Positions 1 through 39,540 of a stretch of DNA of 39,540 bases are shown here, one piece after another (position 1 is the stretch's first letter; each line of letters starts with the position of its first letter). The stretch is from contig JAFYBN010000008.1 in NCBI GenBank assembly GCA_017540175.1, positions 74,030 to 113,569 of the forward strand, read 5' to 3'. The position numbers were made by a program, and so were the translations under genes. The notes under the pieces were generated by a model. That model did not search any database. It saw only the letters and a list, made by a program, of their open reading frames with translations, and was not told where the DNA came from. This DNA comes from Clostridia bacterium. GTDB taxonomy: Bacteria > Bacillota > Clostridia > Oscillospirales > CAG-272.

Positions 1-200
1 CCGTCCTCCGCGGCTTCTGCGGATTCCTCCGCGTATTCGTATTCCTCGGCTTCACCGTATTCCGCGTTCTCTTCCGTTCCATCCGCTTCTTCGTAATCCG
101 GAGCGCATTCCCCGCCGTCGCAGGCGTATTCTTCCCCATCCGGCGGCGCCGCGTCGGCGTCCGTCTCGTTCCCGTTTCGGAACAGTTCCTGTTCGTCCAT
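1..200 (-). CDS. Acidic hypothetical protein, N-terminal part only
   Basis: I do not recognise this protein. The reading frame starts at ATG (198-200) and stays open to the left edge, giving about 66 residues beginning MDEQELFRNGNETDAD. It is extremely rich in Glu, Asp and Ala, with two cysteines near residues 27 and 32 and no membrane segment. A ribosome binding site (AAGAAAGG) lies 7 nt before the ATG, and a near-consensus promoter lies about 55 bp upstream (256-284). The other minus-strand frame over this stretch is Arg/Gly-rich and looks like a shadow. Acidic low-complexity stretches are common in this genome, so this may be only the disordered head of a larger protein. The start is well supported; the function is unknown. 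Confidence 0.7.
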   Translation of the reverse strand, partial: MDEQELFRNGNETDADAAPPDGEEYACDGGECAPDYEEADGTEENAEYGEAEEYEYAEESAEAAED

Positions 201-255
201 TGGCGTTTCCTTTCTTACGGTTCTGCAGCCGCAAAACCGGATGATACCGAGTATA

Positions 256-284
256 ATTATATCATATGAAAACGGAAAGTGCAA
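256..284 (-). promoter_or_regulatory. Sigma-A promoter for the left-edge acidic gene
   Basis: On the minus strand, TTGCAC (279-284) and TATAAT (256-261) are separated by exactly 17 bp. The predicted start of transcription lies about 45 nt upstream of the ATG at 200. It is back to back with the promoter at 388-416. Confidence 0.85.
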
Positions 285-387
285 GAGCAACTTGTCGGCT
301 ATTCGTGAATTCATCCGAAAAACAGATGTTTCGCGGTTCTTTTTTCTCATCCCTCCGCATCGCAAAGCAATCTTTTCGGAAAACTGC

Positions 388-416
388 TTGACTTTGCGGT
401 CCGATTATGATATCAT
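388..416 (+). promoter_or_regulatory. Sigma-A promoter for the CNNM operon
   Basis: TTGACT (388-393), a 17-bp spacer and TATCAT (411-416) precede the first CNNM gene. The expected transcription start near 423 rules out the upstream TTG codon at 430 as a useful start, because it would leave no room for a ribosome binding site. Confidence 0.85.
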
Positions 417-462
417 GTAATCTGTAATTTTGTATCCGAACGAAGGAGTTGGTTATTTTTTC

Positions 463-1860
463 ATGGACACGGACAGTTGTATATCGACCGTGCTCACGCC
501 CGCGAAGGCGCTTCTCTCCGCTTCCGGAGAGATCCCTCCCCCCGCGTCAAATCCCGTTTTGGGACTGGTACTGCTCTTTGTCTTTTTCGTGATCTGCGGC
601 GCGTATTTCGGAGGAGCGGAAAGCGCTTTCTCCGCCATGAACAAGATCCGCATCAAGGCGAAAGCCGACGACGGGGACCGCCGCGCGAAGAACGCCCTTT
701 ACATCGCGCAGAATTTCGAGCGCGCTCTGACGACGCTTCTCATCGGCAACAACCTGACCCACATTGCGGCGGCGTCGATCGCGACCGTCATCGCGACCCG
801 GCTCTTCGGCGCATCCGACCGGACCACCCTCGTCTGCACGATCGTGACGACCCTCATCGTCTTCCTGTTTTCGGAAATGATCCCGAAGGCATTCGCCAAC
901 GACCGCAGCGAGTCGACTTCCCTTTTCGCGGCAGGCTTTCTGCGCTTTCTCATGAAGGCGCTTGCGCCGCTTTCCGCGTTCTTTCAGTTTATTTCCTCCG
1001 GCTTCACGAAACTCGTTCAGAAGTTCTTCCCGCACGAAGAGGAGCCTTCGATCACGGAGGAGGAATTATACGACATTATCGACACCATCGAGGAAGAGGG
1101 CGTCATGGACGAGGAACAGGGGGATCTCATCAAATCCGCCCTCGACTTCTCCGGCACGCACGCCTCGGACGTGATGACCATGCGGCAGGACATCATCGCG
1201 GTGAACGCCTCGCTTCCGAATGAGGAAACCGTCGCCGTCCTGCGCGAATCCCAGCATTCCCGCCTGCCCGTGTATGAGGGAGACCTCGACCACATCGTCG
1301 GTCTCATTCATATCCGCACCTTTTTCCGGGAATATCTGAAAAACCAAAGCGTCGACATCCGCACCCTGCTCACCCCCGTGTTCCGCGTCAGTCCCACCGC
1401 CATGATCGACGATCTTCTGACGGAAATGCGCCAACACAAATTCTACCTCGCCATCGTCGCGGACGACGAGGGCAAAACCATGGGGCTCGTCACCATCGAG
1501 GACTTTCTCGAAGAGCTCGTCGGGGAGATCTGGGATGAGGACGACGTCGTCGACCGGGACTTCATCAAGCTCGGCGGCAACCGCTTCGAGGTGAGCGCGC
1601 GCATGACGCTGGGCGAGCTGTACAGCCGCCTTTCCCTCCCGCCTCTGACGGAAGAGCAGGCCGGGAAGCCGATCCTCGCCTTCCTGTTCGAGCGCTTCGG
1701 CAAAGTGCCCGCGGAAGAAGACTCCACCCTCTTCGATCACCTTGAGATCACCGTCGAAAAGGTGAGCGAAAAGCGCGTCGATTCCGTGACCGTTCATCTT
1801 CTCACGGACGAGGAGCTCGCACAGCGCCTCGCGGCGGCGACCGAGGAGGCGGAAGAATGA
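463..1860 (+). CDS. CNNM/CorC-family (HlyC-like) membrane protein with CBS domains, copy 1
   Basis: This is a 465-residue integral membrane protein of the hemolysin C/CorC/CNNM family, linked in known members to Mg2+ or other divalent-cation efflux. The order is a DUF21/CNNM transmembrane domain (about residues 25-195, with the GNNLTHIAAAS stretch), a cytosolic CBS pair (about 215-345, including VMTMRQD and the GEIWDEDD block) and a C-terminal CorC_HlyC domain (about 365-450). I chose ATG 463 over the in-frame TTG at 430 because AAGGAG (442-447) lies between them, although its 14-nt spacing is long. Its stop overlaps the start of the next, paralogous gene (ATGA at 1857-1860), so the two are probably translationally coupled and may form a heteromer. 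The substrate cannot be read from the sequence. Confidence 0.9.
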   Translation: MDTDSCISTVLTPAKALLSASGEIPPPASNPVLGLVLLFVFFVICGAYFGGAESAFSAMNKIRIKAKADDGDRRAKNALYIAQNFERALTTLLIGNNLTHIAAASIATVIATRLFGASDRTTLVCTIVTTLIVFLFSEMIPKAFANDRSESTSLFAAGFLRFLMKALAPLSAFFQFISSGFTKLVQKFFPHEEEPSITEEELYDIIDTIEEEGVMDEEQGDLIKSALDFSGTHASDVMTMRQDIIAVNASLPNEETVAVLRESQHSRLPVYEGDLDHIVGLIHIRTFFREYLKNQSVDIRTLLTPVFRVSPTAMIDDLLTEMRQHKFYLAIVADDEGKTMGLVTIEDFLEELVGEIWDEDDVVDRDFIKLGGNRFEVSARMTLGELYSRLSLPPLTEEQAGKPILAFLFERFGKVPAEEDSTLFDHLEITVEKVSEKRVDSVTVHLLTDEELAQRLAAATEEAEE

Positions 1861-3206
1861 GCTATATTCTGATCATCGTTCTGATGGTGATCCTCTCGGC
1901 GTTCTTCTCGGCGTCCGAGATCTCCTTCAACGCCTCGAACAAGATGCGCCTCAAGAAGGCCGCGGACGCCGGAAGCTCTTCCGCCGCGCTCGCGTATAAG
2001 ATCAGCGAGGATTTCACCACCGCGCTTTCCGCCATTCTCATCGGCAACAACCTCGCGAACATCGCCGCCTCGACCGCCGCGACGGTGATCACGATGAACC
2101 TGCTTCTGTCGCTGAAAGCCCTGAACAGCGACGGGATCGCGTCCCTTGTGTCGACTGTCGTCATGACGCTCATCATCCTGATTTTCGGCGAGATCGTGCC
2201 GAAGATCATCGCGAAAAACAACGCGGACGCCGCGGTCCGGCTCTTTGCGTGGCCGACGCGGATTTTGACGTGGATCCTCTTCCCCCTCGTGTGGCTCGTG
2301 ATGCTGCTCGTGCGCCTGCTTTCCTCCCTTTGGGGCAAGGACGACGAGGACGCGCCGACCGTGACGGAGGAGGAGCTTTCCTCCATCATCGAAACGGTTG
2401 AGGAGGAGGGCGTGATCGACGAGGACAAGAGCGAACTGCTCCAGTCCGCGATCGACTTCCGGGATACGACCGTGGAAGAGATCATGACCCCGCGCATCGA
2501 CATGACGGCGTTCGACATCGCGGATTCGCAGGAGGAAATCGAACAGCTTGTGGACGAGAGCCGCTATTCCCGCATCCCGGTCTACGAGGATTCGATCGAC
2601 AACATCATCGGCATTCTCTACCTGAACCACTATTACAAGAAGCTGGCGGAGGTCCCGTCCGGGGAGGCGTTCTCCCTGCGCTCGGTGCTCATGACGCCAT
2701 GCTTCATCCACAAGACCATGCGCCTGCCCGCCGCCCTCTCCCTCCTGCGCGAGAAGAAGACCCACCTCGCGATCGTGGTGGACGAATTCGGCGGAACGCT
2801 CGGGCTCGTGACGATGGAGGACATTCTCGAAGAGCTGGTCGGCGACATCTGGGACGAAACGGACGAGATCGTGCACGACTGCGTGAAAACCGGTGAAAAC
2901 ACCTATGAGGTCACCGGCGACATGAACATCGACGATTTCTTCCACGAGATCGAGTTCGAGCCGAAGGATTTCGAATGCGAATACTCCACCGTGGGCGGCT
3001 GGGCGATCGAAATGCTCGACGCAGACCCCCACGTGGGCGACAGCTTCTCCTTCCGCGACATCCCCCCGGAGGACGAGGAGGACGACGACCCCGAAAACTC
3101 CGAAGCAACCGTGCTCACCGTTGTTGTCACCGGCATGGACGACATGCGCGTTACCAAGCTGACCGTGCTGGTCGAAAGACCGAAGCCCGACGAAGAAGAG
3201 GATTGA
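1857..3206 (+). CDS. CNNM/CorC-family membrane protein with CBS domains, copy 2
   Basis: This 449-residue paralogue of the preceding gene has the same layout: DUF21/CNNM membrane domain (about residues 1-190, with GNNLANIAAS and the conserved FGEIVPK), CBS pair (about 205-330, with EIMTPRIDM and VDEFGGTLGLVTMEDILEEL) and CorC_HlyC domain (about 345-440). It matches the family consensus better than copy 1, which has diverged at VMTMRQD and in its FGEIVPK equivalent (FSEMIPK). The start overlaps the upstream stop by 4 nt. A role in divalent-cation export or homeostasis is expected from the family. The C-terminal end is strongly acidic. Confidence 0.92.
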   Translation: MSYILIIVLMVILSAFFSASEISFNASNKMRLKKAADAGSSSAALAYKISEDFTTALSAILIGNNLANIAASTAATVITMNLLLSLKALNSDGIASLVSTVVMTLIILIFGEIVPKIIAKNNADAAVRLFAWPTRILTWILFPLVWLVMLLVRLLSSLWGKDDEDAPTVTEEELSSIIETVEEEGVIDEDKSELLQSAIDFRDTTVEEIMTPRIDMTAFDIADSQEEIEQLVDESRYSRIPVYEDSIDNIIGILYLNHYYKKLAEVPSGEAFSLRSVLMTPCFIHKTMRLPAALSLLREKKTHLAIVVDEFGGTLGLVTMEDILEELVGDIWDETDEIVHDCVKTGENTYEVTGDMNIDDFFHEIEFEPKDFECEYSTVGGWAIEMLDADPHVGDSFSFRDIPPEDEEDDDPENSEATVLTVVVTGMDDMRVTKLTVLVERPKPDEEED

Positions 3207-3229
3207 GACCGCAGGAAAGGAGTTTTCCG

Positions 3230-3355
3230 ATGACGCACAGAAAGACCCTGAAACACCCCTCGGGAGCCGAGGTGCTGCTCTCCGTTCTGCTCGCCGTCCT
3301 GTTCGGCGCGGCGCGGACCGCTTTCAGGCGTCTCTGCCCGATGCGCCCCGGATAA
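3230..3355 (+). CDS. Possible 41-residue single-span membrane peptide
   Basis: A short frame begins at ATG 3230 after a strong ribosome binding site (AAAGGAG, 7-nt spacing) and ends at TAA 3355. It starts 23 nt after the stop of the second CNNM gene and ends about 75 nt before a probable terminator. The peptide has a basic head (MTHRKTLK), one hydrophobic stretch (about residues 14-28) and a basic tail (RRLCPMRPG), which fits a small single-pass membrane protein. I know of no family. Position, ribosome binding site and hydrophobicity argue for translation; the short length leaves real doubt. Confidence 0.5.
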   Translation: MTHRKTLKHPSGAEVLLSVLLAVLFGAARTAFRRLCPMRPG

Positions 3356-3429
3356 GGAAAGCGTCCGCCGGAGGACGCGGAGTCCGCGGCAGAAGAACAA
3401 GCTGTTTTTTGCGATACCCAGACGGCTTC

Positions 3430-3463
3430 AAGCGCGTCGGACCGAGGTCCGGTCGCGCTTTTT
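3430..3463 (+). terminator. Rho-independent terminator after the CNNM operon
   Basis: The outer stem AAGCGCG/CGCGCTT (3430-3436 with 3454-3460) and inner stem CGGACC/GGTCCG form a GC-rich hairpin followed by TTTTT. It closes the CNNM operon before the ABC-exporter promoter at 3534. Confidence 0.75.
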
Positions 3464-3533
3464 GCATTCGCGTGGCAGGTGCGGGAGTATCCGCGCGAAA
3501 CAGCTAAAATTTCGTTCGATTTTTATAATGGGA

Positions 3534-3562
3534 TTGACTTTGCCGTAATAATTCGGTATAAT
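3534..3562 (+). promoter_or_regulatory. Sigma-A promoter of the ABC exporter gene
   Basis: TTGACT (3534-3539) and TATAAT (3557-3562) are separated by 17 bp. The start codon at 3617 leaves a leader of about 48 nt. Confidence 0.88.
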
Positions 3563-3616
3563 GAACCCGTACACAGTGAACGGAAGACCGGAAAACAGAG
3601 AAAAAGAGGATCTGAC

Positions 3617-5467
3617 ATGCCGAAACAAAAGGAAAGAGACCTGCAGCAGACGCAGAAAAAGAAAAAGACCCCCGGTCTTTTGAAGCGCTTCTTCGCTTAT
3701 TACAAACCCCATAAGATCATGTTCGCCCTCGACATGGGCGCGTCCCTGCTCGTCGCCCTCGTGGGCATCGTCTACCCCATCGTCACGCGCACCATGCTGA
3801 ACGACCTCATCCCGAACCGGCAGTACGTGAGCATCATCGTGTTCGGCACCTGCCTGCTCGCGCTGTACGTCGTTCGGATGCTGCTCAATTTCTTCATCCA
3901 GTATCAGGGACACATGGTCGGCGTGTACATGCAGGCGCAGATGCGGCGGGATATGTTCGAGCACCTCGAAAAGCTCCCGTACAGCTTCTACGACAACCAT
4001 GAGACCGGCAAGATCATGTCCCGCATGACGAACGACCTCATGGACATTTCCGAGCTTGCCCACCACGGTCCGGAAAACATCATCATTTCCTCCATTTCGA
4101 TCATCGTTTCCTTCATCTATCTCTCGACCATCAACATCTGGCTGACGCTCATCATCTTCGCCGCCGTTCCCTTCCTCGTCGTGATTTCGGCGGTTCTGAG
4201 AAAGAAGATGCGCAAGGCGTTCACCGAGACGAGAAAATCCCTCGCCGTCATCAACGCCTCGCTGGAATCCTCCATCGCGGGCATCCGCGTGACCAAGGCG
4301 TACACGAACTCCGAAAAGGAAGCGGAGAAATTCGAAAAGGGCAACGGGGAGTTCATCGCCGCCCGGCGCGATTCCTACAAGGCGATGGGACAGTTCCATT
4401 CGGGAACCTCCTTTGTGACCGATATCTTCAACGTCATCGTCCTGATCGCGGGCGGTCTCTTCCTTTACGCGGGAAAAATCAAATTCGGCGACTACTCCGC
4501 CTTCATCGTGTCGGTGAGCATGTTCATCGGCCCCGTCATGACGCTGATCAATTTCATGGAGCAGTACCAGAATGGCGTGACGGGATTTGAGCGCTTTCTC
4601 GAAATCATGGACACCGATCCGGAGTGTGACGCCCCGGGCGCCGAAGACATCGGCGAGGTGGAAGGGCATATCGAGCTGCGCGATCTGAGCTACCATTACG
4701 ACGTGTACGACGAGGACGGCAATCTGCTTGAGGGCGAGCACGCGCGCGACGTGCTGTCCCATGTGTCGCTCGACATTCCGAAGGGCAAGACCTTCGCGCT
4801 CGTCGGTCCGTCCGGCGGGGGCAAGACCACGATCTGCCACCTGATCCCGCATTTCTATGAGTTCCTCTCGGGCGAGATTTTGATCGACGGGAAGGAGATC
4901 CATCAAATGACGATGGAATCGCTCAGGCGGAACATCGGCATCGTGCAGCAGGACATCTACCTCTTCAACGCGTCGATCAAGGAAAACATCCTCTACGGCA
5001 GGCTGGACGCGACGGACGAGGAGGTCATCGAAGCTGCGAAGCGCGCGAACATCCACGACTACATCATGTCGCTCGAGCACGGCTACGCGACCGAGATCGG
5101 CGAGCGCGGCGTGCGCCTGTCCGGCGGGCAGAAGCAGCGGCTATCCATCGCCCGGGTCTTCCTCAAGAACCCGCCCATCCTGATCCTCGACGAAGCGACC
5201 TCCGCGCTGGACAACACGACGGAGATTCTGATCCAGCAGTCCCTCGACGAGCTCTGCCGCGGCAGGACGACCCTCGTTGTGGCGCACCGTCTCTCCACGA
5301 TCAAGAACGCGGACGAGATCGCCGTGATCGCGAACGGAAAGATCGTCGAACAAGGCTCGCACGACGAGCTGATCGAAAAGAACGGCGTCTACGCCGAGCT
5401 TTACAGCCTCCAGTTCCGCGCGAACACGGGCGAGAGCTACGAAGCGCCGGCGAATCTGACGACCTAA
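3617..5467 (+). CDS. ABC exporter, fused membrane and ATPase domains
   Basis: This 616-residue half-transporter of the MsbA/YknU type would dimerise to export a lipid, peptide or drug. A charged head (MPKQKERD and a KKKKK run) precedes six membrane segments in about residues 30-320 and a nucleotide-binding domain from about 350. Visible motifs are Walker A GPSGGGKTT (about 396), signature LSGGQ (about 501), Walker B ILILDEATS (about 520) and the H-loop histidine (about 556). ATG 3617 has AGAGGA 6 nt upstream; the longer frame from 3479 would start before the promoter. An acidic insertion (DVYDEDGNLLEGEHARD) splits the first strands of the ATPase domain and seems longer than usual. No partner ABC gene is adjacent, so a homodimer is likely. 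The substrate is unknown. Confidence 0.93.
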   Translation: MPKQKERDLQQTQKKKKTPGLLKRFFAYYKPHKIMFALDMGASLLVALVGIVYPIVTRTMLNDLIPNRQYVSIIVFGTCLLALYVVRMLLNFFIQYQGHMVGVYMQAQMRRDMFEHLEKLPYSFYDNHETGKIMSRMTNDLMDISELAHHGPENIIISSISIIVSFIYLSTINIWLTLIIFAAVPFLVVISAVLRKKMRKAFTETRKSLAVINASLESSIAGIRVTKAYTNSEKEAEKFEKGNGEFIAARRDSYKAMGQFHSGTSFVTDIFNVIVLIAGGLFLYAGKIKFGDYSAFIVSVSMFIGPVMTLINFMEQYQNGVTGFERFLEIMDTDPECDAPGAEDIGEVEGHIELRDLSYHYDVYDEDGNLLEGEHARDVLSHVSLDIPKGKTFALVGPSGGGKTTICHLIPHFYEFLSGEILIDGKEIHQMTMESLRRNIGIVQQDIYLFNASIKENILYGRLDATDEEVIEAAKRANIHDYIMSLEHGYATEIGERGVRLSGGQKQRLSIARVFLKNPPILILDEATSALDNTTEILIQQSLDELCRGRTTLVVAHRLSTIKNADEIAVIANGKIVEQGSHDELIEKNGVYAELYSLQFRANTGESYEAPANLTT

Positions 5468-5477
5468 AACCTTCTGC

Positions 5478-5524
5478 CCTGCCCCCGTCCCACCACCATC
5501 GGACAGGCGGCGGGGCTTTCTTCA
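5478..5524 (+). terminator. Possible terminator after the ABC exporter
   Basis: An imperfect CCCCGTCC...GGAC...CGGGG hairpin is followed by CTTTCTTC. The stem contains a 6-nt bulge, so termination may be incomplete and some transcripts may read into the next gene. Confidence 0.4.
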
Positions 5525-5556
5525 TCCCGATCCATCATTTTCAGGGAGGACTTCCG

Positions 5557-7293
5557 ATGCTGCTTCTCGACGTGAACGCCGCACTCAAAGAACTCGGCGG
5601 CGATACCGTTTTGCGGTACGATCTTTACCGCTTTTCCGCGTGTTTCGAGGGACTCTTGAACCGGGAGAAGCCCCGGCTCTTTCTCGAATGGATGAAGCAC
5701 GACCGCTTCTGGCTCGATTACTGCCGCGGACCGGGGAAATTCCTCGAGCACGAGCCGATCGAGCCGCTCTGCTCCTTTCCCGCCCTCTTTGCGCGCGTTT
5801 CGGATTTTATCAGAGAGCGCGGGCTTGTCGTCTGGGACGACCGCGTTCCCTCAACTCTCAACGCCGCGACGACCGTCTGCGGGACGGAAGGCTTCCTCCC
5901 CGTGCGGCGGGACAGCGAAGCGCTCGCGCTGATCCGTGAGATCACGGGAGCCGAGGTGCGGCTCGACCTCTCCGACCGCTTCAACGGACGCGGCACGGTA
6001 TGGGAGACGGACGAGCCTTCGACGGGGAGCCCGAAATGCGACGCGTATCTCTGGGCGCTGCGCCGCGCGATGAAAAATACGGCGGACGATTTGCTCTTCT
6101 TCACGCTCGACGGCGCGAGCTGGGCGGATGAGAGAGCTTATTATCCCGATCTCTCGAACGCCTTCGTGCCGAACATGGACTACGCCGTTGCGAAAAAAGC
6201 CTTCGTATTCGACCTCTTCGCGTTCGGGGACGAGGCGCCATCGGACGAGCCCGGGCAGGTTCCGGGGACGGACCTCGCCATGATGAAGCGCATCCTCCGC
6301 GCACAGTACGATAAAACCGGTGGAGAAAAAATCACGACGGTCTGCGGCTTCAATCCCTGGCACGTGAAATACACGACGCACAAAAACCGGAGCACGCACG
6401 AGCCGGTGGAGGCGGAATGGCGGCTGACCGAAATCTTCTCTGCCTACAACTGCGTCAAGGACGCGGACGCCGCGGGCTACTGCGGACTCGGAAACGCCTC
6501 CGTCTGGCGCTTCTTCCCGCTCAAGGACCGCTATCGCAACCGCAAGCCCCAGCCGCCCGCCGGAGGATACGACCCGAAAAAGATCTATATTCTTTTCTAC
6601 GTCGGCGACTACGACGCCGCGGCGTGGACGGCGCGCTTCATTCCCGAATGGGCGGCGGATCCACTGCTCGGCAAGAATCCCCTGATGTGGTGCTTTGATC
6701 CGAACCTCTCCGACCGCATCCCGATGGCGTTCGATTATGCGTATGAGCACTGCACCGACCGGGATTACTTCGCCGCGGGGGACTCGGGCGCGGGGTACAA
6801 CAATCCGCGCCTGCTCTATCCGCCGCGCATCCACTCCGATTTACCCTCCGGGGCGGAGGCGAACGTGCGGCACAATCTTCCCTATTTCGAGCGGTTCGGC
6901 CTCTCCCACATCGGCTTCGTCATCAACGGGGTCCATCCCCTTGACGAACGGCAGAAAGCCGACCTCGCCCGGTTTGCGAAGGGCGGAGTCGCTTATCTCG
7001 GGGTAGGGGACCGTGCCTCGGTTGTGGACGGCGTTCCCTTCATCCCGCATACGGGCGACATCGGAGCGGAGCACGTCGATCCGGTGAAAGCGGCAAGCAC
7101 GGCGGCGGCGTGGATCCGCGAAGCGGGGGAGAAAAAGCGCTTCCACATCTTCCGCACCATTCTCGTCAGCCCGACCGACCATGACCGCATCCTCACGGAG
7201 CTGAAGCGTCTCGTGCCGGAGGTCGAGCTGCTTGATCCGTTTACCTTCTTTGAGTATCTGAAAACCGCCATAGAGAGCGGGGAGACGTACTGA
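5557..7293 (+). CDS. GxGYxYP-family protein, putative carbohydrate-related
   Basis: This 578-residue protein resembles the GxGYxYP family (N-terminal plus main domain), an uncharacterised group often found near glycoside hydrolases. The diagnostic motif is present as DSGAGYNNP (about residues 409-417), with the final YP replaced by NP. Other conserved-looking parts are FFTLDGASWAD (about 187), FYVGDYDAA (about 347) and HIGFVINGVHPL (about 450). There is no signal peptide, so a cytosolic location is likely, whereas many relatives seem to be exported. The start follows AGGGAGG. It sits alone after the ABC exporter and ends at a strong bidirectional terminator. Enzymatic activity is not established for the family, so I give no reaction. 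Confidence 0.8.
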   Translation: MLLLDVNAALKELGGDTVLRYDLYRFSACFEGLLNREKPRLFLEWMKHDRFWLDYCRGPGKFLEHEPIEPLCSFPALFARVSDFIRERGLVVWDDRVPSTLNAATTVCGTEGFLPVRRDSEALALIREITGAEVRLDLSDRFNGRGTVWETDEPSTGSPKCDAYLWALRRAMKNTADDLLFFTLDGASWADERAYYPDLSNAFVPNMDYAVAKKAFVFDLFAFGDEAPSDEPGQVPGTDLAMMKRILRAQYDKTGGEKITTVCGFNPWHVKYTTHKNRSTHEPVEAEWRLTEIFSAYNCVKDADAAGYCGLGNASVWRFFPLKDRYRNRKPQPPAGGYDPKKIYILFYVGDYDAAAWTARFIPEWAADPLLGKNPLMWCFDPNLSDRIPMAFDYAYEHCTDRDYFAAGDSGAGYNNPRLLYPPRIHSDLPSGAEANVRHNLPYFERFGLSHIGFVINGVHPLDERQKADLARFAKGGVAYLGVGDRASVVDGVPFIPHTGDIGAEHVDPVKAASTAAAWIREAGEKKRFHIFRTILVSPTDHDRILTELKRLVPEVELLDPFTFFEYLKTAIESGETY

Positions 7294-7306
7294 AGTCCGC
7301 GGACGC

Positions 7307-7336
7307 AAAAAAGACTGCCTCGCAGCAGTCTTTTTT
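7307..7336. terminator. Bidirectional terminator between convergent genes
   Basis: A perfect 12-bp stem, AAAAAAGACTGC (7307-7318) with GCAGTCTTTTTT (7325-7336), surrounds a 6-nt loop and has a T run on both strands. It serves the plus-strand GxGYxYP gene and the minus-strand SemiSWEET-like gene. An outer pair of inverted GC-rich sequences (7297-7306 and 7354-7363) flanks it. Confidence 0.95.
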
Positions 7337-7364
7337 GATTCGGTTCAGTCTCCGCGTCCGCGGT

Positions 7365-7697
7365 TCACGCCTCGCTCTTTCCGCTCGCCGCTCTTTCGTT
7401 ATCGAGCTTGCGGTTGCGGAAGTACAGTGCGATGTCGATGCTGATGGCGACGAAATTGAAAATGTAGAAGAAGAAACCGAGGTAGAAGATGAAATCGTGC
7501 GTACCGGGCTGCATCGTCTGGATGATCTTGCGGATGATGCCGAAGGTGTAGCCGATGAGGATGAAGACCTCAAAGAACAGGCTCTTGCCCTTCGCGGTAC
7601 GGGAGATGTAGGATTTGCGGATGGAGATCGGCCAGGAAAGCCCGAAGCACAGAATGGTCAGGGCCTCAAGAAGATCGGTCAACTGCGCGATAGACAT
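7365..7697 (-). CDS. Small three-helix membrane protein, PQ-loop/SemiSWEET-like
   Basis: This protein has 110 residues and three predicted membrane segments (about residues 5-22, 42-62 and 69-92). The first helix carries FGLSWPISIRKSY followed by SRTAKGKSLFFE, the pattern of PQ-loop proteins where helix 1 meets a basic loop (Trp-Pro replaces the usual Pro-Gln). Length and topology fit bacterial SemiSWEET sugar transporters, which work as dimers, but sugar transport is inferred only from architecture. The start has GAGGAG 6 nt upstream and a consensus promoter. It is monocistronic, with its own promoter and terminator. The C-terminus is charged and cytosolic. Confidence 0.75.
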   Translation of the reverse strand: MSIAQLTDLLEALTILCFGLSWPISIRKSYISRTAKGKSLFFEVFILIGYTFGIIRKIIQTMQPGTHDFIFYLGFFFYIFNFVAISIDIALYFRNRKLDNERAASGKSEA

Positions 7698-7726
7698 GGA
7701 AAACTCCTCACATTGATGTTTTGTCC

Positions 7727-7755
7727 ATTATAACACCGGCCCATCCTCTTGTCAA
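7727..7755 (-). promoter_or_regulatory. Consensus sigma-A promoter for the SemiSWEET-like gene
   Basis: On the minus strand a perfect TTGACA (7750-7755) and TATAAT (7727-7732) are 17 bp apart. Transcription would start about 23 nt before the ATG at 7697. Confidence 0.92.
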
Positions 7756-7797
7756 TCGTCTCCGTTCACGAGAATTCGGGCAAGATTCCCCGTTTTT

Positions 7798-9837
7798 TCA
7801 GCGATTTGAGCGCTTTTCTTCCCCGCCGGTCACCCGAAGCGCGTTGAGGACGGCGAGGAGCATGACGCCGACGTCGCCGAAGACTGCAACCCACATTCCG
7901 ATGAGTCCGAGCGCGCCAAGCGCGATGCAAACGGCCTTGACGGCAACGGCGAACACGATGTTCTGCTTCACGATGCGGCGGGTCTTCTTCGCGACGCGGA
8001 CGGCTTCGGCGAGCTTGGACGGTTCGTCGCGCATGAGGACCACGTCCGCCGCTTCGATCGCCGCGTCGGAACCGAGTCCGCCCATGGCGACGCCCACGTC
8101 GGCGCGGGCCAGCACGGGCGCGTCGTTGATGCCGTCTCCGACAAATACGGTTTTTGATCCCGCGGAAATGATTTCCTCGAGCTTTTCCACCTTGTCCCCG
8201 GGCAGGAGCCCGCTGTATCGCTCGTCCAGTCCGATCTCGCGTGCCACGGCGTTCGCGGCTGCCGCGCGGTCCCCGGTGAGCATGACGAGCCGCTTCACGC
8301 CGAGCTGTTTCAGCTCGCGGATCGCCTCCGCGGCGTCGGGTCTCACCTCGTCCGCGATCCGGATCACACCGGCATACCGCCCGTCGACCGCGACGAAAAC
8401 CGCTGTTCCCGCGGAGGTGTCCTCGCTGACCGGGATCCCGTGATTTTCGAGCAGACGCGCGTTCCCGGCGAGGATCGTATGCCCTCTCCACACCGCCTCG
8501 GCTCCCTGCCCCGCGGTTTCGCGGCAGGAGGTGATCTCTTCGGTGTCGATCTCTTTGACATACGCCTCAACGATGGATTTCGCGGCGGGGTGCGTGGAAT
8601 GCACCTCCGCGAGCGCCGCCCACATGAGGACGGAATCGCGGTCGAAGCCGGGCTCGGGCTCGATTTCCCGCACGGCAAAGGTGCCCTTCGTCAGCGTGCC
8701 GGTTTTATCGAACACCGCGGCGTCGATCCCGGCGAGCGTTTCAAGATGGGCGCTCCCCTTCACGAGGATGCCCCGCCGCGACGCCGTACCGATGCCGCCG
8801 AAGAAGGTCAGCGGAACGGAGATCACAAGCGCGCACGGGCAGGAGACCGCGAGCGTCACGCAGCCCCGGCGGATCCATTCGGTCCAGCTCTGCCCGAAGG
8901 CGAGCGGGGGAACGAGAGCGATCAGAAGGGCGATCGCGCACACGACGGGCGTATAGATCCGCGCGAATTTCGTGATGAATCTCTCCGCGGGCGCTTTCTT
9001 CGAAGAGGCGTTTTCGATCAATTCGAGGATCTTCGAAGCGGTGGACTCTCCCGCTTTCTTTTCCGCCTCGATGGTGAGCACTCCGTCAGTAGCGACGCTG
9101 CCGGACAGCGCGGCGGAACCGACCGTCAGCGAGACGGGAACGGATTCCCCGCTCAGGGCGCTCATGTCGACCGACGCTTCCCCGTCAATAACGATTCCGT
9201 CGAGCGGGATCCGTTCGCCGGGGCGAACCAGTACGCGCTCCCCTACTTCAACCTCCTCCGGGTTCACGCGAACCCATTCGCTGCCGCGCAGTACGGTCGC
9301 GGCGTCCGGGCGGATGTCCATGAGATCCTCGATCGAATCACGGGAGCGGTCGACGGCGACGTCCTGCAGAAGTTCTCCGATCTGATAGAGCAGCATGACC
9401 GCGACAGCCTCCGGGACCTCTCCGATCGCGAACGCGCCGAGGGTCGACACGGTCATGAGGAAGTTCTCGTCAAAGAGCTCCCCGTGAAACAGATTCCGGA
9501 CCGCGCGGAACACTACGTCGAAGCCGAGGATCAGATAGGCGGCGGCATAGAACCAGAAAACGGCCGCCTCCGACAGGATCTCGAACCGCTTCAGGACAAA
9601 CGCGGCGGCAAAGACGATCGCACCGGCGGCAAGCCGCGCGACGCGCAGACCGACCGGACCTTCGTCGCCGTGCTCGTGTTCATGTTCGTGTTCATGTTCG
9701 TGCACGTGCTTATGCTCGTGTTCGTGCACGTGTTCATGTTCGTGCCCGTGCTTGTGCTCATGCTCATGTTCAAGCTCGCGTCCGGCTGGACGGTCCTGCT
9801 TCTCGGTGTTGTTTCCCGCTGCGGTCCGTTCCTTCAT
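7798..9837 (-). CDS. P1B-type heavy-metal ATPase (Zn/Cd/Pb exporter) with a His-rich head
   Basis: This 679-residue P-type ATPase would export Zn2+, Cd2+ or Pb2+ across the cytoplasmic membrane. Residues 24-56 hold 17 histidines at every second position (Glu-His repeats), replacing the usual N-terminal HMA domain with its CxxC. Further on are the actuator domain with SGES (about 210), the membrane metal motif SCPCAL (about 332), the phosphorylation motif DKTGTLTKG (about 377), and GDGINDAP (about 569). The last helices carry an AVAVKAV lysine and a GDVG aspartate typical of the P1B-2 group. I chose ATG 9837, just after GAGGTGGAG; the in-frame extension upstream would run through the operator. 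It follows the ArsR repressor gene in one operon and has its own operator at 9861-9876. Confidence 0.94.
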   Translation of the reverse strand: MKERTAAGNNTEKQDRPAGRELEHEHEHKHGHEHEHVHEHEHKHVHEHEHEHEHEHGDEGPVGLRVARLAAGAIVFAAAFVLKRFEILSEAAVFWFYAAAYLILGFDVVFRAVRNLFHGELFDENFLMTVSTLGAFAIGEVPEAVAVMLLYQIGELLQDVAVDRSRDSIEDLMDIRPDAATVLRGSEWVRVNPEEVEVGERVLVRPGERIPLDGIVIDGEASVDMSALSGESVPVSLTVGSAALSGSVATDGVLTIEAEKKAGESTASKILELIENASSKKAPAERFITKFARIYTPVVCAIALLIALVPPLAFGQSWTEWIRRGCVTLAVSCPCALVISVPLTFFGGIGTASRRGILVKGSAHLETLAGIDAAVFDKTGTLTKGTFAVREIEPEPGFDRDSVLMWAALAEVHSTHPAAKSIVEAYVKEIDTEEITSCRETAGQGAEAVWRGHTILAGNARLLENHGIPVSEDTSAGTAVFVAVDGRYAGVIRIADEVRPDAAEAIRELKQLGVKRLVMLTGDRAAAANAVAREIGLDERYSGLLPGDKVEKLEEIISAGSKTVFVGDGINDAPVLARADVGVAMGGLGSDAAIEAADVVLMRDEPSKLAEAVRVAKKTRRIVKQNIVFAVAVKAVCIALGALGLIGMWVAVFGDVGVMLLAVLNALRVTGGEEKRSNR
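9670..9768 (-). repeat. Hexanucleotide repeat coding for alternating Glu-His
   Basis: This is a run of 6-bp units (GAACAC/GAGCAC on the coding strand) encoding residues 24-56 of the metal ATPase, with His at every even position. Length changes by slippage are expected between strains. Confidence 0.85.
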
Positions 9838-9860
9838 GACTCCACCTCGTTGTTTGATAT

Positions 9861-9876
9861 TTGAGCAACTGTTCAA
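9861..9876. promoter_or_regulatory. ArsR/SmtB-type operator before the metal ATPase
   Basis: The imperfect palindrome TTGAGCAACTGTTCAA resembles known SmtB/ZiaR sites built on TGAACA-TGTTCA half-sites. It lies 23 bp before the ATPase start and matches the operator at 10301-10316 at 13 of 16 positions when one is reversed. I see no clear promoter here, so it may act as a second site or roadblock within the operon. Confidence 0.7.
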
Positions 9877-9895
9877 CCTTTCGGGCGAAGATTTC

Positions 9896-9916
9896 GGGGA
9901 CAACGGACTTGTCCCC
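9896..9916. other. Hairpin between the repressor and ATPase genes
   Basis: A perfect 8-bp stem GGGGACAA/TTGTCCCC with a 5-nt loop starts 9 nt after the repressor stop codon. No T run follows on the minus strand, so an mRNA-stability or processing element is likelier than a terminator. Confidence 0.5.
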
Positions 9917-9924
9917 GTCATTTC

Positions 9925-10281
9925 TTATTCTTCGCGCAGATGCTCGAGCCCGACGTCGAGGATCGCCTTGACGTGGTCGTCGGCGAGCGAATAGTAAACG
10001 ATCTGCCCCTCCCGGCGGTACTTCACAAGATTCGCGAGCCGAAGGGCTTTGAGCTGATGTGAGACCGCGGATTTCGTCACGCCGAGCAGGGCGGCGAGAT
10101 CGCACCCGCACATCTCATGGATCTCGAGCGCGTGGAGCATCTTCACGCGCGTCGGGTCACCGAACAGCTTGAACAGCGATGCGAGAGAGGCGTATTCCTC
10201 CCCGGCGCAAAGCCGCTTCCTGACTGCGAGGACTTCTTCCTCGTGGATCACGTCGGCGGCACAGGAAAACTCGTTTGCCAT
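9925..10281 (-). CDS. ArsR/SmtB-family metal-sensing repressor
   Basis: This 118-residue winged-helix repressor would release DNA when metal binds, switching on the downstream exporter. It has both classic metal sites. The alpha-3 pair is Cys58 and Cys60 (MCGCDL) with Cys7 near the N-terminus, the same positions as in CadC. The alpha-5 set Asp101, His103, His114 and Glu117 has the same D-x-H-x10-H-x2-E spacing as SmtB. The recognition helix includes GVTKSAVSHQLKALR. ATG 10281 has AAGGAAG upstream; the much longer open frame (to 10692) runs through the promoter and is rejected. Transcription starts at a near-consensus promoter overlapped downstream by a palindromic operator, so it probably represses itself and the ATPase. 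Confidence 0.94.
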   Translation of the reverse strand: MANEFSCAADVIHEEEVLAVRKRLCAGEEYASLASLFKLFGDPTRVKMLHALEIHEMCGCDLAALLGVTKSAVSHQLKALRLANLVKYRREGQIVYYSLADDHVKAILDVGLEHLREE

Positions 10282-10300
10282 TCTCTTCCTTCCCGAACAG

Positions 10301-10316
10301 TTGAATACCTGCTCAA
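10301..10316. promoter_or_regulatory. ArsR/SmtB-type operator at the repressor promoter
   Basis: The palindrome TTGAATACCTGCTCAA lies just downstream of the -10 element (10324-10329), about 20 bp before the repressor start. Bound protein would block RNA polymerase at the start site. It pairs in sequence with the site at 9861-9876. Confidence 0.75.
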
Positions 10317-10323
10317 CAATCTC

Positions 10324-10352
10324 ATTATACAGCATTCCGGCCGAAGCGTCAA
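10324..10352 (-). promoter_or_regulatory. Sigma-A promoter of the metal-resistance operon
   Basis: TTGACG (10347-10352) and TATAAT (10324-10329) on the minus strand are 17 bp apart and precede the operator and the ArsR gene. Confidence 0.9.
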
Positions 10353-10465
10353 CGGTCGGAACTACAATTTCGGACGGTATTTTATGCGCACAAACTGTGC
10401 GGTATGCACAATTTGTCTTTCCTCTCGGATGAGATGATCCGACGGGCGGCGTTTTTCGGGGGCTT

Positions 10466-11428
10466 TCAGTTTTCCCGCGCGCGCAGGATCGCGAGCATCT
10501 TTTCGAAATTCTCCGGCAGGGGCGCTTCAAAGCGCATGTCTTCCCCTGTGCGCGGATGGCGCAGAACGAGGGCGGCAGCATGGAGCATCTGCCCCTCGAG
10601 CAGGGGCGCGTGATGCCGTTCAAAGGGAGTGCGTCCGCCGCCGTAAAGGCTGTCGCCCATGAGGGGATGCCCGATGAACGCCATGTGGACACGGATCTGA
10701 TGCGTCCGGCCGGTTTCGAGCTCGGCGGCGGTGTAGGTGAAGCCCGTCGAGGGGAAACGTTCGAGGACGCGCCAATGGGTGACGGCTTCGCGGGCCGTCT
10801 TGTCCGTGCCGCGCAGGACCGCCATTTTCTTGCGGTCGACCGGGTGTCTGCCGATGGGCTCGTCGACCGTTCCGGATTCTTCCTTCAGCCCCCCTGTGAC
10901 GAGCATGCGGTATTCGCGGTGCATGCTGTGATCCTTCAGCTGCTCCGAGAGAGCGAGGTGGGAAAAATCGTTCTTTGCCGCGCAAATCAGCCCGGAGGTC
11001 TCCCGGTCGATGCGGTGGACGATGCCGGGGCGGCTCACGCCTCCCACGCCCGACAGCGACTCGCCGCAATGGGCGAGCAGGGCGTTGACGAGCGTGCCGG
11101 ATTCGTGCCCGGGCGCGGGATGCACCACCATGCCCGACGGCTTGTTCACAACGACGATGTCGGCGTCCTCGTAAACGATCTCGAGGGGAATGTCCTCGGG
11201 CTCGGCGTCGGCTTCGGCGACGGCAGGCAGGGTGATCTCGACGACGTCCCCCGCCTTCAGCTTGTCTTTTTTGTTTGCCGTTTTCCCGCCGACGGTGATC
11301 AGGCCTTCCTCGGCGAGCTTCTGCACGCGGGCGCGGGACAGCTCCGTGACCTCCGCCGCGGCGGCGTCAAGGCGCTCCCCCGATTTTTCGGCGACGAATA
11401 CGATCGTCTCCGCTTCGGACTCAGGCAT
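10466..11428 (-). CDS. RluA/RluD-family pseudouridine synthase (YlyB-like)
   Basis: This 320-residue enzyme converts uridine to pseudouridine in RNA, probably 23S rRNA. An N-terminal S4 RNA-binding domain (about residues 10-75, with ARVQKLAEEGLITV) precedes the catalytic domain with HRIDRETSGL, whose Asp (about residue 140) is catalytic, and the later ETGRTHQIRVHM block. The start ATG 11428 overlaps the end of lspA by 8 nt (ATGCCTGA) and follows GGGGAGG. The longer frame to 11593 lies inside lspA and is rejected. lspA followed by this gene matches lspA-ylyB of Bacillus. It is the last gene of the division-cluster operon. I see no convincing terminator before the ArsR promoter region. Confidence 0.93.
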   Translation of the reverse strand: MPESEAETIVFVAEKSGERLDAAAAEVTELSRARVQKLAEEGLITVGGKTANKKDKLKAGDVVEITLPAVAEADAEPEDIPLEIVYEDADIVVVNKPSGMVVHPAPGHESGTLVNALLAHCGESLSGVGGVSRPGIVHRIDRETSGLICAAKNDFSHLALSEQLKDHSMHREYRMLVTGGLKEESGTVDEPIGRHPVDRKKMAVLRGTDKTAREAVTHWRVLERFPSTGFTYTAAELETGRTHQIRVHMAFIGHPLMGDSLYGGGRTPFERHHAPLLEGQMLHAAALVLRHPRTGEDMRFEAPLPENFEKMLAILRAREN

Positions 11429-12104
11429 CGGGAGCCTCCCCGGAGCTTTCCCCGGCGTCGGAGGAACTCTTCTCTTCCCCATCTTCGGAGTCTTCGGAAA
11501 CGGGGGAATTTGCGTCGTCTTCGGCACGCTCTGTTTCGCTCGCGGCGCTTTCCGCGGCGGGGCTCTCTTCGACCGGCGTCTCCGCGTTTTCATCCGGAGA
11601 GTCCTCGTCGGTCGGCGCGCCCTCCGCTTCGGCGGCTTTCTTCGCCTTGGCGGAGCGGAACTCCATGATCAGCACGGCGACGAAATAGATCGCGCAGCCG
11701 ACGCAGACGCAGGAGTCGGCGACGTTGAACACATAGAAATCGATGAAGCGGCAATCGATGAAATCCACGACGTAGCCGAGGCGGACGCGGTCGATCATGT
11801 TGGCGATCCCGCCGCCGAGCACCAGTCCCACTGCGACGCGGATCCACACGCTTTTCGGCTTTTCGCGCAGCGTGATGAGAACGATCGCGGCAAGCCCGAC
11901 GACGGACAGAACCATGAACACCCAGCGGTGATCCGCAAGCATGCCGAACGCGGCGCCGCGGTTCTCCACATAGGTGAGGTGAAGCACATTCTCGATGAGC
12001 GGCAGGGTTCTTTCCGGCAGCGTGGGCAGATAGGCCGCGAGAAGGGCTTTCGTCACCTGATCGACGAGGATCACGATTGCCGCGGTAAGAAACGGTAAAA
12101 GCAT
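11421..12104 (-). CDS. lspA: Lipoprotein signal peptidase (signal peptidase II) with an acidic tail
   Basis: This aspartic membrane protease cleaves signal peptides from prolipoproteins. Its four membrane segments lie in about residues 1-150, with catalytic Asp105 in NMIDR and Asp130 in FNVADS, and the conserved VENRGAAFG at about 46. The enzyme is normally about 150-165 residues long; here residues 155-227 form a disordered acidic Glu/Asp/Ser/Ala tail, presumably cytosolic. The start follows CAGGAAGT. It lies 17 nt after divIVA and overlaps the rluD-like gene by 8 nt. It has clients in this window: the CapA-like lipoprotein and the two lipoproteins at the right end. The tail is unusual, and nothing suggests it is needed for catalysis. 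Confidence 0.94.
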   Translation of the reverse strand: MLLPFLTAAIVILVDQVTKALLAAYLPTLPERTLPLIENVLHLTYVENRGAAFGMLADHRWVFMVLSVVGLAAIVLITLREKPKSVWIRVAVGLVLGGGIANMIDRVRLGYVVDFIDCRFIDFYVFNVADSCVCVGCAIYFVAVLIMEFRSAKAKKAAEAEGAPTDEDSPDENAETPVEESPAAESAASETERAEDDANSPVSEDSEDGEEKSSSDAGESSGEAPDA

Positions 12105-12121
12105 AGATACTTCCTGACGGT

Positions 12122-13813
12122 TCAGATTTCGGGGTTTTCCGGGAGTTCGCGGACCGCCTGTTCGATCTCTTCCGCGCGGCGCTTGTTGATGTCCCGGATC
12201 TTCATTTCATAGATCGAATGGTCGGTATAGGGGCGGTCGTTGTCCGCTTCCGTGTCAAAGTCAAGCGCTTCGAGCGGATCGGTGACGGGAGCGGTCGTGT
12301 CATCATCATCCGCGATGTTGTCGGCGGGGGAGGTTTCCGGCTCCCCGTCTTCCCCGATGATGGAGCGCAGAAGGGCGAGCATGCCGTCCTCTTCACCGCC
12401 GCTTTCCGCCGGAGTCTGCTCGAGAGCGATCTCCTCCGGCTCCGCGTAAGGGGCTTCCTGCTCCGGCTCGGTCTGTTCCGGCGCGTATCCCTGTTCCGAG
12501 TACGGCTCGTATGCCGCCTGTTCGGGTTCCTCCGGCGCGTATCCCTGCTCCGGGTACGGCTCGTATGCCGTCTGTTCGGGTTCTTCCGGCGCGTATCCCT
12601 GTTCCGGGTACGGCTCGAATTCCGTCGGCGCGGGTTTCTCGGCTTCACTCGGTGCTTCCGGTTCTCCCGGTTCTTCCGGCCCCTCGGGTTCTTCAGGCTC
12701 GTCCGACTCTTCAGGTTCTTCGGGTTCTTCCGGCTCGTCCGACTCTTCAGGTTCTTCGGGTTCTTCGGGTCCTTCCGGCTCTTCGGGTTCTTCGGGTCCT
12801 TCCGGCTCTTCGGGTTCTTCGAGTCCTTCCGGCTCTTCGGGTTCTTCGGGTTCTTCGGGTTCTTCCGGCTCGTCTGGCTCTTCGGGAATCTCGATGATGA
12901 TATCGCGCACCGCGGCGATGGCGTCGGAAATAAAGGACAGATCGGCGTCCGGCTCGGGTTCGGGCGCGGAATCGGGCTCCTCACCCGCCTTCAGCGAGGA
13001 CAGATAGGCGTCGGCGTCCTTCGCGAAATTCTCCGCCGCGTTCTGCTGCGCCTGCACGAGGGAAAGCATGGAGGAACGGAACGCGCGCACGTTCGCCGCG
13101 AATTTTTCCGTCTCGCGGTCGAGGCCGGAACGGTCGTCCAGCGCGGCTTTCTTCTTTTCCTCGGCGTCGCGGAGGATCTCTTCCGCTTTAGTGCGGGCTT
13201 CTTCGAGCAGACGGCTGCCTTCCTCCTCCGCCAGACGCAGCTTCTCCTGCGCCTCGCGAACGATTCCGTCCGCTTCGGTTTTCGTCATTTCGGCGGCGTC
13301 ATGCCGGCTCTCCGCGCTGTGCAGTCTTGCTTCGGCTTCCTCATACAGGGCGCGCGCCTTCTCTCTGACCTCCTCCGCTTCCCTGCGGACGGCGTCGACA
13401 AGGCCGGCAGCCTTGTCCTTCGCCTCCCGGGTCAGCGCGTCAGCCTGAATTTTCGCGTCCTCGAGCAGCTTTTCGGAGCGCGTCTTCGATTCCTCGGTCA
13501 GCGCCTCTGCCTGGATCCTCGCGTCCTCGAGCATCTTTTCTGACTGCGTCTTCGTATCGTCGTTCACGGCGGCGGCGCGCGCCTCCGCCTGCGCGATCAT
13601 CTCCTCCGATTTGGCTTTCGCCTCCTCGAGGATCTTCGTGTCCGTGGATTCGAGGAAGAGGGACTGATCGTCGATCTTTTTCAGCGCGGCGGCGAGCTTC
13701 TTTTCGAGCTTGCGGTATTCCCCCGTGACAAAGGCGATGTACTCGTCGACCTCTTCGGGATTATAGCCCCGCAGCACTTTTCCGAAAATCTTGGTTCTGA
13801 AATCTCTCGGCAT
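12122..13813 (-). CDS. divIVA: DivIVA-family cell-division/polarity protein with a long Glu/Pro-rich repeat region
   Basis: This 563-residue protein begins with the DivIVA lipid-binding head (MPRDFRTKIFGKVLRGYNPEEVDEYI cut short here as residues 1-26), which senses negative membrane curvature. A long coiled coil follows (about residues 30-270), rich in KSEEMIAQAEA-like heptads. From about 307 to 385 it has degenerate EEPE/EEPEGP repeats, then three 18-residue tyrosine-rich repeats, and a C-terminal region ending ELPENPEI. Bacillus DivIVA has only about 164 residues. ATG 13813 follows AAAGGGG; the upstream in-frame ATG at 13873 lies inside ylmH. It sits in the sepF-yggT-ylmH-divIVA order typical of Firmicutes, so division-site or pole organisation is expected. 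The repeat region has no known function. Confidence 0.88.
   Translation of the reverse strand: MPRDFRTKIFGKVLRGYNPEEVDEYIAFVTGEYRKLEKKLAAALKKIDDQSLFLESTDTKILEEAKAKSEEMIAQAEARAAAVNDDTKTQSEKMLEDARIQAEALTEESKTRSEKLLEDAKIQADALTREAKDKAAGLVDAVRREAEEVREKARALYEEAEARLHSAESRHDAAEMTKTEADGIVREAQEKLRLAEEEGSRLLEEARTKAEEILRDAEEKKKAALDDRSGLDRETEKFAANVRAFRSSMLSLVQAQQNAAENFAKDADAYLSSLKAGEEPDSAPEPEPDADLSFISDAIAAVRDIIIEIPEEPDEPEEPEEPEEPEEPEGLEEPEEPEGPEEPEEPEGPEEPEEPEESDEPEEPEEPEESDEPEEPEGPEEPGEPEAPSEAEKPAPTEFEPYPEQGYAPEEPEQTAYEPYPEQGYAPEEPEQAAYEPYSEQGYAPEQTEPEQEAPYAEPEEIALEQTPAESGGEEDGMLALLRSIIGEDGEPETSPADNIADDDDTTAPVTDPLEALDFDTEADNDRPYTDHSIYEMKIRDINKRRAEEIEQAVRELPENPEI
12483..12625 (-). repeat. 54-bp tandem repeat in divIVA (about 2.6 copies)
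   Basis: Units start at 12483, 12537 and 12591, exactly 54 bp apart, and the last is incomplete. Each encodes 18 residues of the form EPEQ(T/A)AYEPY(P/S)EQGYAPE. Confidence 0.9.
12660..12893 (-). repeat. Degenerate Glu/Pro-coding repeat in divIVA
   Basis: Short degenerate units, mostly 9 to 12 bp (GAAGAACCC-like on the coding strand), encode runs of EEPE and EGPEEPE. The stretch is likely to vary in length and to be hard to assemble. Confidence 0.8.
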
Positions 13814-13854
13814 GACAACACCCCTTTCTGTTTCTGAAAAAGCCGTAAGACTCA

Positions 13855-14694
13855 TCAAATATATCTGCGGCACACCATTCGGATCCGGCCGCTCTTCGTT
13901 GTGCCCGTCTCGGCGCCGATCACGAATTTACCGACACCGCGGACGGAGAGGACGTCCCCGTCGCCGACCTCCTTCGAGACGTCGGTACAGGGCGCGTAGT
14001 TCAGTTCGGCAAGTCCCTGGCGCACGAGTTCCGCCGCCGTTTCACGGGATTTTGAAAGAAGAGCTTTGACGACGCCGTCGAGCCGCGGGGACGCGACGAC
14101 GATGACCATCTCCTCGTACCGTCTCGGGAGCAGATAATCCGGCGGGATCTTTGTGATTTCCGTCCGGACGCTGTCGCGCCCGATTTTCGTCAGCTCTGCG
14201 CACAGAAAGGGCGCGATCCGAGGCGCGATGAAAACGAGCGCCTCCGACGGAGAGAGGACCGCGATATCGCCCACGACGGCGCGATCCACGCCGAGGGAGA
14301 GGATGCCGCCCATGAAATCGCGGTGTCCGAGCTCGGCGAAGCCGCTTCCCCGGACGGAGAGCGCCGTGATGGGGATCTCCTCCGCCGCGGACGGATTGGC
14401 TTTGAGCCACGACGCGAAGAACGCGGTCCGCTCCTCGTCCAGCGGCATCTTATGCCGCGGCGCGTCTTCGGGGGCAAGCCATTCGGGCAAAAAAACCGCG
14501 ACGCCACGTTCGGCGCCACGGCATCCGCCCCAGAAATAGCATCTGGAAATCCCGTTTCCGATCCGGGCGTTCAGTTCGCGGTAAACTTCAAGTTTTTCTC
14601 CCGGCGTCAAAAAGTCCGAGAGGGCAATTTCATATTCCGAGCTCCGCCACAGCTCCATTGCACGGGAAACCGTTGTGCTGTCACGATTTTTCAT
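13855..14694 (-). CDS. ylmH: YlmH-type S4-domain RNA-binding protein
   Basis: This 279-residue protein of the YlmH family has a C-terminal S4 RNA-binding domain (about residues 190-270, with SRETAAELVRQGLAELNY and GDVLSVRGVGKFVIG). Family members bind ribosomal or tRNA-related RNA, and Bacillus YlmH has been linked to rescue of stalled ribosomes. The N-terminal part includes GGCRGAERGVAVFLP and LGHRDFMGGILSLGVDR, hallmarks of the family. ATG 14694 is favoured by GGGAGG 6 nt upstream over the ATG at 14721, which lacks a good ribosome binding site. It lies between yggT and divIVA as in other Firmicutes. Confidence 0.92.
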   Translation of the reverse strand: MKNRDSTTVSRAMELWRSSEYEIALSDFLTPGEKLEVYRELNARIGNGISRCYFWGGCRGAERGVAVFLPEWLAPEDAPRHKMPLDEERTAFFASWLKANPSAAEEIPITALSVRGSGFAELGHRDFMGGILSLGVDRAVVGDIAVLSPSEALVFIAPRIAPFLCAELTKIGRDSVRTEITKIPPDYLLPRRYEEMVIVVASPRLDGVVKALLSKSRETAAELVRQGLAELNYAPCTDVSKEVGDGDVLSVRGVGKFVIGAETGTTKSGRIRMVCRRYI

Positions 14695-14728
14695 CCGCAG
14701 CCTCCCTTCCGAAAAAACCATGGGAACG

Positions 14729-14995
14729 TCATAGGAACATCTGAATCACGGACAGGAGAATGAAGGTGATGAAGAACGACATGTCGATGGGCAACCCCTC
14801 AAACCAGCCGAAATGCTCGATCAGAGCACGGACCGGCGCGATGACCGGTTCCGTCACCGCGTAAAGGAAATTTTCAAAGGGATTGTCCTCGTCGAGGGGA
14901 AGCCAGCTGAGAATGGCGCGCGCCAGCAGCAGAAACTGGAGCACATACACGACGACGCGCACGGTCGCCCCGACGATATACAGAATCTGATACAA
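14729..14995 (-). CDS. ylmG: YggT-family small membrane protein (YlmG)
   Basis: This is an 88-residue membrane protein with two hydrophobic regions (about residues 5-30 and 68-88). The family pattern is clear: LLARAILSWLP, then a PFENFLYAVTEPVIAPVR segment, and a final hydrophobic helix. Members are thought to help membrane or division-site organisation, but no biochemical activity is known. A GGGAGG site lies 10 nt before the start. It is placed between sepF and ylmH, as in Bacillus and many Clostridia. Confidence 0.93.
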   Translation of the reverse strand: MYQILYIVGATVRVVVYVLQFLLLARAILSWLPLDEDNPFENFLYAVTEPVIAPVRALIEHFGWFEGLPIDMSFFITFILLSVIQMFL

Positions 14996-15036
14996 GGATT
15001 ACCTCCCACGGGAAAAACTGCCATTTGCGTATAGAA

Positions 15037-15057
15037 ACAAAACCTGATAGGCTTTGT
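15037..15057 (-). other. Hairpin in the sepF-yggT gap
   Basis: The 117-nt gap between sepF and yggT contains an 8-bp stem (ACAAAACC on the plus strand with GGCTTTGT, one wobble pair) and a 5-nt loop. On the minus strand only TTCTATACG follows, so it is at most a weak attenuator. I find no good internal promoter in the gap. Confidence 0.35.
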
Positions 15058-15112
15058 CCCTCATGATTTATATTTGTCTATCAATTTTCGTGATGCGTCG
15101 GCAGACAGCAAA

Positions 15113-15646
15113 TCAGTTGAAATCGCTGAAATCATCCGCGGCGGGAGCCGGTTCCGGTTCGGGTTCGGGCTGGCGGGTGGTTCTGATCTTCGCGTTCTCC
15201 ACGTCGACGTTGGACGGGGTGATCACATAAGCGTTGGTCGCGATGTTCTTCAGGTCGCCGCCGATGGAATACGCAACGCCCGTGAGGAAATCGATGAGGC
15301 GGCGGGAAGCTTCCTTGCTCGTTTTCTCGAGGTTGAGAACCACGGTGCACTTATTGAGAAGGTGGTTGGCGATCTGGGTGGCGGTATCGCTGTCGTAGGT
15401 TTCGGGGCGCACGACCTGCATTTTCAGGTTCGATCCGGACAGGCTGATTCCGCCCATCGGCATCTGCATCTGCGGAGCAGGCGCGGGATTGTTCACGATC
15501 TGGGGCTGGGGTGCAAACTGCACGTCGCTGTCATCCGCTCCTTCTTCGTAGTTGTTGTCAAATCCGTCATAGTAATCGTCGTCGTAAGAATCGTCGTAGG
15601 TGTCGTTCGCGCCGGTTACTTTTTTGATTCGATCCATGAGTCCCAT
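15113..15646 (-). CDS. sepF: Cell-division protein SepF
   Basis: This 177-residue partner of FtsZ tethers the Z ring to the membrane. The amphipathic membrane-targeting head MGLMDRIKKVTG is present, followed by an acidic Tyr/Asp-rich linker (about 15-45), a Pro/Met/Gln linker (about 45-70) and the SepF core (about 75-160). The core holds MQVVRPETYDSDTATQIA, KCTVVLNLEKTSKEASRRLIDFL and GGDLKNIATNAYVITPSNV, each close to consensus. GGAGG precedes the start. It lies 72 nt after yggS, in the usual division cluster. Confidence 0.96.
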   Translation of the reverse strand: MGLMDRIKKVTGANDTYDDSYDDDYYDGFDNNYEEGADDSDVQFAPQPQIVNNPAPAPQMQMPMGGISLSGSNLKMQVVRPETYDSDTATQIANHLLNKCTVVLNLEKTSKEASRRLIDFLTGVAYSIGGDLKNIATNAYVITPSNVDVENAKIRTTRQPEPEPEPAPAADDFSDFN

Positions 15647-15718
15647 AAATTCCTCCGTTCTGCCTTTCAGGCAGGATTATTGACTGATATATGTTCCCGC
15701 AATCGGGGGATTGGCAAA

Positions 15719-16435
15719 TCAGGGGTAGATTCGCGCTCCGAAAATCGCGCTTCCCACGCGAACGAGGGTCGCGCCTTCTTCGACGGCGCACTCAAAACTC
15801 GAGCTCATCCCCATGGATAAAACTGCCTGTTTTATATTATACGGTTTTTTCTTCAAAAAATCAAGGTAGATTTGATAAGATTTCCGGAAATAAGCGCGAA
15901 AATCTTCGATTTTTTCACATTTCGGGGCCATTGTCATGATTCCGGCGACCCGAAGCGACTCAAATCCGCTGATTTCTTCGAGAAAACGGTCGAAATCCTG
16001 CGCCGCGATCCCGCTTTTCGACTCCTCGTCGCCGATGTTGATCTCTATGAGAACCTTCTGTGTCGTGCCGAGGTGCCCGCACCGGGCGTCGATTTCCCGG
16101 GCGAGGTGTACGGAATCCACCGAATGGATCAGTCCCGCTCTCCCCGCCACGATCTTCACCTTATTGGTCTGCAGGTGCCCGATGAAGTCCATCCGGGCGC
16201 CCGCTGCCGTGACGCCGTCGTATTTTGCCTCGAATTCCTGCGCGCGGTTTTCGCCGCAGAGCCTCAGCCCGCATTCCTCGATCAGGTAGCGCACGTCTTC
16301 CTCGGGTACGGTTTTCGTCGCGGCGAGCAGTTCGACCGCTTCCCCGCTTCCCCGCCGCAGCCGCGCGTTTTCGATTTTCTCGAGCACGCGGAGATAATTG
16401 TCCCTGAGCTCGTTTTTTCTTTCGTTTGTCAGCAT
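15719..16435 (-). CDS. yggS: YggS/YlmE-family PLP-binding protein
   Basis: This 238-residue alanine-racemase-like single-barrel protein regulates pyridoxal-5'-phosphate and amino-acid balance in known members. Lys41 in LLAATKTVPEEDV is the PLP-linking lysine. Other family blocks are GENRAQEF, DFIGHLQTNKVK, IHSVDSV, VLIEINIGDEESKSG, LSMGMSSSFECAVEEGAT and VRVGSAIFG. It starts 10 nt after the upstream gene, with GAGG overlapping that gene's stop. In Firmicutes it usually precedes sepF, as here. Confidence 0.95.
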   Translation of the reverse strand: MLTNERKNELRDNYLRVLEKIENARLRRGSGEAVELLAATKTVPEEDVRYLIEECGLRLCGENRAQEFEAKYDGVTAAGARMDFIGHLQTNKVKIVAGRAGLIHSVDSVHLAREIDARCGHLGTTQKVLIEINIGDEESKSGIAAQDFDRFLEEISGFESLRVAGIMTMAPKCEKIEDFRAYFRKSYQIYLDFLKKKPYNIKQAVLSMGMSSSFECAVEEGATLVRVGSAIFGARIYP

Positions 16436-16445
16436 AAAGCCATCC

Positions 16446-17825
16446 TCAGCTCATGATCTTGCCGGAATAGAGATCGGTCCCTCCGACGATGACCACGTCG
16501 TTTTCCTCGATCCAGTAATAGGTGCCGAGCGAGGTCTCATCATAGCTCGCGCCCCCGCCCGCGCGGCGGTTTGCCACGCGCACCTCTTCCCGAAGCGCTT
16601 CGTTTTCCGCCGAATTGCCCGTACAGATCACCGTGCCGTCTTCATTCTCGTGGATGACGTTCACGCGGCGGAAACGAACGGTCACGCCGTCAAGTACGTA
16701 CACGCCCTGATAACCGTCCAGCATGCGGACGGCGTTCATCGGAAGCTCGAAGCCGGAATACTCGACCGTGGAGATGCGCACCCGCTGCATCCGTGTAAAA
16801 TCAAAGGCAGAGGGCACGAATTCACAGCAGAGGATCGCGACGGCTCCGTCCCCGGCGGGCTCTGTCAGGATGCGGGTGAGCTTCATGTTAAAGCTCTCCG
16901 CGGAGGACAGAAACTGCACGGAGCAGGAGTACATGTTCACAAGCTCCGCCGCTTCGGTCTTCGTCATGGGGCAGGCGATGTACCATTTGAAATCGGTGAG
17001 CAGGGTCCCCACGCAGAGTCCGCTATGGAAAACGGGCTCGCTCTCGGTCAGCGCCTCGAAGTCCTCCCAGGTCAGATCCGCGATCTTCTTTGAGGAGAAC
17101 GTCTCACCGAAGCCGTCGTATTCGGCGTAGAAATAGCCGGAGTTCTGCGCGCTGACCGTCTCGAGGTTCGTTCCGAGCTGGGAGGTGAGGGAGATCTTTT
17201 CCGCGCTCAGAGCGGAGATCTGCGTCGCATAGTCCGCAACCGTGCCGCGCAGAACCGCGCGCTTCTGCATATCGACCAGAAGTCCCACGCGCCGCGCGAG
17301 CGCGGAACCGGCGTTTCCGTCCGCGCAGTCCGCCGCGATCGCGAAAAAGCAGTCGTAAATCGACGCGTCCAGTCCGGTCGTGGACTGGAGCGAGCGGTCC
17401 TCGGAGGTGTGCTTCGAGAGCTCGGCGATCTGCACGTCGATTTCGGCGATGCGCTTTTCGATCTCCGGGGCGCTCACGGCGTACACGTTCGCGAGTCTGC
17501 CGCCGACCGGCACCTTCGAGCCGTCCGCGACGGCAGCCGTGACGCTGCCGGACGAGGAATAAGCATAAACGGGGGTCTCGTCGCGCAGAATAAAGGCGTC
17601 CGCCTCCACCGTGGTCGTCACCGTCTTCATCACCGCGTCGCAGAGATCGAGTCCCTTTTCAAAGCGGCCCATGAGGTGGAAGCCGACGTAGAAGATCAGC
17701 CCGACCGCGAGGACGGAGACAAGCGCGTAGAGAAGCACGCGAAGCAGGTAGGTGACGTCGAATTTGTTTTCGAACCACGCGCGGAAACGTCCGCGGGTCC
17801 CGCTTTCCGAATCGGCGTTCTTCAT
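16446..17825 (-). CDS. HlyD-like membrane-anchored adaptor protein at the head of the division cluster
   Basis: This 459-residue protein has a cytosolic basic head, one membrane helix (about residues 24-52) and a large outer part. The outer part contains an HlyD-type lipoyl/barrel half-motif (YAYSSSGSVTAAVADGSKVPVGGRLANVYA, about 85-115, described rather than cited in full), a helical segment (about 120-235) and a beta-rich end with RVNVIHENEDGTVICTG. HlyD proteins link inner-membrane transporters to an outer channel, but in a Gram-positive cell and without a neighbouring transporter that role does not fit directly. Position first in the yggS-sepF operon suggests a link with envelope assembly or division; this is inference. 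An extended -10 promoter lies just upstream. AAAGGGG precedes the start. Confidence 0.75.
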   Translation of the reverse strand: MKNADSESGTRGRFRAWFENKFDVTYLLRVLLYALVSVLAVGLIFYVGFHLMGRFEKGLDLCDAVMKTVTTTVEADAFILRDETPVYAYSSSGSVTAAVADGSKVPVGGRLANVYAVSAPEIEKRIAEIDVQIAELSKHTSEDRSLQSTTGLDASIYDCFFAIAADCADGNAGSALARRVGLLVDMQKRAVLRGTVADYATQISALSAEKISLTSQLGTNLETVSAQNSGYFYAEYDGFGETFSSKKIADLTWEDFEALTESEPVFHSGLCVGTLLTDFKWYIACPMTKTEAAELVNMYSCSVQFLSSAESFNMKLTRILTEPAGDGAVAILCCEFVPSAFDFTRMQRVRISTVEYSGFELPMNAVRMLDGYQGVYVLDGVTVRFRRVNVIHENEDGTVICTGNSAENEALREEVRVANRRAGGGASYDETSLGTYYWIEENDVVIVGGTDLYSGKIMS

Positions 17826-17856
17826 GACCGCCCCCCTTTCCCGATCTTCTGATTTT

Positions 17857-17868
17857 ATAATTATACCA
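17857..17868 (-). promoter_or_regulatory. Extended -10 promoter of the division-cluster operon
   Basis: On the minus strand TGGTATAAT carries an extended -10 (TGn) and TATAAT at 17860-17865. No good -35 box stands 17 bp upstream, so the TG extension may compensate. It serves the adaptor-yggS-sepF-yggT-ylmH-divIVA-lspA-rluD series, the longest apparent operon in the window. Confidence 0.7.
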
Positions 17869-17922
17869 TAGTTTCCGGACAGGTGGGGACGGAGGGGCTA
17901 TTATTTACAATAAATTCAAAGA

Positions 17923-18852
17923 TTACACACCGCCCGCGTCCAGCAAAAAGAGCTTTTCGAGCCGGAGCACGCGCACCCCGTCCTCATCCGCCGCGCGACC
18001 GAGCGCGATGAACTGTCCGTCCCGATACGCCCGGAAAAGCTGACCGGGCTCAAGCTCCGTGTGCACGCGCTCCTGATAGACCGCCGCGCCGCTCTGAAAG
18101 AGCTTCATGTGAAACAGGGGCAGGGTCACGGCGGGCAAGTGATCGAAAAGGATCTCGACCGGGCGCAGAGCCGCGAGGCGTTCCTCGGGCGTCATGGCGT
18201 CAAGCTCTTCGATCGTGACCGCTTCCCCGAGCGTAAAGCGGCCCGTCCTCGTCCGCGTGAGGGCGGCCATCGCCGCGCCGCATCCGAGGGACGCGCCGAT
18301 GTCGGCGCAGAGGGTCCGGATATAGGTCCCCTTGGAGCAGGATACCGAAAGCTCGTATTCGGACTCCGAGAGCCTTTTCACACCGAGCGAGCGGATGAAC
18401 ACGGCGCGGGGCTGCCGCTCGACTTCCCCGCCCTTGCGCGCGATGTCGACGAGCTTCTGCCCGCCGACCTTGAGCGCTGAATACATCGGCGGGGTCTGCA
18501 TGATCTCGCCGACGAAGGAGGCGCACACCCGGCGCACCTCGTCCTCGTCCGGCAGACGGTCCGTTTCGGAAAGCACCGTCCCGGTGACGTCCTCGGTGTC
18601 GGTCGTGACGCCGAGCCGCATGACGGCGCGGTATTCCTTATCGTGCTCCATGAGATATTCCGACGCTTTGGCGGCGCGTCCGATCAGGACGGGCAGCACC
18701 CCCGTCGCCATCGGATCGAGCGTGCCCGCATGGCCCACCCGCTGGGTATCGTAAAGCCTTCGGCAGGCGGATATGATGCGGTGCGAGGTGACGCCCGCGT
18801 GCTTGTTGACGATGAGAACGCCCGAGACGGTATCCGGTTTGCGTTTGGACAT
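17923..18852 (-). CDS. truB: tRNA pseudouridine-55 synthase TruB
   Basis: This 309-residue enzyme makes pseudouridine 55 in the T loop of tRNAs. The catalytic Asp46 lies in GHAGTLDPMATGVL. Other matches are SGVLIVNKHAGVTSH, KEYRAVMRLGVTTDTEDVTG, PPMYSALKVGGQKL and SCSKGTYIRTLCADIG. ATG 18852 has AGGAGA 6 nt upstream; the extension to 18912 would start before the promoter and is rejected. The gene has its own near-consensus promoter and points away from capA-rbfA. In many Firmicutes truB follows rbfA directly, so its inverted placement beside rbfA's cluster suggests a local rearrangement. Confidence 0.96.
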   Translation of the reverse strand: MSKRKPDTVSGVLIVNKHAGVTSHRIISACRRLYDTQRVGHAGTLDPMATGVLPVLIGRAAKASEYLMEHDKEYRAVMRLGVTTDTEDVTGTVLSETDRLPDEDEVRRVCASFVGEIMQTPPMYSALKVGGQKLVDIARKGGEVERQPRAVFIRSLGVKRLSESEYELSVSCSKGTYIRTLCADIGASLGCGAAMAALTRTRTGRFTLGEAVTIEELDAMTPEERLAALRPVEILFDHLPAVTLPLFHMKLFQSGAAVYQERVHTELEPGQLFRAYRDGQFIALGRAADEDGVRVLRLEKLFLLDAGGV

Positions 18853-18883
18853 GGATCTTCTCCTGTTGAGCGCTGTTTTTTCC

Positions 18884-18912
18884 ATTATAGCATGTATTCC
18901 CCGAAAATGCAA
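18884..18912 (-). promoter_or_regulatory. Sigma-A promoter of truB
   Basis: TTGCAT (18907-18912) and TATAAT (18884-18889) on the minus strand, 17 bp apart, give a leader of about 25 nt before the truB start. Confidence 0.88.
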
Positions 18913-19025
18913 GCGTCCGCGCAGCGGAGCTTTTGCGAAGGCCTGTGCGGAAAAGACTCTGCGGAAAAGAGCTTCAGAAAGAAACCCACGAAAGACACAA
19001 ATCGCGCCGCCCGGGCGATTTGCTC

Positions 19026-19054
19026 TTGCAATCCGACCCGTTCGATGTTATAAT
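19026..19054 (+). promoter_or_regulatory. Sigma-A promoter of the capA-rbfA-nrnA series
   Basis: TTGCAA (19026-19031) and TATAAT (19049-19054) are 17 bp apart. A 7-bp inverted repeat (AAATCGC 18999-19005, GCGATTT 19015-19021) lies immediately upstream of the -35 box and could be an operator or a terminator remnant. Confidence 0.88.
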
Positions 19055-19094
19055 ATAGAAAAGAATCCGCATTTTCCCACACGCTGGAGGAATC

Positions 19095-20519
19095 ATGATC
19101 CGAAGAATCCTATGCGTCATCCTCTGTCTCTCGCTGAGCGCCTGCTCCTTCATCACGCTGAGGGATGCCGAACCGGCGAGGGAGGCGGAAGACGCCGTAC
19201 CTCTCCCGCCCGAAACCGAACCGGAGCCCAAGACCTCGCCTCCGTTCCCGTTTGATACCGACCCCGTATCGGCCGCCGCGCCCGAGACCGCGGTTAAATC
19301 TGAGCCGGTCGAAACGGAACGGAACGAACCCGACGCCCCGGATGATGGAGCGGCTCTCGCTGCCTCCACAGTTCCGAAACCCGAAAACGAAGCGCAGCCC
19401 GAGCCCATTTCCGAACCTCTGCCCGAGTCCGAACCCGAACCCAAAACGGAAGGGGGACCCGTCCGCTTCGAGGGCGCATCGGTCAGCTTCGTCGCGGCGG
19501 GGGACAACCTCATCCACCCGAATATCTATATCGACGCCGGACTGCGCGGAAACGCGGAAAAGAAATACGATTTTCTGCCGATGTACGAATACGTGGCGGA
19601 GGAATTCCGCGCGGCGGACGTCGCCTTCATCAATCAGGAGACCGTTATGGCGGGCGAGGCCTACGGGTATTCCGGCTGGCCCTGCTTCAACTGCCCCTCC
19701 CAGCTCGGGCTCGATCTCGTATCGATGGGCATAGACATTGTGAACATGGCGAACAACCACATGCTCGACAAGGGCGCGCAGGGACTTGCGGACACCATCG
19801 CCTTCTGGGAACAGCAGCCTGTGACGATCCTCGGCGCCTACAAGGATGAAGAGGACGCCGCACGGATCCGTGTGACGGAAAAGGATGGCATCCGCTTCGC
19901 GTGGCTCTCCTATACCCTCTCGACCAACGGCATCGTGAAGCCCGCCTCCTCGCCCCTCGTCATTCCCTATATCGACGCCGACCGGATCGTCTCCGATCTC
20001 GCGAAGGCGCGCGACGCGGGCGATTTCGTGATCGTCTCCATCCACTGGGGGGACGAGAACACGCAGGAACCGAACTCGGATCAGAAATGGCTTTCCCGGA
20101 TCATCGCGGACAACGGGGCGGACCTCATTCTCGGTCACCATTCCCACACGCTCCAGCCGATCGAATGGATCGAGACCGAGCGCGGACGCACGCTCTGCAT
20201 CTACTCGCTCGGCAATTACGTCTCCGGCATGGCGCGCCCCGTCAATCAGGTCGGAGGGATGTTCCACTTCACCGTGGCGTCCGACGGAAAGGGCGGGCTT
20301 GAGATCCGGGACGCTTATCTGCATCCCACCGTCTTCTATTACGGCATGGACTGGTACAATACCAAGGTCTATCCGATGGAAAACTACACCGAAGAGATCG
20401 CCGCCGCCCACGGCGTCGCCATTTCCGGATACCGGCTCACGCCGGCGGACGCGCGCGCGTTCGTGACGAACGTCATTCCGGATGAATTCCTGCCGGAGTG
20501 GATGAAGCCCGCGGCATGA
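19095..20519 (+). CDS. CapA-family lipoprotein, putative metallophosphoesterase
   Basis: This 474-residue surface lipoprotein has lipobox LSAC with the modified cysteine at residue 17. A disordered Pro/Glu-rich linker (about 22-128) precedes a CapA/PgsA-type domain (about 132-445). Visible metal-site blocks are VAAGDNLIHP (about 135), INQETVMAG (about 180), NMANNHMLDKG (about 216), VSIHWGDE (about 315) and GHHSHTLQPIE (about 350). The family resembles calcineurin-like phosphoesterases and includes proteins of poly-gamma-glutamate capsule formation, but no other capsule genes are near, so the substrate is unknown. GGAGGAA precedes the start. It is the first gene after the promoter shared with rbfA and the repair genes, separated from rbfA by 30 nt. 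Confidence 0.92.
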   Translation: MIRRILCVILCLSLSACSFITLRDAEPAREAEDAVPLPPETEPEPKTSPPFPFDTDPVSAAAPETAVKSEPVETERNEPDAPDDGAALAASTVPKPENEAQPEPISEPLPESEPEPKTEGGPVRFEGASVSFVAAGDNLIHPNIYIDAGLRGNAEKKYDFLPMYEYVAEEFRAADVAFINQETVMAGEAYGYSGWPCFNCPSQLGLDLVSMGIDIVNMANNHMLDKGAQGLADTIAFWEQQPVTILGAYKDEEDAARIRVTEKDGIRFAWLSYTLSTNGIVKPASSPLVIPYIDADRIVSDLAKARDAGDFVIVSIHWGDENTQEPNSDQKWLSRIIADNGADLILGHHSHTLQPIEWIETERGRTLCIYSLGNYVSGMARPVNQVGGMFHFTVASDGKGGLEIRDAYLHPTVFYYGMDWYNTKVYPMENYTEEIAAAHGVAISGYRLTPADARAFVTNVIPDEFLPEWMKPAA

Positions 20520-20549
20520 GAGTTCTCACAGAAAGGAAACGGACAAACC

Positions 20550-21056
20550 ATGGCCAAATACAGAAAATCCAGACTTGACGCCGCGTTCGCGGAGGCGTGC
20601 GCCGAAATCGTGCGGGACATCAAGGATCCCCGCGTGTCCGGTGTGATGCTTTCCGTTTTGAGCGCGGACGTTTCCGCCGATCTGCGCTTCGCGAAGGTCT
20701 ATTATTCCGTCTACGGCGAATGCGACGAAAAGGAGCTTGCGCGGGGGCTTCGCTCCGCCCTACCCTTCATCCGTTCCCGAATCGCCTCGGAGCTGAATCT
20801 GCGCATCACCCCGGAAATCAGCTTCATCCGGGACGACGGGATCCGCCGGGGGGCGGAGATCTCCGCCATTCTGAAGCAGATCGAAGGAGAGCTCGCCGCC
20901 TCGGACGCCCGGGAAGCGCAGCGCGCCGCCGAAGCCGCAGGAGCGGCCGAAGCAGACGCGGCTGACGGAAATGACGAACCGGACGCCGCCCCCGAAACAG
21001 ATGAACCCGAAAGCTCCGAAGAAGAGCCGCAAGAGGAGGTGGGCGCCGATGACTGA
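20550..21056 (+). CDS. rbfA: Ribosome-binding factor A with an acidic tail
   Basis: This 168-residue 30S maturation factor binds 16S rRNA with a KH-like fold in residues 1-118. Clear blocks are EIVRDIKDPRVSGVMLSV, ADLRFAKVYYSVYG, SALPFIRSRIASELNLRITPE and SFIRDDGIRRGAEI. Residues about 120-168 form an Ala/Glu/Asp-rich tail beyond the usual length of about 120. The start is preceded by GAAAGGAAAC. Its stop overlaps the start of the DHH gene by 8 nt (ATGACTGA), so the two are translationally coupled, an arrangement common in Firmicutes. Confidence 0.95.
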   Translation: MAKYRKSRLDAAFAEACAEIVRDIKDPRVSGVMLSVLSADVSADLRFAKVYYSVYGECDEKELARGLRSALPFIRSRIASELNLRITPEISFIRDDGIRRGAEISAILKQIEGELAASDAREAQRAAEAAGAAEADAADGNDEPDAAPETDEPESSEEEPQEEVGADD

Positions 21057-22098
21057 CGCCTCCCTGCCCTCTCTGACGCTCGAAGAAATCGCGGCTCTGC
21101 TCCCGACGCTTGAAAAAGCCGTGATCCTGACGCACGTCAACCCCGACGGGGACTGCGTCGGCTCCGCCTTTGCGCTGAAAGACCTGATCCGAGCGTGCGG
21201 CGGGGACGCGAAGGTGGTGTTTCCGACACCCCTTCCGAAGCGGCTCGCCTTTCTCGCCTCCGATCAGGTCGATTACGACCTCCCGGACTCCTTCGGGACG
21301 GCGGTCGCCGTGGACGTCGCGTCACCCCGCCAGCTCGGGGATTTTGAAACCTGCATCCCCTCCGTCCGCTTCATGATCGACCACCACGGCGTGGGCACCC
21401 CGTTCGCGCCGAATTTCGTCGATCCGTCCGCGTCCGCCGCGGGCGAGATCGTCTTTCGGCTCTACCGCCTGCTGAGAGAAAACGGGTCCGTGCCGTCCAT
21501 GCCGGACACCGCGCGCCGTCTTTACGCGGCGATCCTCTCCGATACGGGCAGCTTCCGGTTCTCGAACACCACTCCGGCGACGCATGAAATCGCCGCGGCG
21601 CTGGTGGACGAGATCGACCGCGACGCCGCCGTCACGGGCGGGGCGGACACCGCCGAAATCAACCGTCTTCTGTTCGCCTCGCGCTCGATGAGCGAGCTTG
21701 CGGCGGACCGCCTTGCGCTCGAAAACCTCCGCGTTTTCGAAAACGGGAAACTCGCCATGACCGCCGTGACACGTGAAGAACTTCGCGCGCGGGGGCTGAC
21801 CGACGAGGACGTCGGGAACATGGTGGAGATCCCCCGCTCGCTCGACACCGCCCTCGTCGCCCTCTCCATTCGGGAGGAGGACGGCGCGCTGCACCGCTAC
21901 AAGGTGTCCTCCCGCGCCAACGCCGAGGTGAACTGTGCCGCCGTATGCCGCCGCTATGGCGGGGGCGGACACCCGCGCGCCGCGGGATGCACCGTGGAAG
22001 CGGCAGATCTCGAAGAAGCCGTTTCCATCGTCGCGGACGCTTTTTTGAGCGCCATTTCGGACTTTGAAGCCGCGGGAAAGGAGGCCGAGCCGTGCTGA
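21049..22098 (+). CDS. nrnA: DHH/DHHA1 phosphoesterase, NrnA-like oligoribonuclease/pAp phosphatase
   Basis: This 349-residue enzyme should degrade nanoRNAs, pAp or linear cyclic-dinucleotide products. The DHH domain has H29-VNPDGDCVGS (metal-binding Asp33 and Asp35), VAVDVASPRQLG (about 87) and DHH at residues 111-113. The C-terminal DHHA1 domain carries GGGGHPRAAGC (about residue 305). ATG 21049 follows AAGAGGAGG and overlaps the rbfA stop; the earlier frame lies within rbfA. Its end overlaps the next gene, which uses a GTG start (GTGCTGA). Whether the substrate is nanoRNA, pAp or pApA cannot be decided from sequence. Confidence 0.92.
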   Translation: MTDASLPSLTLEEIAALLPTLEKAVILTHVNPDGDCVGSAFALKDLIRACGGDAKVVFPTPLPKRLAFLASDQVDYDLPDSFGTAVAVDVASPRQLGDFETCIPSVRFMIDHHGVGTPFAPNFVDPSASAAGEIVFRLYRLLRENGSVPSMPDTARRLYAAILSDTGSFRFSNTTPATHEIAAALVDEIDRDAAVTGGADTAEINRLLFASRSMSELAADRLALENLRVFENGKLAMTAVTREELRARGLTDEDVGNMVEIPRSLDTALVALSIREEDGALHRYKVSSRANAEVNCAAVCRRYGGGGHPRAAGCTVEAADLEEAVSIVADAFLSAISDFEAAGKEAEPC

Positions 22099-23222
22099 AG
22101 ATCATGCATACGGCGGACATCCATCTTGACAGCCCGTTTTCCGGACTGCCGCCCCGCCTTGCCGAAGCGCGCAGGAACGATCTGCGCGCCGCGTTCACTT
22201 CGATGATGACCTACGCGAAGATGACGGGGGTCGACGTGCTGCTCATCGCGGGCGATCTGTTCGACAGCGGCACGGTCACGCGGGACACGGTGCGCCTGCT
22301 CATCCGCGAATTCGAAACCTTCGGCAGACCCGTCTTCATCTCGCCCGGGAACCACGATCCCGCTTTCCCGAACAGCGTATGGAAGCGCGTGAGTTTTCCC
22401 GCAAACGTACATGTCTTCGATTCCGAGGAGCTCTCCGCCGTCGATCTCTTTGAGCCGGACGACAAAAATCCCGGCGTGACGGTCTACGGATGGGCGTTCA
22501 CCGCGCCCGATCTCGACACCGTTCCCATCACGGGAAAGCGGGTCGCGGACACCTCGCGGATCAATCTGCTCTCTTGTCACTGCGATATGACTTCGCCCCG
22601 TTCGCGGGACTGTCCCGTGCTGCCTGTCCACCTCGAGGCGTTCGGCATGGACTACGCCGCGCTCGGACACATCCACAACCCGCCCCCGCCCGGACGCGGC
22701 AACCGCTGGTGCTATCCCGGCTGTCTGGAGCCGCGCGGCTTTGACGAGCTCGGTCCAAAGGGCGCGCTGATCGTCGAAATCGAAAAAAAGCCCGGCTCCG
22801 AATCGGAGGTCAGGCTCAAAAAGCTGCGCTTCTCGAAGCGAAGATACGAAAAGAGCGAGCTCGATCTCACGGGAGCCGAAACCATGACGGACGCCGCGGA
22901 CGCCGTAAAGCGCGCCGTCAAGGCGAACGGCTGGGGAGAGGACACCCTGCTCTCCCTCCGTCTGACGGGAGAGATCCCGCCCGCGTTCGTGATCGACACG
23001 GAAGCGCTCGAAGAAACGGACGCCGGGCTCGCGGCTCTGTGCGTCGAAGACCGGACCCGCCCCGCCGCCGACCCTGCGAAGCTCGCGGTCGATCCGACCA
23101 TCCGGGGGGCGGTTTACCGCCAGCTGAAGCCATTGCTCGAATCGGAGGACGAAAGAGAACGCGAGGTCGCAACCCGCGCCCTTCGCTACGCTCTTTCCGC
23201 CGTCTCCGGCACGGGCGTATAA
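22092..23222 (+). CDS. YhaO-like DNA-repair metallophosphoesterase (SbcD/Mre11 family)
   Basis: This 376-residue nuclease of the SbcD/Mre11 type probably works with the YhaN-like ATPase that follows. All metal motifs are present: HTADIHLDSP (Asp9, His11), IAGDLFDSG (about 55), PGNHDPAF (about 86), SCHCDM (about 160) and GHIHNP (about 195). A capping domain follows from about 235. It starts at GTG 22092 after AAAGGAGG and overlaps the upstream gene by 7 nt. A 10-nt gap separates it from the ATPase gene, the same order as yhaO-yhaN of Bacillus. Confidence 0.9.
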   Translation: MLKIMHTADIHLDSPFSGLPPRLAEARRNDLRAAFTSMMTYAKMTGVDVLLIAGDLFDSGTVTRDTVRLLIREFETFGRPVFISPGNHDPAFPNSVWKRVSFPANVHVFDSEELSAVDLFEPDDKNPGVTVYGWAFTAPDLDTVPITGKRVADTSRINLLSCHCDMTSPRSRDCPVLPVHLEAFGMDYAALGHIHNPPPPGRGNRWCYPGCLEPRGFDELGPKGALIVEIEKKPGSESEVRLKKLRFSKRRYEKSELDLTGAETMTDAADAVKRAVKANGWGEDTLLSLRLTGEIPPAFVIDTEALEETDAGLAALCVEDRTRPAADPAKLAVDPTIRGAVYRQLKPLLESEDEREREVATRALRYALSAVSGTGV

Positions 23223-23232
23223 AGGAACGGCC

Positions 23233-25713
23233 ATGATTCTGAAATCGATCCATATCGAATCCTTCGGCGGGCTGAACCGTTTTGACGCCGACTTTTCCTC
23301 CGGCTCAAACGTCATCGTCGGGGACAACGGGACGGGAAAATCTTCCCTGTCCATGTTCGTCAAATTCATATTCTACGGGCTTTCCTCCCGCGCGGGGCGC
23401 AGCGGCGTGTCCGAACGCCAGCGCTGGCTGAACCGCGGCGCGGGAGAGGCGTCCGGATGGCTCATCGCAGAGACGGACGACGGCACGACCTACCGCATCG
23501 AGCGCGCGATCCGCCCCACGGACGGCGGCGCTCTGCGCGAACGCATTGCCGTCTCGAATCAGGAAACGGGTGAGGTCGTCTCAGGACAGAATCCGGGAGA
23601 GCTCTTTTTCGGCGTGCCCGAAGAGGTCTTTCTCGACACCTGCTTCGTCGCTCAGGCGGGAGTCCGCCCGACGCTTGCCGTCGGCGCGAGCGCAGCGGGC
23701 TCGAAGGGCGCGGTCGAGAATCTTCTGACCTCGGCGGATGAGAGCGTGGACATCCGCCGCGCACTGATGCGGCTTGACGCGCTGAGGCGCGAGCTGAAGC
23801 ACAAAACCGGCGGCGGGGGAGAGATCCCCGCGCTGAAGGAAAAACGCGCCGCGCTCGCAGCAGAGCGCAAAAGCGCGGCGGAAAAGAGCGCGGAGATCCT
23901 TTCCCTCTCCGCGTCGCTCGACGACATCAACCGGCGCATCGGAGAGCTTGAAGAGGATCGGGAGCGATTCGCCGCGGTATTCGATTCGCTCGATAAAATC
24001 AATCAGAAACGCCGCTCGGACGCCGCCACTTCGGATGCCGCTCAGCTGAACCGCATCAACGCCGCGCTCGCTCAGATGGACGGTTCGCCGTTCGGGGAGG
24101 GCTTCGACGATCTGCTCGAAGACGCCGAACGGGAGATCCGCGCCTTCGACGAACAGGAAGCGGCGTTTAGGGAACGCTTCCCGGATGAAGGGGATCATCC
24201 ACGCTTCCCCGACGAGCCGCGCCCCTATCCTTTCCGCGGCGACGAGAAGTCCGGGGAGACCGAAGACGACGAGCTGCCGGACGACGGGCCGATCCCGAAA
24301 AGTGCGTTTTCGCGCGGGGATGACGTTTTGCCGCCCGATGGGATCGATCCCTATGAGGACACCGGCGCCATCGAAATCGCGAACGCTGTCACGCCCCCTC
24401 CGGCGGACGAAACGCTCCCCGACGCGCAGGAAGCGGTCGACGAGGTGAAGCATCTCGCCGCGCAGGCCAAGGGGGGAAGGATCGCGGGGATCGTGCTCGC
24501 CCTCTGCGCCGTGCTCGGTCTCGCGGTCGCGCTGATCCAGTATCGGAACAACTCGAGCGCCTATCTGCTCACGCTTGCTGCAACGCTCATCGTGATGACC
24601 GCGGCGGTAATCTCCCTGATCCGCTGTGTCGCGACCGTCTCGAAGCTGAACGCCCTGCTTTCCGAATGGAACGCGGAAAGCCCCGCGGAGATCGAAGTCG
24701 CGGTACAGGAACGCCTTGCCGTGATCGAACGGGACCGCGCGGAGGAGAGCGAAAAACGCCGCCTGTCCGCAAAGCTCGACGCCGCCCGCCTCGGGTTCGA
24801 CGCCGCGCTCACCCGCGTAAACGATCTGCTCGCGCAGGCGGGGATCGAATCGGCGGGCGACGTTTTCGAGGACATCCGCACGCTGAGACGCCGCGGAAAC
24901 GAGGTTTCCGGGGACCGCCGCCAGCTCGCAGAACGGCGCGGTCAGCTCGAGGGCAGGCTTGAGATCCTGCGCGAGCAGCTTGCCGACGCCAATGCAGACG
25001 AAATCGAGGCGGACGCCTCCCGCGCCCTTTTGACGGACGAGGGCAGGCGCGCCGCGGCGCTCACGCCCGAGGAGATCAAGGACCTCGTGCGGCAGCGCGA
25101 TTTCACGCTGAGTGCCCTCGCGTCCGCCGAAAAGCGCCGCGCCGCGCTCGAGGAAAAGCTCGCCTCCGTCGGGAAGATCTCGCGCCCGCCGGACGAGCTC
25201 GACACCCTGATTGAAGCGGCGGACCGCCGCATCACGGAGCTTGAGCTCCGCAGGGACGCGCTCGCGCTCGCCTCCGAAGCCATCGGGAACGCCGGCGAGG
25301 AGATGCGCAGGGACGTGATCCCGCGTGTCGCCGAGCGCGCTTCCGACCGCGTGAAACGGGCGAGCGGCTCCTACGACCGGCTCCTGCTCGATTCCGGGCT
25401 TTCCTGCACGCTTGCGGAGGACACCGCGCTCACGCCGCAGGAGATCCTGTCGCGCGGAGAAGCCGATCTCGCCTACCTCAGTCTCCGGCTCGCGCTCGCG
25501 GACGAGATGTTCCGCACGGAAAAGCCGCCCGTCTTCCTTGATGAAAGCTTCGCGCACATCGATCTCGACCGCGCCGCCCGCTTCCTCGCCACCCTGACCG
25601 ACCGGCAGAGCCTGATTTTCACCTGCCGCCGCGACGAGGCCGAAGAGGCGCGTCGGCTCGGCTGCCGTGTGACGACGCTTTCGAAACCGATCCAAAACGG
25701 AGGTACCGTATGA
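23233..25713 (+). CDS. YhaN-like AAA/SMC-type ATPase with central membrane segments
   Basis: This 826-residue SbcC/Rad50-like ATPase pairs with the preceding nuclease. Walker A is GDNGTGKSS (residues 30-38), the signature region is [14 protein letters not shown] (about 750) and Walker B is [16 protein letters not shown] (about 770). Coiled coils flank a middle part (about 200-280 and 490-690). Between them are an acidic Pro/Asp-rich stretch (about 305-400) and two hydrophobic helices (about 417-435 and 442-462), so the protein is probably membrane-anchored at the hinge, as predicted for YhaN relatives. I see no zinc hook (CxxC). The start lies 10 nt after the nuclease stop. Its stop overlaps the glpK start (ATGA). 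Confidence 0.88.
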
Positions 25714-27194
25714 AGAAATACATTCTCTCCCTCGATCAGGGCACGACCTCGTCACGCGCGATCCTCTTTGACCGCGATCAGACCATGATCGGCTCGGTCG
25801 CGCGGGAATTCCCGCAGATCTATCCCCGCGAGGGCTGGGTGGAGCACGACCCGCAGGACATCTGGTCGTCGATGTACGGCTGCATGACCGAGCTGCTCGC
25901 CCATTACGACGTCACGCCGGACGAGATCGCCGCGCTCGGCATCACCAACCAGCGCGAGACCACGCTTGTGTGGGATCGCAAGACCGGCTTTCCCGTTTAC
26001 AACGCCATCGTCTGGCAGTGCCGCAGGACCGCCCCGCTTGTCGAAGAGCTGACAAGGGACGGCTGGGGGGACGTCATCCGAGAAAAGACCGGGCTCATCC
26101 CGGACGCGTATTTCTCCGCGACGAAGATCCGCTGGATCCTCGATCACGTGAAGGGCGCGCGGGACAGAGCCGAGGCGGGCGAGCTCTGCTTCGGCACGGT
26201 GGACACCTGGCTGCTCTGGAAGCTGACGGAGGGACTTGCGCACATCACAGACCGCACGAACGCCTCCCGCACGATGCTTTACAACATTCATGAAAACCGC
26301 TGGGACGACGAACTGCTCCGTCACTTCGGCGTCCCGAAAGCCATGCTCCCCGAGGTGCGGTCATCTTCCGAGATCTTCGGGCACGCGAATCTCGGCGGAA
26401 TCCCCGTTCCGGTCTCCGGAATTGCCGGGGATCAGCAGGCGGCGCTGTTCGGACAGGGATGCTTCTCCGCGGGCGACGCGAAGAACACCTACGGCACGGG
26501 CTGTTTCCTCCTGATGAACACAGGAGCGGAAATCAAAAAAAGCGAAAACGGCCTTCTCTGCACCGTCGCTGCGACCCTGAAGGACGAGCCGCCGCAGTAT
26601 GCGCTCGAAGGCTCGGTCTTCACGGGCGGCGCGGTCACGCAGTGGCTCCGGGACGAAATGAAATTCTTCCATGAAAGCGCGGAGATCGAAAAGCTCGCGA
26701 CGAGCGTTCCGGACTCGGGCGGGGTTTATCTGGTCCCCGCGTTCACGGGACTCGGCGCGCCATGGTGGGATATGTACGCGCGCGGCACGATCACGGGGAT
26801 CACCCGCGGGACGCGCCGCGAGCACATCGTCCGGGCAGCGGAGGAATCCATCGCCTACCAATCCGCCGATCTGATCGCCGCGATGGAGCGCGACGTGGGC
26901 GTGCCGCTGAAAGCGCTCCGGGTAGACGGCGGCGCGACGCGGGACAATTTCCTCATGCAGTTTCAGGCGGACATCATCGGCAAGCCGATTCTCCGCCCCG
27001 CCGTGCGGGAAACGACCGCGCTCGGCGCGGCGTATCTCGCCGGACTCGCCGTCGGGTTCTGGCAGTCCCGTGAGGAGCTGAAGGCAAAGCGCTGTCACGA
27101 AGAGAGCTTCGAGCCGTCGATCACCGCAGAGGCGCGGGAGAAAATGCTCGACGGCTGGCATACCGCCGTCGGGATGGCAATGGGACATAAATAA
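25710..27194 (+). CDS. glpK: Glycerol kinase
   Basis: This 494-residue FGGY kinase phosphorylates glycerol to sn-glycerol 3-phosphate. Clear blocks are [15 protein letters not shown] (about 6), [14 protein letters not shown] (about 78), IVWQCRRT (about 96), [14 protein letters not shown] (about 132), [15 protein letters not shown] (about 236), [14 protein letters not shown] (about 259) and [19 protein letters not shown] (about 407). The start overlaps the YhaN-like stop by 4 nt, so it appears to be the last gene of the capA-rbfA-nrnA-yhaO-yhaN series. Neither a glycerol facilitator nor a glycerol-phosphate dehydrogenase is near, and coupling to repair genes is unusual. A palindromic repeat element starts 8 nt after the stop. 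Confidence 0.96.
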
Positions 27195-27201
27195 CGCGAA
27201 A

Positions 27202-27380
27202 GGGGAAACGCGGCTTCCCCGAAATGAAGCCCCGCGCAGTTAACTGCGCAGCAAGAACTATCATACGACTGAAACAGCGGACTGCTCCTTGAGCAGTCCG
27301 CTGTTTCAGTCGCTAAAAAAGTTCTTTGCCCACGATGCGTAGCATCGTCAGCTTTCATTTTAAGAAAGCCGCGTTTCCCC
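27202..27380. repeat. 179-bp palindromic repeat element (MITE- or BIME-like), full copy
   Basis: The ends are near-perfect terminal inverted repeats: GGGGAAACGCGGCTT at 27202-27216 and AAGCCGCGTTTCCCC at 27366-27380. Each arm has a small palindrome (GCGCAGTTAACTGCGC at 27234-27249; ACGATGC-GTA-GCATCGT at 27332-27348) next to an AAGAACT motif. The centre is a perfect 22-bp stem with a 3-nt loop (27266-27312). The right arm recurs, reversed, at 35491. It contains no gene. The central hairpin has no T run after it on either strand, so a classical terminator role is doubtful, though it lies between the convergent glpK and MBOAT genes. Confidence 0.85.
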
Positions 27381-27394
27381 TGTTGATGTCGCAC

Positions 27395-28792
27395 TCAGAA
27401 CCGGAAATAGATGAAGGGGTTGTAGTCCGAGCCGGTGAGGAAGATGACGGACAGGAACACAAGGGCGAGCGCGAGAACGCCTTCCAGAACGAAGGAAACC
27501 TTCTGTCCCGCTTCCATCGCGCAGAGCTTCTTTCGCAAAAACGGGAACACCGGAGCGCTGAGAAGCACCGCCGCGGCCGTGATAAAGAACGAGAGATTGG
27601 AGAACTGCGCCATGCCGTTCGCGACGCCCCCGCTGAACGAGAACATCGCGCCGAGATAGGACACGGCGGCGGGCAGATCGTCCGCTCGGAAGAACACCCA
27701 TCCGATCAAAACGACCGTCATCGTGTAAAGCCATCCGATGAATTTCGGGATTTTCGAGAAGAAAGCGTTCAGCTTTTCCCGGTTCTGGACGATCCTTTCG
27801 ACGATCAGGAAAACGCCGTAGTAGAGCCCCCAGACGATGAAATTGAAGGAAGCGCCGTGCCAGAAACCCGTTGCGATAAAGACGATCAAAAGATTGAGAT
27901 AGGTTCTCGCCGCGCCCCTGCGGTTTCCTCCGAGCGGGATATACAGATAGTCGCGGAACCAGGACGACAGGGAGATATGCCAGCGTCTCCAGAATTCCCT
28001 CACGGACGAGGAAACATAGGGATAGTTGAAGTTTTCGAGAAAATCAAAGCCGAGCATGTGCCCGATCCCGATCGCCATATCCGAGTATCCGCTGAAATCG
28101 TAGTAGATCTGGAGCGCGTAACAGACGATCCCCACCCACGCCGTGAAGGAATAGAGTCCCTGATCCACGGCAAATACCGTGTCCGCGATCACGGAGACCG
28201 TGTTGGAGATGACGACCTTCTTCGCAAGGCCTATCGAAAACCGGACGATTCCCTTCGCCGTTTTTGCCGCGGTGCATTCCCGGCTTGAGAGCTGTTTTTC
28301 GACGTCGACATACCGGACGATGGGACCGGCGATGAGCTGGGGGAAAAGAGAAATGTACAGCGCGATTTTCAGTATGCTGCGCTGTGCCGCGGCCTTCCTT
28401 CTGTACACGTCGATCGTATAGGACATGATCTGAAAGGTAAAGAACGAAATGCCGATGGGAAGCGCGATCTCAAACCTGCCTCCCGTGAAGAATCCGAGAT
28501 ACTTGAAAACGAAAAGCAGTCCGAGATTGAAGATGAGGGAAACGATCAGAATGAGCTTTCGGCGCGCTTCCCTGCCCTCCTCTTTTTCGAGAAGGATGCC
28601 GAACAGATAATTCGCGACGATGGACCCGAGCATCAGGAGCACATTTTTCGGCTCTCCCCAGGAATAGAAAACCAGCGACGCCGCAAGGAGCATGAGGTTT
28701 TTCGCGGCGATGTATTTCTTTGGAATGATGAAATTCAGGATGAGGACCGCGGGAAGGAACAGAAACAGGAATACGGTTGAGCTGAATATCAT
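27395..28792 (-). CDS. MBOAT-family membrane O-acyltransferase (AlgI-like)
   Basis: This 465-residue membrane protein has about 10-12 helices. AlgI-type MBOAT proteins pass acyl groups, usually acetyl, across the membrane to extracellular polymers. The catalytic His (about residue 312) lies in ATGFWHGASFNFIVWG. Other family matches are LPIGISFFTFQIMSYTIDVYR, FPQLIAGPIVRY, YYDFSGYSDMAIGIGHMLGF and FWRRWHISLSSWFRDYLYIPLGG. GAGG precedes the start. It lies 38 nt after an AlgJ/AlgX-like SGNH gene, a pairing seen in alginate- and cellulose-acetylation systems. No alginate synthesis genes are present, so the acceptor polymer is unknown. Confidence 0.94.
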   Translation of the reverse strand: MIFSSTVFLFLFLPAVLILNFIIPKKYIAAKNLMLLAASLVFYSWGEPKNVLLMLGSIVANYLFGILLEKEEGREARRKLILIVSLIFNLGLLFVFKYLGFFTGGRFEIALPIGISFFTFQIMSYTIDVYRRKAAAQRSILKIALYISLFPQLIAGPIVRYVDVEKQLSSRECTAAKTAKGIVRFSIGLAKKVVISNTVSVIADTVFAVDQGLYSFTAWVGIVCYALQIYYDFSGYSDMAIGIGHMLGFDFLENFNYPYVSSSVREFWRRWHISLSSWFRDYLYIPLGGNRRGAARTYLNLLIVFIATGFWHGASFNFIVWGLYYGVFLIVERIVQNREKLNAFFSKIPKFIGWLYTMTVVLIGWVFFRADDLPAAVSYLGAMFSFSGGVANGMAQFSNLSFFITAAAVLLSAPVFPFLRKKLCAMEAGQKVSFVLEGVLALALVFLSVIFLTGSDYNPFIYFRF

Positions 28793-28830
28793 AGAATTGC
28801 CTCACATGTCTGCGGAATGATCGGGGTTTC

Positions 28831-30339
28831 TCACTCTTCCGCGCTCTTCAGGTACAGATAAAGAGAGTCGTACACATTCGAGCCCGGATCCAGAACCGTC
28901 TTGTCGTTCGGTCCCCACGCAGGGGCCTTCCCGCCCATGTTGCAGACCATCTGCTCGTTGCATTCGAGGATCACGCAGTCGATTTTCGAAAGGATCTTCT
29001 CCCATTTCTCATACCCTTTTTTCAGGGGATCGTCGCCGGATGCGCCGCGCCAGTCGTTGTAATAAAACTGCTCGAATCTTCGGGAAACCGTGTACGTCTG
29101 GAAATAATGCTTGAAATCCCAGCAGAAGCTGCCGCCCTGCACGAGGACGTTCATCCTTGTCTTGTTCGAGGGATCAGTGTATTCCACCTCGGGCCAGTAG
29201 TAAAGGCTGTCGCGCGTCGCCGATTTGGTGCTCAGTCCGCTGTACGCGATGTCGAAGATGTCCGTTTCTCCGTTTCCGAACCCGCTGGGCCTCTTTGAGG
29301 AGGTGATCTTGTTCGTCGTGAGCGTTCTGACGCCGTCCCCGCTCAGGTCGTTGTACATGTCGAGGATCGCCCGGACGGCTTCGAACGCGGCGAGCTTGTT
29401 CCAGTGCGTGCCGGTGAGCGGGAAGGTCTCGTCCAGCCCGATCTCGTCGTAAAGCGAGGCGCAGTGGATATAGTTGACTTCGCTGTTTTTGAGGAGCTCA
29501 AGGAGCTTCGTCACGGGACGCACGTAATCGTCGGGCGCCGTATTCTGCGCCTTGAACCAGTCTGGGATGAAGCGCTCATACTGCTCCGCCTTGTTCGGCG
29601 TGATCACAAGGATCATCTCGATGCCCCGTTTTTTGAGCTGATTCTGTATATAAGTCAGCTTTTCGACACGATCCTGCAAATACTCCTCGGTGCAGTCGCG
29701 GTATTTCCGGGAATATCCGTAGAATTCGTTGATGTATCCGTTCTCATAGCAATAGCCGCCGTTGCCGATGATGACCTGATCGGTGCCCTTGTACGCGCTG
29801 GGTACGGAGCTGTCCCGCTCATAGAGGCGCTTGTTGATCTCGGCATAGAGGCTGTTCGAGGTGCTGTACGGATAAGGATTCACGGGTTCGGACGTCTGCT
29901 CCGGCTGCTGTGCCGTATCCATGGCGTCCCCCGCGCCCTCGCCCTCCGACTTGCCGGGAGCGGGGTCCGCGGGCTGAACGGTCCCCGCGTCCTGCCTGCC
30001 GTCCGTTTTGGGCGTCCGGGGCACAAAGAGGGTCGCGATGTCAAAGCCGATATCGGACGTGTCGAACTGGAGCTGACGGTACATGGAGACGAAGTTCCCG
30101 CGGAGCGGGTATTTTTCGGAAAACCAGTTCTCAAAATCGCGCTGGAAATCGGACGAGACATACTCCCCGAGATGAAAATCGGGCGCTTCATACTGCTTCT
30201 CACCGTCGAGCACGGTCTTGTCCTGCCCGAATAAGATCAGCAGGCACAAAGGGATCGAGAGCATGGCCGTGAACAGCACAGCCAGCACGACGCCCGCCGC
30301 TGTGAAAAACCGTCCCTCCGGTCCGGTTTTGTTTTCCAT
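28831..30339 (-). CDS. AlgJ/AlgX-like (DHHW-type) SGNH acetyltransferase partner
   Basis: This 502-residue membrane-anchored outer protein has one N-terminal helix (about residues 14-37), a Pro/Gly/Asp-rich linker (about 108-145) and an SGNH-like domain (about 150-500). The family blocks are VIGNGGYCYENGYI (about 180), VITPNKAEQYE (about 245), the GTHWN motif (about 310), and VQGGSFCWDF (about 400), whose Ser is the probable nucleophile. Such proteins receive acetyl groups from the MBOAT partner and transfer them to a polysaccharide. ATG 30339 is preferred over 30363 because AAAGG stands 7 nt upstream. Its gene is followed 38 nt later by the MBOAT gene. No clear promoter lies before it, so transcription may come from the surface-protein gene. 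Confidence 0.85.
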   Translation of the reverse strand: MENKTGPEGRFFTAAGVVLAVLFTAMLSIPLCLLILFGQDKTVLDGEKQYEAPDFHLGEYVSSDFQRDFENWFSEKYPLRGNFVSMYRQLQFDTSDIGFDIATLFVPRTPKTDGRQDAGTVQPADPAPGKSEGEGAGDAMDTAQQPEQTSEPVNPYPYSTSNSLYAEINKRLYERDSSVPSAYKGTDQVIIGNGGYCYENGYINEFYGYSRKYRDCTEEYLQDRVEKLTYIQNQLKKRGIEMILVITPNKAEQYERFIPDWFKAQNTAPDDYVRPVTKLLELLKNSEVNYIHCASLYDEIGLDETFPLTGTHWNKLAAFEAVRAILDMYNDLSGDGVRTLTTNKITSSKRPSGFGNGETDIFDIAYSGLSTKSATRDSLYYWPEVEYTDPSNKTRMNVLVQGGSFCWDFKHYFQTYTVSRRFEQFYYNDWRGASGDDPLKKGYEKWEKILSKIDCVILECNEQMVCNMGGKAPAWGPNDKTVLDPGSNVYDSLYLYLKSAEE

Positions 30340-30432
30340 ATGCTTACCTTTCCAAGAGTTCATTCTTGATTCGTCTGCCGCCCTGCCCGTGCGTCGGATG
30401 AAACGGCGCGCGGCGGACGCGGGCTTTATGAA

Positions 30433-30469
30433 AGACCGGGCAGCGCTGACTGACCATACTGCCCGGTCT
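30433..30469 (-). terminator. Hairpin between the surface-protein gene and the SGNH gene
   Basis: A perfect 11-bp stem AGACCGGGCAG/CTGCCCGGTCT with a 15-nt loop follows the surface-protein stop by 44 nt. On the minus strand only TTTCAT comes after it, so it probably terminates incompletely and sets the ratio of surface protein to acetylation genes. The rest of 30340-30513 shows no gene. Confidence 0.6.
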
Positions 30470-30513
30470 GATTCATTTTTTGATCCGGATACCGAATCTA
30501 TGAGGATTTCGTC

Positions 30514-33123
30514 TTATTTTCTCTTCGAGATCCAGGCGGAGCCGAGGACGGCGATGAGGGTGATCACGCTGCCGCCGATCATCGAGCCGCAGCCGGATTT
30601 CTTTTCCTCGGCGGGCTTCTCCGCTGCCGGAGTCTCAGCCGCGGGCGCTTCGTCGGCGGGCTTGGTTTCCGGATTTTCAGCCGGGGGCTCTTGTGCCGTC
30701 GGCGTCTCAGCCGGAGTTTCTTCGGCGGGCGGGGCATCCGTCTTGTCGCCGGTCCGTTCGCCGTAGAGCGTCACTTCGGAAAGCTGGAAGCATCCGGAGG
30801 ACGCGCCGTCCGCTTCGAACTTGACGTAGGAAACGCCGTCGGCGCTTCCCTTGCCGTTGAAGTAGGTGAAGTTCAGTTCTTCGAAGAAGGCGTCGCTGCC
30901 GGAGGCGAGCTTCGTCCAGTTCGTGCCGTCCGAGGAGACGGAAACCGTCCAGCCGCTCGGGCTTCTGCCGTTGTAGGAGGCGTTGTCGTTCGCCGTCGCC
31001 ATCGTGAAGCCCGTGACCTTGTAGACGCCGTCAAGGGACGCGACGGATTCGATCGGGAAGCTGCTCGTGCAGAACTTCGTCGAGGTGTCGCCGTCCCAGA
31101 GGTTTTCGGGACCTTCGCCGCCGTTGCCGCTCGTGCCGTCTTCCCATTCATAACCGGTGATCGGCTTCATGCCGGCCGCCGCGGCTGCCGCGTCAAGGGA
31201 ATCGAAGCCCTTCGACGGGGGCGCTTCGAGCGTGAAGGGGAAGTCGAACGTCGTGTCGACGAGCTGGTCGTTCGCGTCGATCGCGTAAACCTTGATCAGG
31301 TGCTCGCCGGGCTTGAGCTTGTCGACCTCTATTTCGATGTTGAAGCCTTCCGCTTCCTCATGGATCGCCGCCTTGACGTCGGGTCTGTCCTGAATGAAGT
31401 CCGCGGATTTCACCGCCGCGCCGCCGTCGATCGTATAGGCAAAGCCCTTGATCGGCGTGGAGATGTGCGCCCAGCCGCGCGTTCCGAGCACTTCGATCGG
31501 ACCCTCGATCGGGTTCTCGGCGAGCCATGCCTGCGCGCCGCCGTCTACCATCGTCTCATAGTCGACGAAAATGGTGTCCCAGGACTTGGCGAGGAGCTCG
31601 GCCGCTTCCACGGCGGGAGCCGCCGGACCGGAGGACGCGCCCGCGGTCCCGACCAGGGTGACCGTCGCACCGTCCGTGTAGCTGCCCGCCCAGATGCCGC
31701 CGCCGAATTCCACGAGGTGACTCTGACCCATACCGTAGTCGCTGGTGGTGTGGACGTTCGCCGCGTAGTTCAGAACGAACTGGCTGCCTTCGGTATACTT
31801 GATGGGATTGTCGGTGCGGTCGAGGAAGGTCCACGGAATACCGAATTCATAGAAGAGATAATTCGTTTCCTCGTCCCTGCGAACGCCGAAGCTGTAGGGG
31901 CACTCATCAAAGTAGAAGTTGTCCGCGCTCGAATCCTTCATGTAGGAGGGGCTTGAAACCTTCCAGCACGGGATATCCTCGTCGGCGAGCGCGATGCCGA
32001 TCTCAAACCGCTGATCCTCCGAGTAGGAGCCGTCCGCGGTGCCGAGGAGCGCGACATAGCCGGCGGGACCGATGCCCATGTCGATCGCCTGTACGTCGAA
32101 AATGGGTTCGTATTCGGGCGTCAGCACCTCGAGGTACAGATAGAACATTTCGTCGTCCCACGTCGTGTAGGCGGAACCCTTGATGTCCTTCTGCTTGTCG
32201 TAATCGGTGCGGAAGCCGTCCGTGGCGTAGAAGTCGTTCAGCTTGGCATAGCCGTCGTCCAGATAGCCGTCCATCGTGATGGGCGTGTCGGTCTTCGGAA
32301 TCTGAAGGCTTCCGTCCGAGCCCTTCGTGACGTTCGCTCTGCCGGCAGGCTTCGCGGGAGCGGCGGGAGCGGCGGAGCCGCCGGGAGCCGCGACGAGGGT
32401 GACGATGCCGCCCATGTCGTAAATATCGTTCATCAGGCCCTGACCGTACTGAAGGGTCTTGTAGCCCGAATCCGCCTGGAACGTGATGATGTAGTTGAAG
32501 AACCACTTGTGACCCTCGGTGAAGGAGACCTCACCGGTGCGGTCGATCTGGTTCCACGGCATCTTCACCTCATAGTAGGTGTACTGGCCGTCGTTGATCA
32601 CCTCGAAATCGAAGGGGCAGGTATCGTAGACCGCGTACGCGCCGGAGTTGTCGCGGTACTGTTCCACGACGGAGCCGGTGTACTTCCATTCCTTCGTCTC
32701 GTCGATGGAGCGGTTGTACGAGCACTGCATGACGTAGAGGTCATTTTCCGGAAGATCGTTCACGGGCAGCGTCGCAAGCAGGGCGAGATACATGGAGGAG
32801 TAGGTCGATCCGGGCGGATCTCCCTCGAGGTTCTGCGGGAAGTAATCCTCCTCGGAGACCTTGAAGAGCGCGTAAAAGTTCTCCGCGTTCCAGGTCCCCC
32901 AAGCTTCACCGCGCCCTTCGTGCAGGGCGTCTTCGTTGTCGTACCACTCGTCCTCGTTCGGCGCGTAGAAGTCGTGGATCTTGACGTAGCAGTCGTCCAG
33001 CTTGCCGTCGATCACCGGCGGGGTGTTCGTGCCCTGCAGCTGAATGTCGTCGTACGCGGAAACAGCGACCGCGAGAAGGGCTGTCATCAGCACGCACAGG
33101 ACGATCAGGCTGAGTTTTTTCAT
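30514..33123 (-). CDS. Surface protein with two CBM9-like modules, a discoidin domain and a C-terminal anchor
   Basis: This 869-residue exported protein starts with a signal peptide (cleavage after AVSA, about residue 23). Two related modules of the CBM9/DOMON type occupy about 33-260 and 280-515, starting PPVIDGKLDDCY and PITMDGYLDDGY and joined by an Ala/Pro linker. A domain of unknown fold spans about 540-640. An F5/8 type C (discoidin/CBM32-like) domain follows at about 651-790. Then come a Pro/Glu/Ala-rich wall-spanning stretch and a C-terminal GCGSMIGGSVITLI helix ending in SKRK, a membrane anchor instead of LPxTG. There is no catalytic domain, so it probably binds glycans at the surface. 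AGGAGGAAACG precedes the start and the promoter is consensus. It lies upstream of the acetylation pair. Confidence 0.85.
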   Translation of the reverse strand: MKKLSLIVLCVLMTALLAVAVSAYDDIQLQGTNTPPVIDGKLDDCYVKIHDFYAPNEDEWYDNEDALHEGRGEAWGTWNAENFYALFKVSEEDYFPQNLEGDPPGSTYSSMYLALLATLPVNDLPENDLYVMQCSYNRSIDETKEWKYTGSVVEQYRDNSGAYAVYDTCPFDFEVINDGQYTYYEVKMPWNQIDRTGEVSFTEGHKWFFNYIITFQADSGYKTLQYGQGLMNDIYDMGGIVTLVAAPGGSAAPAAPAKPAGRANVTKGSDGSLQIPKTDTPITMDGYLDDGYAKLNDFYATDGFRTDYDKQKDIKGSAYTTWDDEMFYLYLEVLTPEYEPIFDVQAIDMGIGPAGYVALLGTADGSYSEDQRFEIGIALADEDIPCWKVSSPSYMKDSSADNFYFDECPYSFGVRRDEETNYLFYEFGIPWTFLDRTDNPIKYTEGSQFVLNYAANVHTTSDYGMGQSHLVEFGGGIWAGSYTDGATVTLVGTAGASSGPAAPAVEAAELLAKSWDTIFVDYETMVDGGAQAWLAENPIEGPIEVLGTRGWAHISTPIKGFAYTIDGGAAVKSADFIQDRPDVKAAIHEEAEGFNIEIEVDKLKPGEHLIKVYAIDANDQLVDTTFDFPFTLEAPPSKGFDSLDAAAAAAGMKPITGYEWEDGTSGNGGEGPENLWDGDTSTKFCTSSFPIESVASLDGVYKVTGFTMATANDNASYNGRSPSGWTVSVSSDGTNWTKLASGSDAFFEELNFTYFNGKGSADGVSYVKFEADGASSGCFQLSEVTLYGERTGDKTDAPPAEETPAETPTAQEPPAENPETKPADEAPAAETPAAEKPAEEKKSGCGSMIGGSVITLIAVLGSAWISKRK

Positions 33124-33167
33124 CGTTTCCTCCTGTTTTCGCATAAACATGCGGATTTACGATTCCC

Positions 33168-33196
33168 ATTATACACAAACGACGGGTTTTTGTCAA
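33168..33196 (-). promoter_or_regulatory. Consensus sigma-A promoter of the surface-protein gene
   Basis: On the minus strand TTGACA (33191-33196) and TATAAT (33168-33173) match consensus exactly with a 17-bp spacer. The transcript begins about 40 nt before the ATG; a small CGCAT-GTTT-ATGCG hairpin lies in the leader. Confidence 0.93.
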
Positions 33197-33491
33197 TATA
33201 TTTTTTGCGGGAAAGGGGGCGGTTTTTGTGCAGTTTATGCAGATCGGTCCTCGCGGGAAAGCTTTCGGCAGCGTTCTGCCCGCAGACGCCCAAGCCCGCG
33301 TCCGACGCCGCGGCAGCATGAACGGCGGATCCCGCTTTCCCGGACGGGTCGGATCCCTTCGCCTTTACGCATGCGGATCGGGCGGTCAAAGCCCGTCCCG
33401 GGCGATCGGTTATCCTCCGTCCATTTCTTTCCGGCCCAACTCTCCCCCGCGCGTTTTTTCTCCCCGCAAAGGCAAAAATGCCGCCGAAACC
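33197..33491. other. Intergenic region with no recognised feature
   Basis: This GC-rich stretch separates two divergent consensus promoters. The open frames across it are Arg/Pro-rich, lack ribosome binding sites and look non-coding. I see no palindrome, tRNA or repeat in it. Confidence 0.5.
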
Positions 33492-33520
33492 TTGACACCG
33501 CGCTTCATTAATGATATAAT
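33492..33520 (+). promoter_or_regulatory. Consensus sigma-A promoter of the MATE-HATPase gene
   Basis: TTGACA (33492-33497) and TATAAT (33515-33520) match consensus with a 17-bp spacer. The start codon is at 33735, so the leader would be about 205 nt, far longer than for the other genes here. Confidence 0.92.
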
Positions 33521-33526
33521 GACAAG

Positions 33527-33734
33527 GAATGCCGCGCGGAAACACGGACGGCCGGAAGCTCCTCTGACCGCGCGTCCCGCCCGCCGCCCTCCCCGGGGCT
33601 CCGGACGGATCGACGGGGTTTGCCCCCGGCTCGTCCGGCCGAGCGCCGGTCGTCTCCGCTTCCGGGCGGTTTTCCCGTCGGCGACGCTCCGCGATGCGGA
33701 GTCATTTTGATCGATCAACGAGTAAGGATACGCC
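33527..33734 (+). other. Long GC-rich leader of the MATE-HATPase mRNA
   Basis: The leader contains several GC-rich inverted repeats, among them CTCCGC-GAT-GCGGAG followed by TCATTTT close to the start codon (about 33687-33707), which resembles an attenuator. TAAGGA is the ribosome binding site. I cannot match it to a known riboswitch class. Confidence 0.4.
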
Positions 33735-35486
33735 ATGATTCGCAAAGTTTTCAGACATACGATGGTAACGCAGATCGTCTCTTCGATGACGGTCATGATT
33801 TGTATGCTGGTCGACAGCATGATGATCGGCCGTTTTCTGGGCGTCGATTCCATGACCGCGTACGGGCTGGCGATGCCGGTGCTTCTGGTGTTCGCCGCCT
33901 TCGGAAGCATGCTCTCCGCCGGCGTGCAGGTGATGTGCGGCAAGGCGATGGGCAGCGGCAGCAAGGACGGCATGGACGCGTGCTACACCGTGTCGGTCGT
34001 TTTGACGATCGCCTTTTCCGGCGTGGGTCTGCTCGCTCTTTTGGTGTTTCTCGGGCCGATCTGCACCATGCTCGGAGCGGGTCCCGCCGAGCCTTCGAAC
34101 GAGATCTTCCGTCTGACGAAGGATTACATCCGCGGTTTCGTCATCGGCGCTCCCGCTTTTCTGTTCGCGCAGATCATGGTTCCCTTTCTCCAGTTCTCCG
34201 GTCAGCAGACGCGGGTGGTCGTTGGAGTCGGCGCGATGACGGTATCGGATATTCTCTTTGACATTCTGAACGTCTTCGTCTTCCGGGGCGGCACCTTCGG
34301 CATGGGCCTCGCCTCTTCGTTGAGCTACTATATCTCGTTCGCTGTCGGTGTGCTGTTTTTCGTGAAGCCGAGCTGCATGTTCCGTCTGCGGTTCCGGCTG
34401 GTCGACAAAAAGACCTGCTCGTCCGTCCTGAAGTACGGCGTCCCCACGGTCATCAATCAGATCTGCATGGTGCTGCTCGTTTTCGTTTTGAACAATATCC
34501 TTCTGGAGGTCGGACAGAGCCGCGCCGTCGCGTCCTATTCGGTCATCAGCACCATCGGCAACATCTGCTACTGCGTCGGCTCCGGCATCGGCTCCGTCGC
34601 GCTGATGCTGGCCTCCCTCTTCTACACCGACGAGGACCGGACCTCGCTTTATGATCTCATCCGCACCATGATGCGCTACACCGTCATTCTGAACCTCGCT
34701 CTGACCGTCGTCGTTCTCTTGGCGGCGCCGATCCTCGTGCCGCTGTTTTTGACCGACGCGAGCGCGAAGAGCATGGCGATCCTCGGGATGCGGCTGTTCT
34801 GCCTCTCGCTTCTTCCCAGCGCGCTCAACGCGGCGTTCAAGAGTTATTTCCAGGGCGTGAACCGCCTCTTCTTCTCCGAGGCGATCTCCGTGATGCAGAA
34901 CTTCGTTTTCACGTCCCTGTTCGCGTTCATCCTCAGCCGCTTCCTCGGGACGACCGGGGTCTGGCTTTGCTTCCTGTGCGGAGAAACCCTGACGTTTCTC
35001 GTCATCTGCGCCGCCGCGTGGATCCGTCATCGCTCGGTCACGCTCGACCCGACCGCCTTTTCCTTCCTCCAAAATGATTTCGGCGTCAAGGAAGGCGACT
35101 ATATCGAAATGTCCGTGCGTTCCGCGGAGGAATCGGTCGCCGCTTCCCGCAAGGCGGAGGCGTTCTGCCTCGAGCACGGGGAATCCGAGCGCAACAGCTC
35201 GATGATTGCGCTCTGCGTCGAGGAAATGACGGAAAACATCGTGCGGCACGGCTTCCCCAAGGACAAGAATGAGAATATGATCGACATCCGTCTGATCTTC
35301 AAAAACGGGCAGAAGGTGATCCGCATCCGGGACAACTGCGTGAGCTTCGATCCGCTGAAATACCTGGAGCTGCACGAAACGGACGACCCGACCAAGCATT
35401 TCGGCATCCGCATGGTGATGAAGATGGTCAAAAACGCCGACTTCGTCTACTCGCTCGGAATGAACAACCTCACGCTTGTTTTGTAA
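33735..35486 (+). CDS. MATE-family transporter fused to a C-terminal RsbW-like HATPase domain
   Basis: This 583-residue protein starts with a 12-helix MATE/MOP-type transporter (about residues 1-440), which normally exports drugs or metabolites using Na+ or H+. The tail, about 455-583, is not part of MATE proteins. It contains ALCVEEMTENIVRHGF (N box, with the Glu and Asn expected to bind Mg-ATP), IRIRDNCVSFDPL (G1-like box) and KHFGIRMVMKMV (G2-like box), ending in NNLTLVL. This resembles HATPase_c_2 domains of RsbW/SpoIIAB anti-sigma kinases. The reading frame is continuous, with no internal stop or restart signal. I infer a cytosolic ATP-binding regulatory or kinase domain attached to a transporter. 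No sigma factor or anti-anti-sigma gene is adjacent. TAAGGA precedes the start. A repeat arm follows the stop by 5 nt. Confidence 0.9.
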   Translation: MIRKVFRHTMVTQIVSSMTVMICMLVDSMMIGRFLGVDSMTAYGLAMPVLLVFAAFGSMLSAGVQVMCGKAMGSGSKDGMDACYTVSVVLTIAFSGVGLLALLVFLGPICTMLGAGPAEPSNEIFRLTKDYIRGFVIGAPAFLFAQIMVPFLQFSGQQTRVVVGVGAMTVSDILFDILNVFVFRGGTFGMGLASSLSYYISFAVGVLFFVKPSCMFRLRFRLVDKKTCSSVLKYGVPTVINQICMVLLVFVLNNILLEVGQSRAVASYSVISTIGNICYCVGSGIGSVALMLASLFYTDEDRTSLYDLIRTMMRYTVILNLALTVVVLLAAPILVPLFLTDASAKSMAILGMRLFCLSLLPSALNAAFKSYFQGVNRLFFSEAISVMQNFVFTSLFAFILSRFLGTTGVWLCFLCGETLTFLVICAAAWIRHRSVTLDPTAFSFLQNDFGVKEGDYIEMSVRSAEESVAASRKAEAFCLEHGESERNSSMIALCVEEMTENIVRHGFPKDKNENMIDIRLIFKNGQKVIRIRDNCVSFDPLKYLELHETDDPTKHFGIRMVMKMVKNADFVYSLGMNNLTLVL

Positions 35487-35490
35487 TTAA

Positions 35491-35572
35491 GGGGAACGCG
35501 GCTTTCCCCAAAATGAAAGCTGACGATGCTACGCATCGTGGGCAAAGAACTTTTATACGACTGGTGCAGCGT
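35491..35572. repeat. Partial copy of the palindromic repeat element (single arm)
   Basis: GGGGAACGCGGCTTTCCCC begins 5 nt after the MATE-HATPase stop. About 70 bp match the reverse complement of the right arm at 27311-27380, including ACGATGC-TAC-GCATCGT and GGGCAAAGAACTTTT. The likeness to the left arm continues through ATACGACTG to CAGCG at about 35572. The second arm and the long central hairpin are missing, so this is a half or decayed element. Confidence 0.85.
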
Positions 35573-35700
35573 TCTCTCAACGTGCAGATCGGGGTAATGT
35601 GATGCGCACGGACGAACCATTTTCACATTCTTCGTGATGACGTTGTCGTTTTGACGTGAGAAGAGTATGAGAACCGCTTCCCTCTCCAACCGAATAAAGG
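35573..35700. other. Intergenic tail without a recognised feature
   Basis: This is the remainder of the 310-bp gap between the MATE-HATPase and XRE genes, apart from the repeat arm and the terminator. I find no supported gene and no sign of the missing repeat arm. Confidence 0.45.
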
Positions 35701-35701
35701 A

Positions 35702-35738
35702 AAGCCCCGCTTGGAACCGATCGATTCCGGCGGGGCTT
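35702..35738. terminator. Terminator between convergent MATE-HATPase and XRE genes
   Basis: The stem AAGCCCCGC (35702-35710) with GCGGGGCTT (35730-35738) has an inner GGAA/TTCC pairing. On the minus strand it is followed by TCCTTTATT, serving the XRE gene; on the plus strand only weak T content follows. Confidence 0.75.
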
Positions 35739-35796
35739 GCATATTCTTTGATACTCTCCTTATGCGGAATGGGGCGGCGGGGCTTTACCGGCCCGT

Positions 35797-36012
35797 TCAC
35801 GCCTCCTCTTCGCCTTCCTGCCATTCGAGGATATCCCCGGGCTGACAGCCGAGGACGCGGCAGATGCGGTCGAGGGTGTCGAAGCGCACCGCCTTCGCGC
35901 GGCCGTTTTTGAGGATGGACAGATTCGCCTGCGTGATGCCGACCTTTTCGGAGAGCTCCGTGAGGCTCATTTTCCGCTTCGCGAGCATGACGTCCAGATT
36001 CACAATGATCAT
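35797..36012 (-). CDS. Small XRE-family HTH regulator (YozG-like)
   Basis: This 71-residue Cro/CI-type DNA-binding protein is almost entirely one HTH domain: MSLTELSEKVGITQANLSIL (about residues 15-34) and FDTLDRICRVLGCQPGDIL (about 44-62), with an acidic end. Such small proteins typically pair with a DUF2975 membrane protein, as here (Bacillus YoaS-YozG order). AGGAGG lies 5 nt before the start, and the gene begins 10 nt after the DUF2975 stop. It probably autoregulates the operon, and the TTTATCG half-sites at the promoter are candidate binding sites. Confidence 0.93.
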   Translation of the reverse strand: MIIVNLDVMLAKRKMSLTELSEKVGITQANLSILKNGRAKAVRFDTLDRICRVLGCQPGDILEWQEGEEEA

Positions 36013-36022
36013 GTCCGCCTCC

Positions 36023-36502
36023 TCATACCGTCAGATCCTGCTCTTCGCGCATAACGGCAGCTTTCAGGATCAGGTGGCTGAGCGCGCCCGCGCACACCGC
36101 GACGATCACGCCCGCCGAGCAGATCAGCATGACGAAGATCATGAGCGGTCCCGACGCGATGCCAAGCGTCCAGAAAACGCCGATCCCGACGAGGAAATAG
36201 AAGACGTCTGCAAGCGCAAGGAAGGAAATGATCTTCATTCTCCGCGCGTTGACGCGGGTGAAGGACTTGTCGCGTCCGATGTCGCGCGCGATGAGCCACG
36301 AGAGGACAAGCGCGGCTATGACGGGTACCGCGGTGAGCTCCACGAAGATCAGCGCGGGTACCCAGAGCGAGTCGAGTTCGGGAAAGCTGGCGCGTCCGGT
36401 CACCGCGGCGGACGGGACATAGAGCGCGTACACGACGGCAACGCAGAGGAACGCGAGGATGATCACGGCTTTCAGAAGATTTGCGAAGGTCTTTTGTGTC
36501 AT
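36023..36502 (-). CDS. DUF2975-family four-helix membrane protein (YoaS-like)
   Basis: This 159-residue membrane protein has four predicted helices (about residues 8-28, 48-68, 90-112 and 118-142). The second and third helices are linked by the family motif ARDIGRDKSFTRVNARRMK, a basic cytosolic loop. The family function is unknown; the constant pairing with a small XRE regulator suggests a membrane sensor or a membrane anchor for the regulator, which is inference. It is the first gene of a two-gene operon with a consensus promoter. Confidence 0.9.
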   Translation of the reverse strand: MTQKTFANLLKAVIILAFLCVAVVYALYVPSAAVTGRASFPELDSLWVPALIFVELTAVPVIAALVLSWLIARDIGRDKSFTRVNARRMKIISFLALADVFYFLVGIGVFWTLGIASGPLMIFVMLICSAGVIVAVCAGALSHLILKAAVMREEQDLTV

Positions 36503-36547
36503 AACGAAATCACCTTTCCGGCGGGGTTCCCCGCCCTTTGTGCTCCC

Positions 36548-36576
36548 ATTATAGCACGCCTGATTTCGTTTGTCAA
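36548..36576 (-). promoter_or_regulatory. Consensus sigma-A promoter of the DUF2975-XRE operon
   Basis: TTGACA (36571-36576) and TATAAT (36548-36553) on the minus strand are 17 bp apart. A GGCGGGG/CCCCGCC hairpin lies in the leader before the ribosome binding site AAAGGTG. Confidence 0.92.
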
Positions 36577-36582
36577 TACCTT

Positions 36583-36610
36583 TTTATCGTTTTCCGATAA
36601 ATTTTTATCG
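36583..36610. promoter_or_regulatory. Candidate XRE operator: three TTTATCG half-sites
   Basis: TTTATCG (36583-36589), CGATAAA (36595-36601) and TTTATCG (36604-36610) form two overlapping inverted repeats directly upstream of the -35 box. Spacers are 5 bp and 2 bp. The location suits a regulator encoded by the operon itself. Confidence 0.6.
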
Positions 36611-36677
36611 AAATTTCATTTCGTGCGTTATCGGGTCGCCGCGGCGGTCCAGCCGGGTTTATCTCGCGCGGTCCGTT

Positions 36678-37769
36678 TCACGCGCCGTGCTCATTGCGGG
36701 GCGTGAGGTTTGCGGCGTCCCGCTGCGCGATGAGGGAGAGGCGGGCGGCGGCGAAGGCATGGGCGGCGGGCATGGCGCGGTCCGTGCCCTCCATAGAGTC
36801 GCGGATGAGGTCGGAAAAAAACGGAAAGCCCGTTGTGCCCCGCGCGTCGACGGAGAACTCCCCTTCCCCGTTCACGAGGAAGAGGCGGTCTCCGCGCCCG
36901 CGTGTGAGATCGGAGAATTTGCGCAGCTCGATGAAGCCCTCCGTGCCTTCGATGAAGCAGCGTCCGTCGCCCCAGGTCGAAAGCCCGTCCGGTGTGAACC
37001 AGTCGACGCGGTGATAGCCCGTCGCGCCGTTCGCCGCGGCGAGGCGCATGTCTCCGAAATCGTCGAATCCGGGGTACTCCGGATGACTGAAATTCCCCAC
37101 GGCGGAGGAGACGACCTTCGCCTCATCGCAGTCCGCGTAGTACAGAAACTGCTCCACCTGATGACTGCCGATGTCGATGAGGATGCCGCCGGTCTTTTCC
37201 CGCTCGAAGAACCACGCGGGGCGGGTGGCGGCGTTCAGCCGGTGCGGTCCCGTGCCGATGACGTTCACGACGCGCCCGATCACGCCAGCGCGGATCAGAT
37301 ACCCGGCGAGCAGGGCGCATTCCGAGCCGAGCCGTTCCGAGTAATTGACGAAATAGTGCCGCCCGGTCCCGCGCGACACCCGCCATGCCTCCTCAAGCTG
37401 GGCGAGCGTGGTGAACGGCGCTTTGTCGGTGAAGTAATCGAGCCCGCGGCGCATGACCTCGCACCCGAGGGGGCCGCGCTCCGACGGGATCGCCGCCGAC
37501 GCGACGAGACGGATGCGGCGGTCTTCAAAGATATCGTCGAAGGAGGGGGAATACTTCGCGCCGTATTTTTCGGCGAGCGCCCTTCCCCGTTCCGGGTCGC
37601 GGTCGACCACAAGGGCGAGCTTTCCGCCCGCCGCGGCAAGTCCCGCGGTCATGCCGTAGATATGCCCGTGGTCGAGATACGCGGCGGCAAAGCAGAAGTC
37701 CTCCCCCTCCGCCGCGGGTGAGGGCTTTTTGATCGACGCGAAAAAATCCCTGAGCTCTTTTTCGTTCAT
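36678..37769 (-). CDS. Gfo/Idh/MocA-family NAD(P)-dependent oxidoreductase
   Basis: This 363-residue protein has an N-terminal Rossmann domain (about 20-140) and a C-terminal alpha/beta domain. Expected family features are the VVDRDPERGRALAEKYG strand and helix, the DKAP motif (about residue 113; usually EKP, with the Lys catalytic) and GGILIDIGSHQVEQFLYY (about 205), whose His is expected at the active site. The first dinucleotide loop is atypical: AAYLDHGHIYGM replaces the usual GxGxxG. The family oxidises or reduces sugars, inositols and similar compounds; the substrate cannot be told. ATG 37769 is chosen because GGAGG lies upstream; the longer frame to 37826 includes the promoter. It is monocistronic, without carbohydrate-uptake genes nearby. 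Confidence 0.9.
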   Translation of the reverse strand: MNEKELRDFFASIKKPSPAAEGEDFCFAAAYLDHGHIYGMTAGLAAAGGKLALVVDRDPERGRALAEKYGAKYSPSFDDIFEDRRIRLVASAAIPSERGPLGCEVMRRGLDYFTDKAPFTTLAQLEEAWRVSRGTGRHYFVNYSERLGSECALLAGYLIRAGVIGRVVNVIGTGPHRLNAATRPAWFFEREKTGGILIDIGSHQVEQFLYYADCDEAKVVSSAVGNFSHPEYPGFDDFGDMRLAAANGATGYHRVDWFTPDGLSTWGDGRCFIEGTEGFIELRKFSDLTRGRGDRLFLVNGEGEFSVDARGTTGFPFFSDLIRDSMEGTDRAMPAAHAFAAARLSLIAQRDAANLTPRNEHGA

Positions 37770-37814
37770 GGCTTGTCCTCCGTCCGGCATGTGCGCCCGA
37801 TTCGTGTCGAAACC

Positions 37815-37840
37815 ATTGTACCACATTCCGCGGCGGAATG
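37815..37840 (-). promoter_or_regulatory. Promoter with palindrome for the Gfo/Idh gene
   Basis: On the minus strand an extended -10 (TGGTACAAT, TACAAT at 37815-37820) lies about 46 bp before the start. Immediately upstream, in the -35 to -10 spacer, is the inverted repeat CATTCCG-N3-CGGAATG (37824-37840), a possible repressor site. No good -35 box is visible. Confidence 0.55.
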
Positions 37841-37961
37841 AAAGAGAGCGGGGAGATTTTTTCCGCGCGAGCCGCTTCGCGCCGTCCGCTTTTTCTCAAA
37901 GCTGTTCGGATACGCGCGGACCTCGGGTGCCGAAGGGGGACGGCTTTCCGGCGGGCTTCCC

Positions 37962-39404
37962 TTAATCAAACCGTATGATCTCTTCTTCCCCGGTCGTGAG
38001 GTCGACGTGTACCGTCGGCAGATTGCCCGAGAGATCAAAAAACGTGAATTTGTCAAGAAGCCATTTACCCGTTGTTTCGTCGATCAGGAATCCCCCGTTT
38101 TTTTCGTCCGGTATCGGCATGGTTTCCGTTACGATTTTCACACGCGGGAACAGGAGCCGGTCTCCGAAAACGGTATATCCGAAGACGGTCGCGATCGAGA
38201 GAATGTATTTTCCTTCCGCGTCGTAGATCAGCTCCGCTTTTCCGCCCGGATTCTCGCGGTCGACGGCGTAAATCTTCCCCCCGGCATAATCCCATGTTTC
38301 GCCGACGGATGGATTTCTGCCGATATAGACCGGATCATAGGGGGAGTAGCAGATTTTTGAATTTGTGAGATGAAAACAGTAGATTTCGTCTGCCGGGAGT
38401 CCGACCTTTTTCAGACTGCCGTCCCTCAAGACCCACAAACTGCCCGTGCCCGCTTGCTGATTGAGCGTATTGAACCAGAAGGAGGCGTCTTTCGTGTCAT
38501 AGTACCACGCGCCGAGCGTATTGTCAAGTGTACAGAGGTCGGTCGTCTTCCCGCTGGCAAGCTCCACTGTCCGGATCGTGCGGACCGCGTTCAGCCACAT
38601 CACGCCGTCCCGGATGAAGAGGATCTGCGCCTCATCCATCGTCCTCTCATATACGATCTTATTCGTTTTTACATCGATCCCGGACAATACCTGCTGCCAG
38701 ACGGCGCGATTCCCGACGAATTGCTGCTTGAGTTCCGTGAAATATACGACGCCGCCGTCCTCTCCGATCAGCTGGGGTTCGCCGCCTGCCGCTTCATAAA
38801 CGAGCTTCGCCTTATCGGCGGACAGATCATAGCGCCAGATTCCGATCTGACCGTTCGCCTGCCGCGTCCAATACAGCGTGTGATCGTCTGCGAAGACAAA
38901 TCTCGTGGAGGAATTGACGCTGACATACTTGCACACGGACGGGTCGGAATGCGGACACAGCGGATCGGGGCAGAGTCCGGCACACTCGCCTCTGACGAGA
39001 TCGTATGAGGTCGGCATACTCACGGTCTTGCCGTTTTTGACCGCCTTCGATTCGAACCAGTATCGATTCCCCCGCACGAGGTATTCCGACGACAGGATCC
39101 CGTCCCAGTCGTTCTTATAATCGGGCGTATTCCCAGCTTCGGTACCGGCGGGCGCGGTGTCGTTCGTCTGAGCGTTTTCCGGTGAACCTGGTTCCGTCTG
39201 CGGCGAGCCGTCCGCGGTCGGTGCTTCGACCTCGGCGGGCTGTGCAGACGGCCCGTCTGTTTTTTCCGCTTCTTTGATCTTCTCTTCGTTCGCCGCCCTC
39301 GCTTCGGCGAGCTCGTTTTCGATCTCTATGCGTGCCTCTTCCCGGCATGAGACGAGGGGCAGGAGCAGGGCGAGGACGAGCAAGAGGGGGGTGAGCCGCT
39401 TCAT
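37962..39404 (-). CDS. Secreted lipoprotein, predicted beta-propeller-like (DUF5050-type)
   Basis: This 480-residue lipoprotein has lipobox LVSC (Cys20), a charged and Pro/Glu/Thr-rich linker (about 22-95) and a beta-rich domain (about 100-480). That domain carries repeated strand units such as TLYWTRQANGQIGIWRYDL and GKIYAVDREN, suggesting a propeller. A cysteine cluster, CAGLCPDPLCPHSDPSVC (about 140-157), is typical of similar Clostridia lipoproteins and may bind metal or form disulfides. I cannot assign a function or ligand. GGAGG precedes the start. It lies 12 nt after a paralogous gene whose last residues closely match its own (LTTGEEEIIRFD versus LSTGEEEIYRFD), so the two form a tandem pair. 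Confidence 0.85.
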   Translation of the reverse strand: MKRLTPLLLVLALLLPLVSCREEARIEIENELAEARAANEEKIKEAEKTDGPSAQPAEVEAPTADGSPQTEPGSPENAQTNDTAPAGTEAGNTPDYKNDWDGILSSEYLVRGNRYWFESKAVKNGKTVSMPTSYDLVRGECAGLCPDPLCPHSDPSVCKYVSVNSSTRFVFADDHTLYWTRQANGQIGIWRYDLSADKAKLVYEAAGGEPQLIGEDGGVVYFTELKQQFVGNRAVWQQVLSGIDVKTNKIVYERTMDEAQILFIRDGVMWLNAVRTIRTVELASGKTTDLCTLDNTLGAWYYDTKDASFWFNTLNQQAGTGSLWVLRDGSLKKVGLPADEIYCFHLTNSKICYSPYDPVYIGRNPSVGETWDYAGGKIYAVDRENPGGKAELIYDAEGKYILSIATVFGYTVFGDRLLFPRVKIVTETMPIPDEKNGGFLIDETTGKWLLDKFTFFDLSGNLPTVHVDLTTGEEEIIRFD

Positions 39405-39416
39405 GATCTGCCTCCG

Positions 39417-39540
39417 TTAATCAAACCGGTAAATCTCTTCCTCGCCGGTCGAGAGGTTGACGTGTACCTTCGGATAGTCGCCCGCCATATTGAACGCGAG
39501 ATACTCCTCTTCGGTGATCCAGTCTGTTTCACGCGTGAGC
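39417..39540 (-). CDS. C-terminal end of a paralogous lipoprotein, cut by the window edge
   Basis: The minus-strand frame ends at TAA (39417-39419) and stays open to the right edge. Its last residues, including AFNMAGDYPKVHVNLSTG and EEEIYRFD, match the C-terminus of the next gene (LSGNLPTVHVDLTTG, EEEIIRFD). It lies 12 nt upstream of that gene, so the pair probably arose by tandem duplication and is co-transcribed. Only about 40 residues are visible. Confidence 0.85.
   Translation of the reverse strand, partial: LTRETDWITEEEYLAFNMAGDYPKVHVNLSTGEEEIYRFD

Follow-up and report, generated by a model that had tools for sequence, protein, structure and literature searches.

Why should a MATE-type transporter carry, at the end of its own reading frame, a domain from the family of anti-sigma factor kinases? 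A gene of this kind lies on the forward strand at 33735..35486 of the window, the whole stretch of 39,540 nucleotides of Clostridia contig JAFYBN010000008.1 that was analyzed. Partner switches are known to control sigma factors, with other targets in a few instances. The first-pass annotation had offered three roles for the domain: a link from the pump to a sigma/anti-sigma network, gating of transport by ATP, and phosphorylation of a STAS partner.

The fusion gene

The gene is a single ORF with an ATG start and a predicted product of 583 amino acids that matches both Pfam MatE and Pfam HATPase_c_2, which bears out the annotated order of the two domains in one unbroken frame. The hydropathy profile of the product is consistent with a membrane part of many helices that gives way, at about residue 428, to a soluble tail. 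The transporter part (residues 1-437; 33735..35045, forward strand) contains two stretches matching PF01554 (E=4.7e-24, 85.3 bits, above the cut-off), and the membrane part scores 133.9 bits with the NCBIfam model TIGR00797 (matE), below that model's cut-off of 147.4. Its nearest solved structures in profile searches are MATE/MOP transporters, the best of them BH2163, aligned over positions 3-432. D27 and D176 of this part are invariant in 20 of 20 close relatives; acidic residues of this type presumably have a role in cation-coupled MATE transport.

The tail (residues 441-583; 35055..35483, forward strand) matches HATPase_c_2 (PF13581) over residues 465-580 at E=1.5e-9, its 38.4 bits exceeding the gathering score (27.4). 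Residues 441-583 searched alone reach 42.7 bits (E=7e-11), and the RsbW-like assignment made at first sight thus holds. The blocks on which that assignment was based are all present: CVEEMTENIVRHGF with E497 and N501, IRIRDNCVSFDP with D533, and FGIRMVMKM with G557. The tail's similarity to solved members of the family is weak, since the nearest of them, the anti-sigma F factor (SpoIIAB) and RsbW, are found at E=0.05-0.2 with the single sequence and at E=0.25-0.67, no better, with a 20-sequence profile. NCBIfam RsbW models also match weakly (best NF003144, 17.7 bits, below its cut-off of 145). In profile-profile comparison, tails of the window type match six other HATPases of the fusion loci with 94.8% probability, and tails without both Asn and Asp match other HATPases with 97.5% probability in hhalign. 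Some distant tails fall under the Pfam cut-off (L107, 21.5 bits; L110, 22.4 bits), and the tail of L033 has no PF13581 match with an E-value of 0.01 or lower.

A scan of genome contigs for the same fusion yielded 20 loci, all from metagenome-assembled genomes, many of them ruminant; 19 hold a full-length fusion of identical architecture at 52-66% identity. Since these 19 relatives come from other records and all have the tail in frame with the transporter, a frame or assembly artefact is ruled out. That the tail is a separate protein is likewise ruled out, a separate tail frame being seen in one relative only, the split gene L074. Identity to the window protein runs from 46 to 66% in the tail and from 54 to 68% in the MATE part, so that the tail is by this measure conserved nearly as well as the transporter. 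Estimates of dN/dS over four close pairs gave little: L018/L021 have 0.032/0.42 in the MATE part and 0.055/0.92 in the tail, L014/L015 have few changes, L011/L015 have 0.18/0.60 in the tail, and L011/L007 are saturated.

Distribution and origin

Wider searching brought the number of fused loci to 70. Among 98 relatives of the window's genome, the tail profile matched 15, and the fusion was counted in 14 of them by reading frames, including one split gene and one cut by a contig end. The fusion is present in at least 7 of 398 genomes sampled from the phylum, which the named relatives suggest is Bacillota. With a broader tail profile (A4), matches were obtained in 127 of 391 genomes in the class. 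A checked fusion is present in 25 of these, a count that takes in matches with E up to 3.2e-22 plus the split gene; many of the weaker matches are other HATPases by frame length. Plasmids were considered as carriers of the same fusion and rejected: among 25 matching plasmid records none reaches 80% coverage of the query, and the 20 matches listed of the 25 all end by residue 435.

A maximum-likelihood tree built from MATE cores separates 42 fusions, together with the split gene L074, from 33 tail-less MATEs by a branch with support of 100/100. A second, quicker tree of 62 fusions and 33 tail-less MATEs places all 62 fusions on one side of one branch, with one change needed (SH-aLRT 98). The tail-less MATEs in these trees come from few genomes; among the MATEs sampled, no tail-less member lies inside the fusion branch except the split gene. 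The fusion thus seems to have had one origin. Nine of the ten best matches to the window's MATE part among the 98 relatives (at least 149 bits, window included) lie in frames of 585-740 amino acids. The exception, G006, belongs to the same genus; its match is confined to residues 1-362 and lies in a 392-amino acid frame that ends in a short repeat. From 113 bits downward, tailed and tail-less MATEs mix.

Residues of the ATP site

In the close set of 20 sequences, which bears on whether the tail has kept the Glu, Asn and Asp residues named at first pass, E497 and D533 are present in 20 of 20 and N501 in 19 of 20 (Asp in L024). The picture changes when all 71 fused tails are aligned. The glutamate of the N-box (EEMTEN in the window, 35220..35237, forward strand) is kept in 71/71, the asparagine in 50/71 and the G1 aspartate in 59/71; Asn and/or Asp are lost in 21 tails, among the more distant relatives. 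At the third position of the G1 box (D533-N-C535, 35331..35339, forward strand), where glycine is usual, 39 of the 71 tails have Cys and 23 have Gly. The G2 box retains a glycine, G557 (35403..35405, forward strand), and in the window FGIR stands in place of a GGLG-type motif; the pattern GG[LIVM]G occurs in just one fused tail, that of L109. For comparison, 39 other HATPases of the fetched loci, some from loci without a fusion, have Glu, Asn and Asp in 39/39, the G1 glycine in 38/39 and GG[LIVM]G in 39/39, scores due partly to selection since these proteins were picked at more than 60 bits with a profile built from canonical HATPases.

The window tail therefore has the N-box Glu and Asn and the G1 Asp, and lacks the G1 glycine and the GGLG-type G2 motif. 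ATP chemistry, whether binding or hydrolysis, is unlikely as a function common to the whole family, because the G1 glycine is a cysteine in the window, the GGLG-type motif survives in 1/71 tails and Asn and/or Asp are lost in 21/71. The window's own clade, which keeps Glu, Asn and Asp, might still bind nucleotide.

Partner-switch genes near the fusions

Genes for a SpoIIE/RsbU-type PP2C phosphatase, a STAS protein, a STAS-phosphotransferase and/or another HATPase were found within 6 kb of 43 of the 70 fusion loci, compared with 2 of 33 tail-less MATE loci. The suggestion that the tail has a STAS partner gains support from this distribution, STAS, STAS-phosphotransferase and SpoIIE-type phosphatase genes being found beside many of the fused MATEs but few of the tail-less. 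In a first set of 43 fusion loci, 27 have a partner gene in this range as against 2/33 controls (Fisher p 2e-7, kinship ignored), and 23 have a PP2C as against 0/33 (Fisher p 8e-8, kinship ignored); STAS is near 1/33 of the tail-less loci. In a second set of 27 loci, found later with the broader tail profile, 16 have a partner (PP2C 13, STAS 11, other HATPase 11). Another HATPase, free-standing or built into the PP2C or STAS-phosphotransferase, is present at 20/43 and 11/27 loci. Partner frames lie on the strand of the fusion in 62 of 65 cases in the first set and 33 of 35 in the second, with a few frames counted twice. The remaining 27 of the 70 fusion loci, the window among them, have no partner gene within 6 kb.

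It should be noted how these sets were composed. The profile threshold for partner genes was 25 bits in the first set and 20 bits in the second, and the flanks of several fusion loci are short. The 43 loci omit L060 (on a contig shared with L016), L025 (a fragment) and the split L074; they include near-copies (L014/L015, L018/L021, L107/L108 and L033/L072/L073), two genes in L075 with partners counted for both, and the gene of L068, cut by a contig end. The second set comprises 32 matches with E up to 3.2e-22 less four already included and one in a 364-amino acid frame. The 33 controls consist of 31 of 37 control stretches together with L032 and L077, and come from five genomes, with L077 from a sixth. 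Left out were L167, which proved to be a fusion, and L157, L168, L172, L175 and L177, which gave no MATE-profile match and in which no partner match was seen either. L032 and L077 are not neutral controls because they were chosen for HATPase matches. L032 is one of the two control loci counted as having a partner, through a STAS gene that is grouped, in the manner of spoIIA, with genes for a HATPase and a sigma factor; the other is L181, with a HATPase. In L077 a STAS-HATPase pair lies at 6.2 kb, narrowly beyond the limit.

As the fusion seems to be of one origin, the independence of the loci rests on their differing gene orders. The order PP2C-HATPase, STAS, MATE-HATPase, STAS-phosphotransferase is found in L009, L011, L012, L014 and L015; L010 has STAS, PP2C, STAS-phosphotransferase-HATPase, MATE-HATPase; and L259, L260 and L263 have MATE-HATPase, PP2C, HATPase. 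This variation points to selection for the genes to stay together, rather than to one inherited block. An association is also seen at the level of whole genomes. Among the 98 relatives, a STAS-phosphotransferase (>300 bits) is encoded in 12 of the 14 fusion genomes, being absent from two, versus 10 of the 84 others, and an RsbU-like PP2C (E<1e-40) in 14/14 versus 16/84.

The recurring PP2C neighbors are SpoIIE-type by Pfam and NCBIfam in the examples searched, and by eye their N-terminal parts resemble membrane sensors. STAS neighbors, again in examples, belong to the anti-sigma factor antagonist family TIGR00377 (above cut-off), and those joined to an APH-type phosphotransferase are related to TIGR02172 (below cut-off). 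Examples of the neighboring HATPase_c_2 proteins or domains score 76.6, 84.4 and 89.1 bits. By pattern, 57 of the 58 STAS domains of the fetched loci have serine at the phospho-acceptor position. The sole STAS without it is a short fragment whose frame overlaps another STAS frame in L010. Some clusters hold further genes that, by eye, we take to encode a SpoT-like HD protein (L011, L012, L015), a PHP phosphoesterase (L007, L010, and beside the STAS-phosphotransferase on contig C108 of the window's genome) and a GNAT-like protein (L033, L073).

The window locus and its genome

The likely genes on both sides of the window's fusion gene are on the opposite strand. A sigma-A type promoter-like site, TTGACA-17-TATAAT with a TG extension, lies at 33492..33520 on the forward strand, 214 bases before the fusion ATG, and agrees with the consensus in 12/12 positions. 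A known riboswitch 5' to the gene was looked for and rejected, there being no Rfam match in the window at the gathering threshold and none to E=1 in 33480-33760. Membership of a known defence system was similarly set aside, PADLOC giving no hit for the window protein, for one STAS-phosphotransferase or for one PP2C-HATPase.

No partner-switch gene was matched in the window, which extends 33.7 kb before the fusion and 4.1 kb after it to the contig end, nor in L038, which precedes the window. Elsewhere the same genome encodes STAS-phosphotransferases on contigs C108 and C25, a STAS protein on C16 and an RsbU-like PP2C on C52. The window gene would thus work in trans, its candidate partners lying at other places. 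Two relatives, G062 and G074, show a similar arrangement, with window-type copies that lack nearby partners and with STAS and STAS-phosphotransferase genes that share a different contig. A second, distant fusion in the window's genome, on contig C114, is 25% identical to the first in MATE part and tail alike, and a Pfam search of its tail gave no HATPase hit with an E-value of 0.01 or lower. This gene is part of a compact cluster of STAS, MATE-HATPase, PP2C and a separate 133-amino acid HATPase.

The proposed link of the pump to a sigma/anti-sigma network was not supported. A profile for sigma-70 region 2, for which 2 of 30 sigma pieces were dropped for holding a stop, showed just two of the 70 fusion loci to have a sigma gene inside the 6-kb limit, L020 at 1.3 kb and L108 at 4.1 kb (a weak match), in both on the opposite strand; among the 27 loci of the second set it found none within 6 kb. 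A sigma factor as the linked output was rejected on these grounds. The tail could in principle sequester a sigma factor encoded elsewhere, as RsbW does, and its domain family is indeed that of anti-sigma factors, in a genome with 30 sigma-70 region 2 matches above cut-off, none of them on the window's contig. Given the near absence of sigma genes from the fusion loci, we consider such a hidden pathway highly improbable.

A receiver model and its alternatives

Taken together, these comparisons incline us, by a modest measure, to the reading that the tail is a receiver through which a partner-switching pathway controls the transporter, so that the transporter, rather than a sigma factor, would be an output of the switch. 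The receiver would be a domain derived from an RsbW/SpoIIAB-like kinase and permanently attached to a MATE-type transporter. A SpoIIE/RsbU-type sensor phosphatase would remove the phosphate from STAS, present either as a small protein or as a domain within a STAS-phosphotransferase, and a separate, canonical RsbW-like kinase would add it. The unphosphorylated STAS would then dock on the transporter tail around the invariant glutamate and alter the activity or stability of the transporter. STAS docking, the direction from switch to pump and the effect on transport are steps that we infer. More tentatively, and with slightly less than even confidence, we extend the proposal to a family across the window's phylum, in which a kinase-derived STAS receiver, a pseudokinase in many members, sits on a MATE pump and a sensor phosphatase switches transport without transcription.

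In the window tail Ala470 aligns with the arginine at chain residue 20 of SpoIIAB, which we take to contact STAS, and the canonical docking surface is for this reason not evident in the window tail. In a computed model of the SypA-SypE pair, the phospho-serine of the SypA STAS domain is hydrogen-bonded to Glu48 of SypE, and Arg19/Arg22 of SypE are named in the same account (PMC10120452). We take Glu48 to be the N-box position at which glutamate is kept in 71/71 fused tails.

Genomics alone would accommodate the transporter as either the output or the input of the switch. We favor the receiver direction because the ATP site of the tail is eroded, one glutamate is kept throughout, the STAS serine is conserved and the partner genes are clustered. 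Were the pump an input, its MATE part would sense substrate as a transceptor and the tail, as an active kinase, would phosphorylate STAS, so that the pump reports to the switch. The window clade keeps Glu, Asn and Asp and for this reason might still contain an active kinase. Also in favor of this reading is L109, whose fused tail has the GGLG motif as well as E, N and D and adjoins a PP2C and a STAS gene; no other HATPase was matched within 6.7 kb upstream or 2.8 kb downstream. As this tail is the only HATPase matched beside the pair, the fused domain may, judging from this one locus, have begun as a kinase whose job later passed to a separate protein. However, many clusters contain another HATPase (20/43 and 11/27 loci), and loss of Asn and/or Asp together with the near absence of GGLG-type motifs argues against a working kinase; we therefore regard the input reading as unlikely overall, if the most serious competitor.

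Two further readings were considered. As an anchor or scaffold, the tail might do no more than recruit the kinase, STAS or phosphatase to the membrane; the true output would then be the STAS-phosphotransferase or some other enzyme of the cluster. This view is helped by the STAS-phosphotransferases of the ten relatives that lack the fusion and by the HD, PHP and GNAT enzymes that the clusters appear to hold. To keep a complete and conserved MATE transporter, invariant acidic residues included, would nonetheless be an expensive way of making an anchor, and we hold this reading to be improbable. Gating by ATP was among the original proposals; in this reading ATP bound to the tail would gate or power transport directly, with no STAS partner. 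It agrees with the conservation of E497, N501 and D533 in the window's close relatives, and residues as small as Cys or Ala may be acceptable in place of the G1 glycine. In related proteins, loss of Asn and/or Asp has not led to loss of the tail, and the excess of STAS, PP2C and HATPase genes by tailed over tail-less MATEs would be left unexplained, which makes ATP gating more improbable still.

If the receiver model is true, a transporter with the kinase-like half of a partner switch would be a new class of output for such switches, and would offer a way to control a pump quickly and post-translationally. The series from intact kinase motifs (L109) to eroded tails, often beside an intact HATPase, would make a change from kinase to receiver directly testable.

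Comparison with known systems

The component families, the sigma-independent outputs of STAS/kinase pairs (SypA, CapK/CapS) and the fusion of STAS domains to transporters (SulP) are already known. A loose literature search by title and start of abstract found no MATE-HATPase fusion, which is weak evidence of absence, and the architecture may well be listed already in domain databases. The solved MATE efflux transporters BH2163 and PF0708 resemble the present proteins in that residues 1-437 match solved MATE structures by profile; the fused proteins differ in forming a distinct branch and in having a tail of about 140 residues.

The closest model for the regulatory half is the RsbU-RsbV-RsbW switch of Bacillus subtilis, whose partner-switch mechanism has been described (PMC8256260). 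The likeness lies in the domain family and in the SpoIIE-type phosphatase, the serine-bearing STAS and the other RsbW-like HATPase near many of the fusions. The difference from RsbW and SpoIIAB is that here the domain is part of a transporter, has partly eroded ATP motifs and seldom has a sigma gene nearby. In the SypA/SypE system of Vibrio fischeri a STAS protein and not an anti-sigma factor acts downstream, with a serine kinase (PMC10120452), but SypE is a kinase-REC-phosphatase protein and the system has no transporter fusion. The CapK/CapS pair of bacterial immune operons (PMC13373217) offers a GHKL kinase that phosphorylates a STAS domain with a non-sigma output, which is there a DNA-binding repressor rather than a pump. 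The SulP/SLC26 transporters are likewise joined to a domain of the partner-switch type (PMC8256260); in those proteins it is the STAS half of the switch that is fused, whereas in the MATE fusions described here it is the kinase-like half.

Sequences flanking the fusion gene

In the window, the ATG of the fusion gene is separated from a perfect promoter-like site by a leader of about 210 bases (33521-33734), in which positions 33686-33702 form a hairpin. Comparison with Rfam gave no match, either in the window at the gathering threshold or in 33480-33760 at E-values up to 1. A second perfect TTGACA-17-TATAAT site lies on the minus strand at 33168-33196 and faces the 878-aa ORF at 30514-33150 (minus strand).

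The intergenic DNA directly 3' to the fusion gene, at about 35490-35645, holds a dispersed repeat some 110-150 bases long. Its 30-base core (35540-35569, minus strand) was used in a match search of the genome, which gave 13 sites at 3 or fewer mismatches versus 0 in the reversed control. A CGATGCG-AGCATCG hairpin is present in 6 of 10 aligned copies of the repeat.

Composition of related loci

Several of the clusters encode additional putative enzymes. Named by eye, these are SpoT-like HD proteins (L011, 7774-8337; L012, 7768-8331; L015, 7769-8332), PHP phosphoesterases (L007, 7029-7889; L010, 7287-8156; L035, 7770-8738) and GNAT-like proteins (L033, 8226-8819; L073, 7681-8271). Three-domain STAS-phosphotransferase-HATPase proteins are encoded at L016 (4395-5987), L025 (4370-5953), L013 (4370-6004) and L007 (3617-5227). 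Clusters of PP2C, HATPase and STAS genes also occur in other genomes of the phylum (L112, L113 and L115), and no MATE match was found in the sequenced stretch covered around them.

A copy of the window's transporter in the same genus (L277, contig C257 of genome G006, 34-1212) has no tail; its match to the window transporter ends at residue 362, with a short tandem repeat at its end, and the copy looks decayed.

Two fusions, L010 and L024, were found in the single metagenome-assembled genome JAFWVC; in the L024 tail the N-box Asn is replaced by Asp and the G1 Cys by Gly. The L109 fusion (6708-8432) carries the sole GGLG-type motif among the 71 fused tails. It adjoins PP2C and STAS genes, and no other HATPase was matched in the flanks searched (6.7 kb upstream and 2.8 kb downstream). 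This arrangement, a GGLG-type tail beside PP2C and STAS genes with no second HATPase matched in those flanks, is possibly an ancestral state.
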